Source: an uncultured Pelagibacteraceae bacterium
Lineage (GTDB): Bacteria; Pseudomonadota; Alphaproteobacteria; Pelagibacterales; Pelagibacteraceae
Length of the DNA stretch: 64,000 nt
NCBI GenBank assembly: GCA_902591045.1
Contig: CACIZC010000004.1
Location: forward strand, 1-64,000
Reading direction: 5' to 3'
Position numbers and translations under genes: made by a program. How positions within the stretch are numbered: the first letter of the stretch is position 1; each line of letters begins with the position of its first letter. Under the pieces are notes generated by a model. It was not told the origin of the DNA and did not search any database. It worked only from the letters and a program-made list of their open reading frames with translations. Of the stretch, positions 1 through 64,000 are shown piece after piece.

Positions 1-345
1 AATCTTTTTCCTGTTGGTGCCGCTTTTGGTTTTGGTTGGACACCTTGCATAGGACCTGTGCTAGGATCAATATTAGCTCTTGCCGCAACAGAAAGCAGTA
101 TAGGAAAAGGAATTTTACTTTTAAGTTTTTATTCATTAGGTTTAGCGATACCTTTTGTGTTGTCAGGTTATGGAATTTCAAAATTTTTAGAATTTTCTAA
201 AAATTTTAAAAAAAATATTCGTCTAATTTCCATTTCAGGCGGAATTATTTTGTTAATCACAGGAATTTTAATTATAACAAACACATTACAAATCATAGGT
301 TACTTCCTGCTCGAAGCATTGCCTTTTTTAGGTAATATTGGATAA
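1..345 (+). CDS. ccdA: Cytochrome c biogenesis protein CcdA, C-terminal part (truncated by window edge)
   Basis: The reading frame is open from base 1 and ends at the TAA at 343-345, so the N-terminus lies outside the window. It starts inside a GxxFGFGWTPCIGP segment, the second conserved cysteine motif of CcdA/DsbD membrane domains, followed by three hydrophobic helices. CcdA moves reducing equivalents from cytoplasmic thioredoxin across the inner membrane to periplasmic thiol proteins for cytochrome c maturation. A GTG at 58 is internal and should not be taken as the start. The convergent msrB stop lies only 3 bp away, so the two transcripts must overlap. Confidence 0.9.
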   Translation, partial: NLFPVGAAFGFGWTPCIGPVLGSILALAATESSIGKGILLLSFYSLGLAIPFVLSGYGISKFLEFSKNFKKNIRLISISGGIILLITGILIITNTLQIIGYFLLEALPFLGNIG

Positions 346-348
346 AAT

Positions 349-804
349 TTAATTTTTTGGTTTAAATATTAAACAAAGACCGTTATTACAAAATCTCTTA
401 CCATTTTTACCCGGTCCGTCATTAAATACATGACCATGGTGAACACCACATTTTGCACAATGATACTCTGTTCTCTCCATTCCAAATGAATAATCTATCT
501 TGGTTTTGAAAGCCCCTGGTAAGGCTTCAGAAAAAGAGGGCCATCCTGTTCCACTATCAAATTTAGAATTAGAAGCAAAAAGTTTAGCCCCACAGTTCGC
601 ACAGTGATAAAAGCCTTCTCTTTTTTCATGGTTCAAAGGACTCGAAAAAGGTCGTTCAGTACCTTCTTCAAACATGATACTTTTTTGTTCATTAGTTAAA
701 TTTTTATTTATAATTTTCTTTGCTGCTGAGTGAAGTATGCCGAAAGGTATAATCAGAACAGAAAAAAAAGAAAAACCTAAAACTTTTAGAAAATTTCTTC
801 TCAT
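349..804 (-). CDS. msrB: Peptide-methionine (R)-S-oxide reductase MsrB, exported
   Basis: Reduces methionine-R-sulfoxide in oxidised proteins. The 151-residue protein has the MsrB landmarks: zinc cysteine pairs at about C68/C71 and C116/C119, the FDSGTGWPSF substrate loop around 82-91, HHGHVFNDGP and a catalytic Cys at 139 in RFCNNG. The N-terminus MRRNFLKVLGF followed by a hydrophobic stretch matches a twin-arginine (RRxFLK) signal, so the enzyme probably works in the periplasm. The glutaredoxin gene abuts it upstream with no spacer, suggesting one redox transcript. The usual RYCxNSxxL motif is RFCNNGLCL here, with a further Cys at 144 that could act in resolving the sulfenic acid (inference). 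Confidence 0.93.
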   Translation of the reverse strand: MRRNFLKVLGFSFFSVLIIPFGILHSAAKKIINKNLTNEQKSIMFEEGTERPFSSPLNHEKREGFYHCANCGAKLFASNSKFDSGTGWPSFSEALPGAFKTKIDYSFGMERTEYHCAKCGVHHGHVFNDGPGKNGKRFCNNGLCLIFKPKN

Positions 805-1062
805 CTAACTTTTAATTAATTTATCTAATTCGCCGTTTTTATTTGCTGCTTGGAGTTCTGCATTTCCACCAACGTGATGATCACCAATAAAAATTTGAGG
901 TACAGATGTTGCTCCACCACTTTTTTTCAACATTTCTTGTCTTTTAATATCATTTTCCCAAATATTAATTTCTTCGTAAGGTATATTTTTTGAGTCGAGC
1001 AATGCTTTTGCATACACACAGTACGGACATGGGTTTCCAGTATACATGACAACTTTTTTCAT
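805..1062 (-). CDS. grxC: Glutaredoxin (GrxC type)
   Basis: An 85-residue single-domain thioredoxin fold typical in length for glutaredoxin 3. The dithiol active site CPYC is at residues 12-15, the cis-proline TSVPQIFIG motif is near 52-60 and the glutathione-binding GG pair follows in HHVGGNAEL. It reduces disulfides with glutathione in the cytoplasm and donates electrons to ribonucleotide reductase and similar enzymes. Its stop codon directly precedes the msrB start on the same strand, so the two are probably cotranscribed, with the TIGR03643-type gene 2 bp upstream. Confidence 0.93.
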   Translation of the reverse strand: MKKVVMYTGNPCPYCVYAKALLDSKNIPYEEINIWENDIKRQEMLKKSGGATSVPQIFIGDHHVGGNAELQAANKNGELDKLIKS

Positions 1063-1064
1063 AA

Positions 1065-1361
1065 TTAATATATATCACTTATTCTAATTTTTTCTCCCAT
1101 TTTTTTTCTGGAAAGTTTAAACTTTTTTCTATGTTTTATGCTAGTGTTGTGAACTCTTTTTCTCCAAAGCCTGAATGAACTAGGTTTTAGATTTCTACGC
1201 ATAATCTTAATTACTTCAGATTCATTTTTTCCTATTTTCTTTTGTATTTCTTCAAAGGTAATTCTATCTGCCCATGCTGCCCAAATAATCCAACTGTTAT
1301 CCTTTTTTTTAGGCTCAGGATTTTTAACTCTCGTTTCAGGAATTAGACTTTTTTTCTTCAT
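1065..1361 (-). CDS. TIGR03643/DUF2805 family protein
   Basis: A 98-residue basic protein. The core WAAWADRITFEEIQKK, then a KxGKNESEVIKIMRR helix, then SSFRLWRKRV is the recognisable pattern of the TIGR03643/DUF2805 family, small helix-turn-helix-like proteins of unknown function. The family is common in marine bacteria and is often found near flavoprotein, photolyase or deoxyribodipyrimidine-related genes; no such gene is directly adjacent here. It is the first gene of the minus-strand group with grxC and msrB and is divergent from the LysE gene with a 21-bp gap, so the promoters of both must be compressed into or overlap coding sequence. Confidence 0.75.
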   Translation of the reverse strand: MKKKSLIPETRVKNPEPKKKDNSWIIWAAWADRITFEEIQKKIGKNESEVIKIMRRNLKPSSFRLWRKRVHNTSIKHRKKFKLSRKKMGEKIRISDIY

Positions 1362-1382
1362 TAAAAAATATATAATCTTTAT

Positions 1383-1991
1383 ATGTTTCCAGAAAACTAC
1401 TTTATATATGTCCAGTTGTTGCTGTTTCTATTTATCACACCAGGACCTCCTAGAGTTGTAATTGTTTCGCACACTATAAATTATGGTTTAAAAAGATCTG
1501 TATGGACAGCTGTAGGAGATGTTTCGGCTAACGCTCTTCAAGCAACTTTGGTTACTTTTGTTATTGGATCTTTGTTAATTGAAAACCCTGAGTTTTTTAC
1601 ATATTTGAAATGGATTGGAATTTTATATATTTTGTATCTTGCATACGAAACATTCACACTAAAAACAAAAAGCATAGGCGCAGAAAATAAAACATCTAAG
1701 AGTGTATTTTCATTTTTCCGTGATGGATTTTTAGTAGCAGGACTAAGCCCCAAAGCTTTACTTGTTTTTGCTACTATCTTTATTCAGTTCATAAATTTTA
1801 ATGAAAATGTATTTGCTCAATTTTTAATTTTGACACTCACTTGGGTAATTTTAGATTTTTCAAGTTTAATGGTTTACGGTTTTGCTGCAGGTAAAATCGC
1901 AAATTGGTTAAAAGGAAATCCTAGATTTTTAAATACAATCTCAGCGTGTGTACTTATTATAATTGCAATCATAGTTGCCCTTAAAACTTAA
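1383..1991 (+). CDS. LysE/RhtB family amino-acid exporter
   Basis: A 202-residue protein with about six hydrophobic segments. The N-terminal FITPGPPRVVIVSHTINYGLKRS region corresponds to the conserved LysE/RhtB signature (TPGP followed by a G-R/K-G loop), and a second conserved stretch DGFLVAGLSPKALLVF sits mid-protein. Family members export lysine, arginine, threonine, homoserine or related compounds through the inner membrane; the substrate cannot be told from sequence. It stands alone between a divergent gene and the ABC binding-protein gene downstream. Another member of the family occurs at 16236. Confidence 0.88.
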   Translation: MFPENYFIYVQLLLFLFITPGPPRVVIVSHTINYGLKRSVWTAVGDVSANALQATLVTFVIGSLLIENPEFFTYLKWIGILYILYLAYETFTLKTKSIGAENKTSKSVFSFFRDGFLVAGLSPKALLVFATIFIQFINFNENVFAQFLILTLTWVILDFSSLMVYGFAAGKIANWLKGNPRFLNTISACVLIIIAIIVALKT

Positions 1992-2050
1992 AAAAAATTA
2001 TTTTATAACCTGTTGTTAAAAAAGCCAAAAGTTGCTTTAATAAATTTAAA

Positions 2051-2066
2051 TTAATTAATTAATTAA
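2051..2066. repeat. (TTAA)4 perfect short repeat upstream of the first binding-protein gene
   Basis: Four uninterrupted TTAA units form a 16-bp stretch that is also a perfect palindrome. It ends just before an AAAGGGGGA Shine-Dalgarno sequence that is 6 bp from the ATG at 2078. It lies in the likely 5' leader or core promoter of the operon. Such repeats arise easily in AT-rich DNA, so a regulatory role is only a possibility. Confidence 0.5.
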
Positions 2067-2077
2067 AGGGGGAAAAA

Positions 2078-3319
2078 ATGAATAAAATAGCTAAACTATT
2101 TATTACATTTATTTCAGCTATTGCTATGGCACTAGTAAGTTTCTCTTCATCTTTTGCAAAAGTTGAAGGCGAATACATAGTGTTAGGTTCTGCGATATCT
2201 CTTACAGGGAAATATTCTTCTAATGGAGTGCATACTCAAAACGGTTATAACTTAGCGGTTGACCGAATTAATTCAATGGGTGGCGTAAAAGTTGGCGGAA
2301 AAAGTTATAAATTTGAGATCATTTATTACGATGATGAATCAAATCCTAAAAGAGCTGCTCAGCTAGCTGAAAGACTAATTAAACAAGATGGCGTTCATTA
2401 TATGCTTGGGCCTTACAGTTCAGGTTTAACGAAAGCTATCGCACCAGTAACCGAGAAATATAAAATTCCTATGGTTGAAGCAAATGGTGCATCAAGATCT
2501 TTATTTACTAAAGGATACAAATATTTGTTCGCTGTGTTATCACCAGCTAACCAATACCTTGAAGTAGCGATCGATCTTGCGGTTGAAAAAAATGGTGGTA
2601 AGCCAGTTAAAATTGCACAAGCATTTGAACAAGATGCTTTCTCACAAGACGTGAGACTTGGTATCTTAGATGCTGCAAAAAGAACTGGATCTAAAATCAT
2701 CATTGATGACAAGTTACCAAAAGAGCTAAACGATATGGCTGCTACATTGGCAAAAGTTAAAGCAACTAAGCCAGATGTACTTGTTGTATCAGGACATACA
2801 AAAGGCGCATTAACTGCAATCAGACAAATTGCTGAGATGAAAGTTGATGTACCAATGTTAGCGATGACACACTGTGATGCTGCAAAACTTTCTAAACAAC
2901 ATGGAAAGAAAGCAGAATATGCATTGTGTGCTTCTCAGTGGCATAAAAACTTAAGCTACAAAGATAAATTCTTTGGAACTGGTAAGAAGTATGACAAAGA
3001 CTTTAAAAAAGAATTTGGTTATGCTCCACCTTACCAATCAGCTGAGTCATCTGCTGCTTTATTAGTGTTTAAAGATGCGTTCGAAAGAGCAAACTCTTTT
3101 GACAGAGATAAAGTTAGAGATGCTTTAAAAGCTACAGAGATGCAAACTTTCTATGGAAACATTAAATTTGGTCCTGGCGGTCAAAACACTGCTAAGCCAA
3201 TGATCTTGTTCCAAGTAAGATGTAAAGGTGATACGTGTGAGAATAAAGTTGTTGCTCCAACAAAATGGGCTTCAGACAAATTCTTCCACCCAATTCCACC
3301 TTGGTCTGAAAGAGGTTAA
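2078..3319 (+). CDS. ABC transporter substrate-binding protein, branched-chain amino acid/amide (LivJ-like) family
   Basis: A 413-residue periplasmic binding protein. Residues 1 to about 27 form a Sec signal peptide ending SSSFA. The mature part opens with EYIVLGSAISLTGKYSSNG, the typical first strand and ligand loop of Peripla_BP_6 proteins, and continues with YDDESNPKRAAQLAERLI and GPYSSGLTKAIAPV. It delivers ligand to the LivHMGF-type transporter encoded directly downstream. A strong ribosome binding site (AGGGGGAA) precedes the ATG, and a hairpin follows the stop, so it is probably made in excess over the membrane parts. The family also binds amides, urea-like and aromatic ligands; here AzlCD and GlaH neighbours hint at amino-acid or C5-dicarboxylate chemistry, which is inference. 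Confidence 0.88.
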   Translation: MNKIAKLFITFISAIAMALVSFSSSFAKVEGEYIVLGSAISLTGKYSSNGVHTQNGYNLAVDRINSMGGVKVGGKSYKFEIIYYDDESNPKRAAQLAERLIKQDGVHYMLGPYSSGLTKAIAPVTEKYKIPMVEANGASRSLFTKGYKYLFAVLSPANQYLEVAIDLAVEKNGGKPVKIAQAFEQDAFSQDVRLGILDAAKRTGSKIIIDDKLPKELNDMAATLAKVKATKPDVLVVSGHTKGALTAIRQIAEMKVDVPMLAMTHCDAAKLSKQHGKKAEYALCASQWHKNLSYKDKFFGTGKKYDKDFKKEFGYAPPYQSAESSAALLVFKDAFERANSFDRDKVRDALKATEMQTFYGNIKFGPGGQNTAKPMILFQVRCKGDTCENKVVAPTKWASDKFFHPIPPWSERG

Positions 3320-3335
3320 ACTTTTTTAATTATGT

Positions 3336-3369
3336 CCCCTAAATTAATAATTTAGGGGGCATTTTTTTT
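3336..3369 (+). terminator. Hairpin plus T-run between binding protein and permease genes (terminator/attenuator)
   Basis: CCCCTAAAT (3336-3344) pairs perfectly with ATTTAGGGG (3350-3358) around a 5-nt loop, and a run of eight T follows at 3362-3369, right up to the livH ATG at 3370. This is the form of an intrinsic terminator. The genes downstream lack another visible promoter, so partial read-through is likely. The 3' arm (AGGGGG) is also the only Shine-Dalgarno-like sequence for livH, so the hairpin may also limit its translation. Confidence 0.8.
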
Positions 3370-4263
3370 ATGGATTTTTTGATTTTTCAAGCTCCAATGT
3401 TAATGGTCCAAGCTTCCTTGGACGGAATTCTATTAGGAATTTTATTTGCTTTAATCGCATATGGGATGGCTCTTCAATGGGGAGTGATGAACATAATCAA
3501 TATTGCCCAAGGCGATTTAGTTATTTTAGGAGGATACATTGCTTACACAATGTATCTTGCTGGAATTCATCCAGCTTGGGGAGTTATTGTTTCTCCAATT
3601 ATAATGTATTTTGTTGGCTGGGCACTTTATAAATTAGTAATTAATAAAGTTGTGGATCGAGACTTATTTATTTCAATTTTAGCAACTTTCGGTATCGCAA
3701 TTGTATTTCAACAGTTAATGAATTTTATTTTTGGTGCAGACGTAGTTGTGGCACAGTCCGAATATGGAACAACAATGTTATTTGATAATTCAGTTACCCT
3801 ACCAAATTCAAAAATATTCTCTGCTGTTATAAGCCTAGTATATGCAATAGCTTTGGTTGTTTACATGAAAAAATCTAAACTCGGACGGGCTATAAGAGCA
3901 ACAGCACAAAATGCTAGAGCTGCAAAAATTCTTGGTGTAGATACTGAAAAAGTTTATGCTGCAACTTTTGGCATTAATGCTGCGTTATGTGGGATTGCGG
4001 GAGCTCTTATTTCAATCACTCTTACTCTTCATCCGTATGTAGGACTTCCTTATACAGTTAGATCCTTCATGATAGTTATTGTAGCAGGTCTTGGTAATTT
4101 ACCGGCGGTAGCAATTTCAGGAATGGGATTAGGATTATTTGAAGAGTTCGCAGATTATATTTTAGGAACAGAATTTAGAATTGGCGCAGTGTTTATGCTG
4201 CTAGTCTTCATATTAGTTTACAGAAGATTCAAACTTTCAAAGAAAAGGGAATATTTAAAATAA
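3370..4263 (+). CDS. livH: ABC transporter permease, LivH family
   Basis: A 297-residue integral membrane protein with about eight hydrophobic segments and the BPD_transp_2 signatures: GILFALIAYGMALQWGVMNIINIAQGDLVILGGY near the N-terminus and the cytoplasmic EAA-like loop GRAIRATAQNARAAKILGVD that contacts the ATPase. Together with the LivM homologue next to it, it forms the translocation channel. The ATG lies directly after the T-run of the upstream hairpin. The next gene begins on the base after its stop codon. Substrate unknown. Confidence 0.92.
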   Translation: MDFLIFQAPMLMVQASLDGILLGILFALIAYGMALQWGVMNIINIAQGDLVILGGYIAYTMYLAGIHPAWGVIVSPIIMYFVGWALYKLVINKVVDRDLFISILATFGIAIVFQQLMNFIFGADVVVAQSEYGTTMLFDNSVTLPNSKIFSAVISLVYAIALVVYMKKSKLGRAIRATAQNARAAKILGVDTEKVYAATFGINAALCGIAGALISITLTLHPYVGLPYTVRSFMIVIVAGLGNLPAVAISGMGLGLFEEFADYILGTEFRIGAVFMLLVFILVYRRFKLSKKREYLK

Positions 4264-5328
4264 ATGGAAAAAGTAAAACAAAAAGATTTAATATTATATT
4301 CTGGCCTAATTATCTTAGGTTTAGCAGCTCCTTATTTATTTTCTGCTTTTAAAGTTCAGCTTACATATCTTTGTGTCTTGATCGTTTTGGCGATGACTTG
4401 GAATTTACAAGGTGGAGAAATGGGCTACAATAGTTTTGGAAATATCCTTTTCTATGGTCTTGGAATGTACTTAACTGCATCAGTTCAAGTAGGTATGTTT
4501 TTTCCATTAGCAGAATGGACAGAAAGCGGTGGAGAAAAAACATTCGTGCATACTACAACACAATATTTTCAAGGAATAGGTGTAGGGTTATTAGTTTCAG
4601 CTATTATTCCAGCTATAGTCGCAGGCGCCATAGGTTATGCTATTTTAGGTTTAAGAGGTCATTATTTTGCTATTTGCACTTTAGGTCTTGGTATTGCGGC
4701 AGGTGAAATCGCTGGAGGCATAGAAATAATTGGAGCTGGTCAAGGCTTTACCACACCACCATTTCCAGCAGAAATAGTTGACGTTGAGGCCAGAGGGAAG
4801 TTTTTCTATTTTTTAAGTTTTTTTGTATTAGTTCTAGCTTTTGTTTTTGTAAAATATATTTACGGCTCTAGATTTAGATTAATTTTAAATGCCATAAGAG
4901 ATAACGAAGATAAAGCAGAAGCAATGGGTATTCAAACAATGAAATATAAAATTGTTGGTTGGATGGTATCTGCATTTTTCTGTGGTCTGGCCGGTGGAAT
5001 TATGGGTGGATTAATTGGATATATAGACTCAACGGATGTTGCATTTGATGGAAGAGAGATGGGAGTGTTTATGGTCTTAATGGCAATACTTGGTGGAAAA
5101 GGAACTTTGTGGGGGCCAATTATTGGTGCAACTTTATTCCATTTCTTCAAAGAAGGTCTTTGGACTTTTATATTAGGTTGGCAATATGTTGCGTTAGGAG
5201 TTTTGATTGTTGTAATTGTAATTTATTTCCCAGAGGGATTAATGGGTTGGTTAAGAGAAAAATACCCTGAAAGATTTGGAGAAGTTATAGATGAAAAAGA
5301 TCGTAAATCACAGGTGGAATTAAAATGA
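4264..5328 (+). CDS. livM: ABC transporter permease, LivM family
   Basis: A 354-residue membrane protein, the second channel subunit. Family features are the WNLQGGEMGYNSFGNILFYGLGMYL segment near residue 46, the LGLRGHYFAICTLGLGIAAGE segment, and the ATPase-contacting loop SRFRLILNAIRDNEDKAEAMGI. Around residues 75-100 it has a hydrophilic insert (WTESGGEKTFVH) that many LivM proteins lack. Its last codons overlap the start of livG by 4 bp, pointing to translational coupling within the operon. Confidence 0.92.
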   Translation: MEKVKQKDLILYSGLIILGLAAPYLFSAFKVQLTYLCVLIVLAMTWNLQGGEMGYNSFGNILFYGLGMYLTASVQVGMFFPLAEWTESGGEKTFVHTTTQYFQGIGVGLLVSAIIPAIVAGAIGYAILGLRGHYFAICTLGLGIAAGEIAGGIEIIGAGQGFTTPPFPAEIVDVEARGKFFYFLSFFVLVLAFVFVKYIYGSRFRLILNAIRDNEDKAEAMGIQTMKYKIVGWMVSAFFCGLAGGIMGGLIGYIDSTDVAFDGREMGVFMVLMAILGGKGTLWGPIIGATLFHFFKEGLWTFILGWQYVALGVLIVVIVIYFPEGLMGWLREKYPERFGEVIDEKDRKSQVELK

Positions 5329-6059
5329 GTCTTTTAGAAGTAAAAAATGTAAGCAAATCTTTTGGAGGTGTGAAAGCCAATGTAGATATTTCTGTTTCTG
5401 TGGAGCAGGGATCAATAGTTGGTTTAATCGGACCAAACGGTTCTGGCAAAACAACTTTATTTAATTCAATCGTTGGAACCCATCCTATTGACCAAGGGTC
5501 TATCGTTTTTAATAATACTGAAGTTTCAGAAATGCCTGTCCCTGCAATAGCTAAACTGGGATTATTAAGAACATTTCAGCAAACAAGAATTTATTCTAAA
5601 CTTAATTGCGTAGAAAATATGTTAATTAGCCACAAGGCTAGTGACTCAGGCTTTATATTTGCAAAAATACCTACAGAGCTTACTGAAAAAGCAGAAAATC
5701 TTTTAAACTTTGTAGGACTCTATCAAAAAAGAAATTTAAGAGCAGGAGATTTATCATTTGGCCAGCAAAAACTTTTAGAATTAGCAATGGCATTAATGAA
5801 TGAGCCAAAAATGTTGTTATTAGACGAGCCAACAGCTGGAATTAATCCAACGTTGATTAATGGAATTATAGATAGACTAATAAAAATTAATAAAGACTAT
5901 GGAATTACTCTGTTAGTAATAGAACACAATATGAAAGTTATAATGAGTTTAGCTCAAAGTATTTTTTGTTTGGCTCATGGAAAACTTTTAGCGGAAGGCT
6001 CACCAGATCAAATTAAAAATGATAAGCGAGTTGTGGATGCTTATTTAGGAGCTCAATAA
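5325..6059 (+). CDS. livG: ABC transporter ATP-binding protein, LivG family
   Basis: A 244-residue cytoplasmic ATPase. The Walker A motif GPNGSGKTT is near residue 36, the signature LSFGQQKLLELA near 143 and the Walker B MLLLDEPTAGINP near 161, with the His switch in VIEHNMKV. Length and the short C-terminal tail ending VVDAYLGAQ fit LivG. It pairs with the LivF homologue encoded by the next gene (1-bp overlap) to power the LivHM channel. The signature has F in place of the usual first G (LSFGQ), which occurs in some members. Confidence 0.93.
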   Translation: MSLLEVKNVSKSFGGVKANVDISVSVEQGSIVGLIGPNGSGKTTLFNSIVGTHPIDQGSIVFNNTEVSEMPVPAIAKLGLLRTFQQTRIYSKLNCVENMLISHKASDSGFIFAKIPTELTEKAENLLNFVGLYQKRNLRAGDLSFGQQKLLELAMALMNEPKMLLLDEPTAGINPTLINGIIDRLIKINKDYGITLLVIEHNMKVIMSLAQSIFCLAHGKLLAEGSPDQIKNDKRVVDAYLGAQ

Positions 6060-6844
6060 TGGCAAATCAATATGAAGTTTTAGGAAAAGCTCCAGGCGTT
6101 GAAGATTTACAAAAACTTTCAGGATCTAACTTGCATTTACAAATTAAAAATTTATCAGCTGGTTACGGAAAGATGGAAATACTTCATAATTTTAATTTGC
6201 TTGTAGATAAAGCTCAATCTTTATGTCTCATTGGGCCCAACGGTGCAGGAAAATCTACAATACTTCATTCTATTTATGGTTTCACAAATATTTTTTCAGG
6301 ACAAATTGAAATTGATGGAAATGAGATTACCACACTTACCCCGGCTCAAAAATTAAAAAGCTGTGGGATAGCTTATATTCTTCAAGATAATTCTGTATTT
6401 CCAGATATGACGGTTGAAGAAAATTTGTTAATGGGAGGCTACATCAAAGATAAAACTGAAGAGTCATACGCTGAAGCTAAAAGAGTTTTGGAAAAGTATG
6501 AAAGATTAAACAAAAGAAAAACTCAGCCAGCAAAAGTTTTATCAGGCGGAGAAAGAAGACTTCTTGAAATTTCAAGAGCTTTAGTTATGAAACCCACAAT
6601 TCTTTTAGTAGACGAGCCTTCAATAGGACTAGAACCAAAATATATTGATATGGTTTTTGAAATTTTGGATGATCTCCAGAAAAATGAAAAGAAAACAATT
6701 ATTATGGTCGAACAAAACGCAAAAAAGGGTCTTGAGTTTGCAGATATTGGTTACGTATTAGTTTCTGGTCAAACTGCAATCGTAGGAAAAGGAAATGACC
6801 TGTTAAAAAATCCTGACGTAGGAAGATTATTTCTTGGCGGTTAA
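6059..6844 (+). CDS. livF: ABC transporter ATP-binding protein, LivF family
   Basis: A 261-residue ATPase with Walker A GPNGAGKST, signature LSGGERRLLEIS and Walker B ILLVDEPSIGL, ending LLKNPDVGRLFLGG as LivF proteins do. Compared with the usual ~235 residues it carries about 30 extra N-terminal residues (before LHLQIKNLSAGYGKMEIL). The ATG used overlaps the livG stop by one base and no better internal ATG precedes the conserved core, so the extension is likely real. It forms the heterodimeric motor with LivG. Confidence 0.92.
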   Translation: MANQYEVLGKAPGVEDLQKLSGSNLHLQIKNLSAGYGKMEILHNFNLLVDKAQSLCLIGPNGAGKSTILHSIYGFTNIFSGQIEIDGNEITTLTPAQKLKSCGIAYILQDNSVFPDMTVEENLLMGGYIKDKTEESYAEAKRVLEKYERLNKRKTQPAKVLSGGERRLLEISRALVMKPTILLVDEPSIGLEPKYIDMVFEILDDLQKNEKKTIIMVEQNAKKGLEFADIGYVLVSGQTAIVGKGNDLLKNPDVGRLFLGG

Positions 6845-7545
6845 TGATAAGTTCGGGATATTTTCTTAAAGGTTTTAAATCAGTTCGATCTGCAAACAGT
6901 CCAGCTATTGCATTAGGGTGCAGTTTTCTTGCCATAGGAGCTTTATTAAAAAATATTGGCTTTAACTTTCAACAAAGTTTTTTTTCTACTTTCTTTACCT
7001 ACGCACTACCCGGCCAACTTGTTATGGCAGAGTCTTTCTTGATAGGAGCATCATTAATAAACATTTTCATTGGAGTTTGGTTAGTTAATGCACGTTTATT
7101 TCCGATGGCAATTTCCATGTTTCCTTTACTCAAACACAAGAATCAACCTAAATGGAAATATTATTTATCCTGTCATTTCCTTGCTGTTTCTTCTTGGTTA
7201 ATAATGAAAAAGGATTACAGAACTATCCATGAAAATTACCGAATAGATTTTTGGATGGGGATTGGAACAGCAACTTGGTCTATTGCTATTGCTTCAACAG
7301 TTTTGGGATTTTTAGTTTCTGACTATTTAAGCAAAGACATGATGATTGGACTTGCTATTGTAAACCCTGTTTATTTTTTTTGCATGTTGTTAGGTTCGAT
7401 GAAGAATATTGTTATTGGAACATCCGTTGTTTTAGGAACAATCCTTGGTCCTGTTTTTTATTTAGTGTCACCTGAATGGTGCATTTTATACGGTGGAGTA
7501 ACTGCAGGTATAATCGCATTTTTAGTAGGAGAGTTTAATGACTGA
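6844..7545 (+). CDS. azlC: AzlC family branched-chain amino acid permease (exporter subunit)
   Basis: A 233-residue membrane protein with about seven hydrophobic segments. The region NSPAIALGCSFLAIGALLKNIGF followed by TFFTYALPGQLVMAESFLIGASLINIFIGVWLVNARLFPMA is the AzlC signature (family name from azaleucine resistance in Bacillus). AzlCD pairs export branched-chain or related amino acids. The ATG overlaps the livF stop by one base and the gene overlaps azlD by 8 bp, so an exporter is built into the same transcript as the importer. That combination could balance the internal pool of the transported compound (inference). Confidence 0.88.
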   Translation: MISSGYFLKGFKSVRSANSPAIALGCSFLAIGALLKNIGFNFQQSFFSTFFTYALPGQLVMAESFLIGASLINIFIGVWLVNARLFPMAISMFPLLKHKNQPKWKYYLSCHFLAVSSWLIMKKDYRTIHENYRIDFWMGIGTATWSIAIASTVLGFLVSDYLSKDMMIGLAIVNPVYFFCMLLGSMKNIVIGTSVVLGTILGPVFYLVSPEWCILYGGVTAGIIAFLVGEFND

Positions 7546-7870
7546 TTTATCTTCAAGTATTATTTTAGTTATAGCTGTCACATCAATTGCAACTTATCTT
7601 TCAAGGTCTTTAGGTGTTTTATTTTCAGAAAGAATTGATGAGAATTCTAAAATATTTAGATTATTTGACTGTATAGCTTATTCCACTTTAGCAGCTTTAA
7701 TTTCTAAGGTTGTAGTTTTTCCAGCAGGAGATCTTGTAGAAGCAAACAATTTAATCAGATTTATAGTGGTTTTTGTATGTGTGGGCGTATTTTTTATTAC
7801 AAAAAGAAACCTTATCTACCCTACAGTACTATCTGCTATACTTTTAACAGTTTTAATTAAATTTGTATGA
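7538..7870 (+). CDS. azlD: AzlD family transporter subunit
   Basis: A 110-residue protein with four hydrophobic segments, the usual size of AzlD. It has the family-typical opening TSIATYLSRSLGVLF and the pattern FDCIAYSTLAALISKVV in the second helix. AzlD works as the small partner of AzlC in amino-acid efflux. It overlaps azlC by 8 bp and the following glutarate hydroxylase gene by 4 bp (ATGA), so the three are almost certainly translated from one mRNA. Confidence 0.85.
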   Translation: MTDLSSSIILVIAVTSIATYLSRSLGVLFSERIDENSKIFRLFDCIAYSTLAALISKVVVFPAGDLVEANNLIRFIVVFVCVGVFFITKRNLIYPTVLSAILLTVLIKFV

Positions 7871-8766
7871 AAATAGAAATATCAAATCATCCAACATCAA
7901 AAAGAATTAAATTAATTAAAATAAAAGAACAGGAACTAGATAAATTAATTTTTCCTTTTAATAAACACACTATCCAGTCTCTAGAATACAAACCATTTTC
8001 AAGATTCTCTTTAGCCAAAAGTGTTGACGATGTTTTTTCTGTAGAATTAAGCAAAGTTTTAAACACAACTTTGAAAGATAGAAATACTGGTACAGTAATT
8101 ATTGAACCTGATATTAAAAATTCAAAGTTTGATAAAGACTTTCTCGTAAAATTATCTACCGGATTAGCCTATTTGGTTGGACTACCTAACTTTGATTCAA
8201 TGACAGATAAATATTATGCACGTTTTCATGTTAAACATTCAGATTCAAGCGACTCTTATTTAAGAAAAGCATATACAAATATGGATCTTCATACGGATGG
8301 AACTTATGTAAAAGAAAAGACAGACTGGTTACTCATGACGAAAATGGAAGAAATTAATGTTAAAGGAGGAGAGAGTGTTTTACTTCATTTAGATGATTGG
8401 GAGCATTGTAATGAATTCAGTTCAAATCCAGTAGGAAAACAAAACTTTGTTTGGGGTTCTCCAAAAAGCAAAAACGTTGATTATAAAGTTGAACATCCAG
8501 TATTTTCTAATGATAAAAATGGAAAACCAATTATTTCTTATATTGACCAATTTCCTGAACCTAAAAATATGGAACAAGGATTATTTTTACAAAAGTTATC
8601 AGATGCTCTCGAGGAAAGTAAAAACAAATTAAGTTTACCTGTTAAACCTGGATCGACAATTTTTTCTAACAATTATTTTTGGTTACATGGCAGGAAACCA
8701 TTCAAAAAAGATGTTAATTTGAGCAGAGAACTTTTACGTATTCGCGGATCCTTTTTTCCTAATTAA
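7867..8766 (+). CDS. glaH: Glutarate 2-hydroxylase, CsiD/GlaH family (2-oxoglutarate/Fe(II)-dependent)
   Basis: A 299-residue non-haem iron oxygenase. Known members hydroxylate glutarate to L-2-hydroxyglutarate using 2-oxoglutarate and O2, in lysine/glutarate breakdown. The match to E. coli CsiD is visible along the chain: LEYKPFSRFSLAK, YYARFHVKHSDSSDSYLR (about 116-133), the iron-binding HTD at 142-144 in MDLHTDGTYVKE, GGESVLLHLDDWEH (168-180), YIDQFPEPK, the second iron His at 274 in FWLHGRKPF, and Arg residues near 287-293 for 2-oxoglutarate. Length is slightly below E. coli CsiD (about 325). It ends the ABC-AzlCD operon. An L-2-hydroxyglutarate oxidase gene is not recognisable in the window. 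Its 3' end overlaps the convergent AbrB gene by 33 bp. Confidence 0.9.
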   Translation: MKIEISNHPTSKRIKLIKIKEQELDKLIFPFNKHTIQSLEYKPFSRFSLAKSVDDVFSVELSKVLNTTLKDRNTGTVIIEPDIKNSKFDKDFLVKLSTGLAYLVGLPNFDSMTDKYYARFHVKHSDSSDSYLRKAYTNMDLHTDGTYVKEKTDWLLMTKMEEINVKGGESVLLHLDDWEHCNEFSSNPVGKQNFVWGSPKSKNVDYKVEHPVFSNDKNGKPIISYIDQFPEPKNMEQGLFLQKLSDALEESKNKLSLPVKPGSTIFSNNYFWLHGRKPFKKDVNLSRELLRIRGSFFPN

Positions 8767-9822
8767 ACGTAAAATAATAGGAACAAAAAATAGTATTAAT
8801 AATAATCTCATAATATGGTGAAAGGCAACAAACTCTGGATCAAGATCAAAAAAAATTGCTATTACCGCAACCTCATAAATTCCACCTGGACAATAGGAGA
8901 GCAATAAAGTAAAAAAATTTTTGTCAATTACAAGTCCAGCAACAAAAGCAGCCAACAAACCTAGCAGGACTAAAAGAAATGTAGCCACAAAACTATGAAG
9001 AGCATTTTTTGCTATATCGTTAAAGGTTTTATCAGCAAATCTACATCCAACGGATGACCCCAGTATTAATAGGCAGTAATTAATTATATTGTCTGGAAGT
9101 TTATAAGATGCGATTTCTGTTATTTGTAAAAAACCACTAGCAACTAAAGTTCCAGTTAATAATGCTGCAGGAATTTTTAATTTATCAAAAACAACAATCA
9201 AAATTAATGACAAAACAACAAGAATTAACAAATGACCAACGTTCTGACTTTCTGTTATTTTTTCAGCCAACTTAATGTTTTCTGTATTATGAAAACTATC
9301 AACAATAAAAGGAAAAACTGTAATAATAATTATTAGTCTTATTAGATGTGAAGTTGCAACCTGACTTAAATCAGATTTTTCATCTTCAGCTAAAATTAAC
9401 AATGGCCCTAGGGCGCCAGGCGCTGCTGAAAATATTGAGGTTTTTTTTCCATATCCTGAAAATTTTTGTAAGTATTTCGAAACTAATAATACACTAACAA
9501 TTATATAGGCTAACATTATCAAAGAAGTCCAAATCCATTGATGTATTTGAGAGAAAAGATTTTTATCTATGTAGCTTCCTATATATAAGCCTAAAAAAAT
9601 TAAAACTGCACTAAGAACTAATCTAGGCATTTTTGTCTTAATTCCTCTTAGAGATATGATTGATGTAATTAACATAGGGCCCAAAAACCAGGCTAGGGGA
9701 ATATTAAAATAATCAGCAATAAGGGCGCCAGGAATTGACACAATTATAACCCATGCAAATTCTTTGGATAAGATCTGCTTAAAATTTTCTTTATTAAATG
9801 GAATTGCTTGGTTATTCTGCAT
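8734..9822 (-). CDS. AbrB family membrane protein (putative transporter/regulator)
   Basis: A 362-residue membrane protein with about ten hydrophobic segments and an internal duplication: two similar halves, each with a PGALIAD / LPAAL-like and GxYIGS / GSSVGCRF pattern. This is the AbrB-duplication family (named for E. coli AbrB; sometimes mis-annotated ammonia monooxygenase). The FSAAPGALGPLLILAE segment mid-chain and SYCPGGIYEVAVIAI near the end are typical. Function is not well established. Its 3' end overlaps glaH by 33 bp on the opposite strand, and its start codon is only 5 bp from the divergent ProC-like gene. Confidence 0.8.
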   Translation of the reverse strand: MQNNQAIPFNKENFKQILSKEFAWVIIVSIPGALIADYFNIPLAWFLGPMLITSIISLRGIKTKMPRLVLSAVLIFLGLYIGSYIDKNLFSQIHQWIWTSLIMLAYIIVSVLLVSKYLQKFSGYGKKTSIFSAAPGALGPLLILAEDEKSDLSQVATSHLIRLIIIITVFPFIVDSFHNTENIKLAEKITESQNVGHLLILVVLSLILIVVFDKLKIPAALLTGTLVASGFLQITEIASYKLPDNIINYCLLILGSSVGCRFADKTFNDIAKNALHSFVATFLLVLLGLLAAFVAGLVIDKNFFTLLLSYCPGGIYEVAVIAIFFDLDPEFVAFHHIMRLLLILFFVPIILRLIRKKGSANT

Positions 9823-9827
9823 GATTA

Positions 9828-10598
9828 ATGAAATTAGGATTTATTGGAACAGGAAACATTACATCTGCCGTTGTTACTGGAATTTGCAAATCTAAAATTT
9901 CCTTTCAAAAAATTATTGTTTCACCAAGAAACAGAAATATAGCTCAAAAATTAAAAAAAAGATTTAGAAAAGTTATTATTGCAAAGACTAATCAAGAAAT
10001 TGTTGATAAATGCGATTGGATTTTCCTAGGTGTATTACCAGAGGTTGGTGAAAAAATATTGCCTAAATTAAATTATAGGTCCAACCAGACAATTGTTAGT
10101 TTTATTTCTACAATTCGTTATTCCCAATTAAAAAAAATAGTCAAAAAAAAAGCAAAAGTTGTTCGAGCCATACCGATGCCACCAATTTCATTAGGAAAAG
10201 GTCCAGTGGCTATTTTTCCTCCAGACAAAAAGGTTAAAAATTTTTTCAATAAAATTGGAACAACTATAGAAATTCGAAGTGAAAAATTATCAAATAATTT
10301 TTGGGCAGTTTCAGGAACAATGGCTTCTTTTTATGAACTCCTAAAGGTTTTATCTGATTGGTTAGTTAGAAAAGGCCTGAAAAGAATTCACGCACAGCAA
10401 TATATTACTTTTTTATATTCTGCCTTAGCAGAGCTTGCAGCAACAGAATCAAAAAAAAATTTAAAACATTTTGTTTCTGAATCTCAAACCCCGGGAGGAC
10501 TTAATTGGCAAGGAGTTAATGAACTTAGAAAGTCTGGTTATTATAAATCTTTAGAGAAATCTATTAATAATATTTTAAAAAGATTAAACAAAAAGTAA
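9828..10598 (+). CDS. proC: Pyrroline-5-carboxylate reductase-like protein (ProC family)
   Basis: A 256-residue NAD(P)-dependent reductase. The N-terminal Rossmann motif GFIGTGNITSAV, the IVSPRN cofactor loop, VRAIPMPPISLGKGP around residue 112 and the C-terminal SESQTPGGLNWQGVNEL match ProC, which makes L-proline from pyrroline-5-carboxylate. The sequence is diverged and basic, so activity on other imines is possible; a second, more standard ProC may exist elsewhere in the genome. It is followed after 5 bp by the second LivG gene, and its start lies 5 bp from the divergent AbrB start, leaving no room for separate promoters outside coding DNA. Confidence 0.72.
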   Translation: MKLGFIGTGNITSAVVTGICKSKISFQKIIVSPRNRNIAQKLKKRFRKVIIAKTNQEIVDKCDWIFLGVLPEVGEKILPKLNYRSNQTIVSFISTIRYSQLKKIVKKKAKVVRAIPMPPISLGKGPVAIFPPDKKVKNFFNKIGTTIEIRSEKLSNNFWAVSGTMASFYELLKVLSDWLVRKGLKRIHAQQYITFLYSALAELAATESKKNLKHFVSESQTPGGLNWQGVNELRKSGYYKSLEKSINNILKRLNKK

Positions 10599-10603
10599 TT
10601 TTT

Positions 10604-11386
10604 ATGCAGCAAGATACAAATATTTTGCAAGTTAATAAACTTTACAAATATTTTGGAGGTTTAGCAGCAGTATCAGACTGTTCATTAAAAATCAAAAAAG
10701 GTTCCATCACTGGAATTATTGGTCCTAATGGATCAGGAAAAACAACATTATTTAATTTAATCGCAGGAAATTTAAAATCATCTAAAGGAACAGTTTTATT
10801 TAATGACAAAGATATTACTGACGTACCTTCCTATGAATTATTTTCAAAAGGTATCCTAAGAACGTTTCAGATTGCTCATGAATTTACAAATCTTACAGTT
10901 TTGGAAAATCTAATGATGGTTCCAGGAAACCAGTCTGGTGAAAATTTAGTAAATGCTTTATTTAAACCTGGACTTGTTAAAAAAGAGGAAATCAGAGTCA
11001 AAGAAAAAGCTTTAGAGGTAATTGATTTTTTAAATTTAAAAAACCTTTCAAATGAACTTGCTGGAAATTTATCTGGAGGACAAAAAAAACTGTTAGAGCT
11101 AGGCAGAACTATGATGGTTGATGCTAAGTTGGTTTTGTTAGATGAAGTTGGCGCAGGAGTTAATAGAACTCTCTTAAAAGATATAGGAAGCGCAATATTA
11201 AGATTAAATAAAGAGCAAGGATATACATTTTGTATGATAGAGCACGATATGGAATTTATCAGTCGATTGTGTAATCCGGTAATTGTAATGTCAGAAGGCT
11301 CTGTTTTATTTGAAGGAACTTCTGACGAAGTTAAAAAGAACGAACAAGTTATTGAAAGTTATTTAGGAAGAGGATCAAAATCATAG
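10604..11386 (+). CDS. livG: ABC transporter ATP-binding protein, LivG family (second system)
   Basis: A 260-residue ATPase with Walker A GPNGSGKTT near residue 41, signature LSGGQKKLLELGR and the His switch MIEHDMEF. The Walker B region reads LVLLDEVGAGVN, with DEV in place of the usual DEP; the catalytic Glu is present. It opens the second LIV-type cluster in the order G-F-H-M, unlike the H-M-G-F order of the first. The LivF gene begins 11 bp after its stop, with an AGGACAGAAG sequence as possible ribosome binding site. Confidence 0.9.
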   Translation: MQQDTNILQVNKLYKYFGGLAAVSDCSLKIKKGSITGIIGPNGSGKTTLFNLIAGNLKSSKGTVLFNDKDITDVPSYELFSKGILRTFQIAHEFTNLTVLENLMMVPGNQSGENLVNALFKPGLVKKEEIRVKEKALEVIDFLNLKNLSNELAGNLSGGQKKLLELGRTMMVDAKLVLLDEVGAGVNRTLLKDIGSAILRLNKEQGYTFCMIEHDMEFISRLCNPVIVMSEGSVLFEGTSDEVKKNEQVIESYLGRGSKS

Positions 11387-11397
11387 GACAGAAGTTA

Positions 11398-12105
11398 ATG
11401 GCTTTTTTTGAAGGTATAAAAATGACAGGCGGTTATGGTGGTGGTCCTGATATAATTTCTTCTTGTTCGGTAAATGTTAATCAAGGTGAAATAGTTTCAA
11501 TACTTGGCCCAAATGGAGCTGGAAAATCTACAGCCATGAAAGCCATGCTTGGACTACTAAATCTTAAATCAGGTAAAGTTATTATAGACGGCAAAGATAT
11601 TTCACATCTGAGTCCACAGGATAGAGTTAAGCAAGGCATAGCGTTTGTTCCACAAAATCGAAACGTGTTCGCTGGATTAAGTGTTGAGGAAAATTTAGAA
11701 ATGGGCGCTTTTTTAAGAGATGAAAGTTTTCAGAAAATTATTGATGAAATTTATGAACTGTTTCCTATTTTAAAAGAAAAAAAATCTCAGCTAGTTGGTG
11801 AGTTGTCTGGTGGGCAAAGACAGCAAGTGGCATTGGGAAGAGCATTAATGATAAAACCATCTGTTTTAATGCTTGATGAACCTACAGCAGGAGTTTCACC
11901 AATCGTCATGGACGAACTTTTTGATCATATTATAAAAGTAAAAAAAAAGAATGTAGCTATTTTAATGGTTGAGCAGAATGCAAAACAAGCGCTAAGCATA
12001 TCAGACAGAGGATACGTTTTAGTTACTGGGGAAAATAGATATTCTGGAACAGGAAAAGAATTATTGAACGATCAAAGAGTAAGAAGTTCTTTTTTAGGAG
12101 GCTGA
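11398..12105 (+). CDS. livF: ABC transporter ATP-binding protein, LivF family (second system)
   Basis: A 235-residue ATPase of standard LivF length. Walker A GPNGAGKST is near residue 38, the signature LSGGQRQQVALGRAL near 138 and Walker B VLMLDEPTAGVSP near 158; the chain ends with the usual LLNDQRVRSSFLGG. The N-terminus FFEGIKMTGGYGGGPDIIS is longer in glycine than normal. It works with the LivG protein encoded just upstream. The permease gene follows after one base, with an AGGAGG ribosome binding site inside the last codons of livF. Confidence 0.9.
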   Translation: MAFFEGIKMTGGYGGGPDIISSCSVNVNQGEIVSILGPNGAGKSTAMKAMLGLLNLKSGKVIIDGKDISHLSPQDRVKQGIAFVPQNRNVFAGLSVEENLEMGAFLRDESFQKIIDEIYELFPILKEKKSQLVGELSGGQRQQVALGRALMIKPSVLMLDEPTAGVSPIVMDELFDHIIKVKKKNVAILMVEQNAKQALSISDRGYVLVTGENRYSGTGKELLNDQRVRSSFLGG

Positions 12106-12106
12106 T

Positions 12107-13117
12107 ATGGATTTTATAAATGCAATAGTTTTACTTTTAAATTATTTATTTGTACCTGCCTTATCTTATGGCTCTCAGCTGGCATTAGGTGCCATTTTTG
12201 TTTCTTTAATTTATGGAATCTTAAGATTTGCATATTTTACAGCTGGAGACCTCATGTCGTTTGGTACGATGTTTACAATTTTATTTACATGGTATTTCCA
12301 GTCTTTTGGAATTAATCTAGGTTTTCTTCCTACAGCATTACTTGCTATACCTTTCGGGATTATTGTTACAGTATTATATGTTCTTGTTAAGGATAAATTA
12401 GTCTTCAGTTATTACCGAACGAAAAAAAGCCCTCCCGTTATGCTGGCGATGGTAAGTATAGGAACAATGTTTGTTACCCAAGCAATTGTAAGAATAATTA
12501 TTGGGCCATCTGATAGAAGATTTTTTGATGGGGAAAAATTTATTTTAAAAGCAAATGAGTTTAAAGAAATGACAGGTTTGAATGAAGGGCTAACAATAAA
12601 ATCAACACAAGTTATTACTTTGTTGGTTACAATTATTGTTGTTTCTATTTTATTTTGGTTTTTAAATAAAACAAAAACTGGAAAAAGTATGCGAGCTTAT
12701 TCAGACAATGAGGATTTAGCGCTTTTGTCTGGAATAGATCCTAAGAAAGTAGTTATGATTACTTGGGTAATAGCTGCAATTCTAGCAACGATTGGTGGAG
12801 CTCTTTATGGTTTAGATAAAAGTTTTAAACCATTTACTTACTTTAACAATATGCTTCCAATATTCGCAGCAGCAATCGTAGGAGGTATTGGAAATCCTTT
12901 TGGGGCTTTTTTAGGAGGTTATGTTATTGCTTTTTCAGAAATACTTATAACATATGCATACAAAAAGTTTTTTGTTTATCTTCTACCAGAAAGTTTAGAG
13001 CCTAACAGTCTACTACAATTGCTATCAACTGATTATAAATTTGCAGTTTCATTTTCAATTTTAGTAATAGTTTTACTATTTAGACCTTCAGGGATTTTTA
13101 AAGGAAAAATTTTATGA
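12107..13117 (+). CDS. livH: ABC transporter permease, LivH family (second system)
   Basis: A 336-residue membrane protein, about 40 residues longer than the LivH of the first system. Family features: SQLALGAIFVSLIYGILRFAYFTAGDLMSFG in the first helices, the cytoplasmic loop GKSMRAYSDNEDLALLSGID and the late glycine-rich helix AAAIVGGIGNPFGAFLGGY. The typical N-NFAHG-like residues are replaced by RFAYFTAGD. Additional length lies in a loop around 150-165 (EKFILKANEFKEMTG). It overlaps the LivM gene by 4 bp. With LivM it forms the channel. Confidence 0.9.
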   Translation: MDFINAIVLLLNYLFVPALSYGSQLALGAIFVSLIYGILRFAYFTAGDLMSFGTMFTILFTWYFQSFGINLGFLPTALLAIPFGIIVTVLYVLVKDKLVFSYYRTKKSPPVMLAMVSIGTMFVTQAIVRIIIGPSDRRFFDGEKFILKANEFKEMTGLNEGLTIKSTQVITLLVTIIVVSILFWFLNKTKTGKSMRAYSDNEDLALLSGIDPKKVVMITWVIAAILATIGGALYGLDKSFKPFTYFNNMLPIFAAAIVGGIGNPFGAFLGGYVIAFSEILITYAYKKFFVYLLPESLEPNSLLQLLSTDYKFAVSFSILVIVLLFRPSGIFKGKIL

Positions 13118-14484
13118 GAAAAAACCTAGATGTAATAAGCGCTTATTCAATAATGTTGGCACTGATAATTTTAGTAGGATTTCTGCAATCTTGGAGTATG
13201 GCATTATCAATTTTGTGTCTTTGTTTAATCTCCGCAGTAATGACGATGGGAGCTAATATTCAATGGGGATATGCAGGATTGATAAATTTTGGAATAATGG
13301 GTTACACAGCTCTTGGAGGTTTAGCAGCTGTTCTAGTTTCAGTTCCCCCGGTACAAGAAGCATGGCAAGTTGGTGGTTTCAATATGATACTGTGTGCATT
13401 TCTAATTGCCTTGATGGTATTTAGCATTCGTTTTATTATCAAAAGATATAATAAATCAAACAAAAGAAATTATGGAATTGCCGCTATAATAATAGTGGGA
13501 TTAATTCTTTTAAGATTAATATCTGCACCAGCGATAGAATCAATCGAAGCTGTTAATCCAGCAACTGCTGGTTTTTTAGGTGGAATGGGTTTCCCAATAT
13601 TATTTTCTTGGATAGTAGGTGCTTTTTTTGCCGGCGCTTTGGCATACATTATAGGAAAAATTGCTTTAGGACTTAGAGCAGACTACTTAGCTATAGCAAC
13701 ACTATTAATATCAGAAATTGTTATTGCTGTAATAAAGCATGAGGATTGGTTAGCTCGTGGTGTTAAAAATGTGATTGGTTTAAAAAGACCAGTTCCATAT
13801 GAAGTTGATTTACAAACTAAAGAATGGTTTATCAATTTAGTTGAGAAATTTAACCAAGGTGCTTTAAACTTAATTACTGATACTTTAGAAAGACAAGAAT
13901 TATTAAAACAGTTAGTCATTGAATCTTCAACAGTATTTGTCAAATTATGTTTCGCAGGACTTTTTACTGTTGTAGTAATAATTCTTTTAATCATAACTCA
14001 AAAAGCACTTTATTCTCCTTGGGGAAGAATGATGAGAGCAATCAGAGATAATGAAGAAGCGGCTAATGCCATGGGAAAGAATGTTGTTAAGCAACATCTT
14101 TTAATTTTTGTTCTTGGTTCTGCAATAGTTGGTATAGCAGGCGCTATGATGGTTACATATGATGGTTTGTTTACACCAGGAAGTTATAGACCAATGCGTT
14201 ATACATTTTTAATTTGGGTCATGGTTATTGTTGGAGGAAGCGGAAATAATTTTGGGGCAATTTTAGGAGGTTTTGCTGTTTGGTTTTTATGGATTGAGGC
14301 TGCTCCTATCGCATTATTTTTAATTAATTTTTTTACTAGCGGTTTAGAAGAAACTAATGCTTTTAGAGTTCATTTAATTAATAGCATTCCTTACTTTAGA
14401 TTTTTAATGATGGGAGTTGGTTTATTATTAATTATGCGCTATAGGCCACGAGGAATTTTACCTGAGAAAATAAAACACATATAA
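13114..14484 (+). CDS. livM: ABC transporter permease, LivM family, extended
   Basis: A 456-residue membrane protein, about 100 residues longer than common LivM. Core features are WGYAGLINFGIMGYTALGG, the GLRADYLAIATLLISEI segment, and the ATPase contact loop GRMMRAIRDNEEAANAMGKN. Extra material includes helices around 105-165 and a soluble insert around 215-265 rich in charged residues (EVDLQTKEWFINLVEKF). Such long LivM forms often belong to amide- or urea-type systems, but the substrate cannot be assigned. A strong bidirectional hairpin lies between its stop and the convergent binding-protein gene. Confidence 0.88.
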   Translation: MRKNLDVISAYSIMLALIILVGFLQSWSMALSILCLCLISAVMTMGANIQWGYAGLINFGIMGYTALGGLAAVLVSVPPVQEAWQVGGFNMILCAFLIALMVFSIRFIIKRYNKSNKRNYGIAAIIIVGLILLRLISAPAIESIEAVNPATAGFLGGMGFPILFSWIVGAFFAGALAYIIGKIALGLRADYLAIATLLISEIVIAVIKHEDWLARGVKNVIGLKRPVPYEVDLQTKEWFINLVEKFNQGALNLITDTLERQELLKQLVIESSTVFVKLCFAGLFTVVVIILLIITQKALYSPWGRMMRAIRDNEEAANAMGKNVVKQHLLIFVLGSAIVGIAGAMMVTYDGLFTPGSYRPMRYTFLIWVMVIVGGSGNNFGAILGGFAVWFLWIEAAPIALFLINFFTSGLEETNAFRVHLINSIPYFRFLMMGVGLLLIMRYRPRGILPEKIKHI

Positions 14485-14487
14485 AAA

Positions 14488-14517
14488 AAACCTCAGCAGT
14501 TTTCACCGCTGAGGTTT
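14488..14517. terminator. Bidirectional intrinsic terminator between livM and the convergent binding-protein gene
   Basis: AAACCTCAGC (14488-14497) pairs perfectly with GCTGAGGTTT (14508-14517) around a 10-nt loop. On the minus strand the stem is followed by a long T-run (the A-run at 14483-14490 of the plus strand), giving a strong terminator for the binding-protein gene. In the plus direction the tail is TTTGTAAGATT, a weaker one. Confidence 0.85.
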
Positions 14518-14530
14518 GTAAGATTAAATT

Positions 14531-15712
14531 TTATCTTTGTTTTTTGTTTTTAAATTTACCGCCCTTAATTTCTTTTTCTATGAAATTACCAACGTGTTCT
14601 CCAACATCTGTAAATTTAACTGCAGTAGCACCTTCGTAATCAATTGCTTTTCCTTTAGCTAAAAGATCTAAGCCTTTTTTAAGTTGACCTGGATAAATTT
14701 TCGTTCCAGGTGCATTAGCTACAGACATAACATTTTTTGCAATTGAACCACGATCAGCAGAACCGCCAGCTTGCATTGCAAGAACGATTAAAGCTGCTGC
14801 ATCGTAAGATTCACCGGTATATGGACCTGATGGATCAATTCCAGCTGCTTTAGCAACTTTTCCAAATACTCCTGCTCCTTTACCTAAAGAACCTGGTAAA
14901 GAACCAAAAGATTTGTTTAAGCTTTTACCAAAAGTATCAGTAAGTGAGTCACCGATCATACCATCCGATAATATAAATGTATCAAAGGCACCAGAATCTA
15001 AAGATCCTTGAATAATTCCTTTACCACCTTGGTCAAGGTATCCAATTACAGCAACTGCATCTCCACCAGCTGATGCTAGTGTAGAAACTTCTGCGCTATA
15101 GTCGGCTTTACCATCTTCGTGCGCAGTTACGGTTGTAACTTTTATACCATGAGCTTTAACTGCTTCTGAATAAACATCAGCTAAACCTTTACCATAGTCG
15201 TTATTAGTATATGTAACAGCAACACTTTTGATTCCTCTGTCTTTTGTAATGTCAGCAAGAATTTGTCCACCACGAGCATCCGATGGAGCTGTACGGAAAA
15301 ACAAACCTTTATCATCCAAAGTTGTTAAACCAGGAGATGTTGCTGAAGGCGATATTATGGTAATTCCGTTAGGAACCGCTACGTTAGATGCAACTGCTCC
15401 AGTAACACCAGAACAATCTGCTCCCATAATTGCCACTATACCTTGAGAAACTAAACCTTCCGCAGCTGTTGTTGCTGCAGCTGAGTCAACACAAGTTGAA
15501 TCTGCTCTTAGGGGTTTAATTTTTTTTCCACCAAGCAACGAACCTGAGTCAGAAGCTTCTTTAAAAGCTAATTCCGCAGAAGCTGCCATAGCTGGAGTTA
15601 GAGATTCAATAGGACCAGTAAATCCTAAAATTATACCCATTTTAATTTCTGCAGACGCATTTGTCACCAATAGCGACAAAGACATAATTGCAGCAATAAA
15701 TAGTTTTTTCAT
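14531..15712 (-). CDS. ABC transporter substrate-binding protein, branched-chain amino acid/amide family (second system)
   Basis: A 393-residue periplasmic binding protein. The signal peptide MKKLFIAAIMSLSLLVTNASA is followed by EIKMGIILGFTGPIESLTP, the usual first strand of Peripla_BP_6 proteins. Other family features are the ADSTCVDSAAATTAAEGLVSQ and GADCSGVTGAVA loops, and cysteines that could form a disulfide in this region. It faces the LivGFHM genes convergently and most likely serves that transporter, since no other LIV-type permease adjoins it. Putting it under its own promoter lets it be expressed separately from the channel. The ribosome binding site GGGAGGAAAAA is strong. Confidence 0.87.
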   Translation of the reverse strand: MKKLFIAAIMSLSLLVTNASAEIKMGIILGFTGPIESLTPAMAASAELAFKEASDSGSLLGGKKIKPLRADSTCVDSAAATTAAEGLVSQGIVAIMGADCSGVTGAVASNVAVPNGITIISPSATSPGLTTLDDKGLFFRTAPSDARGGQILADITKDRGIKSVAVTYTNNDYGKGLADVYSEAVKAHGIKVTTVTAHEDGKADYSAEVSTLASAGGDAVAVIGYLDQGGKGIIQGSLDSGAFDTFILSDGMIGDSLTDTFGKSLNKSFGSLPGSLGKGAGVFGKVAKAAGIDPSGPYTGESYDAAALIVLAMQAGGSADRGSIAKNVMSVANAPGTKIYPGQLKKGLDLLAKGKAIDYEGATAVKFTDVGEHVGNFIEKEIKGGKFKNKKQR

Positions 15713-15823
15713 TTTTTCCTCCCTGTATTCAATTATTAATAATTTTAAAGTATTAACTATTGAATTATTTTTTCAATGGTTAAATTAACTAGTGTTTTGA
15801 AGTAAAAAGACCGAAGCTACTAC

Positions 15824-15829
15824 TATAAT
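15824..15829 (+). promoter_or_regulatory. Possible -10 element upstream of the CsaA-like gene
   Basis: A perfect TATAAT lies in the 138-bp divergent gap between the binding-protein gene and the CsaA-like gene. A TTGAAG at 15797-15802 could be the -35 but the spacer of 21 bp is too long. In such AT-rich sequence chance matches are frequent. No other structure was seen in this gap apart from the binding-protein ribosome binding site. Confidence 0.25.
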
Positions 15830-15890
15830 AGCCTTCAAGCCTATAAAAAGCATGGAAATTTCACACAAAATTAGATTATATGTTAAATTT

Positions 15891-16232
15891 ATGAAAGAAC
15901 AAATTACCTTCAACGATTACGAAAAAATAGATATTCGTATCGGCACGGTTTTGAGTGTAAATCAAAATAAAAAAGCTAGAAAACCTTCTCTAGTATTAAG
16001 GATTGATTTCGGAAAAGAGTTAGGAGTCAAACAGTCTTCTGCTCAGATTACACACTATTATTCAGAGAACAACCTTGTAGGAAAGCAAGTTATTGGCGTC
16101 TGCAATTTCCCTCAAAAAAATATTGCTGGTGTAGTTTCTGAGGTTTTAATTCTTGGAGCAATTGAAAAAGATGGCAAAGTAGTCCTCGTGCATCCTTCTC
16201 AAAAAACAGAAAATGGTTTAGATATTGCATAA
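15891..16232 (+). CDS. csaA: CsaA-like tRNA-binding domain protein
   Basis: With the ATG at 15891 the product is 113 residues, the normal size of CsaA proteins (an in-frame ATG at 15852 would add 13 residues outside the family core). The chain contains ITFNDYEKIDIRIGTVLSV, a KARKPSLVLRIDFGKELGVKQSSAQIT middle and GVCNFPQKNIAGVVSEVLILG, the OB-fold pattern shared with the C-terminal domain of methionyl-tRNA synthetase. CsaA proteins are dimers with proposed tRNA-binding or secretion-chaperone roles. It heads a tight run with the LysE gene and acnA, with gaps of 3 bp each. Confidence 0.85.
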   Translation: MKEQITFNDYEKIDIRIGTVLSVNQNKKARKPSLVLRIDFGKELGVKQSSAQITHYYSENNLVGKQVIGVCNFPQKNIAGVVSEVLILGAIEKDGKVVLVHPSQKTENGLDIA

Positions 16233-16235
16233 ACC

Positions 16236-16826
16236 ATGTATCCTGATTTACTGAACCTTATAATATTTGGTTTTGCTACAGCGTTCACACCTGGCCCTAA
16301 TAATATTACCGCGTCATATTCTGGATTTAATTTTGGTTTCAGAAAAACACTGCCTTTAATATTGGCTGTTATTTTTGGTTGGCCATCATTATTAATTTTA
16401 ATGGATACAGGTTTAATATTAATTTTTAGACAATATCCTTTTCTTCAAGATATTATTAAAGTTTTAGGTTCAATATTTCTTGTTTATTTAGCCTACTTGA
16501 TTTCCTTTAGCAAAAGCTCGGTAGATGCTTTAGCTAAGAATCCAATAACTTTTGGGAAAGCTTTTGTTCTACAATTTATTAATCCAAAAAGCTTAGTAGT
16601 TTCTATGACAACAGTTTCAATTTTTATTGATTCAGGACCTAATTATTTAAGAGATTCAATTATAGTTATATCATTTTTTTTCATAATGGCCATTTTAAGT
16701 ATTAATAGCTGGTGTTTGTTAGGAATGTATTTAAGAAATTTTGCCACAAGTCAAAAATTTATAAGAAATTTTAACTATATTATGTCTTTTTTGCTTATCG
16801 TTTGTGTAATTATGTTTTATGTATAG
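16236..16826 (+). CDS. LysE/RhtB family transporter
   Basis: A 196-residue protein with about six hydrophobic helices. The conserved opening FATAFTPGPNNITASYSGFNFGFRKT (TPGPNN and the basic loop after it) and the FVLQFINPKSLVVSMTTVS segment mid-protein identify the family of small-molecule (mostly amino acid) exporters. Substrate is unknown. It is located 3 bp after the CsaA-like gene and 3 bp before acnA, so it is likely part of that transcript. It is related in family to, but not a close copy of, the exporter at 1383. Confidence 0.85.
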   Translation: MYPDLLNLIIFGFATAFTPGPNNITASYSGFNFGFRKTLPLILAVIFGWPSLLILMDTGLILIFRQYPFLQDIIKVLGSIFLVYLAYLISFSKSSVDALAKNPITFGKAFVLQFINPKSLVVSMTTVSIFIDSGPNYLRDSIIVISFFFIMAILSINSWCLLGMYLRNFATSQKFIRNFNYIMSFLLIVCVIMFYV

Positions 16827-16829
16827 GGA

Positions 16830-19502
16830 ATGGAATTTAAAAGTAAAAATTCATTTCAATCATTAGATAAATTAACAGTTTTAGACAAAAAATATCATTT
16901 TTATAATTTAAATAAGGCAGAAAAAAATGGCTTGAAAGATATTAAAAAATTACCCAAATCTTTAAAAGTTTTATTGGAAAACTTATTACGATTTGAGGAT
17001 GGTATAACGGTAAATAAAAAACAAATCGAAGCTGTTGGAAATTGGTTAAAAACAAAAAGATCTAATATGGAAATAGCCTACAGACCTGCTAGAGTTTTGA
17101 TGCAGGATTATACAGGAATTCCAGCAGTGGCAGACCTAGCTGCAATGAGAGATGCGGTAAAATCTAAAAACAAAGACCCCAAAAAAATCAATCCATTATC
17201 TACAGTAGATTTAGTAATCGATCATTCTGTAATGGTTGATAATTATGCAAATACAAATTCTTTCACAAAAAATGTTGAGAAAGAATTTGACAGAAATAGT
17301 GAGAGATATTCTTTTTTGAAATGGGGACAAAATGCTTTTGATAATTTTAGAGTTGTTCCGCCAGGAACAGGAATTTGTCATCAAGTAAATTTAGAATATT
17401 TATCAAAAGTAGTTTGGTCTTCTGAAAGTAAAGGGGAAACTTATGCTTACCCAGATACATTAGTAGGAACAGATAGCCATACAACAATGGTCAATGGTTT
17501 ATCAGTTTTAGGTTGGGGAGTTGGCGGTATAGAAGCCGAGGCTGCAATGCTGGGGCAACCTATTTCAATGTTGATACCAGAAGTGGTTGGTTTTGAAATA
17601 AAAGGAAAACTTACTGAAGGAACGACTGCTAGCGATTTAGTTTTAACAATTGTACAAATGTTAAGAAAAAAAGGTGTTGTAGGTAAGTTTGTAGAATTTT
17701 ATGGCAAAGGATTAAAAAATTTATCTTTAGCTGATAGAGCCACAATAGCAAATATGGCTCCAGAGTATGGGGCAACTTGCGGTTTTTTTCCCATCGATGA
17801 AGAAACGATAAAATATTTAAAATTTTCTGGAAGAGATGAAAAAACAATATCTCTAGTAGAAAAATATTCTAAAGAACAAGGTTTATGGTCGAGCGAAGAT
17901 ATAGAGTTTACAGATACTATTTCATTAGACTTGAATTCAGTTGTGCCTAGTATTTCTGGGCCTAAAAGACCTCAGGACAAAGTTTTACTCACCGAGGCAG
18001 CAAAAGCTTTTGATAAAGTTTTTAAAGAAAATACTAAACGAAAAGTTCCTAAAGAGGCAAAAGTTGAAAAAAAAGATTTTAAAATAAAAGATGGAGACAT
18101 CGTAATAGCTGCAATAACTTCTTGTACGAATACTTCAAATCCTAGCGTAATGATAGGAGCAGGTTTATTAGCAAAAAATGCTGTTGAAAAAGGTTTAAAA
18201 GTTAAACCGTGGGTGAAAACTTCTTTAGCTCCAGGCTCTCAAGTAGTGACAGACTATTTAGAAAAAGCTGGATTAAATAAATATTTAGATCAACTGGGTT
18301 TTAATCTCGTAGGATACGGGTGCACAACTTGTATTGGAAATTCTGGACCCTTAGATGAAGAAATTTCAGACTCTATTCACAAAGAAAATTTATACGCAGT
18401 TTCAGTTTTATCAGGTAATAGAAATTTTGAAGGAAGAATTAATCCAGATGTGAAAGCAAATTATTTAGCTTCCCCACCATTGGTAGTAGCTTATGCTTTA
18501 GTTGGAAATATGCATCATGATTTATACAAAGCTTCTTTAGGAAAAGATCAGAAAGGAAAAGATGTATTTCTAAAAGATATTTGGCCAACCAATAAGGAAA
18601 TTGAAGAACTAATATTAAAATCTATAAGTGCAGACATGTTTGTTAGGCGCTACTCTAATGTTTCTAAAGGTCCAAAAGAATGGAGTTCAATTAAGACTGA
18701 TCAGAGCAACATTTATAATTGGGAAGAAAGTTCTACATATGTAAAAAGACCACCTTTTTTTGATAACTTACCAGACAAGCCTGAAGGATTTAAAAAAATT
18801 AAAGATGCAAGACCGCTTTTGATACTTGGTGATACAGTGACAACTGATCACATCTCACCAGCTGGTTCTATAAAAAAAGATAGTCCCACAGGCGATTATT
18901 TTATGAAACATCAGATACAACAAAAAGATTTTAATTCTTACGGAGCTAGAAGAGGTAATCACGAAGTAATGTTGAGAGGAACATTTGGAAACATAAGAAT
19001 AAGAAATGAAATGGCTCCTGGAACCGAGGGCGGATTCACAATTTTACAACCAGATGGAAAACAAATGAGTGTTTACGATGCAGCTATGGAATATAAAAAA
19101 AGAGGCAATGATCTTATAGTTATTGCTGGGAAAGAATATGGAACAGGATCTTCCAGGGATTGGGCTGCAAAAGGAACTAAATTATTAGGCATCAAATCAG
19201 TTATTGCAGAAAGTTTTGAGAGAATTCATAGGTCAAACCTAGTAGGAATGGGAATTTTACCGTTACAGTTCAAAGAAGGTTTTGATAGAAAAAAATTGAA
19301 TATTAAAGGCACTGAATTATTTACTATTATTGATATAGAAAAAGGGATTAATCCAAGAGCAGAAGTTAATTGTGAGATTAAGTACCCTGATGGTTCTAGC
19401 AAAACTATAAAACTTGTATCTAGGATAGATACTGAGAATGAGATTGAATATTATAAAAATGGAGGAATTCTTCAATTTGTTCTAAGAAATATGTTGAATT
19501 AA
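16830..19502 (+). CDS. acnA: Aconitate hydratase AcnA
   Basis: An 890-residue aconitase, full length for the AcnA/IRP type. The [4Fe-4S] ligands are C432 in TSCTNTSNP and C498/C501 in GYGCTTCIGNSGPL. Other landmarks are GTDSHTTMVNGLSVLGWGVGGIEAEAAMLGQP near 210, the swivel-domain motif GDTVTTDHISPAG and the GKEYGTGSSRDWAAKG loop carrying the active-site Ser. It interconverts citrate and isocitrate in the TCA cycle; AcnA-type enzymes may also hydrate 2-methyl-cis-aconitate. It sits directly ahead of a PrpD-like dehydratase and a tricarboxylate transporter, linking it to uptake and use of citrate-like acids. Confidence 0.96.
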   Translation: MEFKSKNSFQSLDKLTVLDKKYHFYNLNKAEKNGLKDIKKLPKSLKVLLENLLRFEDGITVNKKQIEAVGNWLKTKRSNMEIAYRPARVLMQDYTGIPAVADLAAMRDAVKSKNKDPKKINPLSTVDLVIDHSVMVDNYANTNSFTKNVEKEFDRNSERYSFLKWGQNAFDNFRVVPPGTGICHQVNLEYLSKVVWSSESKGETYAYPDTLVGTDSHTTMVNGLSVLGWGVGGIEAEAAMLGQPISMLIPEVVGFEIKGKLTEGTTASDLVLTIVQMLRKKGVVGKFVEFYGKGLKNLSLADRATIANMAPEYGATCGFFPIDEETIKYLKFSGRDEKTISLVEKYSKEQGLWSSEDIEFTDTISLDLNSVVPSISGPKRPQDKVLLTEAAKAFDKVFKENTKRKVPKEAKVEKKDFKIKDGDIVIAAITSCTNTSNPSVMIGAGLLAKNAVEKGLKVKPWVKTSLAPGSQVVTDYLEKAGLNKYLDQLGFNLVGYGCTTCIGNSGPLDEEISDSIHKENLYAVSVLSGNRNFEGRINPDVKANYLASPPLVVAYALVGNMHHDLYKASLGKDQKGKDVFLKDIWPTNKEIEELILKSISADMFVRRYSNVSKGPKEWSSIKTDQSNIYNWEESSTYVKRPPFFDNLPDKPEGFKKIKDARPLLILGDTVTTDHISPAGSIKKDSPTGDYFMKHQIQQKDFNSYGARRGNHEVMLRGTFGNIRIRNEMAPGTEGGFTILQPDGKQMSVYDAAMEYKKRGNDLIVIAGKEYGTGSSRDWAAKGTKLLGIKSVIAESFERIHRSNLVGMGILPLQFKEGFDRKKLNIKGTELFTIIDIEKGINPRAEVNCEIKYPDGSSKTIKLVSRIDTENEIEYYKNGGILQFVLRNMLN

Positions 19503-19506
19503 ATAA

Positions 19507-21009
19507 ATGAGAAATATCAAAGTTAAAGTTTACCCGTCAGCATTAAAATTAAAAAAACAAGAGCAACTTGCATGGAAAATAGCAGAGATCGCGTCTGATA
19601 AGGCCATAATTAATGAGGAGGCAGCTGATATGGTTATTAATAGAATTATAGATAACGCTTCTGTTGCCATAGCTTCTTTTAATAGAAAACCTGTAATTTC
19701 TGCAAGGGAGATGGCTTTAGCCCATCCAAGAAAAGATGGATCTACTGTTTTTGGTATAAGTTCAAAAAAAAATTTTGATTGTGAATGGGCTGCCTGGGCA
19801 AATGGTACGGCAGTTAGGGAGTTAGACTATCACGATACATTTTTAGCAGCTGATTATAGCCATCCAGGAGACAACATCCCTCCCATCTTAGCTGTAGCTC
19901 AACAAAAAAAAATGTCAGGAAAAGATTTGATTAGAGGAATCATTACAGGCTATGAAATTCAAGTTAATCTTGTAAAAGGCATTTGTTTACACGAACACAA
20001 AATAGATCACATTGCTCATCTAGGTCCTAGTGTAGCAGCAGGCTTGGGTTCTTTACTAAAATTAAATACAGAAATAATTTACCAGTCTATACAACAAGCT
20101 CTCCACACAACTGTTTCTACTAGACAATCTCGAAAAGGAGAAATCTCAAGCTGGAAAGCTTTTGCACCATCACACGCAGGTAAATTAGCTATCGAAGCCG
20201 TCGATAGATGCATGAGAGGAGAAGGAGCACCCAGTCCTATTTATGAAGGAGAAGATAGTGTGATCGCACATGTTTTGTCTGGTCCTAATGCAGAATACAT
20301 CGTTCCTCTTCCAGATATTAACGAAGAAAAAAAAGCAATTTTAGAAACTTATACAAAAGAACATTCAGCAGAATATCAGTCACAAGCTCTTATAGATTTG
20401 GCCAGGAGTTTAAATAAAAAAGTTGGCAGTATTTCAAATATAGAGTCTGTTGAAATACATACTAGCCATCATACTCATAATGTAATAGGAACAGGGGCAA
20501 ACGATCCACAAAAAATGGATCCTAAAGCCAGTAGAGAAACACTGGATCATTCAATTATGTATATTTTTGCTGTCGCATTAGAAGATGGAAAGTGGCATCA
20601 CGTAAACTCATATACCCCTTCAAGAGCAAACAAAAAAAGCACAGTAGAGCTATGGCAAAAAATTAAAACCTTCGAGGATAAGGAATGGACTCAAAAGTAT
20701 CACGATCCTGATCCTAATAAGAAATGTTTTGGAGGTAGAGTTATTATCAAAATGAAAGATAGTACAAAAATTGAAGATGAAATATCTGTTGCAGATGCAC
20801 ACCCAAGCGGTAACAGACCTTTTGAGAGATCTAACTATATAGAAAAATTTCAAAATTTAACTAAAGGGATTATTTTACCAAAAGAGTCTGGAAGATTTTT
20901 AAAAGATGTTCAAAATCTAAGAAAGCTCAAATCGGGCGAACTCAGTAAACTTAATGTTGAAGTCAAAGGAAAATCAATAAAAAGTAGAAACAAGCAGTCT
21001 ATTTTCTAA
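19507..21009 (+). CDS. prpD: MmgE/PrpD family protein, probable 2-methylcitrate dehydratase
   Basis: A 500-residue protein. The pattern [48 protein letters not shown]-like helix and [22 protein letters not shown] is the MmgE/PrpD fold, and the His- and Asp-rich active-site segments are intact. PrpD removes water from 2-methylcitrate in the methylcitrate cycle of propionate use and can act weakly as a citrate dehydratase. The start is 4 bp after the acnA stop. No prpB or prpC gene is in the window, so a role on another hydroxy-tricarboxylate imported by the adjacent TctCBA is equally possible. Confidence 0.85.
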
Positions 21010-21064
21010 TTGACTCTTTAACTAATTCAAAATTTAATAGGGCATTAATAAAAGGGAGGATAAA

Positions 21065-22042
21065 ATGACAAATATAAGAAAATTTATTAGCTTATTATTT
21101 GCTGCTGTTCTTTTCTCATCAATTTCAACACAATCATTTGCAATTGACAAACTTCATTTCCTAATCGGTGGTGGAGCTGGTGGTGGCTGGGATGGTACCG
21201 CTAGAGGAACAGGAGAAGCATTAACAAAAGCTGGCATGCTTAAAAGCGCATCTTTTGAAAACATGTCAGGTGGTGGTGGAGGTAAAGCACTATCATTTTT
21301 AATAAACACTAAACCCGCAGGAACTGTATTGGTTCAATCTACTCCTCTGGTTTTAAGATCAATAACTAGACACAAAGGTTATGTTAAAGGTAGTGGCGTT
21401 CTTTCATACAAAGACGTTGTTCCAATAGCAGGAGTAATTGGTGACTACGGCGCAATCGCTGTAGCAAAGAACTCACCTTTCAAAAATTTCTCAGATGTTG
21501 TTGCAGCTTACAAAGCTGACCCAAAATCTGTGAAAATGGCTGGTGGATCTGTAAGAGGAAGTATGGACCACTTAATTGGAGCACTTGCGTTTCAAGAAGC
21601 AGGAGCTGATCCAAATCAAGTAGTTTATGTTCCTTACGATGCTGGGGGAAAAGCTTTAGCAGGATTGTTATCTGGAGAAACTCAAATTCTTTCAACTGGT
21701 TTGGGAGAAGTAATGGGAGCAAGAGACCAAGTAAATATTATTGGTATTACTGCACCGAAAAGAGTTTCAGATGCACCTGACGTTCCAACATTGAAAGAAC
21801 AAGGTTTTGACGTTCAGTTTGTAAACTGGAGAGGATTTTTCGGACCTCCTGGCATGAGCAATGCAGATAAAAAGAAAATTGCTAAAATGTTAGGCGATGT
21901 TCAAAAAACTCCTGAATGGGAAGCTGTTAGAAAAAGAAATGCTTGGGTTAATATTTATAATCCAGACAAAAAGTTTGTTAAGTTCTTAAAAACACAAACT
22001 AAAGAAATGACAGCTCTTATGAAAAAACTAGGAGTAATTTAA
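21065..22042 (+). CDS. tctC: Tripartite tricarboxylate transporter substrate-binding protein TctC
   Basis: A 325-residue binding protein with signal peptide ending STQSFA near residue 26. The mature N-terminus LHFLIGGGAGGGWDGTARGTGEALTKAG and the later VYVPYDAGGKALAGLLSGETQILSTG are classic TctC/Bug features, the latter contacting the carboxylate ligand. It captures tricarboxylates or other carboxylates in the periplasm for TctAB. A strong AAGGGAGGA ribosome binding site precedes the start. Unlike the ABC and TRAP binding-protein genes in this window, no hairpin separates it from its membrane partners. Confidence 0.93.
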   Translation: MTNIRKFISLLFAAVLFSSISTQSFAIDKLHFLIGGGAGGGWDGTARGTGEALTKAGMLKSASFENMSGGGGGKALSFLINTKPAGTVLVQSTPLVLRSITRHKGYVKGSGVLSYKDVVPIAGVIGDYGAIAVAKNSPFKNFSDVVAAYKADPKSVKMAGGSVRGSMDHLIGALAFQEAGADPNQVVYVPYDAGGKALAGLLSGETQILSTGLGEVMGARDQVNIIGITAPKRVSDAPDVPTLKEQGFDVQFVNWRGFFGPPGMSNADKKKIAKMLGDVQKTPEWEAVRKRNAWVNIYNPDKKFVKFLKTQTKEMTALMKKLGVI

Positions 22043-22067
22043 TCCATTAGGATTTAAAGGAGGAGCG

Positions 22068-22538
22068 GTGAAGATAAGTTCAGTTAAAATTATCTCGCTG
22101 CTCTTCTTTGTTTTATCGGCTTTTTATCTTTACACAGCATACCAAATACAAGTTTTCTCTTTTGATGAAAACGCACCTTTTAATGCTAAAACATTTCCTA
22201 TTTATCTTGGTTTTGTTGGAATGTTTCTTTCTGGATTAAAAATTATTTTACCAGAAAAAATTAAAGAAGAAGTAGATCACACAGTTTTAGATTATAAAAA
22301 GGTAATTTTTCTAGTCATTATCATGATTTTTTATGGTTTAACCATACTTAGAGCTGGATTCTTTTTATCAACTTCGTTTTTTCTATTATTTGCTTATTAT
22401 TTTCTTGGCGAGCGAAGATGGAAATTGATGCTCATATTTTCTTTTCCATTCGTTGCTTTATTTGTTTTTTTACTTCATGGAATTTTGGACATTTATCTTA
22501 GAGATCCATTTTTAAAATTATTGGGGATTATCGGATGA
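22068..22538 (+). CDS. tctB: Tripartite tricarboxylate transporter small membrane subunit TctB
   Basis: A 156-residue protein with four predicted hydrophobic helices, fitting TctB. It opens with a helix (IISLLFFVLSAFYLYTAY), followed by FNAKTFPIYLGFVGMFLSGL, a region conserved in TctB. The start is GTG, selected because GGAGGA lies 5 bp upstream and no ATG precedes the first helix. It overlaps tctA by 4 bp. TctB supports the large TctA channel; its exact role is unclear. Confidence 0.88.
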   Translation: MKISSVKIISLLFFVLSAFYLYTAYQIQVFSFDENAPFNAKTFPIYLGFVGMFLSGLKIILPEKIKEEVDHTVLDYKKVIFLVIIMIFYGLTILRAGFFLSTSFFLLFAYYFLGERRWKLMLIFSFPFVALFVFLLHGILDIYLRDPFLKLLGIIG

Positions 22539-24031
22539 TCGAAGGTATTCTAATAGGTTTAAACACGGCTTTATCACTAAAAAATATTTTAATGGTGGCT
22601 ATGGGATGTTTCTTTGGAACCATTATAGGAATGCTTCCTGGTTTAGGTCCCATGACTGCAATTGCTTTAATGATTCCAATAACATGGGGTTTTGATCCTG
22701 CAACAGGATTAATTTTAATGGCAGGAGTTTATTATGGAGCTGTTTTTGGTGGATCAACTTCTTCAATTTTAATTAATGCTCCAGGAGTTCCAGGAACGGT
22801 CGCAACTTCTTTTGACGGTTATCCTATGGCTCAACAAGGAAAAGCAGGCAAGGCTCTCGCCATTGCTGCTTACAGTTCTTTTGCTGGAGGAACGCTTGCA
22901 GCCATCTTCTTATTATTCGCGGCTCCAAGTTTGTCAAAAGTCAGTTTAGCTTTTAGATCACCGGACTATTTTGCTTTGATGGTTCTTGGTTTAACTGCTG
23001 TGTCTGCATTTTCTTCAAAAGGACAATTTTTAAAAGCAATGATGATGGTTGTGTTAGGATTAATGTTAGCTTCAGTAGGACAAGACACTTTGTCTGATAT
23101 TCCTCGTTTTGTTTTTAATAACATGAATTTATCTGACGGAATAAGTTTCGTTTTAGTTGTTATGGCAACTTTTGCAATGAGTGAAGCTCTAACAATTATT
23201 TTGAAAGGAACAGATCCAAGTCGAGCTTCAAAAGCTATTTCTCTTACTCAACTTGGTTCAATTAAACTTGATAAGGATGAAACAAAAAAAATGTTAAAAA
23301 CTATTCCTCGATCTTCGGTTTTAGGATTTTTGATAGGTGTCTTACCAGGAGCAGGCGCCACTATTGCCTCTTTTTTAGCATACGGGATGGAAAGAAATTA
23401 TGTTAACGACGAAGAAAAGCAAAAATTTGGAAAAGGAAGTGTACATGGTTTGTCAGCACCAGAAACTGCAAATAATGCAGCATGCTCTGGAGCTTTTGTA
23501 CCTTTATTAACTTTAGGAATTCCAGGAAGTGGAACAACAGCTGTTATGCTTGGAGCTTTATTGGGATTTGGAATACAGCCAGGACCACGATTGTACATGA
23601 CTAATCCTGAAATATTTTGGTCTGTGATTATGTCTATGTATATTGGAATGGTTATACTTTTAATACTAAACCTACCTTTAATACCATACATTGCGAGAAT
23701 ACTAGCTGTGCCAAGAACATTTTTAATTCCAATGATTTTATTTTTTTCAGTGACAGGAATCTATCTAATGTCCTTTAACACTTTTGATATCTTTCTAATG
23801 ATAGGAATTGCTGTAGTTGCAACAGGCCTAAGACTTTATAAGTTTCCTATGCCACCTTTAATTTTAGCTTTTGTACTTGGAGGGCTAATGGAGGAAAATT
23901 TAAGGAGATCATTATTAATCAGCGATGGCTCATTCAGTTTTCTATGGGATAGACCCTTGACCGCAATCATACTTGCATTTACGATACTAATAGTTTCTTG
24001 GCAAGGTTACTCAAGTATAAAGAGGAGTTAA
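22535..24031 (+). CDS. tctA: Tripartite tricarboxylate transporter permease TctA
   Basis: A 498-residue membrane protein with about eleven helices and the TctA signature GTIIGMLPGLGPMTAIALMIPITWGFDPATGLILMAGVYYGAVFGGSTSSILINAPG near the N-terminus, repeated in degenerate form as GVLPGAGATIASFLAYGMER and LGIPGSGTTAVMLGALLGFGIQPGP, the two-fold repeat expected of this family. It moves the carboxylate across the inner membrane with a proton or sodium gradient. Linked acnA-prpD genes suggest a citrate- or methylcitrate-like substrate (inference). Confidence 0.94.
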   Translation: MIEGILIGLNTALSLKNILMVAMGCFFGTIIGMLPGLGPMTAIALMIPITWGFDPATGLILMAGVYYGAVFGGSTSSILINAPGVPGTVATSFDGYPMAQQGKAGKALAIAAYSSFAGGTLAAIFLLFAAPSLSKVSLAFRSPDYFALMVLGLTAVSAFSSKGQFLKAMMMVVLGLMLASVGQDTLSDIPRFVFNNMNLSDGISFVLVVMATFAMSEALTIILKGTDPSRASKAISLTQLGSIKLDKDETKKMLKTIPRSSVLGFLIGVLPGAGATIASFLAYGMERNYVNDEEKQKFGKGSVHGLSAPETANNAACSGAFVPLLTLGIPGSGTTAVMLGALLGFGIQPGPRLYMTNPEIFWSVIMSMYIGMVILLILNLPLIPYIARILAVPRTFLIPMILFFSVTGIYLMSFNTFDIFLMIGIAVVATGLRLYKFPMPPLILAFVLGGLMEENLRRSLLISDGSFSFLWDRPLTAIILAFTILIVSWQGYSSIKRS

Positions 24032-24037
24032 TAATTA

Positions 24038-24700
24038 ATGTCCAAACAAGATCATTCGAATGTTAAATTATACAGACCTTTTGGTCCTACCATAATGGAA
24101 ATGGATATGCCACAAGATGTAGTAAAAAATGTAAATAACTATGTTGAGAAAATCGTAAAAGACAAAAAAAAATCCAAAGAATTAGATGCGGGAAGTGGAT
24201 TAGTGGGGCAAGTGACCCAGGAAATTTCTTTAGAAAAAGATTTTTATGAAAATCATTTTAAAGATTTCTTATTCAAAGCAGTCGAAACTTATATACTTGG
24301 TTCATCGAGAAAAAAAATTAAAAATTTTAAACTCAGAGACTGTTGGGTAGTCAGACAGTATGAAAATGAATATAACCCTAACCATTACCATTCAGGCCAC
24401 CTATCTGGAGTTGGATATCTTAAAGTACCCGAAAGTTTTGGAGAACAACATCAGTCTGTAAAAGAAGTAAATAAAAATGGACATATAGAATTTGTTCATG
24501 GTTCAAAAATGTTTTTGTCTAATGCACAAATGTTTGTAAAACCACAAGTGGGTAAGTTTTATGTCTTTCCTCATTATTTAATGCATTTAGTCTATCCATT
24601 TAAAGGAAAAGGAGAAAGAAGATCTATATCTTTTAATGGGGAAATTGATGAAACAGTATTCCTAGAAACGTATGGCGCTGTAAAAGTTGAAAAAAATTAA
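24038..24700 (+). CDS. Putative 2OG-Fe(II) oxygenase (TIGR02466 type)
   Basis: A 220-residue cytoplasmic protein. The centre reads NPNHYHSGHLSGVGYLKVPESFG, giving an HxH-type metal site, and the C-terminal part has FPHYLMHLVYPFKGKGERRSISFN, giving a distal His and an Arg for 2-oxoglutarate. This layout is that of the TIGR02466 / 2OG-FeII_Oxy_5 family, common in marine bacteria and cyanophages; substrates are unknown. It starts 6 bp after tctA and is the last gene of the acnA-tct transcript. It overlaps the convergent TerC gene by 4 bp. Confidence 0.8.
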   Translation: MSKQDHSNVKLYRPFGPTIMEMDMPQDVVKNVNNYVEKIVKDKKKSKELDAGSGLVGQVTQEISLEKDFYENHFKDFLFKAVETYILGSSRKKIKNFKLRDCWVVRQYENEYNPNHYHSGHLSGVGYLKVPESFGEQHQSVKEVNKNGHIEFVHGSKMFLSNAQMFVKPQVGKFYVFPHYLMHLVYPFKGKGERRSISFNGEIDETVFLETYGAVKVEKN

Positions 24701-25311
24701 ATAAATTTATCGAAAGGTTCTTTGATTTCTATCCAATTATAATCTGCCATCCCACCTATTATTAATTGAACAGCAACAAATAAAATTACAATCAAACCGA
24801 CATAGCCTACCCATTGATGCTTCTTTATATAATCTGCAAAAAATGTTGCGGCAGCACCAATAAGCATTACAGAAAGCACTAAACCTATTACAAGTAAATG
24901 ATAATAATCTTTGGCAGCTCCAGCTACACCAAGAACGTTATCAAGACTAAGCGAGATATCAGTAATTAAAACTTTGTATACCCCACTCATAAAAGATTCG
25001 CTTTCTTTTGAAACTGTTGATGGTGACCTAATTTTTTTTGGATCAAACAAATCTTGTCTTAAACTGTTACATATCCAAAGCAATAATGCTCCACCAACAA
25101 TTTTAATCCAGGCGATTTGTAAAAGAAATGTTGCAGATAATGCAAAAATAATTCTAAAAACGAATGCACCAATAATTCCCCAAATAATTATTTTTTTTCT
25201 ATTTTTTGGAGCAAACCCTGCTGCAACCATACCAATGATGATGGCGTTATCTGCCGCCATAACAATATCAATAAAAATGATTTGTACTAGGATTACAAAC
25301 TGCTCAAACAT
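24697..25311 (-). CDS. TerC family integral membrane protein (YjbE-like)
   Basis: A 204-residue protein with about seven hydrophobic segments. The metal-binding type motif FIDIVMAADNAIIIGMVAAG in the first helix is repeated as ITDISLSLDNVLGVAGAAKD in a later one, the hallmark of TerC proteins. Members are implicated in manganese or calcium export and metallation of exported proteins; tellurite resistance is an historical label. Length matches the YjbE subgroup. It is convergent with the oxygenase gene and divergent from dctP, with a 138-bp gap that likely holds both promoters. Confidence 0.85.
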   Translation of the reverse strand: MFEQFVILVQIIFIDIVMAADNAIIIGMVAAGFAPKNRKKIIIWGIIGAFVFRIIFALSATFLLQIAWIKIVGGALLLWICNSLRQDLFDPKKIRSPSTVSKESESFMSGVYKVLITDISLSLDNVLGVAGAAKDYYHLLVIGLVLSVMLIGAAATFFADYIKKHQWVGYVGLIVILFVAVQLIIGGMADYNWIEIKEPFDKFI

Positions 25312-25449
25312 TATCTATAGCATTTATATTAGTTTATAGTCATTCTATAAAGAAATATTTCATCAAATTGGGTTTGTTATGCAAAATATCTCTTGCAATT
25401 TCTTAATCAGGAATGTGAAATAGCTGATTATTAACTAAACGGGGGACAA

Positions 25450-26421
25450 ATGAATATAATTAAAAAAATTAGTATAATACTAACCTCTTTACTTATCAGT
25501 ATGGGAGCTGCTCATGCGGAGACATGGAATATGGCCTTAGCTTACGGAGCAGGTAATTTCCATTCAGCAAATGCTACAGAATTTGCAAAAGCTGTTACTG
25601 AAAAGTCAGGTGGAAAACTTACAATTAAGACTCACCCAGGTGGTTCTTTATTTAAGGGAGGAGCTATTTTAAGAGCTGTACAAACTGGCCAAACACAAAT
25701 CGGAGAAAGATTTATGTCTGCGCATGGAAAATTCGATCCTTTATTAGAAGTTGATTCATTACCATTTGTTGCGCAAAGCTATAGTGATGCGGCCAAACTT
25801 TATAAGGCTTCAAAACCAGAATTGGTAAAAGGACTTGATGAAAAGGGATTAGTTTTCCTTTACGCAGTTCCTTGGCCAGCACAAGGGTTATATAGCAAAA
25901 AAGCTATTAATTCTGTAAGTGATCTTAAAGGACTTAAATTTAGAGCTTACAACTCTGCAACAATTAGAATTGCAGAATTGACTGGTATGAAACCAACTAA
26001 GTTAGAAGCAGTTGCAATCAGCCAAGCATTTTCAACTGGAATGGTTGAAAGCATGATTACGTCACCAACAACTGGTAAAAACAGTAAAATTTGGGAAAAC
26101 GGTGTTAAATATTTTTATGATATTGCAGCATGGTTTCCAAAAAACATGGTTGTTGTAAACAAAAAAGCTTGGAACAAGCTTGATAGCAAAACTCAAAAAC
26201 TTGTTATGAGACAAGCAGCTACAGCTGAAAGAAAAGGTTGGGCTTTATCTAAAAAAGGTAATGTTGCAGACAAAAAAGCATTAGCTGCTGCTGGTATGGA
26301 AGTTGGAAAAGTAAATGCAGCTTTACAGAGACATTTTGAAAAAGTTGGTGCTACTATGTCCAAAGAATGGGCAGATAGAGCCGGTTCAAGAGGACAAGCT
26401 GTTTTATCAGCATATAAATAA
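25450..26421 (+). CDS. dctP: TRAP transporter substrate-binding protein DctP
   Basis: A 323-residue periplasmic protein with signal peptide ending AAHAE near residue 24. The mature chain has WNMALAYGAGNFHSANATEFAKAVTEKSGGKLTIKTHPGGSLF and later GLKFRAYNSATIRIAELTGMKPTKLE, the latter including the conserved Arg that binds the carboxylate of the ligand. It captures an organic acid for DctQM. A GGGGGA ribosome binding site precedes the ATG. A strong hairpin separates it from dctQ. The 138-bp gap upstream holds no clear -10/-35 pair that I would call. Confidence 0.92.
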   Translation: MNIIKKISIILTSLLISMGAAHAETWNMALAYGAGNFHSANATEFAKAVTEKSGGKLTIKTHPGGSLFKGGAILRAVQTGQTQIGERFMSAHGKFDPLLEVDSLPFVAQSYSDAAKLYKASKPELVKGLDEKGLVFLYAVPWPAQGLYSKKAINSVSDLKGLKFRAYNSATIRIAELTGMKPTKLEAVAISQAFSTGMVESMITSPTTGKNSKIWENGVKYFYDIAAWFPKNMVVVNKKAWNKLDSKTQKLVMRQAATAERKGWALSKKGNVADKKALAAAGMEVGKVNAALQRHFEKVGATMSKEWADRAGSRGQAVLSAYK

Positions 26422-26436
26422 ATTTTATTTATGCAA

Positions 26437-26464
26437 AAAGGCCGTATAATAGGATACGGCCTTT
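26437..26464 (+). terminator. Hairpin between dctP and dctQ (attenuator)
   Basis: AAAGGCCGTAT (26437-26447) pairs perfectly over 11 bp with ATACGGCCTTT (26454-26464) around a 6-nt loop. The dctQ ATG begins on the very next base, 26465. There is no long T-run, so it may act as a weak terminator, as an mRNA 3'-end stabiliser for dctP, or as a brake on dctQ translation, since any ribosome binding site would lie inside the stem. Confidence 0.8.
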
Positions 26465-26953
26465 ATGCTTTGCAAATTAGATAAATTTTTAAATTCTCTT
26501 TACAGATACTCAGGATACGTTGCATCCTTTTTTTTAATTCTCATATTACTTTCGATAGTTATAGGAATAACATCTAGAATTTTTGGATTTTATATTCGTG
26601 GATTAACAGAATATTCTGGTTATAGTTTGGCCACTGCTTCTTTTTTAGCGCTTGCCTATACCTTTAATGAGAACGGTCATATCAGAATAACTTTATTTCT
26701 CGAGAGAGCCAGAGGAAAATTATTAAGATTTTTAACTATTTGGTCTTTAGCTGTCTCTACCTTCTTTTCAGGCTTTTTAGCTTTTTATTTTATTAAAATG
26801 TGGATTGTATCCATTCAGCTTGCCGAGAGAAGCCAAGGAGCAGATGAGATTTTGCTTTGGATACCACAAACTGGAGTTGCTATAGGTTCCATAATATTTT
26901 TTATTTGTATTTCACATAACTTTTTAAAACTATTTTTTAAACAAAATGCTTGA
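26465..26953 (+). CDS. dctQ: TRAP transporter small permease DctQ
   Basis: A 162-residue protein with four hydrophobic helices, standard for DctQ. The stretch GIRGLTEYSGYSLATASFLALAYTFNENGHIRITLFLERARGK includes the EYSGY and GHIRI elements typical of the small TRAP membrane subunit. It works with DctM to move the substrate delivered by DctP using an ion gradient. The start codon directly abuts the preceding hairpin, which would make its translation depend on melting that structure. It overlaps dctM by 8 bp. Confidence 0.9.
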   Translation: MLCKLDKFLNSLYRYSGYVASFFLILILLSIVIGITSRIFGFYIRGLTEYSGYSLATASFLALAYTFNENGHIRITLFLERARGKLLRFLTIWSLAVSTFFSGFLAFYFIKMWIVSIQLAERSQGADEILLWIPQTGVAIGSIIFFICISHNFLKLFFKQNA

Positions 26954-28256
26954 AGTTTATTTAACGATATTTTTTATCAGTGTTTTGTTAATTTTCCTTG
27001 GATCAGGAGTTTGGGTTGGGATTAGCATGATTGGAGTCTCAACTATTGGAATGATGATGTTCACATCAAGACCTGTTGGTGATGCAATGGCAACAACAAT
27101 GTGGAGCATGGGTTCATCCTGGTCACTAACAGCCCTACCTCTTTTTGTTTGGATGGGTGAAATTTTATTTAGGACAAGATTATCAGAGAATTTATTCAAA
27201 GGTTTATCACCTTGGCTTGCAAGATTGCCTGGAGGTTTAATTCACGTTAATATTTTAGGTTGTGCTATTTTTGCGGCAATTTCTGGTTCTTCAGCTGCTA
27301 CAGTGGCAACAGTTGGAAAAATGTCGATACCTGAGCTCAGAAAAAGAAATTATCCTGAAAGGTTTCTTCTAGGAACGTTAGCAGGATCGGGAACTTTAGG
27401 TCTTTTAATTCCACCATCAATTATTTTGATTATCTATGGCGTTACCGTTGAAGAATCTATAGCAAAACTTTTTATTGCCGGCATTATTCCGGGTATTGGA
27501 TTAGCTATATTGTTTATGACTTATGTTGTTGCTTGGTCTCTTAAAAACAAAAAGATTATGCCTACAATAAGTGAAGATTTTTCTTTTTTAGAAAAAATAA
27601 AACAATCTGGACAACTGTTGCCTGTTATACTTTTAATACTTGCAGTAATTGGATCTATTTACGCTGGTATTGCTACAGCTACCGAAGCAGCTTCCCTGGG
27701 TGTTTTAGGTGCATTGGTATTGTCTTATTTCCAAAAAAGTTTAACAAAAGAATCTTTTACCAAATCATTATTAGGCGCAACAAAAACATCTTGCATGATT
27801 GCTTTTATATTAGCGGGATCTTCCTTTTTAACCTTAGCAATGGCTTTCACAGGTCTTCCAAAAAATTTAGCAGTCTTTATTGATACACTACAGTTGTCAC
27901 CATACATGCTGCTTCTAGTTTTGACGCTCTTCTATATAATTCTTGGTATGTTTTTAGACGGGATATCAGCCGTAGTTTTAACCATGGCAATAATCGAACC
28001 CATGATACGTCAAGCAGGTTTTGACATGATCTGGTTTGGTGTTTATTTAGTTATAGTTGTTGAGATGGCTCAGATTACACCGCCAGTTGGATTTAACTTG
28101 TTTGTTTTACAGGGAATGGCAAAAAGAGACATGGGTTTTATCGCAAGAAGTGCTTTTCCACTTTTTCTTTTAATGATCTTGGCTGTAATTATAATTATAG
28201 CTTTTCCACAATTAGCTCTTTGGCTACCAGAACAAATGATTCAGCCACTTAAATAA
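26946..28256 (+). CDS. dctM: TRAP transporter large permease DctM
   Basis: A 436-residue membrane protein with twelve or so helices. Typical DctM elements are the AAISGSSAATVATVGKMSIPELRKRNY loop near residue 115, GSGTLGLLIPPSIILIIYGV, and the C-terminal repeat LGMFLDGISAVVLTMAIIEPM with MAQITPPVGFNLFVLQGM. It is the ion-coupled channel of the TRAP transporter. Its last 8 bp overlap the convergent hypothetical gene. Confidence 0.94.
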   Translation: MLEVYLTIFFISVLLIFLGSGVWVGISMIGVSTIGMMMFTSRPVGDAMATTMWSMGSSWSLTALPLFVWMGEILFRTRLSENLFKGLSPWLARLPGGLIHVNILGCAIFAAISGSSAATVATVGKMSIPELRKRNYPERFLLGTLAGSGTLGLLIPPSIILIIYGVTVEESIAKLFIAGIIPGIGLAILFMTYVVAWSLKNKKIMPTISEDFSFLEKIKQSGQLLPVILLILAVIGSIYAGIATATEAASLGVLGALVLSYFQKSLTKESFTKSLLGATKTSCMIAFILAGSSFLTLAMAFTGLPKNLAVFIDTLQLSPYMLLLVLTLFYIILGMFLDGISAVVLTMAIIEPMIRQAGFDMIWFGVYLVIVVEMAQITPPVGFNLFVLQGMAKRDMGFIARSAFPLFLLMILAVIIIIAFPQLALWLPEQMIQPLK

Positions 28257-28695
28257 AAGGATCGTAGGCCCATTGAAGTATCGCTTGTCTCTGTCTTCTT
28301 CTACAAAATAAATCACCTTCTTCACAATTTTTCTTTATTGCTTTTACATGCCGTGTAAAATTTATCCATCTCTGTATTTGAATTTGATCAATATTTTGTA
28401 TTCGTCTTCCATTGGTATATCTACAGTACCACTGAAACCATCCAAGCGGATCCTCTTTGAAAATCCATCCTTTTTTAATCCATTCTTGTCTAGACAAACC
28501 AGACTTAACTTTAAATCGGTTTAATTTAACATCAAACTTTTCACTTAATTTTGCTTTTTGAAACCAAGACTTTGGAAATTCTTTTATTTGTTTTTTATTA
28601 AAATAGGAGCCACCAAACACACCTAGGTCTAACATTTCTTTTGGAGTTAATTGAGGTTTAAATAATTTATGAATCTTCTCTTTTTCTTTTGGCAA
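28249..28695 (-). CDS. Conserved hypothetical protein, basic, Trp-rich
   Basis: A 148-residue soluble protein not recognised as a named family. It is basic and rich in aromatic residues. Distinct segments are LTPKEMLDLGVFGGSYF (about 16-32), GLSRQEWIKKGWIF, DPLGWFQWYCRYTNGRRIQNIDQIQIQRW (about 82-110) and CEEGDLFCRRRQRQAILQW at the C-terminus. The dense conserved-looking W/R/Y pattern and two Cys near the end suggest nucleic-acid or cofactor binding, but no function can be given. No signal peptide or membrane helix. It is last in a minus-strand run with DoxX and TPR genes. Confidence 0.7.
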   Translation of the reverse strand: MPKEKEKIHKLFKPQLTPKEMLDLGVFGGSYFNKKQIKEFPKSWFQKAKLSEKFDVKLNRFKVKSGLSRQEWIKKGWIFKEDPLGWFQWYCRYTNGRRIQNIDQIQIQRWINFTRHVKAIKKNCEEGDLFCRRRQRQAILQWAYDPFI

Positions 28696-28697
28696 AA

Positions 28698-29090
28698 TTA
28701 ATTACCTTTTTTCGACTGCAAATAATAATCAAAACTACAAATTTGTGGTTTGTTTGCAATCACAATTAATAATCCACCAATTATAGAAATATTTTTTAAA
28801 AATATGGTTAATTGCATGCCATCACCTAAAATATGATGAGTATGAAAGATTAAAGTAACTGCAAAAACAAACAAAGCTAATAATGTAGCGACAATTTTTG
28901 TTTTATATCCTGCAATTAAAATTAAAGGCAGAATTATTTCAAAAGCTATAGATGGATAAAAAAGAAATTCAGGAACACCATGATCTGACATATACATCAT
29001 GCTTTCATCTGGATTTAAAAACTTTCTTACTGCCTCTACTAAAAAAAGAGCTGATATTAATATTCTTCCAAATACTTCAACTATGTGCAT
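28698..29090 (-). CDS. DoxX family membrane protein
   Basis: A 130-residue protein with four hydrophobic helices. The opening GRILISALFLVEAVRKFLNPDESMMYMSDHGVP and later AFEIILPLILIAGYKTKIVATLLALF follow the DoxX/SURF4-like pattern. Family roles include thiosulfate:quinone oxidoreductase subunits and membrane redox functions linked to oxidative stress, but most members are uncharacterised. It begins immediately after the TPR gene stop and is likely cotranscribed with it. Confidence 0.82.
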   Translation of the reverse strand: MHIVEVFGRILISALFLVEAVRKFLNPDESMMYMSDHGVPEFLFYPSIAFEIILPLILIAGYKTKIVATLLALFVFAVTLIFHTHHILGDGMQLTIFLKNISIIGGLLIVIANKPQICSFDYYLQSKKGN

Positions 29091-29576
29091 TTATTTTTTT
29101 TCTATAACTTCTTTTAATTCAGTGTACTCTTCGCAATTACAGTTTTTTAAAACATCCAGTCTTTCTTTAGCTAAATCCATTCGACCAGTTTTTACGTAAA
29201 GTTCACCCAAATACTCATTTATACCGTTATGGTCTGGTTTAATTTTTAAACCTGCTAAATAGTATTTTTCAGCCTCTTCTAACTTACCAGTTTTTCTTAA
29301 TGTAAAACCAAGATAATTTAAAATATCAGGATTAGTTTTGTCAGTTTTATAAGCTTGTTCTAATTTTTTCAGAGCTTTAGAATATAATTTTGTAGCTCTA
29401 TCTATTTTATTTTTTTCTTCTAGTTTTTTCGCTCTTAATACAAATTTTTTTGCATCAGAATAAAGATCTAAATAGTTATCACCACTTCCACTATCACTGC
29501 TGGCACCATAGGATACTCCCAAATATTGAGCTAAGATAAATCCCGATACCAATATAATAAAAATTTTTTTAAACAT
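29091..29576 (-). CDS. TPR-repeat protein, exported
   Basis: A 161-residue protein. The first 24 residues are hydrophobic and end near VSYGASS, indicating a signal peptide. The rest is helical with about three tetratricopeptide repeats, the clearest being NYLGFTLRKTGKLEEAEKYYLAGLKIKP followed by NEYLGELYVKTGRMDLAKERL. TPR proteins mediate protein-protein contacts; the partner is not known. The C-terminal CNCEEY has two Cys. It sits between pxpA (7 bp upstream) and the DoxX gene (no gap). Confidence 0.82.
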   Translation of the reverse strand: MFKKIFIILVSGFILAQYLGVSYGASSDSGSGDNYLDLYSDAKKFVLRAKKLEEKNKIDRATKLYSKALKKLEQAYKTDKTNPDILNYLGFTLRKTGKLEEAEKYYLAGLKIKPDHNGINEYLGELYVKTGRMDLAKERLDVLKNCNCEEYTELKEVIEKK

Positions 29577-29583
29577 TTATTCT

Positions 29584-30357
29584 TTAAGCAAACTTTTTAA
29601 GTCGATCCAACGGTTTAAGAGTCACACCTGTTTTTACAAGGCCTTCTCTTATTTTTTTTGCAGTTCCTACTGCGCTTTTTCCATCACCATGTACACAAAT
29701 GGAGTCAATGTCGCAGGGTATTTGTTTTCCAGAAAAACAATTTAAAGCTTGGTTTTTTACCATTTTAATTACATGATTTTTTGCAACTTCAGGATCTGTA
29801 ATTAACGCATTAGGTTTAGATCTAGAAACTAAATTGCCGTCATCTTCGTAATTTCTATCAGCAAATATTTCAGCGGCTACTTTCATTTTAAGTTTTTTCC
29901 CCGCTTTTTCCATTTCAGATCCTGTTGGAACTAAAAAAATTAAATTTTTGTTTGCTTGAAGAATCGATTTTGCAATAACATTGGCTAATTCAAAATTTTC
30001 ACATGCCATATTATTCAACGCGCCATGAGGTTTAACATGAGTTACTTTCATAGAATTTTTTTCTGCAATTTTAGATAAAATATTAATTTGATCAATAATC
30101 AACTTAGTAATTTCTTTTGGTGGCAAATTTAACCTTTTTCTTCCAAAGTTTTCTGGATCATTGAAGGAGGGATGAGCGCCAATACTCACACCATTTTTTT
30201 TAGAAATCTCTACCGTTTTTTTCATGGTAGTTTCATCACCAGCGTGATAACCGCAAGCAACATTTGCTGAATTAACTATACCTAACAATAAAGGGTCATT
30301 TTCTGTAGAACAGAACTTTGAACTTTCTCCAAGATCACAATTAATATTAATTTCCAT
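29584..30357 (-). CDS. pxpA: 5-oxoprolinase subunit A, LamB/YcsF family
   Basis: A 257-residue protein that opens MEININCDLGESS and has VNSANVACGYHAGDETTM, GAHPSFNDPENFGRK, THVKPHGALNNMAC, AEIFADRNYEDDGNLVSRS and SICVHGDG, the continuous LamB/YcsF pattern. With PxpB and PxpC it hydrolyses 5-oxoproline (pyroglutamate) to glutamate at the cost of ATP. It lies on the minus strand, while pxpB and pxpC are divergent on the plus strand with a 37-bp gap in between containing TATAAT-like sequences; in most genomes the three are collinear. Confidence 0.92.
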   Translation of the reverse strand: MEININCDLGESSKFCSTENDPLLLGIVNSANVACGYHAGDETTMKKTVEISKKNGVSIGAHPSFNDPENFGRKRLNLPPKEITKLIIDQINILSKIAEKNSMKVTHVKPHGALNNMACENFELANVIAKSILQANKNLIFLVPTGSEMEKAGKKLKMKVAAEIFADRNYEDDGNLVSRSKPNALITDPEVAKNHVIKMVKNQALNCFSGKQIPCDIDSICVHGDGKSAVGTAKKIREGLVKTGVTLKPLDRLKKFA

Positions 30358-30394
30358 ATTTTAAACCATTATATAATATCCATTATAACAAATT

Positions 30395-31084
30395 ATGTTA
30401 AAAAAAATAAGCAATATCGGAGACTGTGGCATCACGTGTGATTTTGGTGATGAAGTTAATAAAAAAACAAATAAAGAAGTAATTAAGCTTTTTAATTTTA
30501 TACAGACATCTGTAAATAATAAAAAAATCAAAGGAATTTTAAATTACACCCCTTCTTATAACAAACTCATTATTAATTTTGAGTTAGGAAAAATAAAGTC
30601 TAAAGAAATAATAGAATTTATCAAGGGTAGTGATTATTCCAAAACTGCTTTATCTGAAAAAAATAAAATTGTGGAAATACCAATCTGTTATGATGAGGAA
30701 TTTGCTTTAGATATTAAAAGATTGGAAGAAAAAACTAAATTAAGTTTTAAAGAAATAGTAAACGAACATCTCAATACAGATTTTTTTGTTTACATGATAG
30801 GATTTGTGCCTGGACAACCTTTCCTTGGAGATTTAAATAAAAGCCTGTACCATGATCGACTAGATACACCTAGGGTTAAAATTAAAAAAGGATCAGTTGG
30901 TATAGTAGAAAAATTCTGTACCATTTATACTTTTGAAAGCCCCGGCGGCTGGAATATCATTGGAAAAACACCTCTCGATTTATTTAACATTAATAAAAAA
31001 AATACAAGTGTATTGTCGCCTGGAGATACAGTCAAATTTAAATCTATAACAAAGAAGGATCTATCATCTTTTAAAAATGAGTAA
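30395..31084 (+). CDS. pxpB: 5-oxoprolinase subunit B (KipI family)
   Basis: A 229-residue protein with the KipI/PxpB landmarks: ISNIGDCGITCDFGDEVN at the N-terminus, VEIPICYDEEFALDIKRLEEKT, YMIGFVPGQPFLGDL near 130-145, and the GSVGIVEKFCTIYTFESPGGWNIIGKTPL motif. The family name comes from the Bacillus histidine-kinase inhibitor KipI, but the ancestral role is 5-oxoprolinase with PxpC. It overlaps pxpC by 8 bp. Confidence 0.92.
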   Translation: MLKKISNIGDCGITCDFGDEVNKKTNKEVIKLFNFIQTSVNNKKIKGILNYTPSYNKLIINFELGKIKSKEIIEFIKGSDYSKTALSEKNKIVEIPICYDEEFALDIKRLEEKTKLSFKEIVNEHLNTDFFVYMIGFVPGQPFLGDLNKSLYHDRLDTPRVKIKKGSVGIVEKFCTIYTFESPGGWNIIGKTPLDLFNINKKNTSVLSPGDTVKFKSITKKDLSSFKNE

Positions 31085-32009
31085 TTATTTTAAAGTTTTA
31101 AGACCTGGTATCAACTCCACATTTCAAGATTTAGGAAGATTTGGTTTACAACATCTTGGAATTGTAGCAAGCGGATGTATGGATCAATTATTATTTTATA
31201 TTTCAAATAAATTAGTTGGGAATAAAGTTTCACAAGGAGCTTTAGAATTTGCTTACCAAGGGCCATTACTTGAACTCGTAGGGGAGTCAGCATTGGTAGC
31301 CGTTTCAGGAAAAGTTAATTTTAATGTCATTAATAAAAATGGTGAGACAAAGCAGGGCACACCTAACGAAAGCTTTGTTGTTTCCAATGGAGACAAGATC
31401 GATATTCTCTCAACAATAAATTCTGTTTATGGTTACCTTTCAATTTTGGGAGGTTTTAAATTAAAAGAAATAAAAGGAAGTGTTTCTACTTTGGTTAGAG
31501 CAAAAATTGGTCCAAACAATGGTAACAAATTACAGTCTGATGACAAAATATTTTTTAATAAATCTAATTCAGCGGTCAAAACAAAAAAAATTGAATTTGA
31601 TTTTGACACAGACAATACGATTAGAGTAATGAAAGGATTGCAGTTTGATTATTTTTCAAAAAAAAGCCAAGAAGATTTTTTTTCAAAGGAATATAAAGTT
31701 ACCAGGTTAACTGATCGTATGGGAATGAGATTAGAAGGAGTAAAACTAGAAAATACGGTAAGTAAAAATATAAAATCAGAGGGCATTACCAAAGGCTCAA
31801 TTCAAATACCAGGAGACGGACAACCGATAGTACTTTTATCTGATCATCCAACAATTGGAGGTTATCCTAAAATAGCCAATGTTATTTCGGCCGACTACGA
31901 TAAATTGGTTCAAAAAACAACAGGATTAAATTTAAAATTCAAATTGGTCGATCTAAGTATAGCAGAAAGTGCATTTGAAGATTACATTGCCAGTTTTAAT
32001 AATTTTTAA
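31077..32009 (+). CDS. pxpC: 5-oxoprolinase subunit C (KipA family)
   Basis: A 310-residue protein of the biotin-dependent-carboxyltransferase-like family. Clear motifs are VLRPGINSTFQDLGRFGLQHLGIVASGCMD, ALEFAYQGPLLEL, SEGITKGSIQIPGDGQPIVLLSDHPTIGGYPKIANVISAD near residues 245-280. It forms the 5-oxoprolinase with PxpA and PxpB. The next gene, a DMT-family transporter, starts on the base after its stop, which suggests a shared transcript. Confidence 0.92.
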   Translation: MSNYFKVLRPGINSTFQDLGRFGLQHLGIVASGCMDQLLFYISNKLVGNKVSQGALEFAYQGPLLELVGESALVAVSGKVNFNVINKNGETKQGTPNESFVVSNGDKIDILSTINSVYGYLSILGGFKLKEIKGSVSTLVRAKIGPNNGNKLQSDDKIFFNKSNSAVKTKKIEFDFDTDNTIRVMKGLQFDYFSKKSQEDFFSKEYKVTRLTDRMGMRLEGVKLENTVSKNIKSEGITKGSIQIPGDGQPIVLLSDHPTIGGYPKIANVISADYDKLVQKTTGLNLKFKLVDLSIAESAFEDYIASFNNF

Positions 32010-32876
32010 ATGCAATTTGTTTATAAAATCCCAGGATATATTTTATGCCTTCTCGCAGGTTTTTGCTTAAGTTTTGGCGGAGCTTTATTTAGATCTTTCG
32101 AAGGCGCTAGTCCCTGGCAAATTCTTTTTTGGAGATCAGTATTTTTTATGTTGGCTCTGATTGTATTTTTAGTCCTAACTTACAGAAAAGAAGCTTTAAA
32201 CGTAATAAAAAAATCTGGATTTTTTGGAATTCTTGGCGGTTTTTTTTTATCAACTAGTTTTGTCGGATATATTTTTGCTATGTCAGAAACTACAATTGCT
32301 AATGTAGTTTTTATTATTAGTACTCAAACTTTATTTTTAGCTGTTTTTGGATATTTTTTTCTTAAAGAAAAAATTTCATTAAGAAGTTTTATAGCAATTA
32401 CCTTGGCAATATCAGGCGCTATTCTGATGATAGGGGATTCTATTTCTAGAGGATCATTACTTGGTAACTTAGCAGCCCTTTCGATGCCAATTAATTTCTC
32501 AATTCTAGTAATAATAGTAAGAAAACATCCAAATTTGGATATGGTACCAGCAATTTTTTATGCAGGAATTTTAAGTACTATATATGGCTTTATTTTATCT
32601 GAGAACTTAATCATATCTTATAAAGATTTAGGTTTTTCATTTCTTATGGGCGTACCTCAATTGGCTTTCGGATTTATTTTTGCAACCATTGGCTCTAGAA
32701 CAACACCAGCAGCTACAGTTGGATTGTTAATGTTAACAGAAAGTATATTTGGCCCTACTTGGGGATGGCTATTTTTTAACGAATTACCACCGATGAGTGT
32801 GTTTATTGCTGGAGCAATGATAATTACAGCAGTTGTTCTTAAAAGTTTGGAAAAAAACAAAGCAGTTATAAGTTAA
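32010..32876 (+). CDS. EamA/DMT superfamily transporter
   Basis: A 288-residue protein with about ten hydrophobic helices in two EamA repeats. GGALFRSFEGASPWQILFWRSVFFML near the N-terminus and the TTPAATVGLLMLTESIFGPTWGWLFFNELPP segment near the C-terminus are the usual repeat ends. DMT proteins often export amino acids or other metabolites; the substrate is unknown. Direct linkage to pxpBC suggests a tie to glutamate or pyroglutamate metabolism, but this is inference. The glycine riboswitch leader begins about 45 bp after the stop. Confidence 0.85.
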   Translation: MQFVYKIPGYILCLLAGFCLSFGGALFRSFEGASPWQILFWRSVFFMLALIVFLVLTYRKEALNVIKKSGFFGILGGFFLSTSFVGYIFAMSETTIANVVFIISTQTLFLAVFGYFFLKEKISLRSFIAITLAISGAILMIGDSISRGSLLGNLAALSMPINFSILVIIVRKHPNLDMVPAIFYAGILSTIYGFILSENLIISYKDLGFSFLMGVPQLAFGFIFATIGSRTTPAATVGLLMLTESIFGPTWGWLFFNELPPMSVFIAGAMIITAVVLKSLEKNKAVIS

Positions 32877-32920
32877 TTACAATTGACTTTGTTCCTAAAT
32901 TAAAAGAAAATTATCATATA

Positions 32921-33061
32921 ACGGGAGAGACCAATTTTTGGCGCCGAAGGAGCAACTTCCCGGAAACTCTCAGGCAAAAGGACCGTTATCGTAATAACTC
33001 TGGAAAGCAGGCTTTAGCCTCACCGAAGGAGCAAATCTCTCAGGTAACTAGACAGATGGGG
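32921..33061 (+). promoter_or_regulatory. Tandem glycine riboswitch upstream of gcvT
   Basis: Two glycine aptamers lie one after the other. The first (about 32921-32988) has CGGGAGAG, then GGCGCCGAAGGAGCAA and AAACTCTCAGGCAAAAGGA. The second (about 32995-33061) has CTCTGGAAAGC, CACCGAAGGAGCAAA and TCTCTCAGGTAAC. These are the conserved core elements of the glycine riboswitch. It precedes gcvT by 16 bp, so glycine binding should turn on the glycine cleavage operon; in the family this usually raises expression. No separate terminator stem is evident between aptamer 2 and the ATG, so control may act on translation. Confidence 0.95.
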
Positions 33062-33077
33062 TTTACTAAGAGTTATT

Positions 33078-34172
33078 ATGGATACACAAAAAACAGCTTT
33101 ATACAATTACCATAAAAGTCTTGGGGCAAAATTTGTTCCTTTTGCAGGATATGAAATGCCCGTTCAATATCCTTCTGGCATAGTCGAAGAACATAAAGCC
33201 ACAAGAAGTAAAGTAGGTTTATTTGATGTTTCCCATATGGGACAGTTATTAATTGAAGGAAATGAAAATTTAGTAATAGAACTAGAAAAAATTATTCCTA
33301 CAGATTTAAAAAAAATAAAACTTAATCAATCTAAATATTCTTTTCTTATGAATAAAGAAGGTGGCATTTATGACGACTTAATTATAACCAAAGTTGAAAA
33401 AGGCTTTAGCATTATTTTAAATGCAGCATGTAAAAATAATGATTTAAAAATTATTAAGAATGCGCTTAGAAGTAAATTTAAACTAACTCTATATGACAAT
33501 TTATCTTTAATTGCTTTACAGGGACCAAAATCTTCAGAAATTTTAGAAAAAACAATAAGAGGAGTTTCTTCTCTTAAATTTATGAATGGAAATAAATTTT
33601 CTTATAATGGTAGAGATATTTATATAACAAGATCTGGTTATACAGGTGAAGATGGATTTGAGATTTCTATACCAAATGAACTTGTTGAAGATTTTGCAAA
33701 AAGATTAGTTACCCAAGGAGTGAAACCAATTGGTTTGGGAGCTAGAGATACTTTAAGGTTAGAAGCTGGATTATGTCTTTATGGTCATGATATTAATGAA
33801 TCAACAAGCCCAATAGAAGCCAATCTTAAATGGGCAATATCCAAGAGGAGAAGAGAAGAGGGTGGGTTCGCAGGTTATAATAAAATTAAATCAGATATGA
33901 ATGGGAGTTTAACACGACTAAGAATAGGGGTTAAACCTGAAGGAAAAATAATAGCAAGGGAAGGAGTTAAGATTTTTTCCAAGGATAACGAAGAGATTGG
34001 ATTGGTTACAAGTGGAACTTTCGGCCCAAGTGTTAACCAGCCTATTGCTATGGGTTATGTAAAATTAAAATTTTCAAAACCCGGTACAAAAGTTCTACTG
34101 GAAGTTAGAGGAAAAAAACATGAAGCAAATATATCCGAACTTCCCTTTTATAAAAAAAACTACGTGAGGTAA
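33078..34172 (+). CDS. gcvT: Glycine cleavage system T protein (aminomethyltransferase)
   Basis: A 364-residue protein of normal GcvT length. It opens ALYNYHKSLGAKFVPFAGYEMPVQY, has LFDVSHMGQLLIEG, YTGEDGFEISIP, GLGARDTLRLEAGLCLYGHDI and the C-terminal IGLVTSGTFGPSVNQPIAMGYV. It transfers the methylene carbon from the aminomethyl-lipoyl H protein to tetrahydrofolate, releasing ammonia. First gene of the riboswitch-controlled gcvTHP operon; gcvH follows after 3 bp. Confidence 0.96.
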   Translation: MDTQKTALYNYHKSLGAKFVPFAGYEMPVQYPSGIVEEHKATRSKVGLFDVSHMGQLLIEGNENLVIELEKIIPTDLKKIKLNQSKYSFLMNKEGGIYDDLIITKVEKGFSIILNAACKNNDLKIIKNALRSKFKLTLYDNLSLIALQGPKSSEILEKTIRGVSSLKFMNGNKFSYNGRDIYITRSGYTGEDGFEISIPNELVEDFAKRLVTQGVKPIGLGARDTLRLEAGLCLYGHDINESTSPIEANLKWAISKRRREEGGFAGYNKIKSDMNGSLTRLRIGVKPEGKIIAREGVKIFSKDNEEIGLVTSGTFGPSVNQPIAMGYVKLKFSKPGTKVLLEVRGKKHEANISELPFYKKNYVR

Positions 34173-34175
34173 AAA

Positions 34176-34556
34176 ATGAGTGAGAAAAAATATTCAAAAA
34201 AACATGAGTGGGTTTCTATTGAAGGAGATATTGCGACAGTTGGTATTACAAATCATGCCGCGAACCTCTTAGGCGATATAGTTTTTGTCGAATTGCCTGA
34301 TAAGGGAAAAAATGTTGAAAAAGAAGGGCAGGCTGGAGTAGTAGAATCAACAAAGGCAGCAAGTGATGTTTATACTCCGGTCACTGGAGAAATTACTGAA
34401 ACCAACAAGTCTATAGTAGATGATCCTGCTGCAGTGAACAAAGACCCAGAGGGTACATCTTGGTTCTTTAAAATTAAAATAAAAAATAAATCAGAACTGA
34501 ATGAATTAATGAACAAAACAGATTATGAAAAATTTGCAAAGGAAAATCCAAATTAA
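34176..34556 (+). CDS. gcvH: Glycine cleavage system H protein
   Basis: A 126-residue lipoyl carrier. The lipoylated lysine is K60 in the motif [19 protein letters not shown]. The flanking [34 protein letters not shown] is typical of GcvH. It shuttles the aminomethyl group between P, T and L proteins. The ATG is 3 bp after gcvT, with a GAGGTAAAAA ribosome binding site overlapping the gcvT stop, and gcvP begins on the next base after its own stop. Confidence 0.96.
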
Positions 34557-37427
34557 ATGCTAAAAAACGCTCAGAAAGATTTTATCCAAAGGCATATAGG
34601 ACCTTCTAAAGAAGAACAGAAAATTATGCTTAAAGAATTGGGTTATAATAACTTAGAGGAGTTGATTGCCAAAACAGTCCCAAAAAAAATCCTTTCAAAG
34701 GAAGACCTAAGTATTGGTGATCCCAATTCAGAATATAAGGCCCTTAGAAAATTAAGAGACATCTCTCAGAAGAATAAAATTTATTCAAATTTTATAGGAA
34801 TGGGATATTACGGAAATTATACTCCTTATGTAATACTAAGAAATATTTTGGAAAATCCAGGATGGTATACTTCTTATACCCCGTATCAACCTGAAGTGGC
34901 TCAGGGAAGGCTCGAGATGCTGTTAAATTTTCAGCAAATGATAATTGATTTCACAGGAATGGATATTGCAAATGCATCTCTTTTAGATGAGGGTACAGCT
35001 GCAGCCGAAGCTATGGGTTTAAGTTATAGAATTTGTAAAAGTGACACAAAAAAAGTCTTTGTCTCGAAAAATTGTCACCCTCAAACCATTGATGTGATTA
35101 AAACAAGAGCTGAACCATTGGGCCTAAAAATAATAGTAGGAGACGAAGGAAAAGATATTAATGAGAATATTGTTTGTGGAATTATACAATACCCAGGAAC
35201 TTTGGGAGATATAAAGGATCCTAGCGAAGCTATTAGTAAAATACATAAACAGAATGGAAAAGCAGTATTGGTTTGCGATTTATTAGCCCTTGCTAAAATT
35301 AAAACACCTGCTGAATTAGGAGCCGACATAGCAGTAGGAAGTGCCCAACGTTTTGGAATTCCAATGGGTTACGGTGGGCCTCATGCCGCTTTCTTTGCCA
35401 CTAAAGACGAATACAAACGGTCAATGCCAGGAAGAATAGTTGGTGTTTCATTAGACAGACATGGCAACAAAGCTTACAGATTGGCTCTGCAAACAAGAGA
35501 ACAACATATAAGAAGAGATAAAGCCACAAGCAATATTTGTACTGCCCAGGCTTTGCTTGCAATAGTTTCAGCTGCCTACGCCGTATATCATGGTCCGAAA
35601 GGAATTAAAAAAATAGCAGACACTGTTTCACAATTGGCTAAAAATTTTGCGGATAAATTAAAACACTCTGGCTATGAACTTTATTCAAATTATTTTTTTG
35701 ATACTGTTACTGTAAAAACACTGGATAAAACAGATAAAATTTACAAAAATGCATTGCGTCAACACGTAAATATCAGAAAAGTAAATTCGGAAATGTTGGC
35801 AGTTTCTTTTGATGAGAGAAAAAATCTTTACAGAGCTAATCAGTTGTTAAAAATTTTTAACTGTTCAGAAACGATTAAGGAAACGACTAAGGAAATGACG
35901 AATAAAAGCTTATCTAATTTGCCAAAAACTTTATTAAGAACCTCAACCTATTTAGATCATCCAGTTTTTAATAGTTATCATTCCGAGACGGAAATGCTTA
36001 GATATTTAAAAAAACTAGAAGATTCTGATATTGCGCTGAATAGGTCAATGATAGCTTTAGGCTCATGTACAATGAAATTAAATTCAGTTTCCGAAATGAT
36101 GCCTGTAACTTGGAAAGAATTTTCATATCCACACCCATATTCTCCTATCGAACAGATGGATGGTTACAGAGAATTATTCACTGACTTAAAAAATTGGTTA
36201 AGAACAATAACGGGTTTTTCTGGAGTTTCTTTGCAGCCAAATGCCGGAGCTCAAGGAGAATTTGCCGGTTTAATGGTTATTAGAAAATTTCACGAAAAAA
36301 ATGGTCAAAAAAATAGAAATGTTTGCTTAATACCAAGTTCTGCACATGGAACTAATCCAGCTAGCGCACAAATGGCTGGCATGAAAGTTGTTGTTGTTAA
36401 TTGTGACTCATATGGAAATGTAGATTATGAAGATTTAAAGAAAAAGACAGAAGAATACTCAAATACTTTGTCTGCATTAATGGTAACTTACCCATCAACT
36501 CATGGAGTTTTTGAAGAAAAAATAACTGATATTTGTGATTTAATTCACAAACATGGTGGTCAAGTTTATATGGATGGGGCAAATTTAAATGCATTAGTTG
36601 GTATTGCAAAACCAGGAAATTTTGGACCTGATGTTTGTCATATTAATTTACACAAAACATTTTGCATACCTCATGGCGGAGGAGGACCAGGCATGGGTCC
36701 AATCGCATGTAAAAAACATTTGGAAGCCTATTTACCAAATCACCCTATAATAAGTGACTGTGGGCCAAAAACTGGAATAGGAGCAGTTTCAGCGGCCCCT
36801 TGGGGAAGCTCTAGTATTCTTTCCATATCCTGGATGTACATTAAAATGATGGGTTCCGAAGGTTTGAAACTTGCTAGTCAAAATGCAATTTTGAACGCTA
36901 ATTACATAGCAAATAAACTTAAAGATCATTTTCCAATTTTATATAAAGGGAAAAACGGAAATGTAGCTCACGAATGCATTATAGATATTAGAAAAATTAA
37001 AAGTGAAACAGGAATAACAGAAGAGGATATTGCAAAAAGGTTGATAGATTTTGGTTTTCACGCACCTACAATGTCTTGGCCCGTTCCAGGAACAATGATG
37101 ATAGAGCCAACCGAAAGCGAAAGCTTATCCGAAATTAATCGTTTTTGTGAAACCTTAATAAAAATTAAAGAAGAAATTAATAAAGTAAAGAAAGGAGAAT
37201 TTGATAAAACTGACAATCCTTTAAAGAATGCACCCCACACTCATGTGGAGCTTACCGCCAACGAATGGAAACATAAATATGATAGAGAAACCGCTGCATA
37301 CCCTTCTGCAATTTTAAAATCTTATAAGTACTGGCCCCCAGTTGCTAGAGTAGATAATGTTTATGGAGATAAAAATCTCGTCTGTTCTTGTCCTTCAATG
37401 GACGAATATAAAGAAACAGCAGCTTAA
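34557..37427 (+). CDS. gcvP: Glycine dehydrogenase (decarboxylating), P protein
   Basis: A 956-residue PLP enzyme, the full-length single-chain (homodimeric) form rather than the split GcvPA/GcvPB. The PLP lysine is K700 in NLHKTFCIPHGGGGPGMGP; other signatures are FIQRHIGPSKEEQ at the N-terminus, TPYQPEVAQGRLEMLLNFQ, LGSCTMKLN and MVTYPSTHGVFEE. It decarboxylates glycine and loads the aminomethyl group onto GcvH. Together with gcvT and gcvH it is controlled by the upstream riboswitch. Lpd (L protein) is not in the window. Confidence 0.97.
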   Translation: MLKNAQKDFIQRHIGPSKEEQKIMLKELGYNNLEELIAKTVPKKILSKEDLSIGDPNSEYKALRKLRDISQKNKIYSNFIGMGYYGNYTPYVILRNILENPGWYTSYTPYQPEVAQGRLEMLLNFQQMIIDFTGMDIANASLLDEGTAAAEAMGLSYRICKSDTKKVFVSKNCHPQTIDVIKTRAEPLGLKIIVGDEGKDINENIVCGIIQYPGTLGDIKDPSEAISKIHKQNGKAVLVCDLLALAKIKTPAELGADIAVGSAQRFGIPMGYGGPHAAFFATKDEYKRSMPGRIVGVSLDRHGNKAYRLALQTREQHIRRDKATSNICTAQALLAIVSAAYAVYHGPKGIKKIADTVSQLAKNFADKLKHSGYELYSNYFFDTVTVKTLDKTDKIYKNALRQHVNIRKVNSEMLAVSFDERKNLYRANQLLKIFNCSETIKETTKEMTNKSLSNLPKTLLRTSTYLDHPVFNSYHSETEMLRYLKKLEDSDIALNRSMIALGSCTMKLNSVSEMMPVTWKEFSYPHPYSPIEQMDGYRELFTDLKNWLRTITGFSGVSLQPNAGAQGEFAGLMVIRKFHEKNGQKNRNVCLIPSSAHGTNPASAQMAGMKVVVVNCDSYGNVDYEDLKKKTEEYSNTLSALMVTYPSTHGVFEEKITDICDLIHKHGGQVYMDGANLNALVGIAKPGNFGPDVCHINLHKTFCIPHGGGGPGMGPIACKKHLEAYLPNHPIISDCGPKTGIGAVSAAPWGSSSILSISWMYIKMMGSEGLKLASQNAILNANYIANKLKDHFPILYKGKNGNVAHECIIDIRKIKSETGITEEDIAKRLIDFGFHAPTMSWPVPGTMMIEPTESESLSEINRFCETLIKIKEEINKVKKGEFDKTDNPLKNAPHTHVELTANEWKHKYDRETAAYPSAILKSYKYWPPVARVDNVYGDKNLVCSCPSMDEYKETAA

Positions 37428-38719
37428 TGAGAATTGCAGTAATTGGTTCTGGAATTTCAGGTTTATCTGCAGCCTATCATTTGTCAAAAAAATATCATGT
37501 TGATTTATTCGAGAAAGACGATCATTTCGGAGGACACTCTTATACTTACGATATAAAGGAAACATCAACTAACACAAAAATTTCTGTTGATTTAGGTTTT
37601 ATAGTTTTTAATAAGTTAACTTATCCAAATTTAATAAACTTTTTTAAAACATTAAAAGTTCCATATGAAAAAAGCGACATGTCTTTTTCAGTTTCGGTAA
37701 AAAATTCAGAAATAGAATATGGAGGAAAAGGTTTTAATTCTCTATTTGCAAAAAAGAATAATTTATTTAATTTAAATTTCATAAAAATGATTTATGAGAT
37801 TATATCTTTTTACAAAACAGCTCCAATTTTGCTTAAAAAAAATTTAAAAAATTTAACATTGGGAAATTATTTAGATAATTCCAAGCTTTCAAAGTATTTT
37901 ATAAATTACCATATGATCCCAATGGTTGCTGCGATTTGGTCAATGCCATTTTCAAAAGCCAGAGATATACCATTAGAACTTTTTTTAAATTTTTTTAATA
38001 ATCATGGTTTGTTTAAACTCAAGAATAGACCTCAGTGGTATACCGTTACAAATAGAAGCAAAACATATGTTTCTAAAATTTTAGAAAAAATTAATGGAGA
38101 TTACTTAAAAAATTACAAAATTAAAAAAATTGTAAGAAGCGAACATAATGTTAGAATTTTCATTGAATCGTCAGAAGATTATCGAGATTATGACCATGTT
38201 GTATTATCGTGTCATGCCGATCAAAGTTTAAAACTTATTGAGAAACCAACTATTCAGGAAAAAGAAATCCTAAAAGAATTTACTTATATTTCTAACGTTG
38301 CATATTTGCACACAGACACTAACTTAATGCCAAATAAAAAACATGCATGGTCAAGCTGGAATTCTATATCCAAAGAAGATTTATCACAGACTTGTGTTAC
38401 TTACTGGCTTAATAAGCTTCAGAATTTAGAAACAAATGAAAATTATTTTTTAACTCTGAACCCAATTTGTGAAATCAAAAAAAATAGAATTATAAAAAAA
38501 ATTAATTTTACTCATCCTTATTTGAATATTAAAAGCTTTGAAATGCAAAAAAGATTAAACAGTTTGCAGGGTAAAAAAAGAACATGGTTTTCAGGGAGTT
38601 ATTTTGGTTATGGATTTCATGAAGATGGATTAAAATCTTCCCTGGAAATGCTAAAACAATTTGAAGGGAAAGATGGAGACTTGCATATACAAAGGTATAG
38701 TTACGCATCGAAGATTTAA
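37427..38719 (+). CDS. FAD-dependent amine-oxidase-like flavoprotein
   Basis: A 430-residue flavoprotein. Residues 1-30 give the FAD-binding motif VIGSGISGLSAAYHLSKKYHVDLFEKDDHFGGHSYTYD, including the GG doublet, and SSYFGYGFHEDGLKSSLE near the end is the C-terminal FAD-contact region of this subfamily. It belongs with the NAD/FAD-binding proteins that in many proteobacteria precede DUF1365 and cyclopropane-synthase-like genes. Related flavoproteins are linked to modification (desaturation) of methylated fatty acids in photosynthetic alphaproteobacteria; the role here is inferred from context. It overlaps gcvP by one base and the DUF1365 gene by 47 bp. Confidence 0.85.
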   Translation: MRIAVIGSGISGLSAAYHLSKKYHVDLFEKDDHFGGHSYTYDIKETSTNTKISVDLGFIVFNKLTYPNLINFFKTLKVPYEKSDMSFSVSVKNSEIEYGGKGFNSLFAKKNNLFNLNFIKMIYEIISFYKTAPILLKKNLKNLTLGNYLDNSKLSKYFINYHMIPMVAAIWSMPFSKARDIPLELFLNFFNNHGLFKLKNRPQWYTVTNRSKTYVSKILEKINGDYLKNYKIKKIVRSEHNVRIFIESSEDYRDYDHVVLSCHADQSLKLIEKPTIQEKEILKEFTYISNVAYLHTDTNLMPNKKHAWSSWNSISKEDLSQTCVTYWLNKLQNLETNENYFLTLNPICEIKKNRIIKKINFTHPYLNIKSFEMQKRLNSLQGKKRTWFSGSYFGYGFHEDGLKSSLEMLKQFEGKDGDLHIQRYSYASKI

Positions 38720-39434
38720 ACCAAAAAGGCATTTCTTTTCTTATAAAACCTTTTCTATTTTCTTTGATCTAGACGAACTAAAAGATTTAGAGAAAAATGT
38801 TTCAATATTCTCTCTCAATAAATTTAATTTATTTAGTTTTTATAACAAAGATCATGGCGATAGAGATGGAAGAGATTTAAAGGAATGGGTTAAAAATACT
38901 TTAAAAAAATTTAATATTAATTCTAAAATTTTAAAAATAAAACTTCTGTGTTTTCCTAGAATTTTTGGTTATGTGTTTAATCCGCTAAGTATTTTTTACT
39001 GCTACAATGAAAATACTGAGTTAAAAGCAATTCTTTATGAAGTCAAAAACACTTTTAACGAACAGCATACTTATGTTTTTCCAGTAGAAAAAGATTCTGA
39101 AATTATTACACAAAACTGTAATAAAAAATTTTATGTCTCACCATTTATTGAAATGGAAACACATTATAATTTCAGATTAGCTGAACCAAAAGAAACATTA
39201 AGAATATTTATTAAACAGACGGATTCAGACGGAATATTGCTTTCTGCTTGCCAGGTGGGAAGGAAAGAAGAGGTATCCACAAAACAATTAATAATTAACT
39301 TCCTCAAACATCCCATGATGACAATTAAAATTATTATGGCGATACATTTTGAAGCACTAAGATTATGGAAAAAAGGTGTTAAATTGGTAAAAAGAAATAG
39401 AAAAATGAAAAATAATTTTTCTTTAGAAAAATGA
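38673..39434 (+). CDS. DUF1365 family protein
   Basis: A 253-residue protein when started at the ATG 38673; the TTG at 38661 would add four residues and has no family support. The pattern CIYKGIVTHRRFKPKRHFFSYKTFSIFFDLDEL near the N-terminus and FCFPRIFGYVFNPLSIFYCY (LLCFPRIFGYVFNP), then VKNTFNEQHTYVFP, is the DUF1365 signature. Function is unknown but the family almost always sits between the flavoprotein and the Cfa-type gene, as here. It overlaps the flavoprotein gene by 47 bp and the methyltransferase gene by 4 bp. Confidence 0.87.
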   Translation: METCIYKGIVTHRRFKPKRHFFSYKTFSIFFDLDELKDLEKNVSIFSLNKFNLFSFYNKDHGDRDGRDLKEWVKNTLKKFNINSKILKIKLLCFPRIFGYVFNPLSIFYCYNENTELKAILYEVKNTFNEQHTYVFPVEKDSEIITQNCNKKFYVSPFIEMETHYNFRLAEPKETLRIFIKQTDSDGILLSACQVGRKEEVSTKQLIINFLKHPMMTIKIIMAIHFEALRLWKKGVKLVKRNRKMKNNFSLEK

Positions 39435-40618
39435 TTTTAAATCCTTATAAAATTTCAGAAAACTTTGTTCTAAAAAAACTTAGACTTATTAGCAATGGAA
39501 GTTTGTCTTTAAATAATTATGACGGAAAATTATATAATTTCGGAGATAAAAATAGCAATTTAAAGTCTCAGATAAAAATTTATGATTCAAAATTTTATTT
39601 TAATATAATTAGAGGAGGAAGCTCAGCTTTAGCAGAAAGCTATATAAAAAATGATTTTGAAACTTCAAATTTATCTTCTCTTATAGAGCTAACAGCAAAA
39701 AACATTAATCTTACACATGAGTTTTCTGGAGTTTTAAATATTTCAAGTGTAAAAAATATTTTTAGAAAACTTTTTTTTTCTAATACTAAAAAAAAAAGCG
39801 AGGAATACATTTCTAAACATTATGATTTAGGAAACGAATTTTTTTCTATATGGCTCGATAAAACTTTAACTTATTCTTGCGGAATATTTGAAAAACCTGA
39901 TCAAGAATTAGAAAACGCTCAAATAAATAAATACAATAAACTTATAAAACTTATAGAACCAAAATCAGGTGATAAAATTTTAGAAATAGGATGTGGCTGG
40001 GGAGGTTTTGCCGAACATCTTGCTAAAAATTATGATATTAAATTGGACTGTATTACTATTTCAAAAAAACAGTATGAATATACAAAAGAGAGAATGCATC
40101 GTCTTGGTTTAAACAACAAGGTTAATGTAAAATTTTTAGACTACAGAGATTTAAAAGATAAATATGACGCTATAGCCTCTATTGAAATGATAGAAGCTGT
40201 AGGAGAAAAACATTTAAATAAATATTTCTCTACAATAAAAAATAATCTGAAGCCTAATGGAGTAGGGGCAATCCAAGCAATTATAATTAAAGATGAACTA
40301 TTTAAAAGATATAGAAAGAATCAGGATTTTATCCAAAAATATATTTTTCCAGGAGGTTTTCTACCATCTTTACAATCGATACAAAATTATTCTAAAAGAA
40401 CAGGACTCGTAGTTAAAGGCTACAACTCTTATGGCAATCATTATTCTAAAACATTGAGTAGGTGGAGAAAAAATTTTACTGATTCTTGGAGTCAAATCTC
40501 AGATCAAGGTTTTGATAGTTCTTTTAAAAAAATATGGAACTTTTACTTTTCTTATTGTGAAGCTGGATTTAATTCTAAGAATATCGATTTAATTCAATTT
40601 TCTGTTAGAAATAAATAA
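39431..40618 (+). CDS. cfa: Cyclopropane-fatty-acyl-phospholipid synthase family methyltransferase
   Basis: A 395-residue SAM-dependent methyltransferase. The SAM-binding motif LEIGCGWGGFAEHLA sits near residue 185, preceded by KHYDLGNEFFSIWLDKTLTYSCGIF, and followed by ISKKQYEYTKERMHRLGL and IEMIEAVGEKHLNKYFSTI, all typical of Cfa. It adds a methylene or methyl group to unsaturated acyl chains of membrane phospholipids. In a block with a flavoprotein and DUF1365 the product may be a methylated or furan fatty acid rather than a cyclopropane ring (inference). The N-terminal 110 residues are diverged. Confidence 0.88.
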   Translation: MILNPYKISENFVLKKLRLISNGSLSLNNYDGKLYNFGDKNSNLKSQIKIYDSKFYFNIIRGGSSALAESYIKNDFETSNLSSLIELTAKNINLTHEFSGVLNISSVKNIFRKLFFSNTKKKSEEYISKHYDLGNEFFSIWLDKTLTYSCGIFEKPDQELENAQINKYNKLIKLIEPKSGDKILEIGCGWGGFAEHLAKNYDIKLDCITISKKQYEYTKERMHRLGLNNKVNVKFLDYRDLKDKYDAIASIEMIEAVGEKHLNKYFSTIKNNLKPNGVGAIQAIIIKDELFKRYRKNQDFIQKYIFPGGFLPSLQSIQNYSKRTGLVVKGYNSYGNHYSKTLSRWRKNFTDSWSQISDQGFDSSFKKIWNFYFSYCEAGFNSKNIDLIQFSVRNK

Positions 40619-40621
40619 AAT

Positions 40622-41146
40622 ATGAGATATATTTTAACTCTATTTATAACTTTTTTTTTAACAAACTGTGTAGCAGGTATGAAACCAGAGGACTTTAAAG
40701 ATCAAAAACCCAGGTTGATTGTTGAGGAATTTTTAAAAGGAAACGTTAAAGCTTATGGGATTTTACAAAATAGAAGCGGTAAAGTAACAAGACAATTCTC
40801 CGCAGATCTGAACGGGAAATGGGATGGGTCACAATTAATTTTAGATGAAAAATTTAATTGGTCAGACGGCGAAGTTCAGACACGTCAATGGAAAATTATT
40901 AAAAAGAATAATAATTATTACGAAGGTACAGCGGCAGACGTAATTGGAACGGCAAAAGGTTATTCATATGGTCCAGCATTTAAATTTGAATATGTTTTAT
41001 TAGTTCCTGTAAAGGGCAGAGAAATCAAAATTACTTTCGATGATTGGATATTCAAGCAGGATGATAGAGTCGCCATCAATAGAGCAAAAATGACAAAGTT
41101 TGGATTTAAAGTTGCTGAACTTACTGTTGTTTTTTTTAAAGACTAA
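40622..41146 (+). CDS. DUF3833 family lipoprotein
   Basis: A 174-residue protein with a lipoprotein signal: hydrophobic stretch followed by LTNC, placing the lipidated Cys at 16. The mature part KPRLIVEEFLKGNVKAYGILQNRSGKVTRQFSADLNGKWDG and later GTAKGYSYGPAFKFEYVLLVP with MTKFGFKVAELTVVFFK fits DUF3833, a beta-rich family that is commonly encoded next to Cfa-type genes. Likely anchored to a membrane leaflet facing the periplasm. It starts 3 bp after the methyltransferase gene and overlaps the convergent SDR gene by 4 bp. Confidence 0.85.
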   Translation: MRYILTLFITFFLTNCVAGMKPEDFKDQKPRLIVEEFLKGNVKAYGILQNRSGKVTRQFSADLNGKWDGSQLILDEKFNWSDGEVQTRQWKIIKKNNNYYEGTAADVIGTAKGYSYGPAFKFEYVLLVPVKGREIKITFDDWIFKQDDRVAINRAKMTKFGFKVAELTVVFFKD

Positions 41147-41895
41147 CGTTTCACTAATTTTTTTATTAAAAATAAATAAATTTTGTTAGGTAGAATTCTA
41201 AAAAATTTAAATATTGTAGTTAACTGTTTTGGAAAAGTTATCTCAAAAGCATTACTTTTTACTAAACCATTATACATTTTATCTGCAGCAAACTCTGGAG
41301 ATTTAATAAATGGCATTTGGAATTTATTTTTGTCAGTCATAGGAGTTTTAATAAACCCTGGAGATATTAAAGAAATTCTAACATTATGTTTTTTAAAATC
41401 AAAATATAAACTTTCCGCTAAATTAGATAAAGCTGCCTTTGAAGGGCCATAACCACTTGAGTTTGGAAGACCACGATATCCCGCTATAGATGAAACAATT
41501 GAGATATGACCATTTTTTATATTTTTAAAATATTCTTCAACAGCTTTAATGCAATTAACAACACCAAAAAAATTAACTTCCATAGTTTTTCTAATTTGTT
41601 CCTGACTTATTTCTTTTTCTAACTTAGGCTCGTACGTTCCAGCGCCAAAAATACACAAGTCTATATTTTTGAAGTCTTCTAATATTTTTTTAAAAACCTC
41701 ACTAACTTTTTTTTCATCGGTTACATCAAGAGGATAGTCAAAAATATTATTATCTTGAGCAATATTTTTTAACAACTCTGCTCTTCTAGCAGAAATTGCA
41801 ACCTTCCATCCTTCTTTGGAAAATTTCTCAGCAACCGCTTTGCCTATCCCAGTGCTTGCACCTGTAATCCAAATTTTTTTCTGGTTTTCTGACAT
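41143..41895 (-). CDS. Short-chain dehydrogenase/reductase
   Basis: A 250-residue SDR. The cofactor motif TGASTGIGKAVAEKF is at residues 12-26, the NNAG-like position reads FGAGTYEP, and the catalytic Ser plus YxxxK are in SSIAGYRGLPNSSGYGPSKAAL near 138-159. An extended C-terminus (FRILPNKIYLFLIKKLVKR) is basic and hydrophobic and may touch the membrane. SDRs of this type often accompany the Cfa/DUF1365/DUF3833 genes, although here the gene is on the opposite strand. Substrate unknown. It is divergent from tspO with a 21-bp gap. Confidence 0.87.
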   Translation of the reverse strand: MSENQKKIWITGASTGIGKAVAEKFSKEGWKVAISARRAELLKNIAQDNNIFDYPLDVTDEKKVSEVFKKILEDFKNIDLCIFGAGTYEPKLEKEISQEQIRKTMEVNFFGVVNCIKAVEEYFKNIKNGHISIVSSIAGYRGLPNSSGYGPSKAALSNLAESLYFDFKKHNVRISLISPGFIKTPMTDKNKFQMPFIKSPEFAADKMYNGLVKSNAFEITFPKQLTTIFKFFRILPNKIYLFLIKKLVKR

Positions 41896-41916
41896 GATAA
41901 ATTATATCTCATAATT

Positions 41917-42381
41917 ATGATGAATAATAAATATATATCTTTAGCATTAATACTTTTAGTCACATTCGTGGCATCTGGTATTGGAGGTTTTGTAACTTCT
42001 TCTTTCAAAGAACCTTGGTATTCACAAATTGTTTTGCCAACCTTTAATCCACCAAGTTGGGTATTTGGCCCTGTCTGGACTTTACTGTATATATTTATGT
42101 CGGTTGCTGCATGGATTGCCTGGAAAAAAATATCAGACAAAAAAATTTTACAAATATACTTTGTTCATTTATTTTTTAATTCTATATGGAGTGTAATATT
42201 TTTTGGATTTCATCAAATCTTCATTGCCTTAATTGATCTAGGGATAATATTAATTTTTATCATTTGGTTAATGAAAATTTATTACCAAGTTAGTAAAATA
42301 AGTTTTTTACTAATGACACCTTATTTGTTATGGTCTTCTTACGCTTTAATTCTTAATACAACTATTTTTTATTTAAATTGA
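41917..42381 (+). CDS. tspO: TspO/MBR family protein
   Basis: A 154-residue protein with five hydrophobic helices. Key family elements are WYSQIVLPTFNPPSWVFGPVWTLLYIFMSVAAWIAWK, in which the PxxxPPxWxFxPVWTxLY signature is complete, and a WSVIFFGFHQ motif later. TspO binds tetrapyrroles and in Rhodobacter modulates gene expression in response to oxygen and light. It lies among membrane-lipid and oxidative-stress genes here. The start has two adjacent ATG codons (41917 and 41920); the first is given. It overlaps the following oxidoreductase region closely. Confidence 0.92.
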   Translation: MMNNKYISLALILLVTFVASGIGGFVTSSFKEPWYSQIVLPTFNPPSWVFGPVWTLLYIFMSVAAWIAWKKISDKKILQIYFVHLFFNSIWSVIFFGFHQIFIALIDLGIILIFIIWLMKIYYQVSKISFLLMTPYLLWSSYALILNTTIFYLN

Positions 42382-42383
42382 TT

Positions 42384-43487
42384 ATGGATGATGTAGTTAT
42401 AATTGGTGGAGGAATAATAGGCGCAGCTTCAGCCTATTTTTTGTCAAAGGAAGGAAGAAAAGTTAAGGTCGTTGAGAGAGATCCTACCTATAAAAAAGCT
42501 TCATTTCCTTTGTCTCTTGGAGGTTTTAGGAGGCAGTTTTTTCAAAAGGAAAATATTTTACTAGGCAAATTTGCTAGAGAATTTATTTTTCAAATACCAG
42601 ATCTACTCAAAACCACGAAAAACCCCAAGCCTACGGCAAGTGTAGTTCCAAACGGATACTTATTCTTATTTGGTTCTAAACATGCTCCTGAGCAGTACGA
42701 AGCCTTAAAAAACCACAAAGCCTGTGAAGCTGGTACAAAAAATATTAAAGGAAGTGAATTAAAAAAAATATTTCCCTATGTTAATGATGAAGGAATTGAA
42801 ACTGTAACCTATACAGACAATGAAATGGAAGGTTGGATGGATCCACATATGTTTCATGCTGCTCTTAAAAATAAAGCTATGGAATTGGGTGCTGAGTTTA
42901 TAAAAGGAGAGATTAAAAATATATCAGAAGTAAAGGCAAAAATTATTATTTCAGCTGTAGGTTATTGTACTAATGAATTATTAAAGGATATACCGGTGTT
43001 TCCGCAAAAACACACAGTTTTCAGAGTTAGTTGCCCAAAACACATTCCAGAAATGCCTCTTACGTCCGATTTTACCACCGGAGTTTATTGGAGGCCTGAG
43101 GGAAAAGATTATATAGCAGGTTCTCCAATATCGAAATTTGATGCAAAAGATTTAGAACCAGAATGGAATGATTTTGAAGAATTGGTCTGGCCAGCTCTTG
43201 CTAAAAGAATTCCGATTTTTGAAAAATTAAAATTAACTGGTGGCTGGGCCGGGTATTACGATTGTAACAAACTAGACAATAATGCTGTTATAGGAAAACA
43301 CCCTAAATATGAAAATGTATATATAGCCTCAGGTTTTACCGGAAGAGGTTTAATGCAAGCCCCTGGTGTTGGCAGAGCTCTAACCGAATTAATTACTACA
43401 GGATCATACCAATCTATTGATTTAAGTGGTCTTGCTGTTGAAAGAGTGTTAGAAAACAAAAAAGTACCTGAACCATATGTGTTATGA
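42384..43487 (+). CDS. FAD-dependent oxidoreductase, DAO family
   Basis: A 367-residue flavoprotein starting at ATG 42384, 2 bp after the tspO stop; a TTG six bases upstream is possible but unneeded. The FAD motif VVIIGGGIIGAASAYFLSKEGRKVKVVERD is at 4-33, SFPLSLGGFRRQFF corresponds to the flavin-contact region, and the C-terminal GRGLMQAPGVGRALTELI is typical of glycine oxidase/sarcosine-dehydrogenase-like DAO proteins. These oxidise amino acids or N-methylated amines. Substrate not known. It overlaps the YIP1-like gene by 4 bp. Confidence 0.85.
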   Translation: MDDVVIIGGGIIGAASAYFLSKEGRKVKVVERDPTYKKASFPLSLGGFRRQFFQKENILLGKFAREFIFQIPDLLKTTKNPKPTASVVPNGYLFLFGSKHAPEQYEALKNHKACEAGTKNIKGSELKKIFPYVNDEGIETVTYTDNEMEGWMDPHMFHAALKNKAMELGAEFIKGEIKNISEVKAKIIISAVGYCTNELLKDIPVFPQKHTVFRVSCPKHIPEMPLTSDFTTGVYWRPEGKDYIAGSPISKFDAKDLEPEWNDFEELVWPALAKRIPIFEKLKLTGGWAGYYDCNKLDNNAVIGKHPKYENVYIASGFTGRGLMQAPGVGRALTELITTGSYQSIDLSGLAVERVLENKKVPEPYVL

Positions 43488-44005
43488 AAACTAAATCAAA
43501 TTTTTTTAATAGGATTTATCGTGCAATTAAAATTGATCCAGATTTGTACGAGGAGGTTGAACATGACAAAAGCGCAACAATGCAAGCGGCTGCAGTGGTT
43601 GTTTTATCAAGTTTAGCTGCAGGGGTGGGTGCAATCCACTTAGGAGTATCAAATTTTATTCTTGGACCAATATTATCTCTTGCTAGCTGGTATTTTTGGG
43701 CATTGATAATTTACTTAGTAGGAACCAAACTTTTTCCTGACAAAGATACAAAAAGTGATCACGGTGAACTTCTTAGAACTATAGGATTTTCAAGTGCACC
43801 TGGATTAATAAGAGTATTTGGCTTTACTCCTGAATTGATGACAGTAACATTTATTGGCTCATCATTCTGGATGCTTGCTTGTATGGTAGTAGCAGTAAAA
43901 CAAGCGCTCGAATACAAAAGTTTGTGGAAAGCTTTTGCAGTCGTTGTTGTAAGTTGGTTTGTTCAAGCAATTTTATTAGTTTTAATTTTACTTATATTTA
44001 GATAG
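43484..44005 (+). CDS. YIP1-like membrane protein
   Basis: A 173-residue protein with five hydrophobic segments beginning after a short soluble N-terminus (FFNRIYRAIKIDPDLYEEVEHDKSATMQAA). The D-x-x-x-Y/EE-V-E region followed by helices and the TIGFSSAPGLIRVFGF motif resembles the bacterial Yip1-domain proteins (PF04893-like). Function unknown. Its start overlaps the upstream oxidoreductase by 4 bp (ATGA); its 3' end overlaps a small convergent gene by 8 bp. Confidence 0.65.
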   Translation: MKTKSNFFNRIYRAIKIDPDLYEEVEHDKSATMQAAAVVVLSSLAAGVGAIHLGVSNFILGPILSLASWYFWALIIYLVGTKLFPDKDTKSDHGELLRTIGFSSAPGLIRVFGFTPELMTVTFIGSSFWMLACMVVAVKQALEYKSLWKAFAVVVVSWFVQAILLVLILLIFR

Positions 44006-44132
44006 GAAAAATAGTTTTAGAAACCCTACAACTGTCACAAACTTTAAACCCATACTTAATAAGATTTTGTGTCACACTTTCTTCACTTTTATTACATTCT
44101 TCACATACTTCATCAAGGTCTTTTTCATTCAT
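43998..44132 (-). CDS. Small zinc-ribbon-like protein, 44 residues
   Basis: The open frame extends further upstream to 44183, but that part overlaps hisI; starting at the ATG 44132 places the gene 1 bp after the hisI stop, a normal operon spacing, and gives a 44-residue product. It has two CxxC knuckles, CEEC near residue 10 and CDSC near residue 32, separated by about 20 residues, like a miniature zinc ribbon. No named family recognised. Its tail overlaps the YIP1-like gene by 8 bp. The paired cysteines and its fit with hisI speak for a real gene. Confidence 0.6.
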   Translation of the reverse strand: MNEKDLDEVCEECNKSEESVTQNLIKYGFKVCDSCRVSKTIFPI

Positions 44133-44133
44133 T

Positions 44134-44601
44134 TTAGATTTTGGTTGGATTAGGTTTATTTTTATATATTTTTTTAGGATCAAATTTTTTATTTTTTTCT
44201 TTAAATTTCATTTCTATTTTTTCGGAGTCTTTTATTTTTCCTAAAGGAATAGCTCTATAAAAACAAGATTTATATCCAACATGGCAACTTGCTCCATCTC
44301 CAATATCTACACTAATCCAAATTGAGTCTTGATCATCGTCAATCCTAATTTCAACAACTTTTTGAACAAAACCGCTTGTCTCACCTTTATGCCAAACTTT
44401 TTTTCTTGATCTACTCCAATAGTAGGCTTCTTTAGTTTCGATGGTTTTTTGTAGCGACTCCGAGTTCATATATCCGTGCATCAATACCTCTTGAGTTTTG
44501 CAATCGGTAGTTATAACTGGAATAAGGCCATCTTCATCAAATTTAGGTGATAATAATTCTCCTTCTTCTATAGCAGCGACATTTTCTCTTTTTTTAAACA
44601 T
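44134..44601 (-). CDS. hisI: Phosphoribosyl-AMP cyclohydrolase
   Basis: A 155-residue enzyme of histidine synthesis that opens the adenine ring of phosphoribosyl-AMP. Motifs visible are LIPVITTDCKTQEVLMHGYMN, TKEAYYWSRSRKKVWHKGETSGFVQKV and the zinc/magnesium-binding DIGDGASCHVGYKSCFYRA. It is the stand-alone HisI domain without fused HisE, as is usual in alphaproteobacteria. The last 30 residues (KEKNKKFDPKKIYKNKPN) are a basic tail outside the core. The other his genes are not in the window. It is divergent from folE with a 76-bp promoter region. Confidence 0.94.
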   Translation of the reverse strand: MFKKRENVAAIEEGELLSPKFDEDGLIPVITTDCKTQEVLMHGYMNSESLQKTIETKEAYYWSRSRKKVWHKGETSGFVQKVVEIRIDDDQDSIWISVDIGDGASCHVGYKSCFYRAIPLGKIKDSEKIEMKFKEKNKKFDPKKIYKNKPNPTKI

Positions 44602-44631
44602 TTGATTAAATTAATGAAAAAATAGTAGAAT
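44602..44631 (+). promoter_or_regulatory. Probable sigma-70-type promoter for folE
   Basis: TTGATT (44602-44607) and TAGAAT (44626-44631) are separated by 18 bp in the 76-bp gap between the divergent hisI and folE genes. They match the -35 and -10 consensus at four and five of six positions. The expected start point near 44638 leaves a 40-base leader containing GAAGGG before the folE ATG at 44678. Base composition makes chance matches common, so this is a prediction only. Confidence 0.4.
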
Positions 44632-44677
44632 AGCAATTTGCATTAATAAAATTTGTTGTGTATGAAGGGTTCAAACT

Positions 44678-45292
44678 ATGAAAATTGTTAAAAATACAGA
44701 AAAAATTACCGAAAATAGATCAAAGATTTCTGACAAAGAAGCTGAGGAAGCATTTAAAACAATTATTAAGTGGATTGGTGAGGATCCCAATAGAGAAGGG
44801 TTGGTTGAAACTCCTCGAAGAGTTGTAAAAGCATTTAAGGAATATTTTCAAGGATACAATCAAGAATATGCCTCGGAATTAAGAAAAACATTTGGAGATG
44901 TAGAAGGTTATGATGATATGGTATTACAAAAAAATATATCTATATTAAGTCATTGCGAACATCATATGGCGCCCATTATTGGCGTAGCCCATGTTGCTTA
45001 TTTACCTAATAAGAAAATAGTCGGTCTAAGCAAACTTGCAAGAACTGTAGAAGTTTTTTCAAAAAGACTTCAAACACAGGAAAGACTAACAATGCAAATT
45101 GCTAATACTTTAATGAAAGGTCTTGATGCATATGGCGTTGCAGTTACAATCGATGCAACACACCAATGCATGACTATGAGAGGAATTAAAAAAGAAAAAG
45201 CTACCACTGTAACCAATTATTTTATGGGTAAATTTAAAAGTGATCTAAGTTATCAAAACAGATTCCTGAGATATATTGCTGACAAAAATTAG
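44678..45292 (+). CDS. folE: GTP cyclohydrolase I FolE
   Basis: A 204-residue type I enzyme that makes 7,8-dihydroneopterin triphosphate, first step to folate. Signatures are DPNREGLVETPRRVVKAFKEYFQGY, the zinc-site segment SILSHCEHHMAPIIGVAHVAYLPNKKIVGLSKLAR, and QERLTMQIANTLMK with the second Cys in DATHQCMTMRGIKK. Both zinc cysteines and the His are present, so it is the zinc-dependent FolE-IA form. Folate is required by the glycine cleavage genes of the window, but no direct link is visible. The acuI gene starts 6 bp downstream. Confidence 0.95.
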   Translation: MKIVKNTEKITENRSKISDKEAEEAFKTIIKWIGEDPNREGLVETPRRVVKAFKEYFQGYNQEYASELRKTFGDVEGYDDMVLQKNISILSHCEHHMAPIIGVAHVAYLPNKKIVGLSKLARTVEVFSKRLQTQERLTMQIANTLMKGLDAYGVAVTIDATHQCMTMRGIKKEKATTVTNYFMGKFKSDLSYQNRFLRYIADKN

Positions 45293-45298
45293 TTACTG

Positions 45299-46300
45299 AT
45301 GTCCAAGAAATTTAAAGCTATCGTTATCGATAATCAAAATGAAAATTTTACTAGACAAGTAAAGGAGTTAAGTACCGAAGAGCTTAAAGATGGAAATGTT
45401 CTAGTTAAGATTGATTATTCAGGGTTAAACTACAAAGATGCTTTAATACTAAATAATGGCGGTCGAATTGTAAAAAAATATCCTTTTATTCCAGGCATTG
45501 ATTTTTCGGGAACAGTAGAAGAGAGTGAAGACAATAAATTTAAAGCAGGTGATAGAATAATTTTGACCGGTTTTAGAGTAGGAGAAGTTTATTTTGGAGG
45601 CTTTGCAGGCTATGCAAGAGTTAATTCATCTTTTTTAGTTAAGGCCCCAAAGGAACTGACAAATTTACAAACAATGATGATGGGAACCGCTGGATTCACA
45701 GCGCTTTTATGTTCTTTTGCAATAAAAGCTAGAGAAGAACTTTTGATGGGAGAAAAAGTAAAAGATGTGCTTGTCACAGGAGCTACTGGTGGTGTAGGCA
45801 GTATAGCAGTAATGGTTTTATCTAAGATGGGTTATGATGTTCATGCGGTTACCGGAAAAAAAGATAAACACGATTATCTAAAGAATCTTGGAGCAAAAAA
45901 CATTTTGGACAGAAAAGAATTTCAAGGAGAGAGCAAATTATTAGAAAAAGGAATATGGGATGGCGTCGTAGACACCGTAGGTGGAGAATCTTTGACTAAA
46001 ATTTTAGCACAAACAAAACCTAATGGAATTGTTGCTGCGTGCGGAAATGCTGGTGGCATCAAGCTAAACACAAGTGTAATGCCGTTTATAATTAGAGGAG
46101 TTAAGTTGTGGGGAATAGATTCTTCAGCCTCAAGTATTAAACGCAGAGAATTTGCATGGAATGAGGTAAAAAATTTAATAGATTTTAATAAATTAAAAAG
46201 TTTAACAAAAGAACATTCACTGGAAGATTTGATTAAGATTTATCCAAAAATGTTAAAAGGTGAGCTTTTTGGAAGAGCCGTAATTAATCCAAACAAATAA
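45299..46300 (+). CDS. acuI: Acrylyl-CoA reductase AcuI / YhdH-type quinone oxidoreductase
   Basis: A 333-residue medium-chain dehydrogenase/reductase without zinc. The opening KAIVIDNQNENFTRQVKEL, YSGLNYKDALILNNGGRIVKKYPFIPGIDFSGTVEES and the NADPH motif VTGATGGVGSIAVMVLSKMGY are characteristic of the AcuI/YhdH group, including LWGIDSSASSIKRREFAW near the C-terminus. The group reduces acrylyl-CoA to propionyl-CoA with NADPH and is used in DMSP breakdown in marine bacteria. DMSP lyase genes are not nearby. A LysR regulator follows after 2 bp and may control it. Confidence 0.88.
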   Translation: MSKKFKAIVIDNQNENFTRQVKELSTEELKDGNVLVKIDYSGLNYKDALILNNGGRIVKKYPFIPGIDFSGTVEESEDNKFKAGDRIILTGFRVGEVYFGGFAGYARVNSSFLVKAPKELTNLQTMMMGTAGFTALLCSFAIKAREELLMGEKVKDVLVTGATGGVGSIAVMVLSKMGYDVHAVTGKKDKHDYLKNLGAKNILDRKEFQGESKLLEKGIWDGVVDTVGGESLTKILAQTKPNGIVAACGNAGGIKLNTSVMPFIIRGVKLWGIDSSASSIKRREFAWNEVKNLIDFNKLKSLTKEHSLEDLIKIYPKMLKGELFGRAVINPNK

Positions 46301-46302
46301 TT

Positions 46303-47193
46303 ATGGATTGGGATAAATTAAAGATTTTTCATACAGTGGCGGAAGCCGGAAGCTTTACTAAAGCATCAACTATTTTAAATTTAAGTCAATCAGCTATAAG
46401 TAGGCAAATCCAATCTTTAGAAAACGAACTAAAAATTCATTTGTTTGAAAGACATGCCAGAGGTTTAGTTTTAACTGACAATGGAGAATATCTCTTTAAA
46501 ACCGCCCATGAAGTAATATCTAAATTAAAAGATGTTGAAGCTACTCTAAACGATGAAAAAGACAAACTTCATGGAAAATTGACAGTCACAACTGTTGTTA
46601 GCTTTGGAACGACTTGGCTTACCCCACGAATAAAAGAATTTATGGCACTTCACCCTGAAATTGAAATTGAACTTATATTTGATGATAAAGAGTTGGATTT
46701 AAGTACAAGGCAAGCAGACATTGGAATTTTTATGAGAAGACCAAAACAACTTAATTACATTCAAAAAAAATTGATTGATCTTCATTATCATATCTATGGT
46801 TCAAATAAATATTTGGAGAAAAACGGACATCCGAAAAATCTTAGAGACTTAGACAAACATAAATTTATAACTTATGGCAGAGGAGCTCCATCACCAGTTT
46901 TTAATCCAGATTGGGCTTTAAAACTTGGATCAAAAGATAATAAAAAAAGAAAACCAGTTATGAAAGTAAACAGTGTTTATGGTTTATTACTTGCAGTTCA
47001 AAGCGGAGTTGGTCTAGCTGCTTTACCAGACTACATTACAGTTAATGTTCCAAATATTGTTAAAGTGCTTCCAGACGTGGAAGGGCCTCTAACAGAAACA
47101 CACTTTGTTTACCCGCAATCTTTAAAGAATGTAGCCAAAGTAAAAGCTTTTAGAAATTTCTTATTTAGTAAAGTAAGTGAGTGGAAATTTTAA
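46303..47193 (+). CDS. LysR family transcriptional regulator
   Basis: A 296-residue regulator. The winged helix at residues 1-60 (LKIFHTVAEAGSFTKASTILNLSQSAISRQIQSLENELKIHLFERHARGLVLTDNGEYL) is textbook LysR, followed by a linker helix and a substrate domain starting GKLTVTTVVSFGTTWLTPRIKEFM. The C-terminal domain has the GVGLAALPDYI element. Effector unknown. It starts 2 bp after acuI in the same direction rather than divergent from a target, so it is probably co-expressed with folE and acuI; control of acuI is inference. Confidence 0.9.
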   Translation: MDWDKLKIFHTVAEAGSFTKASTILNLSQSAISRQIQSLENELKIHLFERHARGLVLTDNGEYLFKTAHEVISKLKDVEATLNDEKDKLHGKLTVTTVVSFGTTWLTPRIKEFMALHPEIEIELIFDDKELDLSTRQADIGIFMRRPKQLNYIQKKLIDLHYHIYGSNKYLEKNGHPKNLRDLDKHKFITYGRGAPSPVFNPDWALKLGSKDNKKRKPVMKVNSVYGLLLAVQSGVGLAALPDYITVNVPNIVKVLPDVEGPLTETHFVYPQSLKNVAKVKAFRNFLFSKVSEWKF

Positions 47194-47194
47194 T

Positions 47195-47506
47195 TTAATA
47201 GGTTTCAGCTTTAATTTTAAGCTTTGCCCCATCTTCAATTGATAAATTCTTTTGGTTCAAAACTCCATCAACATCAGCAGTTGATCTTATTCTAATTTTT
47301 TCGGAGTTAATATTTCCTTTAGTTACTCCTCCCAATGTTGCATGAGTAGAACTAATATTACCCGTTATATTTGAACTTTCATGAGTTTCAAGTCGATCCG
47401 CGCTTATATCACCATCTATTTTAGAGTCAGTTATTAATTTTTCTTTCTCAACAATGTCTCCTTTAATAGTAACATCTGATAACAATACTGAAATTTTTTC
47501 ACTCAT
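47195..47506 (-). CDS. Bactofilin family protein
   Basis: A 103-residue polymer-forming cytoskeletal protein, started at the ATG 47506 because the 12 residues from the upstream ATG (47542) are not part of the family. The chain is a short beta-helix of repeating strands with hydrophobic/Gly periodicity: SDVTIKGDIVEKEKLITDSKIDGDISADRLETHESSNITGNISS. Bactofilins form filaments that shape or position cell-envelope machinery in curved bacteria. It is short compared with the usual 120-160 residues. It is convergent with the LysR gene (1 bp apart). Confidence 0.82.
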   Translation of the reverse strand: MSEKISVLLSDVTIKGDIVEKEKLITDSKIDGDISADRLETHESSNITGNISSTHATLGGVTKGNINSEKIRIRSTADVDGVLNQKNLSIEDGAKLKIKAETY

Positions 47507-47624
47507 GGCGATAAGTCTACAATTATGAGTTGATAAAATCAATTGATTAAAATATTAGATAAATTAGGCAAAAAACAGCATTTAAGATATTAAGAAGTTA
47601 CTCGTATACAGTAAAAAGAAATAA

Positions 47625-48350
47625 ATGATACCATTAAAAGACGATAATCCAATAAACAGTAAACCAATAGTTAGTTACGGAATTATAGGTTTTTGCATTT
47701 TAATATTTCTTTCTCAGCTAAGTTTAAGTGAAAATGAATTAAGAGATTTCACATATTCGTATGGATTAATACCTTCTGTGCTTATGGGAATAGATCAGTT
47801 GCCAAATGATATTAATAAAATTTCTCCAATCGGAACAATTTTTACATCCATGTTTATGCATGGAGGCTGGATGCATCTAATAGGAAACATGTTATATTTG
47901 TGGATTTTTGCAGACAATATAGAGGATGATTTAGGGACATTAAATTTTGTTATTTTTTACTTTGCTTCTGGCGTTGGAGCGGCCATGTCCCAAGTTTTAG
48001 TAGATATTAATTCACAAATACCAATGATAGGAGCTAGTGGTGCTATAGGAGGCGTTCTTGGTGCATATTTAATTAATTATCCAAAAACAAAAGTTTTAGT
48101 TTTAATACCTTTTGGTTTCTTTAGTCAATTAATAAAAATTAAAGCATTATATGTTTTAGGTTTTTGGTTTATTCTACAATTCATAAATTCTTTCCTCTCA
48201 TCTTCTTCAGGAGGAGGGGTAGCATATGCTGCACATATCGGTGGTTTTATTTCAGGAATAATTTTGATACTATTTTTTAATAAGAAAAATACAAAAAAAC
48301 ATTACAAACCTAAAAACAAAAAAATTAAGAAAGGACCTTGGGAAGAATGA
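47625..48350 (+). CDS. Rhomboid family intramembrane serine protease
   Basis: A 241-residue membrane protein with about six helices. The catalytic Ser is S138 in GASGAIGG and the catalytic His is H204 in AAHIGGFISG; the FMHGGWMHLIGNMLYLW loop is the conserved WR-type region. It cleaves transmembrane segments of substrate proteins in the inner membrane. The C-terminus ends in a lysine-rich cytoplasmic tail (KKNTKKHYKPKNKKIKKG). The gene overlaps rseP by 4 bp, so two intramembrane proteases of different classes share a transcript. Confidence 0.92.
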   Translation: MIPLKDDNPINSKPIVSYGIIGFCILIFLSQLSLSENELRDFTYSYGLIPSVLMGIDQLPNDINKISPIGTIFTSMFMHGGWMHLIGNMLYLWIFADNIEDDLGTLNFVIFYFASGVGAAMSQVLVDINSQIPMIGASGAIGGVLGAYLINYPKTKVLVLIPFGFFSQLIKIKALYVLGFWFILQFINSFLSSSSGGGVAYAAHIGGFISGIILILFFNKKNTKKHYKPKNKKIKKGPWEE

Positions 48351-49453
48351 ATTACCTAATTGCATTCATTATTTTAATTACCATAGTTGTTTTTATACAT
48401 GAATATGGGCACTATTACTTTGCAAAAAAATATGGAGTAGGTGTTACCGATTTTTCAATCGGTTTTGGTAAAGAAATATTTGGTTTTAATGATAAGAGTG
48501 GAACCAGATGGAAATTTTGCCTTTTTCCACTTGGTGGTTATGTAAAATTTTTTGGTGATAGAAATGTTTTTAGTCAAGCAGAACAAAATGAAATTTTAAA
48601 AAAGTATAATAAAGAAGATCATGACAAACTATTTACCATGAAACCTTTATACCAAAGAGCTTTAATTGTTTTTGGGGGTCCATTAGCTAATTTTTTATTA
48701 GCTATGTTAATTTTTTCATTAATTTATATGTTTGTTGGTAAAGACTTTACTCCAGCTAAAATTACAGATGTTACTTTAGACAGCCCAGCATATAAGTCAG
48801 GGTTAAAAAAAGATGATATTATTATTTCAATCGATGGAAATAAAGTTGAAAGTATTATGGAAGTCTCAACGCTTATTAATACTGCATCAGCTGATGCGAT
48901 TGACATCGAGGTATTAAGAAATCAGAGAGAAATTCTATTTAAAACCAAACCAATAACAACAGAAAGCACAGACGCTTTTGGCAACAAAATCAATAAAAAA
49001 ATTATTGGCATAAAGATTGCTCCTCCAAATCAAGAATTTAACAAGAAAAAATTAGGCCCAGTAAATGCAATCTTTTATTCTGTTAAGGAAATTTGGTTTG
49101 TAATAAAAACTACAATGAAATTTGTTGCTTCCATTTTTTACGGTAATGCTGACACAACCCAACTAGGAGGACCGATCAAAATTGCAAAGATTTCAGGGCA
49201 AGTTTTGGAATTTGGTATTTTAGCCTTTTTTAGTACCGTAGCTTATATTTCTGTAAGTTTGGGCTTAATAAATCTTTTTCCAATACCTTTGCTTGACGGA
49301 GGACATCTAATGTTTTTTCTTTTTGAAAAGATATTGGGAAGGCCTTTATCACAAAAGACGCAAGAGGGTTTTTTCCGAATCGGTTTATTTTTACTTATTT
49401 CTCTTATGTTTTTTACTACTTTTAACGATTTGAAAGACTGGGGTTTATTTTAA
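48347..49453 (+). CDS. rseP: RIP metalloprotease RseP (site-2 protease family)
   Basis: A 368-residue membrane zinc protease. With the ATG at 48347 the zinc motif HEYGH is at residues 18-22 in the first helix; the second zinc-binding element is in NLFPIPLLDGGH near the C-terminus. One PDZ domain follows (ITDVTLDSPAYKSGLKKDDIIISIDGNKV), where E. coli RseP has two. It cleaves anti-sigma factors and remnant signal peptides within the membrane. The upstream TTG (48338) is less likely because the ATG overlaps the rhomboid stop in ATGA fashion. In other alphaproteobacteria rseP usually lies by dxr and bamA. Confidence 0.93.
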   Translation: MNYLIAFIILITIVVFIHEYGHYYFAKKYGVGVTDFSIGFGKEIFGFNDKSGTRWKFCLFPLGGYVKFFGDRNVFSQAEQNEILKKYNKEDHDKLFTMKPLYQRALIVFGGPLANFLLAMLIFSLIYMFVGKDFTPAKITDVTLDSPAYKSGLKKDDIIISIDGNKVESIMEVSTLINTASADAIDIEVLRNQREILFKTKPITTESTDAFGNKINKKIIGIKIAPPNQEFNKKKLGPVNAIFYSVKEIWFVIKTTMKFVASIFYGNADTTQLGGPIKIAKISGQVLEFGILAFFSTVAYISVSLGLINLFPIPLLDGGHLMFFLFEKILGRPLSQKTQEGFFRIGLFLLISLMFFTTFNDLKDWGLF

Positions 49454-49603
49454 AGACCCGTTTAAAAGTTAAAAAAAACCAATAAAATCAAGGCTTTTTA
49501 GGTATACTGTATGTTGTGTTAATACATAATATAAACACCATATTTTCGTTGATTTTGTTGAATTTTTATAGACATTGAAAAAAGCAACAAAAAAGGGGCT
49601 AAA

Positions 49604-49879
49604 ATGAACAAAAAACAACTGGTAAATAAGATCGCATCCACAATGAGCCAAAGTAAGGCTGATGCAGAGAGGATGTTCGATACTATTACTCAAATAATCC
49701 TTGATTGCCTTAAAAATGACGAGGCCGTTAAAATAGCGGGTTTTGGTACATATAAGGTTGCAAAAAGGAAGGCTAGAGTAGGTAGAAATCCTAGAACTGG
49801 AGAGCAAATACAGATAAGTGCTTCTCAAAAGGTTAAGTTTCTTCCTGCAAAAGGCTTGAAGGACATGTTTAATAAGTAA
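49604..49879 (+). CDS. hup: HU family DNA-binding protein
   Basis: A 91-residue histone-like protein. The opening MNKKQLVNKIASTMSQSKADAERMFDTITQIILDCLKNDEAVKIAGFGTYKVAKRKARVGRNPRTGEQIQI contains the FGTF-type motif (FGTYKV) and the DNA-intercalating arm with RNPRTGE. It compacts and bends DNA. The gap of 150 bp upstream, unusually long here, fits a strong stand-alone promoter, and a TATACT at 49503-49508 could be its -10, though no good -35 is visible. An AAAGGGGCTAAA ribosome binding site precedes the ATG. Confidence 0.95.
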   Translation: MNKKQLVNKIASTMSQSKADAERMFDTITQIILDCLKNDEAVKIAGFGTYKVAKRKARVGRNPRTGEQIQISASQKVKFLPAKGLKDMFNK

Positions 49880-49888
49880 TTAGAATTT

Positions 49889-49927
49889 AAACAATCCCTA
49901 GAAATACTTAAATTTTAGGGATTGTTT
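49889..49927 (+). terminator. Hairpin after the HU gene
   Basis: AAACAATCCCTA (49889-49900) pairs perfectly with TAGGGATTGTTT (49916-49927) over 12 bp with a 15-nt loop. The 3' arm ends in TTT but no longer T-run follows, so it may be an intrinsic terminator of moderate strength or an mRNA end-stabilising hairpin. Confidence 0.7.
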
Positions 49928-50032
49928 GAAGCACAAACTGTCACATATACTTAAAACTCATAGCTAATTTTCATACACAACACTTCTTAAAATCACCCAA
50001 TAAACTAATGTTGGATCAATGGAGGTATAATA

Positions 50033-51325
50033 ATGAAAAAATACATAGGTTACTTCTTTGCAGGTACAGCAATTTATTTCGCGTTCGCTGGTTTAGGCTA
50101 CGCCGAAACAACAGTATCCGCAGAAGTACAATACATATTTAATACAATATTATTTTTAATGTCAGGTTTTCTGGTTATGTGGATGGCAGCAGGTTTTGCC
50201 ATGCTGGAATCAGGGCTGGTTACGTCAAAAAGTGTATCAGCAATCTGTGCAAAAAATATAGGTTTATATTCAATAGCTGGAATTATGTTCTGGTTAGTTG
50301 GATACAATTTAGCTTACGGCATACCTGAAGGTGGATGGATAGGTTCATTCTCATCTTGGAGTGACGCATCATCATTGGAAACAGGTTATTCTGATGGTTC
50401 AGATTGGTTTTTCCAAATGGTATTCTGTGCAACAACAATGTCAATCGTATCAGGAACATTGGCCGAAAGAATTAAAATTTGGCCATTCTTCTTATTTGCT
50501 GCTATTTTAACTGGATTTATTTATCCAATTGAAATGGGATGGCAGTGGGGCGGTGGTTGGTTATCATCTGCTGGTTTCTCTGATTTTGCAGGCTCAACAT
50601 TGGTACATGCTGCTGGAGGAGCTGCTGCTCTTGCTGGTGCGATAGTACTTGGTGCTAGAACTGGGAGATTTACTTCAAAAGGTGGCGTAAAAGCTATGGC
50701 ACCTTTTGCAGCTTCTTCAATTCCATTAGCAACTCTTGGAGTATTTATACTTTGGTTAGGTTGGTTTGGATTTAACGGTGGTTCACAATTAGCTGCTGGA
50801 ACATTGGAAGACGTTAGCTCTGTTGCAACAATATATATTAATACAAACTTAGCTGCAGCTGGTGGTGTATTAGCCGCTGCTACAGTATCTAGACTTGTTG
50901 GTGGTAAAACCGACGTAGTCATGATGCTTAATGGTGCGATAGCTGGTTTAGTTGGTATAACAGCGGAACCTTTAACACCAAGCCCACTAGCTGCAATCGT
51001 GATTGGAGCAATAGCTGGCATATTAATGTACTACTCAACAAAACTATTATACAAAATGAAAATAGATGATGTTGTTGGTGCTATTCCTGCACACTTAGTT
51101 GCTGGAGCATGGGGTACATTAGCAGTTCCGTTTACAAATACAGAAGTAGGTTTTGGTTCACAGTTTCTAGGAACGATTTCAGTAGTAGTTTTCGTTTTCG
51201 TAGTTTCATACATCGTATGGTCAATTATGAAAATGACTATTGGAATAAGAATCAGTAAAGAAGCTGAAAGGCTTGGAACTGATAAGTCCGAAGTTGGTGT
51301 AATCGCTTACGGTATAAGAGATTAA
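50033..51325 (+). CDS. amtB: Ammonium transporter Amt
   Basis: A 430-residue membrane protein with an N-terminal signal-like segment (YFAGTAIYFAFAGLGYAET) and eleven helices. Amt landmarks: MWMAAGFAMLESGLV, GSTLVHAAGGAAALAGAIVLGARTGRF carrying the first pore His, and IPAHLVAGAWGTLAVP carrying the second His of the twin-His pore. It moves ammonium into the cell. No glnK/glnB (PII) gene follows, unlike in most bacteria, where amtB and glnK are paired. A terminator with GAAA loop follows. The 150-bp upstream gap includes an AATGGAGGT ribosome binding site. Confidence 0.95.
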   Translation: MKKYIGYFFAGTAIYFAFAGLGYAETTVSAEVQYIFNTILFLMSGFLVMWMAAGFAMLESGLVTSKSVSAICAKNIGLYSIAGIMFWLVGYNLAYGIPEGGWIGSFSSWSDASSLETGYSDGSDWFFQMVFCATTMSIVSGTLAERIKIWPFFLFAAILTGFIYPIEMGWQWGGGWLSSAGFSDFAGSTLVHAAGGAAALAGAIVLGARTGRFTSKGGVKAMAPFAASSIPLATLGVFILWLGWFGFNGGSQLAAGTLEDVSSVATIYINTNLAAAGGVLAAATVSRLVGGKTDVVMMLNGAIAGLVGITAEPLTPSPLAAIVIGAIAGILMYYSTKLLYKMKIDDVVGAIPAHLVAGAWGTLAVPFTNTEVGFGSQFLGTISVVVFVFVVSYIVWSIMKMTIGIRISKEAERLGTDKSEVGVIAYGIRD

Positions 51326-51361
51326 TTAAAGAATTACCTTCCCTCCTAGTTGGTAATATTT

Positions 51362-51386
51362 GGGCCCGAGAAATCGGGCCCTTTTA
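51362..51386 (+). terminator. Intrinsic terminator after amtB
   Basis: GGGCCCGA (51362-51369) pairs with TCGGGCCC (51374-51381) around a GAAA tetraloop, followed by TTTTATTTT. This is a strong intrinsic terminator. It overlaps the 3' end of the convergent bcp gene, whose last codons lie in the T-run. A weaker hairpin, ATTACC (51333-51338) with GGTAAT (51352-51357), lies just before it. Confidence 0.92.
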
Positions 51387-51845
51387 TTTTAGAGATTTTA
51401 TAAACCTAAGAACTTCTTCAGCGTGTCCTTTTACCCTAACATTTGGCCAAACTTTTAAAATTTTTCCTTTATTAATAGCAATTGTTGACCTTATAGTTCC
51501 CATGAATTTTTTGCCCATAAATGATTTCATTCCCCAGATGCCATATTTTTTCTGAACTTGAACTCTTTCATCTGACAAAAGCTGGAAAGGTACTTTATAT
51601 TTTTTTTTAAAACCCAAATGACTTCTTATATTGTCTTTTGAAATACCAACAACTTCGTATTTTAGACCTTTAAATTTCTTATATAGTTTGGAGAAATCTT
51701 TAGTTTCCAGAGTACATCCAGGAGTATTATCTTTGGGATAAAAATAAATAATCAGGCCATTTTTTAGCTTTGATAACTCAAAAGTTTTAAGAGACGTAGA
51801 ATCAAGTTTAAAATTTGGAGCTTTTTTCTTTGGTTTAATTTTCAT
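51384..51845 (-). CDS. bcp: Peroxiredoxin, BCP/PrxQ family, single-Cys form
   Basis: A 153-residue thiol peroxidase. Starting at the ATG 51845 gives MKIKPKKKAPNFKL, the usual BCP N-terminus; the longer frame to 51890 adds 15 residues inside the upstream gene. The peroxidatic Cys is C44 in YPKDNTPGCTLE. The second (resolving) Cys found five residues later in E. coli BCP is replaced (CTLETKD), and C44 is the only Cys in the protein, so it must be a 1-Cys enzyme recycled by an outside thiol. It removes hydroperoxides. It overlaps the upstream gene by 11 bp. Confidence 0.9.
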   Translation of the reverse strand: MKIKPKKKAPNFKLDSTSLKTFELSKLKNGLIIYFYPKDNTPGCTLETKDFSKLYKKFKGLKYEVVGISKDNIRSHLGFKKKYKVPFQLLSDERVQVQKKYGIWGMKSFMGKKFMGTIRSTIAINKGKILKVWPNVRVKGHAEEVLRFIKSLK

Positions 51846-52863
51846 TTTTATCCCACAGTTTTTTCCAATCAACATTAGGTGATAATCCATAAATTGAGTT
51901 TACATTTGTAAAATGCACAGCTAGTGAAGGAATAGGAGAAACGCATAATTCTTTTTTGTATATATTATGCAGAGGTTTCTCAAAAGGATAATGCTCAACT
52001 TTGCACATACTAGTTAATACAGTCCAATATTTATCAATTATTTTTTTACTGGTAAGAAATGTGCATAATGTTTGGTCAACCTGACGCCAGTGTCTATTCT
52101 CTCCTAAAAAAATTCTTGTATTTTCACTTTTAGTGTAAAGATAAGGATAATCTGTTGGACAGATTATTAATTCTTGTTTTGTAAGAGATGCTATTCTTTC
52201 ATAAGTGTACAATATTTCAGATAAACTAGTTGTTTCATGGATATAATCATCCTCAACGAAATAAATTAAATCTTCACTTTTTTCTTTAGAGAGCAAAAGA
52301 GATTGGTGAATATTTGACATATTTGACATTTGGTTTTGAGTTACTTCTTTATTTTCTTCATTAATTGAATTGATGTAGCTTGAAAATTTTTTAAATTCTA
52401 AATTTTGAATTTCAAAATTTATATCTGATTTTTTTAATATATTTTTCATTTCATCAATCTGATTTTTTTCAGAATTATGATCAATTATATAAATTTTAAA
52501 CTTAATGTTTTTAAATATATTTTTTGCGTGATTTACACTTTTTGTTATAGATATCAAAGTTCGTTTTGTGTACTCTTCTTTACTTTTCTCAAACATCCTT
52601 TTTTTGGATTGAGTTAGCATATTCACTGACATACATGTTCTTAGTATGATATCTAGAGACTTAACTGGCCTTGTTATTTCAATTTTCCCTAGCGGTAAAG
52701 TTACAGATTTTTTTCCAGGAATACTTATGCTCTCGTTTATAGATTTATTTGATGTTGGAATTGTAAAATTACTCTGATCTATAACTTCAAAACCAAATAT
52801 TCTGCATAGCTTAATGAATACTTTTGTTAAAGGATTTTTTTTATTAGATTTGATTTCTCTCAT
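51835..52863 (-). CDS. Glycosyltransferase-like protein (GT-A type fold suspected)
   Basis: A 342-residue soluble protein when started at the ATG 52863, directly after the stop of the upstream gene; an ATG at 52881 would add six residues. The segment RTLISITKSVNHAKNIFKNIKFKIYIIDHNSEK resembles the first strand of a nucleotide-sugar binding domain, and LIYFVEDDYIHETTSLSEIL contains an ED-D acidic motif like the DxD metal site of GT-A glycosyltransferases. The C-terminus has WRQVDQTLCTFLTSKKIID. This assignment is tentative; the acceptor is unknown. It is between the HCCA-isomerase-like gene and bcp in one minus-strand run. Confidence 0.55.
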   Translation of the reverse strand: MREIKSNKKNPLTKVFIKLCRIFGFEVIDQSNFTIPTSNKSINESISIPGKKSVTLPLGKIEITRPVKSLDIILRTCMSVNMLTQSKKRMFEKSKEEYTKRTLISITKSVNHAKNIFKNIKFKIYIIDHNSEKNQIDEMKNILKKSDINFEIQNLEFKKFSSYINSINEENKEVTQNQMSNMSNIHQSLLLSKEKSEDLIYFVEDDYIHETTSLSEILYTYERIASLTKQELIICPTDYPYLYTKSENTRIFLGENRHWRQVDQTLCTFLTSKKIIDKYWTVLTSMCKVEHYPFEKPLHNIYKKELCVSPIPSLAVHFTNVNSIYGLSPNVDWKKLWDKNEN

Positions 52864-52864
52864 T

Positions 52865-53452
52865 TTATTTCTTAGCCTCATCTATCGCATAAGAAAGTCT
52901 ATCTTGGCCCCAAAAAATTTTTTTGTTAATCAAAAAAGTTGGTGCCCCAAATATTCCTTTTTTTAATGCATCATCGGTTAACTTTTTTAATCTATCTTTA
53001 ATTTTCTGATCAGTGGCTTTAGATAAGAATATTTCTGGATTTAGACCCATATTTTTTATGACTTTATTTATCACTGTTGGATCGTTCATATTCAAACCAT
53101 CTTTCCATATAGAATTAAAAATTTTTTCAATATAAATTTTTTCAAAATTATCTTCATGAGAAATTATTACACCCCGCATAAAATTTACAGTTTTTATTGG
53201 AAAATAAGAGTTGAATTTAAATTTAATATTTTTTTTCTCACAAATTAGTTTAGTGTCTCTTATCATATACTTTGCCTTAACAGAAATAAAAGCAGCAGGA
53301 GTTACACCGGCAGAATTATGAAGCCCACCTAGGAAAATTGGCATATAATTTATTTTAATTATATTTTTTTTTTCAAATTTTTTTATTTCTTTAAAACCAA
53401 TATATGAATATGGGCTAGAAAAATCGAAATAAAAATCTATAGATTTAGTCAT
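52865..53452 (-). CDS. 2-hydroxychromene-2-carboxylate isomerase family protein (DsbA-like fold)
   Basis: A 195-residue protein. IDFYFDFSSPYSYIGFKEI at the N-terminus has the conserved Ser (SSPYSY) of the HCCA isomerase / kappa-class GST group in place of the DsbA cysteine pair. Other features are PIFLGGLHNSAGVTPAAFISVKAKYMIRDTKLI and the C-terminal GIFGAPTFLINKKIFWGQDRLSYAIDEA. The family includes glutathione-dependent isomerases of aromatic breakdown, but most marine members are uncharacterised; no aromatic pathway genes are near. It overlaps the ABA4-like gene by 8 bp. Confidence 0.87.
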   Translation of the reverse strand: MTKSIDFYFDFSSPYSYIGFKEIKKFEKKNIIKINYMPIFLGGLHNSAGVTPAAFISVKAKYMIRDTKLICEKKNIKFKFNSYFPIKTVNFMRGVIISHEDNFEKIYIEKIFNSIWKDGLNMNDPTVINKVIKNMGLNPEIFLSKATDQKIKDRLKKLTDDALKKGIFGAPTFLINKKIFWGQDRLSYAIDEAKK

Positions 53453-53915
53453 AATAGTTTATTTTTTTTGAATAGATAATTCTTACTATCCAATAAAATA
53501 TTAGACCAACAGGTCCGGTGAAGTAAGTAATTATTAAAGCAAGAATAACAAAAAATCTAGAAACAGAATATGTTCTCGAATCACTTGCTATCCAGTTTCC
53601 AACAAACAAGCTTATTGATAGAAAATGTAGCCAAAATATTAATAAAAAAGCTTCATTTGAAAAAATTGCATAAAGTTCTTCCAAACCAAAATAAAGATTG
53701 AAAATTTCAAATAGATTATCGGTAATATAAATCTGATAAGCGACAAACAAATATGCTGCCGACAATAGCATTGGTGCTACGATAGATTTAACAAGAAAAC
53801 TTGTGACAAAGTGGTTGGGGGTGAAAATTAATAACAACCAAAAAGGTATAACACCAATATTTGCAATATGGTAAATATTTTCATAAGTTAAAAAAGATAT
53901 AAGATTTTCAGCCAT
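53445..53915 (-). CDS. ABA4-like family membrane protein
   Basis: A 156-residue protein with four or five helices, started at the ATG 53915 (MAENLISF); the longer open frame to 53957 would overlap recX. The pattern IANIGVIPFWLLLIFTPNH, then FNLYFGLEELYAIFSNEAFLLIFWLHFLSISLFVGNWIASDSRTY and YFTGPVGLIFYWIVR is that of the ABA4-like (DUF4281) family. The plant member is needed for neoxanthin formation; bacterial roles are open. Proteorhodopsin- and carotenoid-using marine bacteria often carry it. It is divergent from recX. Confidence 0.85.
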   Translation of the reverse strand: MAENLISFLTYENIYHIANIGVIPFWLLLIFTPNHFVTSFLVKSIVAPMLLSAAYLFVAYQIYITDNLFEIFNLYFGLEELYAIFSNEAFLLIFWLHFLSISLFVGNWIASDSRTYSVSRFFVILALIITYFTGPVGLIFYWIVRIIYSKKINYYD

Positions 53916-53940
53916 ATAAAACTTGTATAATATAAAAGCG

Positions 53941-54501
53941 ATGGATCCAATATCCAATAAAAAAGATTTTGAAGATTTAACTGCTAATTTAAGAGATTTA
54001 GCTTATTCCTATATAGAAAAGTATAATCCGTCAAAACAACAAATCAAAACCTATTTATTAAAAAAATATTTGAAAAAATTTCAAGGAATTAAAGTTAAGA
54101 AAGAAGTAACGGAAATAATAGACTCTATCGTATTAAATCTAGAAAAAAATAAATTATTAAATGACGAACTTTATTCAGATGTAAAAGCCAGGATGTTTCT
54201 AAAGAGAGGATATTCATTAAATAAAATTAGTCAATCACTCAGGATTAAAGGTATAGAAGACAAGAATATTAAATCAAGTTTAGAAAAAATAAAAAATGAA
54301 AAAGAAGATCCTGATTTTGCTTCAGCAATGAAAATTTGCAAAAAGAGAAGAATAGGTCCTATAAGGCCTCAAAGCAATAGAGAACTATTTTATAAAAAAG
54401 ATATGGGAATTTTGGCCAGATCTGGTTTTTCGTATGATATATCGAAAAAAATTCTATCTATGGATTTAAAGGAATTTAATAAACTAATAAAACTTATTTA
54501 G
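53941..54501 (+). CDS. recX: Regulatory protein RecX family
   Basis: A 186-residue basic, all-helical protein started at the ATG 53941; a GTG-or-other upstream start at 53923 is in frame but weaker. The helices NLRDLAYSYIEKYNPSKQQIKTYLLKKYLKKF, LNDELYSDVKARMFLKRGYSLNKISQSLRIKGI and RRIGPIRPQSNRELFYKKDMGILARSGFSYDISKKIL follow the three-helix repeats of RecX. RecX binds RecA filaments and usually limits recombination. Similarity is in pattern rather than sequence, as is normal for this family. recA is not adjacent. Confidence 0.78.
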   Translation: MDPISNKKDFEDLTANLRDLAYSYIEKYNPSKQQIKTYLLKKYLKKFQGIKVKKEVTEIIDSIVLNLEKNKLLNDELYSDVKARMFLKRGYSLNKISQSLRIKGIEDKNIKSSLEKIKNEKEDPDFASAMKICKKRRIGPIRPQSNRELFYKKDMGILARSGFSYDISKKILSMDLKEFNKLIKLI

Positions 54502-54631
54502 TTTTTTTATTTTTTTCATTTAATTTTAAATAGTATTCAATTCTTTTTTTCATTGAATTCTTAACTAAAATAAAAACAATCACACCAAATAATGTTACTG
54601 ACAAGATTATTATTCCTATTGTTTTAAGCAT
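54494..54631 (-). CDS. Small single-span membrane protein, 45 residues
   Basis: An open frame of 45 codons directly after cysQ: its ATG (54629-54631) overlaps the cysQ stop by 8 bp, as in many coupled genes here. The product has one hydrophobic helix (TIGIIILSVTLFGVIVFIL) after a 4-residue N-terminus, then a lysine-rich cytoplasmic tail (KKRIEYYLKLNEKNKK). No family recognised. It ends 8 bp inside the convergent recX gene. The clear membrane helix plus positive-inside tail and the overlap geometry support it as a gene. Confidence 0.6.
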   Translation of the reverse strand: MLKTIGIIILSVTLFGVIVFILVKNSMKKRIEYYLKLNEKNKKTK

Positions 54632-55403
54632 CTAAAATTTTGCTACGTTTAATTAATAGACTCAAGTTTTTATAATCACCTTTTCCATATTTAAAAGGCT
54701 GATTCTCTAAAGTTGTGATTATGGCTCCAGCATTTTCTGCAATGGCATGACCGGCTGCATAATCCCATTCATAAGCTCTTTCTTTAGCTGCATAAAAATC
54801 AAATTCACCAGTAGCAATTACACAAAATTTATATGAACTATGCATCGGAATAAAGGAGGATACTTTGTGATTTTTTAAAATATTTAATATTTGGCTAGAT
54901 GGATTCCCAGTTCCACTAACCGCTACAATCTTGCCTTTGGGAGTTTTCTTTTTACAATCTAATTGAATAGTTTTTTTATTTTCAATCATATAAGAATTAT
55001 TTTTTCCATAAGAATAGAACAATCTATTTTTTTTTGGAACCCCAACTAAACCAATTGTTGGAATACAATCAATCACAAGAGCAGCATTAGTTGTATATTC
55101 ACTCTGCCCAGAAATATATTCTCTTGTTCCATCTATAGGGTCAATAAGCCAAAAGGTGTTCAAAGTATTTTTCTTTTTTAAATCTACAGTTTCCTCAGAA
55201 ATTATTGGAATATTTGGTGTTAATTTTTTTATTTTTTCTGTAAGAATTTTATTTACCTCTAGATCACCATTACTCACTGGAGAGTTGTCAGGTTTTGTAA
55301 TTATTTTCAATCCTTTTTTGTAAAGCTCTATAGATTTTTCACCAGCAATTTCTGTGGTTAATATTAATTTTTCAGCTATGTTTTTTAGTTCACTTTGGTT
55401 CAT
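54624..55403 (-). CDS. cysQ: 3'(2'),5'-bisphosphate nucleotidase CysQ
   Basis: A 259-residue inositol-monophosphatase-fold enzyme. The metal-binding motifs are present: ISEE in PNIPIISEETVD, WLIDPIDGTREYISGQSEYTTNAALV (DPIDGT), and WDYAAGHAIAENAGA near the C-terminus. CysQ removes 3'-phosphoadenosine-5'-phosphate formed during sulfate assimilation and sulfonation. Assimilatory sulfate genes are not in the window, and SAR11 uses reduced sulfur, so recycling of PAP from other reactions is the more likely job (inference). It lies between two very small genes with overlaps of 14 and 8 bp. Confidence 0.92.
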   Translation of the reverse strand: MNQSELKNIAEKLILTTEIAGEKSIELYKKGLKIITKPDNSPVSNGDLEVNKILTEKIKKLTPNIPIISEETVDLKKKNTLNTFWLIDPIDGTREYISGQSEYTTNAALVIDCIPTIGLVGVPKKNRLFYSYGKNNSYMIENKKTIQLDCKKKTPKGKIVAVSGTGNPSSQILNILKNHKVSSFIPMHSSYKFCVIATGEFDFYAAKERAYEWDYAAGHAIAENAGAIITTLENQPFKYGKGDYKNLSLLIKRSKILDA

Positions 55404-55569
55404 TTTTTGCTTTTTCTAAGGTTATATTATTTAGATTAATTACTTTTTTTCCTGCATTTTGAAAGTTGATAGTTGCCTTATTTTTGATTATTGACTGTAC
55501 TTGTCCAATTCCCCAACTTTTCTCGGAGGGATTGAATACATAATTACCAGGTTCTAAATCATATTGCAT
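55390..55569 (-). CDS. DUF3553 domain protein, 59 residues
   Basis: Reading the minus strand from the ATG at 55569 gives 59 residues: a short start (QYDLEPGNYVFNPSEK), then SWGIGQVQSIIKNKATINF and a QNAGKKVINLNNITLEKA ending. This is the complete DUF3553 pattern (PGxxVxxP..WGxGQVQS....TVNFxxAGKKxI), a small beta-barrel family of unknown function found in many alphaproteobacteria; related KOW/SH3-like barrels occur at the end of UvrD-type helicases. It ends 14 bp inside the cysQ start and heads the cysQ transcript, divergent from mnmA. Confidence 0.85.
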   Translation of the reverse strand: MQYDLEPGNYVFNPSEKSWGIGQVQSIIKNKATINFQNAGKKVINLNNITLEKAKNEPK

Positions 55570-55607
55570 GATGGAAAATTTTATTTTTTTATAATATATA
55601 ACAGTTT

Positions 55608-56753
55608 ATGATTAACTCACTAGGTATAAAAAAGTCGCCAAAAGATACGAAAATAGTTGTAGCCATGTCCGGCGGCGTAGATTCCTCAGTTGTGGCGGGC
55701 CTTATGAAAGAAGATGGCTATAATGTTACAGGAATAACTCTAAAACTATACGATGATGCAAAACCATCATCAACAAGCAGACAATGCTGTGCTGGACAAG
55801 ATATTATTGACGCAAAAAGAGTATCAGAAACATTAGAGATTGAGCATAAAATTTTATATTACCAAAAGAAATTTAAGAAAGAAGTTATAGATTCTTTCAT
55901 TGACAGTTATGTGGCTGGCGAAACTCCTATACCTTGCGTTCAATGTAATCAAACAGTTAAATTTAGAGACTTGTTCAAATTTGCTAAAGAGTTAAAAGCA
56001 GATGCTCTAGTCACCGGACATTATGTTTTAAGACGTGAACATAATGGAGAAGGAACTATGTATCGTGCAGAAGATAAAAGTCGTGATCAAAGTTATTTTT
56101 TATTCAGTACTACACAAAAACAACTTGATTATTTAAGATTTCCACTTGGTTCTATAAATAAATCTGAAACAAGAAAAATTGCTAACAAACTAAAACTTAA
56201 CGTGGCAGAAAAACCTGATAGCCAGGACATTTGTTTTGTACCAAATGGTGACTATGCTTCTGTAATAGAAAAGTATAGGCCACAGTCTTTTAAAAAAGGA
56301 CATATTTTTGATTTGAACGGGAAAAAGCTAGGTTCTCATGATGGAATTATAAATTATACCATTGGTCAAAGAAAAGGCATTAAGATTTCCAGTCAAGAAC
56401 CACTTTATGTAATTGATATAAGAAACAAAGATAACTCTATTATCGTAGGTCCACAGGATTGTTTAAATATAACAAAGCTGTATCTAAGGAACATCAATCT
56501 TTTATCTGATATCAAAAACTTTGAAAAAGATATTTATATTAAAGTTAGGTCTACTGGCAAACTACTTAAATCAAAAGTAGAAATTAATAATGATTCAGCG
56601 ACTGTTGAAATCTTACAGGATGAGAAAGGAGTTTCGCCAGGTCAGGCTTGCGTGTTTTATTCTAAAGATAACCTTGGTGAAAGAGTTTTAGGCGGAGGTT
56701 GGATCAACAAAACTATAAACAAAAATTTATCCACACAACTAACAAACCGATAA
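55608..56753 (+). CDS. mnmA: tRNA-specific 2-thiouridylase MnmA
   Basis: A 381-residue enzyme that adds sulfur to U34 of tRNA-Lys, -Glu and -Gln. The ATP motif [20 protein letters not shown] is at 19-38, the first catalytic Cys lies in [10 protein letters not shown], the second in [10 protein letters not shown], and GQRKGI and [11 protein letters not shown] are C-terminal features. A TATAAT at 55590-55595 ends 12 bp before the ATG, which would make the mRNA nearly leaderless if used. The gene is followed by a structured noncoding region rather than another gene on this strand. Confidence 0.96.
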
Positions 56754-56811
56754 AAAAATCAACCAAAAAGTGATGGTGATTTCTGATTAAAATGATTAAA
56801 TAGAAATTGAA

Positions 56812-56989
56812 TTAAGAGGCAACTCTTAACTGGCCAGTTAAGGAAAGACCGAGAGGTTTAAGCTTGACGGGCAGAAAGTCCTACAGAGTAGCACTAAAAT
56901 AGTAGGACGGGAGGCTTGGCGGTAGTGCTGAAACGACGGGCCAAAACTTAAGTCTGCGCACCGAAAGGTGTGTAGACTAGGGTTTTTTT
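56812..56989 (+). ncRNA. Unassigned structured RNA with pseudoknot and own terminator
   Basis: The 236 bp between mnmA and the convergent membrane-protein gene have no coding frame but dense pairing. Seen: TTAAGAG/CTCTTAA closed by GCAA (56812-56829); AGACC/GGTTT closed by GAGA (56846-56859); AAGCTT (56860-56865) with AGGCTT (56912-56917), enclosing GTCCTAC (56878-56884)/GTAGGAC (56902-56908), whose loop AGCACTA (56890-56896) is complementary to TAGTGCT (56923-56929), a 7-bp pseudoknot. CTTAA and GGCC (56825-56835) can pair with GGCC and TTAAG (56939-56952), closing the molecule, as an alternative to the first hairpin. GACGGG occurs three times. A strong terminator ends it. GAAAGTCC recalls RNase P region I, but regions IV/V are absent; no tmRNA tag or SRP motif is present. 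It is therefore an RNA of unknown family, or a diverged known one. Confidence 0.65.
56951..56989 (+). terminator. Intrinsic terminator of the structured RNA
   Basis: AGTCTGCGCACC (56951-56962) pairs with GGTGTGTAGACT (56967-56978), 12 continuous pairs including two G-U, around a GAAA tetraloop. After AGGG comes a run of seven T (56983-56989). It is among the strongest terminators in the window and shows that transcription of the RNA region runs on the plus strand and stops before the convergent gene. Confidence 0.92.
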
Positions 56990-58042
56990 CTAATTCGTTC
57001 TTGTCAATTTCCAGATCAGTCTAGTTAAAAAGTAGTATACCAATAAGGCTGAAAAATAATTCCATTCCAGTACGTTTTTAAAGTTTGTAGATGGGTCTTT
57101 AAAAGCCAATATATAAATTGAGATCAAAGTTCCAAGCAATATAAGAACCACAAATAACACCTTGGTATTTAAAACTGTTAGATTTAGGTACTCGCTAATA
57201 GATGATTTTAATTTATATAAATTTATTGTTAATGAAATTTGACCCATAACTTCAAACAAAACAAATAAAACCATAACTAACCTTCTAAACGATTGATATA
57301 ATTTGAAGTCAAGTTCAACTCCCAGGAATATAGCATGAATAATTAAAAAGAAACAAGATAAGGACCCAAAGTAAAAAAATTTATTTGAAAATGTCTTAAT
57401 TGTATTTTTATTTCTCAGATGGTTCAAAAATCTCAAATTATTTAACCAATAAAAAAATAAAAAAAAAGCGCTTACAATTATTAAAGGTTTAAAAATTAAA
57501 TATGCAGGATAATATCTAGCTGTTCTACTTATTGAAACTTCTCCGTAAATGTAAGGATACTTAATAGCAGAAAATCCACTTTTATTACCACTTCTTATTT
57601 TTATAAGAGAGTTTTCTAAATCAAATGTTGAAATTAACCAATTAAAAATAGCATAATTTTTTATACATTTTGAGTTTATTTTTTTTCCATATTGAAAAAA
57701 TACACTTTTAATTTTTTCATTCTCATTTTTTGCATTAACAAAATACTTTGTATAATTTAAATCAACCCCATCGAATGGACCATCTAGTTTATTGCCATTA
57801 TTTTGTTCATAAGTTCTTTCGTTAATTTCGTATTTTGGACACTGTAAAATATTATTAGGCGCAGACCTGTATTTATTTATGTCAAATGTATCAGACGTAT
57901 TATTCCAATTAACCTTTTTATAAAATTGAACATTCCCAATCCAATAATACATTAAAAAACAAACATTGATTGTTATTAAAGGCAAAATAAATGAGACTAA
58001 AGATAGTCTTTTTATTTTTTTTATTAGAAGATTTTCATTCAT
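56990..58042 (-). CDS. Membrane protein of unknown function
   Basis: A 350-residue protein not recognised as a family. One N-terminal helix (SFILPLITINVCFLMYYWIG) precedes a soluble, probably periplasmic, domain of about 130 residues rich in Asn, Lys and Tyr, with Cys in NILQCPKYE and NSKCIKNYA that could form a disulfide. Then come about five helices (from YPAYLIFKPLIIVSAFFLFFYW to the C-terminus). The fold could be a sensor or transport-assisting protein, but this is guesswork. It starts 16 bp before the tiny basic ORF on the same strand, and ends right after the RNA terminator. Codon use is as AT-rich as its neighbours. Confidence 0.75.
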   Translation of the reverse strand: MNENLLIKKIKRLSLVSFILPLITINVCFLMYYWIGNVQFYKKVNWNNTSDTFDINKYRSAPNNILQCPKYEINERTYEQNNGNKLDGPFDGVDLNYTKYFVNAKNENEKIKSVFFQYGKKINSKCIKNYAIFNWLISTFDLENSLIKIRSGNKSGFSAIKYPYIYGEVSISRTARYYPAYLIFKPLIIVSAFFLFFYWLNNLRFLNHLRNKNTIKTFSNKFFYFGSLSCFFLIIHAIFLGVELDFKLYQSFRRLVMVLFVLFEVMGQISLTINLYKLKSSISEYLNLTVLNTKVLFVVLILLGTLISIYILAFKDPSTNFKNVLEWNYFSALLVYYFLTRLIWKLTRTN

Positions 58043-58056
58043 TATGAAAATCTATA

Positions 58057-58140
58057 TTACTTCTTTTTATTTCTTTTTCTGGCTCTTCTTTTTTTAGAAC
58101 CAATTTTTCGTCTTCCACGATGTTTTTTTGGATATCCCAT
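58057..58140 (-). CDS. Very small, strongly basic protein, 27 residues (candidate)
   Basis: Starting at the ATG 58140, a 27-codon frame encodes a product in which 16 of 27 residues are Lys or Arg, beginning MGYPKKHRGRRKIGSKK. The composition and size recall very small ribosome-associated proteins (THX/bS22-like or AURKAIP1/COX24-domain proteins), without a match I can confirm. It lies between accC (47 bp upstream) and the orphan membrane protein on the same strand. No good ribosome binding site is visible, so this stays a candidate; runs of Lys codons are easier to get by chance in AT-rich DNA, runs of Arg codons are not. Confidence 0.45.
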   Translation of the reverse strand: MGYPKKHRGRRKIGSKKRRARKRNKKK

Positions 58141-58187
58141 AATGGGACTTATTTATCATTTAAAATACTGATTATCAATTTAAATTA

Positions 58188-59528
58188 TTATCTATAAAAT
58201 TTCTCTTTTGCCAACCAATTGGTATCAAAATCAGAAGTAATAAATTTTTGGTGAGCTAGGATTCTCTTGTGCAAATCTATTGTGGTAACAATACCATCAA
58301 TTACAAACTCATTTAAAGACCTCAATGTTCTTTGTATGGCTTCTGTTCTGTTTCTTCCTTTGCATATTAGTTTGCAAATAAGACTATCGTAGTATGGAGT
58401 TATCTTACAACCTTGAAAAATAGAGCCATCGACTCTTGTTCTAAAACCTGAAGGTTGGTGACATACAGATATTATTCCAGGGCTAGGTTGAAAGTTTTTT
58501 GATGGATCTTCAGCATTAATCCTACATTCAATAGAATGTCCTCTTGCATCAATGTCATTTTGCTTCAAAGCTGTTTCCCCAGAGTGTGCAATCCATATTT
58601 GCTCTTTAACTATATCGATACCAGTTTGTACTTCCGTTACAGGATGTTCTACTTGAACTCTGGTATTCATTTCTAAAAAGTAGAATTTTCCTTTTTCATA
58701 AATGTATTCAACCGTACCAGCTCCTTCGTAACCAATTGACTCAACCATGTTTACAGTTTTAGTAAGCAAATCAGATCTTGTTTTTTCATCCAAAACAGGA
58801 CTGGGAGTTTCTTCGATTAGTTTTTGGTGATTTCTTTGAACACTACAGTCTCTTTCGTGTAGGTGAATAGTTCTATTTTTTCCTGATAAAATTTGTACTT
58901 CTATATGCCTGGGATTTTTAAAATATTTTTCTATATAAACCTCATCATTACCAAAATATTTTTTTGCTTCTAATCTGGCTAGAGAAAATAATTCATCTAA
59001 TTTATTTTTACTTTCAACAATTTTCATTCCTTTCCCACCACCTCCACCAGAGGCTTTTATTAAAACTGGATAACCAATTTTTTCACAAACAGATTTTGCC
59101 TCACTTACATTTTTTACACTCCCTTCAGATCCTTCAATGATAGGAAGGCCATTTAATTTTGCAATTTTTTTAGCTTCAATTTTATCTCCCATTTTTTTTA
59201 TAATATCTGCTTTTGGACCAATAAATTTTACACCATGTTTTTCAACAATATCCGCAAATTTATAATTTTCAGATAAAAAACCATAACCAGGATGAATAGC
59301 TTCGGCTCCAGTTATATCTACAGCAGACATGATAGCAGCCATGTTTAAATAACTATTTTGTGGTTGGTGAGATCCAATACAAACACTTTCGTCCGCTAAA
59401 CGAACATGCATCGAATTACTATCAACGTCTGAATGAACAGCTACTGTAGCAATACCCCATTCTTTACATGCTCTAATAATTCTTACGGCTATTTCGCCTC
59501 TATTTGCAATTAAAACTTTTTTAAACAT
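58188..59528 (-). CDS. accC: Acetyl-CoA carboxylase biotin carboxylase subunit
   Basis: A 446-residue ATP-grasp enzyme of standard length. Motifs: KVLIANRGEIAVRIIRACKE at the N-terminus, the glycine-rich ATP loop KASGGGGGKGMKIV near 160, VYIEKYFKNPRHIEVQILSGK, HERDCSVQRNHQKLIEETPSP, and EMNTRVQVEHPVTE. It carboxylates the biotin on AccB with bicarbonate and ATP for fatty acid synthesis. Immediately downstream of accB (3-bp gap) in the order aroQ-accB-accC seen in many alphaproteobacteria. Confidence 0.97.
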   Translation of the reverse strand: MFKKVLIANRGEIAVRIIRACKEWGIATVAVHSDVDSNSMHVRLADESVCIGSHQPQNSYLNMAAIMSAVDITGAEAIHPGYGFLSENYKFADIVEKHGVKFIGPKADIIKKMGDKIEAKKIAKLNGLPIIEGSEGSVKNVSEAKSVCEKIGYPVLIKASGGGGGKGMKIVESKNKLDELFSLARLEAKKYFGNDEVYIEKYFKNPRHIEVQILSGKNRTIHLHERDCSVQRNHQKLIEETPSPVLDEKTRSDLLTKTVNMVESIGYEGAGTVEYIYEKGKFYFLEMNTRVQVEHPVTEVQTGIDIVKEQIWIAHSGETALKQNDIDARGHSIECRINAEDPSKNFQPSPGIISVCHQPSGFRTRVDGSIFQGCKITPYYDSLICKLICKGRNRTEAIQRTLRSLNEFVIDGIVTTIDLHKRILAHQKFITSDFDTNWLAKEKFYR

Positions 59529-59531
59529 TAC

Positions 59532-59942
59532 TTATTTAAGTAAAACTAAGGCTTGTCCAAACTCTACAGCCTGACCATCTTGAACTAAAATTTTTTTAAT
59601 CTCCCCATCAGAAGTTGACGGAACATGATTCATTGTCTTCATAGCCTCAACAATCATTATAGTTTGTCCTTTTTTTATTTTCTGACCTACCTCAACAAAC
59701 TTCTTTGCACCTGGCTCTGGAGCTAAATATGCCGTACCTATTATGGGCGATGTAACTTTTGTTCCGCTTCCTTCATCTTTGGGAACAGTTAATCCTGGCT
59801 TGTGTGCGGTAATACTACTATTAGAAACTGAATTCTTAGCAACTTTTATCTTTTTATCACCATCTTGATACTCAATCTCTGATAGTCCAAATTCTTCCAG
59901 ATATTCTTTAAGTTCTTTAATTAGTTTCTTGTCAATTTTCAT
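59532..59942 (-). CDS. accB: Acetyl-CoA carboxylase biotin carboxyl carrier protein
   Basis: A 136-residue carrier. The biotinylated lysine is K102 in VEAMKTMNHV. An N-terminal domain of about 35 residues (KLIKELKEYLEEFGLSEIEYQDGDKKIKVAK) is followed by a flexible linker and the biotinyl beta-barrel with SPIIGTAYLAPEPGAKKFVEVGQKIKKGQ. It carries carboxybiotin to the AccAD transferase. It shares its first base with the end of aroQ, and accC follows after 3 bp, so the three are one operon. Confidence 0.96.
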   Translation of the reverse strand: MKIDKKLIKELKEYLEEFGLSEIEYQDGDKKIKVAKNSVSNSSITAHKPGLTVPKDEGSGTKVTSPIIGTAYLAPEPGAKKFVEVGQKIKKGQTIMIVEAMKTMNHVPSTSDGEIKKILVQDGQAVEFGQALVLLK

Positions 59943-60382
59943 TATTTATTTATTATTTTTTTAATTCCATCGAGAGCCATTATATATCCTTCAACTCCAA
60001 AACCGCAAATTATTCCGTCAGCCGCTTTGCTGATTAGAGATTTATGCCTGAAATCTTCTCTTTTGTAAATATTTGTTATGTGCAACTCTATAGTTGGTTT
60101 TTTGACTGCCAGTAATGCATCAAGAATTGCAACTGAGGTATGGGTATATCCACCAGCATTGATTACAATACCATCATGTTGTTTTCTAGCCTCTTGAATA
60201 AAATTTACAATTTCTCCCTCCACGTTTGATTGCTTGAAATCTAATTCAAGGTCGATTTTTTTTGAATGTTTTTCACATTCTTTTTTTATTTGATCTAAAG
60301 AATCCTTACCGTATTTATCCTTTTCTCTTACCCCAAGAAGATTGAGGTTTGGTCCATTAATAACAAGGATTTTTAGTTTCAT
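59942..60382 (-). CDS. aroQ: 3-dehydroquinate dehydratase, type II
   Basis: A 146-residue shikimate-pathway enzyme. Signatures: ILVINGPNLNLLGVREKDKYG at the N-terminus with the catalytic Tyr of the lid loop, FKQSNVEGEIVNFIQEA, INAGGYTHTSVAILDAL and ELHITNIYKREDFRHKSLIS with the catalytic His. It dehydrates 3-dehydroquinate. The order aroQ-accB-accC is conserved in alphaproteobacteria. It is divergent from thiS with a 33-bp gap that includes TATAAT at 60388-60393 on the plus strand. Confidence 0.96.
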   Translation of the reverse strand: MKLKILVINGPNLNLLGVREKDKYGKDSLDQIKKECEKHSKKIDLELDFKQSNVEGEIVNFIQEARKQHDGIVINAGGYTHTSVAILDALLAVKKPTIELHITNIYKREDFRHKSLISKAADGIICGFGVEGYIMALDGIKKIINK

Positions 60383-60415
60383 TTTGATATAATAAAAACT
60401 TAAAATATCTTAATT

Positions 60416-60619
60416 ATGGCAAAAATACAATTAAACGGTAAAAAACTAAAAATTCAAAGAAATTTGACTATCAACGAACTTGTTAAGAAATATAAGCTCA
60501 AGGAAGATAAAGTGGCCATTGAATTGAACGGAACAATTTTACCTAAACACGTCTACAAGAAGAAAAAGATCAAAAATAATGATAAAATTGAAATAGTCCA
60601 ATTTATTGGAGGAGGGTAA
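60416..60619 (+). CDS. thiS: Sulfur carrier protein ThiS
   Basis: A 67-residue ubiquitin-fold protein. It starts with the typical QLNGKKLKI strand, has [12 protein letters not shown] in the middle, and ends in GGG, which supplies the terminal Gly-Gly that is thiocarboxylated for thiazole formation. It donates sulfur to ThiG. Its stop overlaps the thiG start by one base. Compared with the family it has additional lysines but normal length. Confidence 0.94.
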
Positions 60620-61392
60620 TGAAAAAAGAAATCTTCAAAGTTGGTAGTCAAATAATTAAATCAAGATTAATTGTGGGAACTGGAAAATATAAAAATTTTA
60701 AACAGACCGCCGAAGCAGTCAAAGCTTCTGGCGCTGACATGGTAACAGTTGCAGTTAGACGTGTTAATATTTTAGATAAAAAAAAACCGGTTTTGATGGA
60801 CTATCTAAACCCTAAAAAAATTATATATTTACCTAACACCGCAGGATGTTTTACATCCGAAGATGCTCTTAGAACTTTAAGATTAGCTAGAGAGATGGGT
60901 GGTTGGAAATTAGTAAAACTAGAAGTTCTCGGAGACAAAAAAACTCTCTATCCAAATATGATTGAAACTCTAAAATCAACAAAGGTTCTTGTTAAAGAAG
61001 GTTTCCGTGTAATGGTTTACTGTTCAGACGATCCCATAATCGCAAAAAAATTAGAGGATCTTGGCGCTTCAGCTATCATGCCTTTAGCATCACCAATAGG
61101 TTCAGGAAGAGGGATTAGAAATAAATTAAATTTATCAATAATTATTAAAAATTGTAAAGTTCCTGTAATTGTGGATGCAGGTATAGGCACTGCTTCAGAC
61201 GCAACAATTGCGATGGAGTTAGGTTGTGATGGGGTTTTAATAAATACAGCAATAGCAAAAGCAAAAAATCCTATTATGATGGCAAAATCTATGAAGCACG
61301 CAGTAATAGCGGGCAGACAATCATACTTGGCTGGAAGAATTAAAATTCAAAAATACGGAAACCCAAGCAGTCCCAACAAAGGTTTAATTTAA
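60619..61392 (+). CDS. thiG: Thiazole synthase ThiG
   Basis: A 257-residue TIM-barrel enzyme that forms the thiazole phosphate of thiamin from deoxyxylulose phosphate, dehydroglycine and ThiS thiocarboxylate. Motifs: [33 protein letters not shown], the active-site Lys in [44 protein letters not shown] and [29 protein letters not shown]. Related SAR11 strains keep thiazole synthesis but lack thiC and need an external pyrimidine (established knowledge); thiC is not in this window. The last 9 bp overlap the convergent RNase gene. Confidence 0.96.
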
Positions 61393-63183
61393 TCTTTTTC
61401 TTCGTCTCGTCCACAATATCTTACCCAACCCTTCGTTAGATTTTTTTTTATTTTTCTTGTGTGCTTTATTAATGTTTATAATGTTATTCTTATTTCCTAC
61501 AGCTATAGTTTTAAAGCTTTCTATTTTATTTATTATTTTTTTATTTTTATTTAACAAATGTATTTTATATTCAGGAATAATCAAAGATTCATCACCAAGT
61601 ATATTGATTTTAAATTTATATTTTTTTTCGAAAAAAACTATTTCTTTTGCAAAAAAAGTATTTAAAAAAGCACAAACTTTTTCAGGTATGTAAGCAGATA
61701 TAATTTTTGTTTTGTTAGAAAAAGCCAGCATTTCTATTTTTTTAATTATCTTTTGAGCAAAAGATTCAAGAGACAAATTTGTTTCCCATTTGATCGAGCT
61801 TTCCTTAAGTCTTTGACGAGTCATTTCAAGAAGACCAAAGTTACTTATTCTACCAATCTGAATTTTTGCTCTGTCTAATTTTAGTTTTTCTTTAATTTTT
61901 CTTTCTACCAGCCTTTTGTTATGGAAATTCATCATGTCAATAAAATCTATTACTATAAGACCAGATAAATCTCTTATTTTCATTTGCCTTGCTATCTCTT
62001 CAGCTGCCTCAAGGTTAGTGTTTACGGCAGTTTTTTCTATGTTGATTTGTTTAGTAGATTGTCCAGAGTTAATATCTATGGCAACCAGAGCCTCAGTTGG
62101 ATTAATAACTAAATACCCGCCTGATTTTAGTTTTACAACAGGATCAAATATTTTGTTTAAATCTTTTTCAATATCTTCACTGTGAAATAAAGGAATTTTT
62201 CCTCTATATTTTTTAACATATTTAGCATTTCTCGGCATAAATTGTTTCATAAAAGATTTTGCTTTTTGATATCCATCATTGCCTTCTATATAAACATATT
62301 TAGTATCATTATCGTAGATATCTCTTAAAGCTCTTTTTATAATGTCACCTTCTTCATGAATTAAAATTGGCGCGGTAGAATTTATAGCTTTATTTTTAAT
62401 TTCTTCCCAAACTGCTACAGTATTTTCGAGGTCATTATTAATTTCATTCTTAGTTTTTCTTGCTCCTGCAGTTCTTACTATTAGACCCATATTTTTTGGA
62501 ATTTCTATGCTTCTTAAAATTTGTCTGACTCTGTTTCTGTCTTCATAATTAAAAATTTTTCTTGAGATACCACCACCTTTTGCTGTATTTGGCATCAAAA
62601 CAATGTATTTACCAGCCAAAGATATAAAGGTTGTTAGAGCAGCTCCTTTTTGACCTCTTTCTTCTTTTATAACTTGAATAAGGATAACTTGACCGGGTTT
62701 TATTACTTCTTGAATTCTATATCTTTTTACACCGTATCTATTTCTTAACTTTTCTCTTATGTTATTTTCTGTTTTTACAGATGATTGATCTTTAGATTCG
62801 GAATTTTCTTGATTTTCTAGCTGAACTTGATTTTCCTGAATATTTTCAGAGTCTTTTTTATCTGTATCTTCGTTTGTATCTTTTAAATCTTCTCGAATTT
62901 TTTCTTCAGCTTTTTGTAATTCCTTCTTATCCTCTACAGGAATTTGATAATAATCAGATTGAATATCATTAAACGCTAAGAATCCGTGTCTTTCTCTACC
63001 AAAATTTACAAATGCCGCTTGAAGAGACGGTTCGACCCTGCTTATTTTTCCTAAATAGATATTACTTTTTAAATTGAGGCTATTTTTGTTTTCAGACTCA
63101 TACTCTTCGATATTACCGTCTGATTTAAGTACAATTCTAGTTTCCTCTGGATGCAATGCATCGATATATAAATTCTTTTCCAT
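61384..63183 (-). CDS. rne: Ribonuclease E/G family, short form without zinc-link
   Basis: A 599-residue endoribonuclease. An S1 domain near the N-terminus is split by a charged insert (about 90-140, [22 protein letters not shown]). The catalytic acidic residues are D370 in [12 protein letters not shown] and D413 in VIDFIDMM, spaced 43 residues as in E. coli RNase E (D303/D346). After [18 protein letters not shown] there is no CPxCxG zinc-link: the residues that hold the tetramer are missing. There is no long C-terminal scaffold as in E. coli, only a basic tail. It processes rRNA and degrades mRNA. It is divergent from the PBP gene. Confidence 0.92.
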
Positions 63184-63345
63184 GATAAATGAAACCTGTT
63201 CATAATATTAAATTTTGATAAATTATTTTTTAACTTTAAACTCATAAATAGTAATATACATTTTTTTAGGAAAAAAGACAGTTTTATAATTTTAATAATG
63301 CCTTAAGATAGCCAAAATTAGGGATTTACCTAGGAATTCAGCATT

Positions 63346-64000
63346 ATGAAGAAAACTTTTAGATTCGCAGCCAAAGCATCAATCCTTGTATTATTGATAA
63401 TAATTTTTTTAGTATTTTCAGCGTTTTGGTACTTTTCTTATGGTTTACCAGATTATAAAAAATTATCTAATTATGAACCATCAGTTTTAAGTAGAGTCTA
63501 TTCAGAAAATGGTCAGTTAATAGGAGAATTTTCTGTAGAGAAAAGACTTTTTATTCCCTACGATTCTATTCCGGAAAAAGTAATTAACTCTTTTTTATCA
63601 GCAGAGGATAAAAACTTTTTTAACCACCCCGGTGTTGACGCTAAGGGCGTAACTAGAGCTTTAATCAAAAATATAAGCAATATATTATCTGACAAGAGGT
63701 TAGAAGGAGCATCTACAATTACCCAACAAGTAGCTAAAAACTTCCTTTTAACAAACGAGGTTTCTTTAAAAAGAAAAATAAAAGAAGCAATTTTGGCTTT
63801 TAGAATAGAGAAAGCTTATTCAAAAAAAAGAATTTTAGAATTATATCTTAACGAGATTTATCTTGGAAAAGGAACATATGGAGTTGCCTCTGCCAGCTTA
63901 GAGTATTTTAATAAATCGGTTAAAGAGCTTAGCTACAACGAATCTGCTCTTTTAGCAGCGCTACCTAAAGCGCCAAGCAAATACAATCCATACAAATCTA
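63346..64000 (+). CDS. mrcA: Class A penicillin-binding protein (PBP1a type), N-terminal part (truncated by window edge)
   Basis: The frame is open from the ATG 63346 to the window end, giving 218 residues. One N-terminal transmembrane helix (SILVLLIIIFLVFSAFWYFSY) is followed by the glycosyltransferase family 51 domain: SAEDKNFFNHPGVDAKGVTRA with the catalytic Glu, EGASTITQQVAKNFLL, and KEAILAFRIEKAYSKKRILELYLNEIYLGKGTYGVASAS. It polymerises peptidoglycan glycan strands; the transpeptidase domain lies outside. The 162-bp gap to the rne start on the other strand holds only divergent promoter and leader DNA; no structure I would call. In many alphaproteobacteria an amidase gene stands between them, absent here. 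Confidence 0.93.
   Translation, partial: MKKTFRFAAKASILVLLIIIFLVFSAFWYFSYGLPDYKKLSNYEPSVLSRVYSENGQLIGEFSVEKRLFIPYDSIPEKVINSFLSAEDKNFFNHPGVDAKGVTRALIKNISNILSDKRLEGASTITQQVAKNFLLTNEVSLKRKIKEAILAFRIEKAYSKKRILELYLNEIYLGKGTYGVASASLEYFNKSVKELSYNESALLAALPKAPSKYNPYKS

Follow-up and report, generated by a model that had tools for sequence, protein, structure and literature searches.

An IMES-2 RNA gene of Pelagibacteraceae with a conserved promoter-like module upstream and a terminator of its own

The stretch of 64,000 nt analysed here (the window) holds a noncoding gap between two convergent genes, bounded by the end of mnmA at 56753 and a minus-strand open reading frame (ORF) from 56990. The initial annotation, which had recognised this gap, proposed that it carries a structured RNA of unknown family and perhaps an undescribed system. 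Which RNA is this, and does it serve one of its neighbours or itself? Analysis of the whole window with cmscan against Rfam 15 gave two matches above the gathering score, a glycine riboswitch and IMES-2 (RF02035), the latter on the plus strand within the gap. The IMES-2 match scored 148.5 bits (E 1e-38), nearly three times the gathering score of 54.7, and spanned the entire model without truncation. It places the beginning of the RNA near 56805 instead of at 56812 as first annotated. The four consensus hairpins of the family are supported by covariation, and its marine bacterial range holds, with Pelagibacteraceae as the only hosts within the searches made. The RNA in the window is thus virtually certain to be IMES-2. 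The annotation had suggested an Rfam search and had named a clear match to a known class as evidence against its own reading; a full-length match of this kind was found, and since the family is already catalogued in Rfam the claim of discovery falls.

The name IMES is short for 'identified in marine environmental sequences'. A 2009 study of marine metagenomes by the Breaker laboratory reportedly described the IMES-2 family, and the RNA is said in that original description to be transcribed and abundant. Matches to IMES-2 have also been noted in the giant squid genome assembly, where the authors judged them to be probable environmental contamination (PMC6962438), a call that is consistent with a SAR11 origin. 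The glycine riboswitch aptamer of the window (RF00504, 68.3 bits) lies on the plus strand at 32912-32995, and an AdoCbl-II riboswitch aptamer (RF01689, 71.9 bits) was seen at positions 3-95 of locus L081 in genome G001.

The positions of the RNA, its hairpins and the elements around it are collected in Table 1.

Table 1. Features of the IMES-2 locus (window coordinates)
Feature	Position	Strand	Basis
Tandem DnaA-box-like boxes, TTATCCACA (56727-56735) and CTAACA (56739-56744)	56727-56744	+	Upstream alignment, four contexts
Conserved CAAC...AAAGTGAT element, with AGTGAT at the -35 position	56760-56775	+	Upstream alignments
-10-like element AATGAT (TATGAT in most relatives)	56791-56801	+	Upstream alignments
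IMES-2 RNA core	56805-56944	+	RF02035 model positions 1-141
Hairpin 1, 7 bp, TTAAGAG-GCAA-CTCTTAA, GNRA loop GCAA	56812-56829	+	100% of cells paired; 4/7 pairs covary
Hairpin 2, 4x4 internal loop, GAGA tip	56830-56874	+	Outer stem: 9/11 pairs covary, 95.6% of cells paired
Hairpin 2, inner stem GACC-GAGA-GGTT	56847-56858	+	Sequence
Hairpin 3, stem GTCCTAC/GTAGGAC, loop AGCACTA (56890-56896)	56878-56908	+	6/6 main pairs covary
Hairpin 4, loop TAGTGCT (56923-56929)	56913-56942	+	5/9 stem pairs covary
3' hairpin and intrinsic terminator; hairpin AGTCTGCGCACC-GAAA-GGTGTGTAGACT at 56951-56978, then T run	56944-56989	+	Beyond the Rfam model; in every homologue examined, sequence differing

The 187 nt from 56805 to 56991 fold with a predicted energy of -72.4 kcal/mol, against -47.2 +/- 3.9 for shuffled sequences (z -6.5; 0 of 200 shuffles as good). 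Pairing was further analysed by aligning 23 homologues, drawn from six genera, and scoring them on the consensus structure with the loop-loop helix added. Paired cells made up 92.9% (79.0% in shuffles), both sides had changed in 30 of 45 pairs (16.5 in shuffles), and cells with changes on both sides numbered 160, compared with 41.6 in shuffles and 15-28 when the partner strand was slid. None of 500 shuffles attained any of the covariation measures, but as the aligned sequences are related these shuffle figures are not probabilities, and the slid-partner controls weigh more.

The loop of hairpin 3 is complementary to the loop of hairpin 4, giving a kissing helix in which 83.9% of the cells are paired and both sides have changed in three of seven pairs. 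It covaries: the window has GCAC/GUGC where most genomes have GCGC/GCGC, and loci L046 and L051 have GUGC/GCAC and GUAC/GUAC, respectively. Compensatory changes across the alignment show that the fold, including the contact between loops 3 and 4, is maintained, and hardly any conserved unpaired stretch longer than ~4 nt is left.

The initial annotation had called for such a covariation check in relatives, and its central proposal of a functional structured RNA with a pseudoknot and a terminator of its own gains support from the covariation and conservation seen. The three GNRA hairpins lie where it had placed them, with GCAA in hairpin 1, GAGA in hairpin 2 and GAAA in the terminator. It was also right that the loop of a 7-bp stem is complementary to a downstream strand, although that strand proves to be the loop of hairpin 4, so the contact is a loop-loop kissing pair. 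Of the three GACGGG copies, all could be located (at 56866, 56906 and 56935) but they are not kept in relatives, and nor is the possible long-range closing helix.

Where does the gene stand in other genomes? Clustering of the flanking ORFs gave at least four unrelated neighbourhoods; genus labels (g1 etc.) are anonymous numbers, and the neighbouring genes are named from their translations, not from family searches. In g1, g6 and g9, mnmA lies upstream and a convergent membrane protein gene downstream, while in g3 the RNA is preceded by either a tyrosine recombinase gene or a small membrane ORF and followed by an MGMT-like gene. A nuclease (SNase) gene upstream and a convergent SRAP-domain gene downstream flank the g2 copies, and in g8 the neighbour is a divergent SelO gene. 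A 3' hairpin with a T run follows every homologue inspected, confirming the strong terminator noted earlier; it is weaker in g6, and its hairpin sequence is wholly replaced between clades.

At the g3 loci (L228, L002, L010 and others) the IMES-2 terminator is followed at once by the start of the MGMT-like gene, which lies on the same strand. Almost no space is left there for a promoter of its own, and in genomes without IMES-2 the MGMT-like gene directly follows or overlaps the gene upstream. Many g3 genomes (L002-L031) have a tyrosine recombinase gene upstream of IMES-2, at a distance of a few hundred bases; it persists in G003, which is without the RNA. Comparison of L236 with L228 showed that only a few bases separate the small upstream ORF from the MGMT-like gene in G003, where the whole unit of promoter, RNA and terminator is absent. 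As the RNA travels with its promoter module and terminator, IMES-2 appears to be an independent gene, and very likely one that acts in trans.

The upstream module has the same order in genomes with unrelated neighbours: tandem boxes, then CAAC...AAGTGAT, and ~17 bases further on TATGAT/GATA. The boxes are kept as TTATCC[AC]CA-nnn-TTCACA in the other contexts, and the second is degenerate in the window. Relative to the RNA core, most genomes of the mnmA context, of g2 and of g8 have them near -76, and those of g3 and g9 near -86, a difference of about one helical turn. In most of the IMES-2 genomes tested, the genome-wide best site for the tandem pattern (fewest mismatches) is the one upstream of IMES-2. 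Since chance would already give 0.72 matches to TTATCCACA in 64 kb, the argument for the module rests on its conservation. The -35-like AGTGAT differs greatly from the sigma-70 consensus, and no promoter was found on the IMES-2 strand by a generic scan. No other gene with the same promoter and box module was convincing when searched for, and RNase P promoters do not share it. Judged from the sequence, transcription would start at ~56803-56806.

The genome of the window has a single IMES-2 copy. Across the order, the RNA was found in 200 of 397 genomes, always as one copy, including 75 of 151 near-complete genomes, and it occurs in six genera. Only three genomes, all of Pelagibacteraceae, matched among 385 searched class-wide, and in an exact-pattern scan of named genomes nearly all of the matches listed were from Pelagibacteraceae. 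Pattern matches in SAR116, Smithellaceae, Negativicutes and cyanobacteria were not IMES-2. A viral origin was considered and set aside: the pattern scan of viral contigs gave five chance matches, none of them IMES-2 by Rfam or by our own model, and phage records gave no IMES-2 match.

Many complete genomes are without IMES-2 even under relaxed filters. A model broadened to cover the g2 and g8 forms as well (R1) found no hidden divergent copy in such genomes, and there was none at their syntenic locus. As the RNA is present in six genera, its patchy presence is more simply read as loss. The initial annotation had argued that keeping this DNA implies function; this holds for lineages that keep IMES-2, but the RNA can be dispensed with, as about half of the genomes of the order have none.

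Could the RNA instead regulate an adjacent gene? Riboswitches commonly have GNRA loops and kissing pairs, and the g3 terminator stands directly before the MGMT-like start codon on the same strand, which would suit a riboswitch-like cis-regulatory element or attenuator. Such an element is nevertheless improbable: the next gene is convergent or unrelated in the window, in g2 and in the other genomes with the mnmA context, each context has a different downstream gene while RNA, promoter module and terminator stay joined, and MGMT persists without IMES-2. No single gene class was found to carry the RNA consistently in its 5' leader across the at least four contexts, in two of which the downstream gene is convergent. 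A cis effect on the MGMT-like gene may occur in g3, because that gene starts right after the terminator on the same strand. That the RNA is only a terminator or 3' UTR structure of mnmA, which ends ~50 bases before it on the same strand, is scarcely credible, as homologues occur in contexts without mnmA, a terminator has no need of a covarying four-hairpin kissing fold, and a promoter-like module lies upstream of the RNA. IMES-2 is thus neither riboswitch nor 3' UTR but a dispensable gene, probably trans-acting.

Among trans-acting RNAs, a degenerate or variant form of a housekeeping RNA (RNase P, 6S, SRP or tmRNA) is very improbable. The letters of GAAAGTCC are as in RNase P, and the initial annotation had likened them to its conserved region I, but they are a conserved GAAA joined to a stem strand, GTCC, which varies among relatives as one side of a covarying stem. 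RF00010 gave no match at the IMES-2 locus, and the canonical RNase P RNA gene lies elsewhere in the same genome (G000:C5:62009-62358, 287.9 bits). The absence of 6S matches to RF00013 from 21 genomes of the order, by a search that detects 6S in Caulobacter and E. coli, would leave room for a 6S variant, but RF00013 did not match at the locus either, and an array of hairpins is unlike the long bubble-bearing rod of 6S. With no ARAGORN or Rfam match at the locus, the earlier statement that the RNA is not tRNA, SRP RNA or tmRNA stands. Absence of IMES-2 from many near-complete genomes, also with the broadened model, also argues against a housekeeping RNA variant. An antisense-type sRNA whose exposed loops pair with mRNAs would fit a small, dispensable transcript that appears to stand alone with its own promoter and terminator; we consider it unlikely, since both large loops are taken up by the covarying kissing pair and few conserved unpaired stretches exceed ~4 nt.

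The locus is therefore probably best explained overall as an IMES-2 RNA gene of Pelagibacteraceae (SAR11) with its own promoter and terminator, acting in trans. The RNA would be transcribed alone from ~56803 to ~56989 (~185 nt), from a sigma-70-type promoter that may be helped by a protein on the tandem upstream boxes. It would then act in trans as a compact, rigid and probably protein-bound RNA. Since covarying helices take up almost the whole molecule, we prefer a compact trans-acting RNA to neighbour regulation or simple antisense pairing, with a slight leaning towards a structured RNA that works bound to protein over an antisense regulator.

Coupling of IMES-2 expression to chromosome replication, through DnaA or another regulator on the TTATCCACA/TTCACA boxes, is a rather doubtful proposal; if true, IMES-2 would be a cell-cycle-linked RNA in streamlined ocean bacteria. 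The usual alphaproteobacterial replication origin is the region upstream of hemE, which is the likely origin here too. Single DnaA-like boxes are found in the hemE-upstream regions, and the tandem form is found weakly (2-3 mismatches) in 3 of 14, for which reason the DnaA reading of the boxes is not claimed but kept as a lead. What the analysis offers for the family is the assignment to Pelagibacteraceae hosts with a clean plus/minus distribution within one family, together with the kissing helix, the terminator and the conserved promoter module, for which there is a candidate regulator. The RNA has hardly been studied, and it comes from bacteria that rank among the most abundant in the sea; its function thereby becomes experimentally approachable.

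Compared with known systems, the RNA has no more than the letters of GAAAGTCC in common with class A RNase P RNA (RF00010), which has a separate canonical gene in the genome and from which the variable GTCC sets it apart. With 6S RNA (RF00013) it shares the form of a stand-alone RNA of ~180 nt with its own terminator, but it consists of short hairpins in a row, two of them joined by a kissing pair, and has no long rod with a central bubble. It agrees with IMES-2 (RF02035) over the full length in sequence and structure, with the same helices and no difference in the core; the displayed Rfam consensus includes neither the kissing helix nor the terminator hairpin at the 3' end, nor the promoter module upstream.
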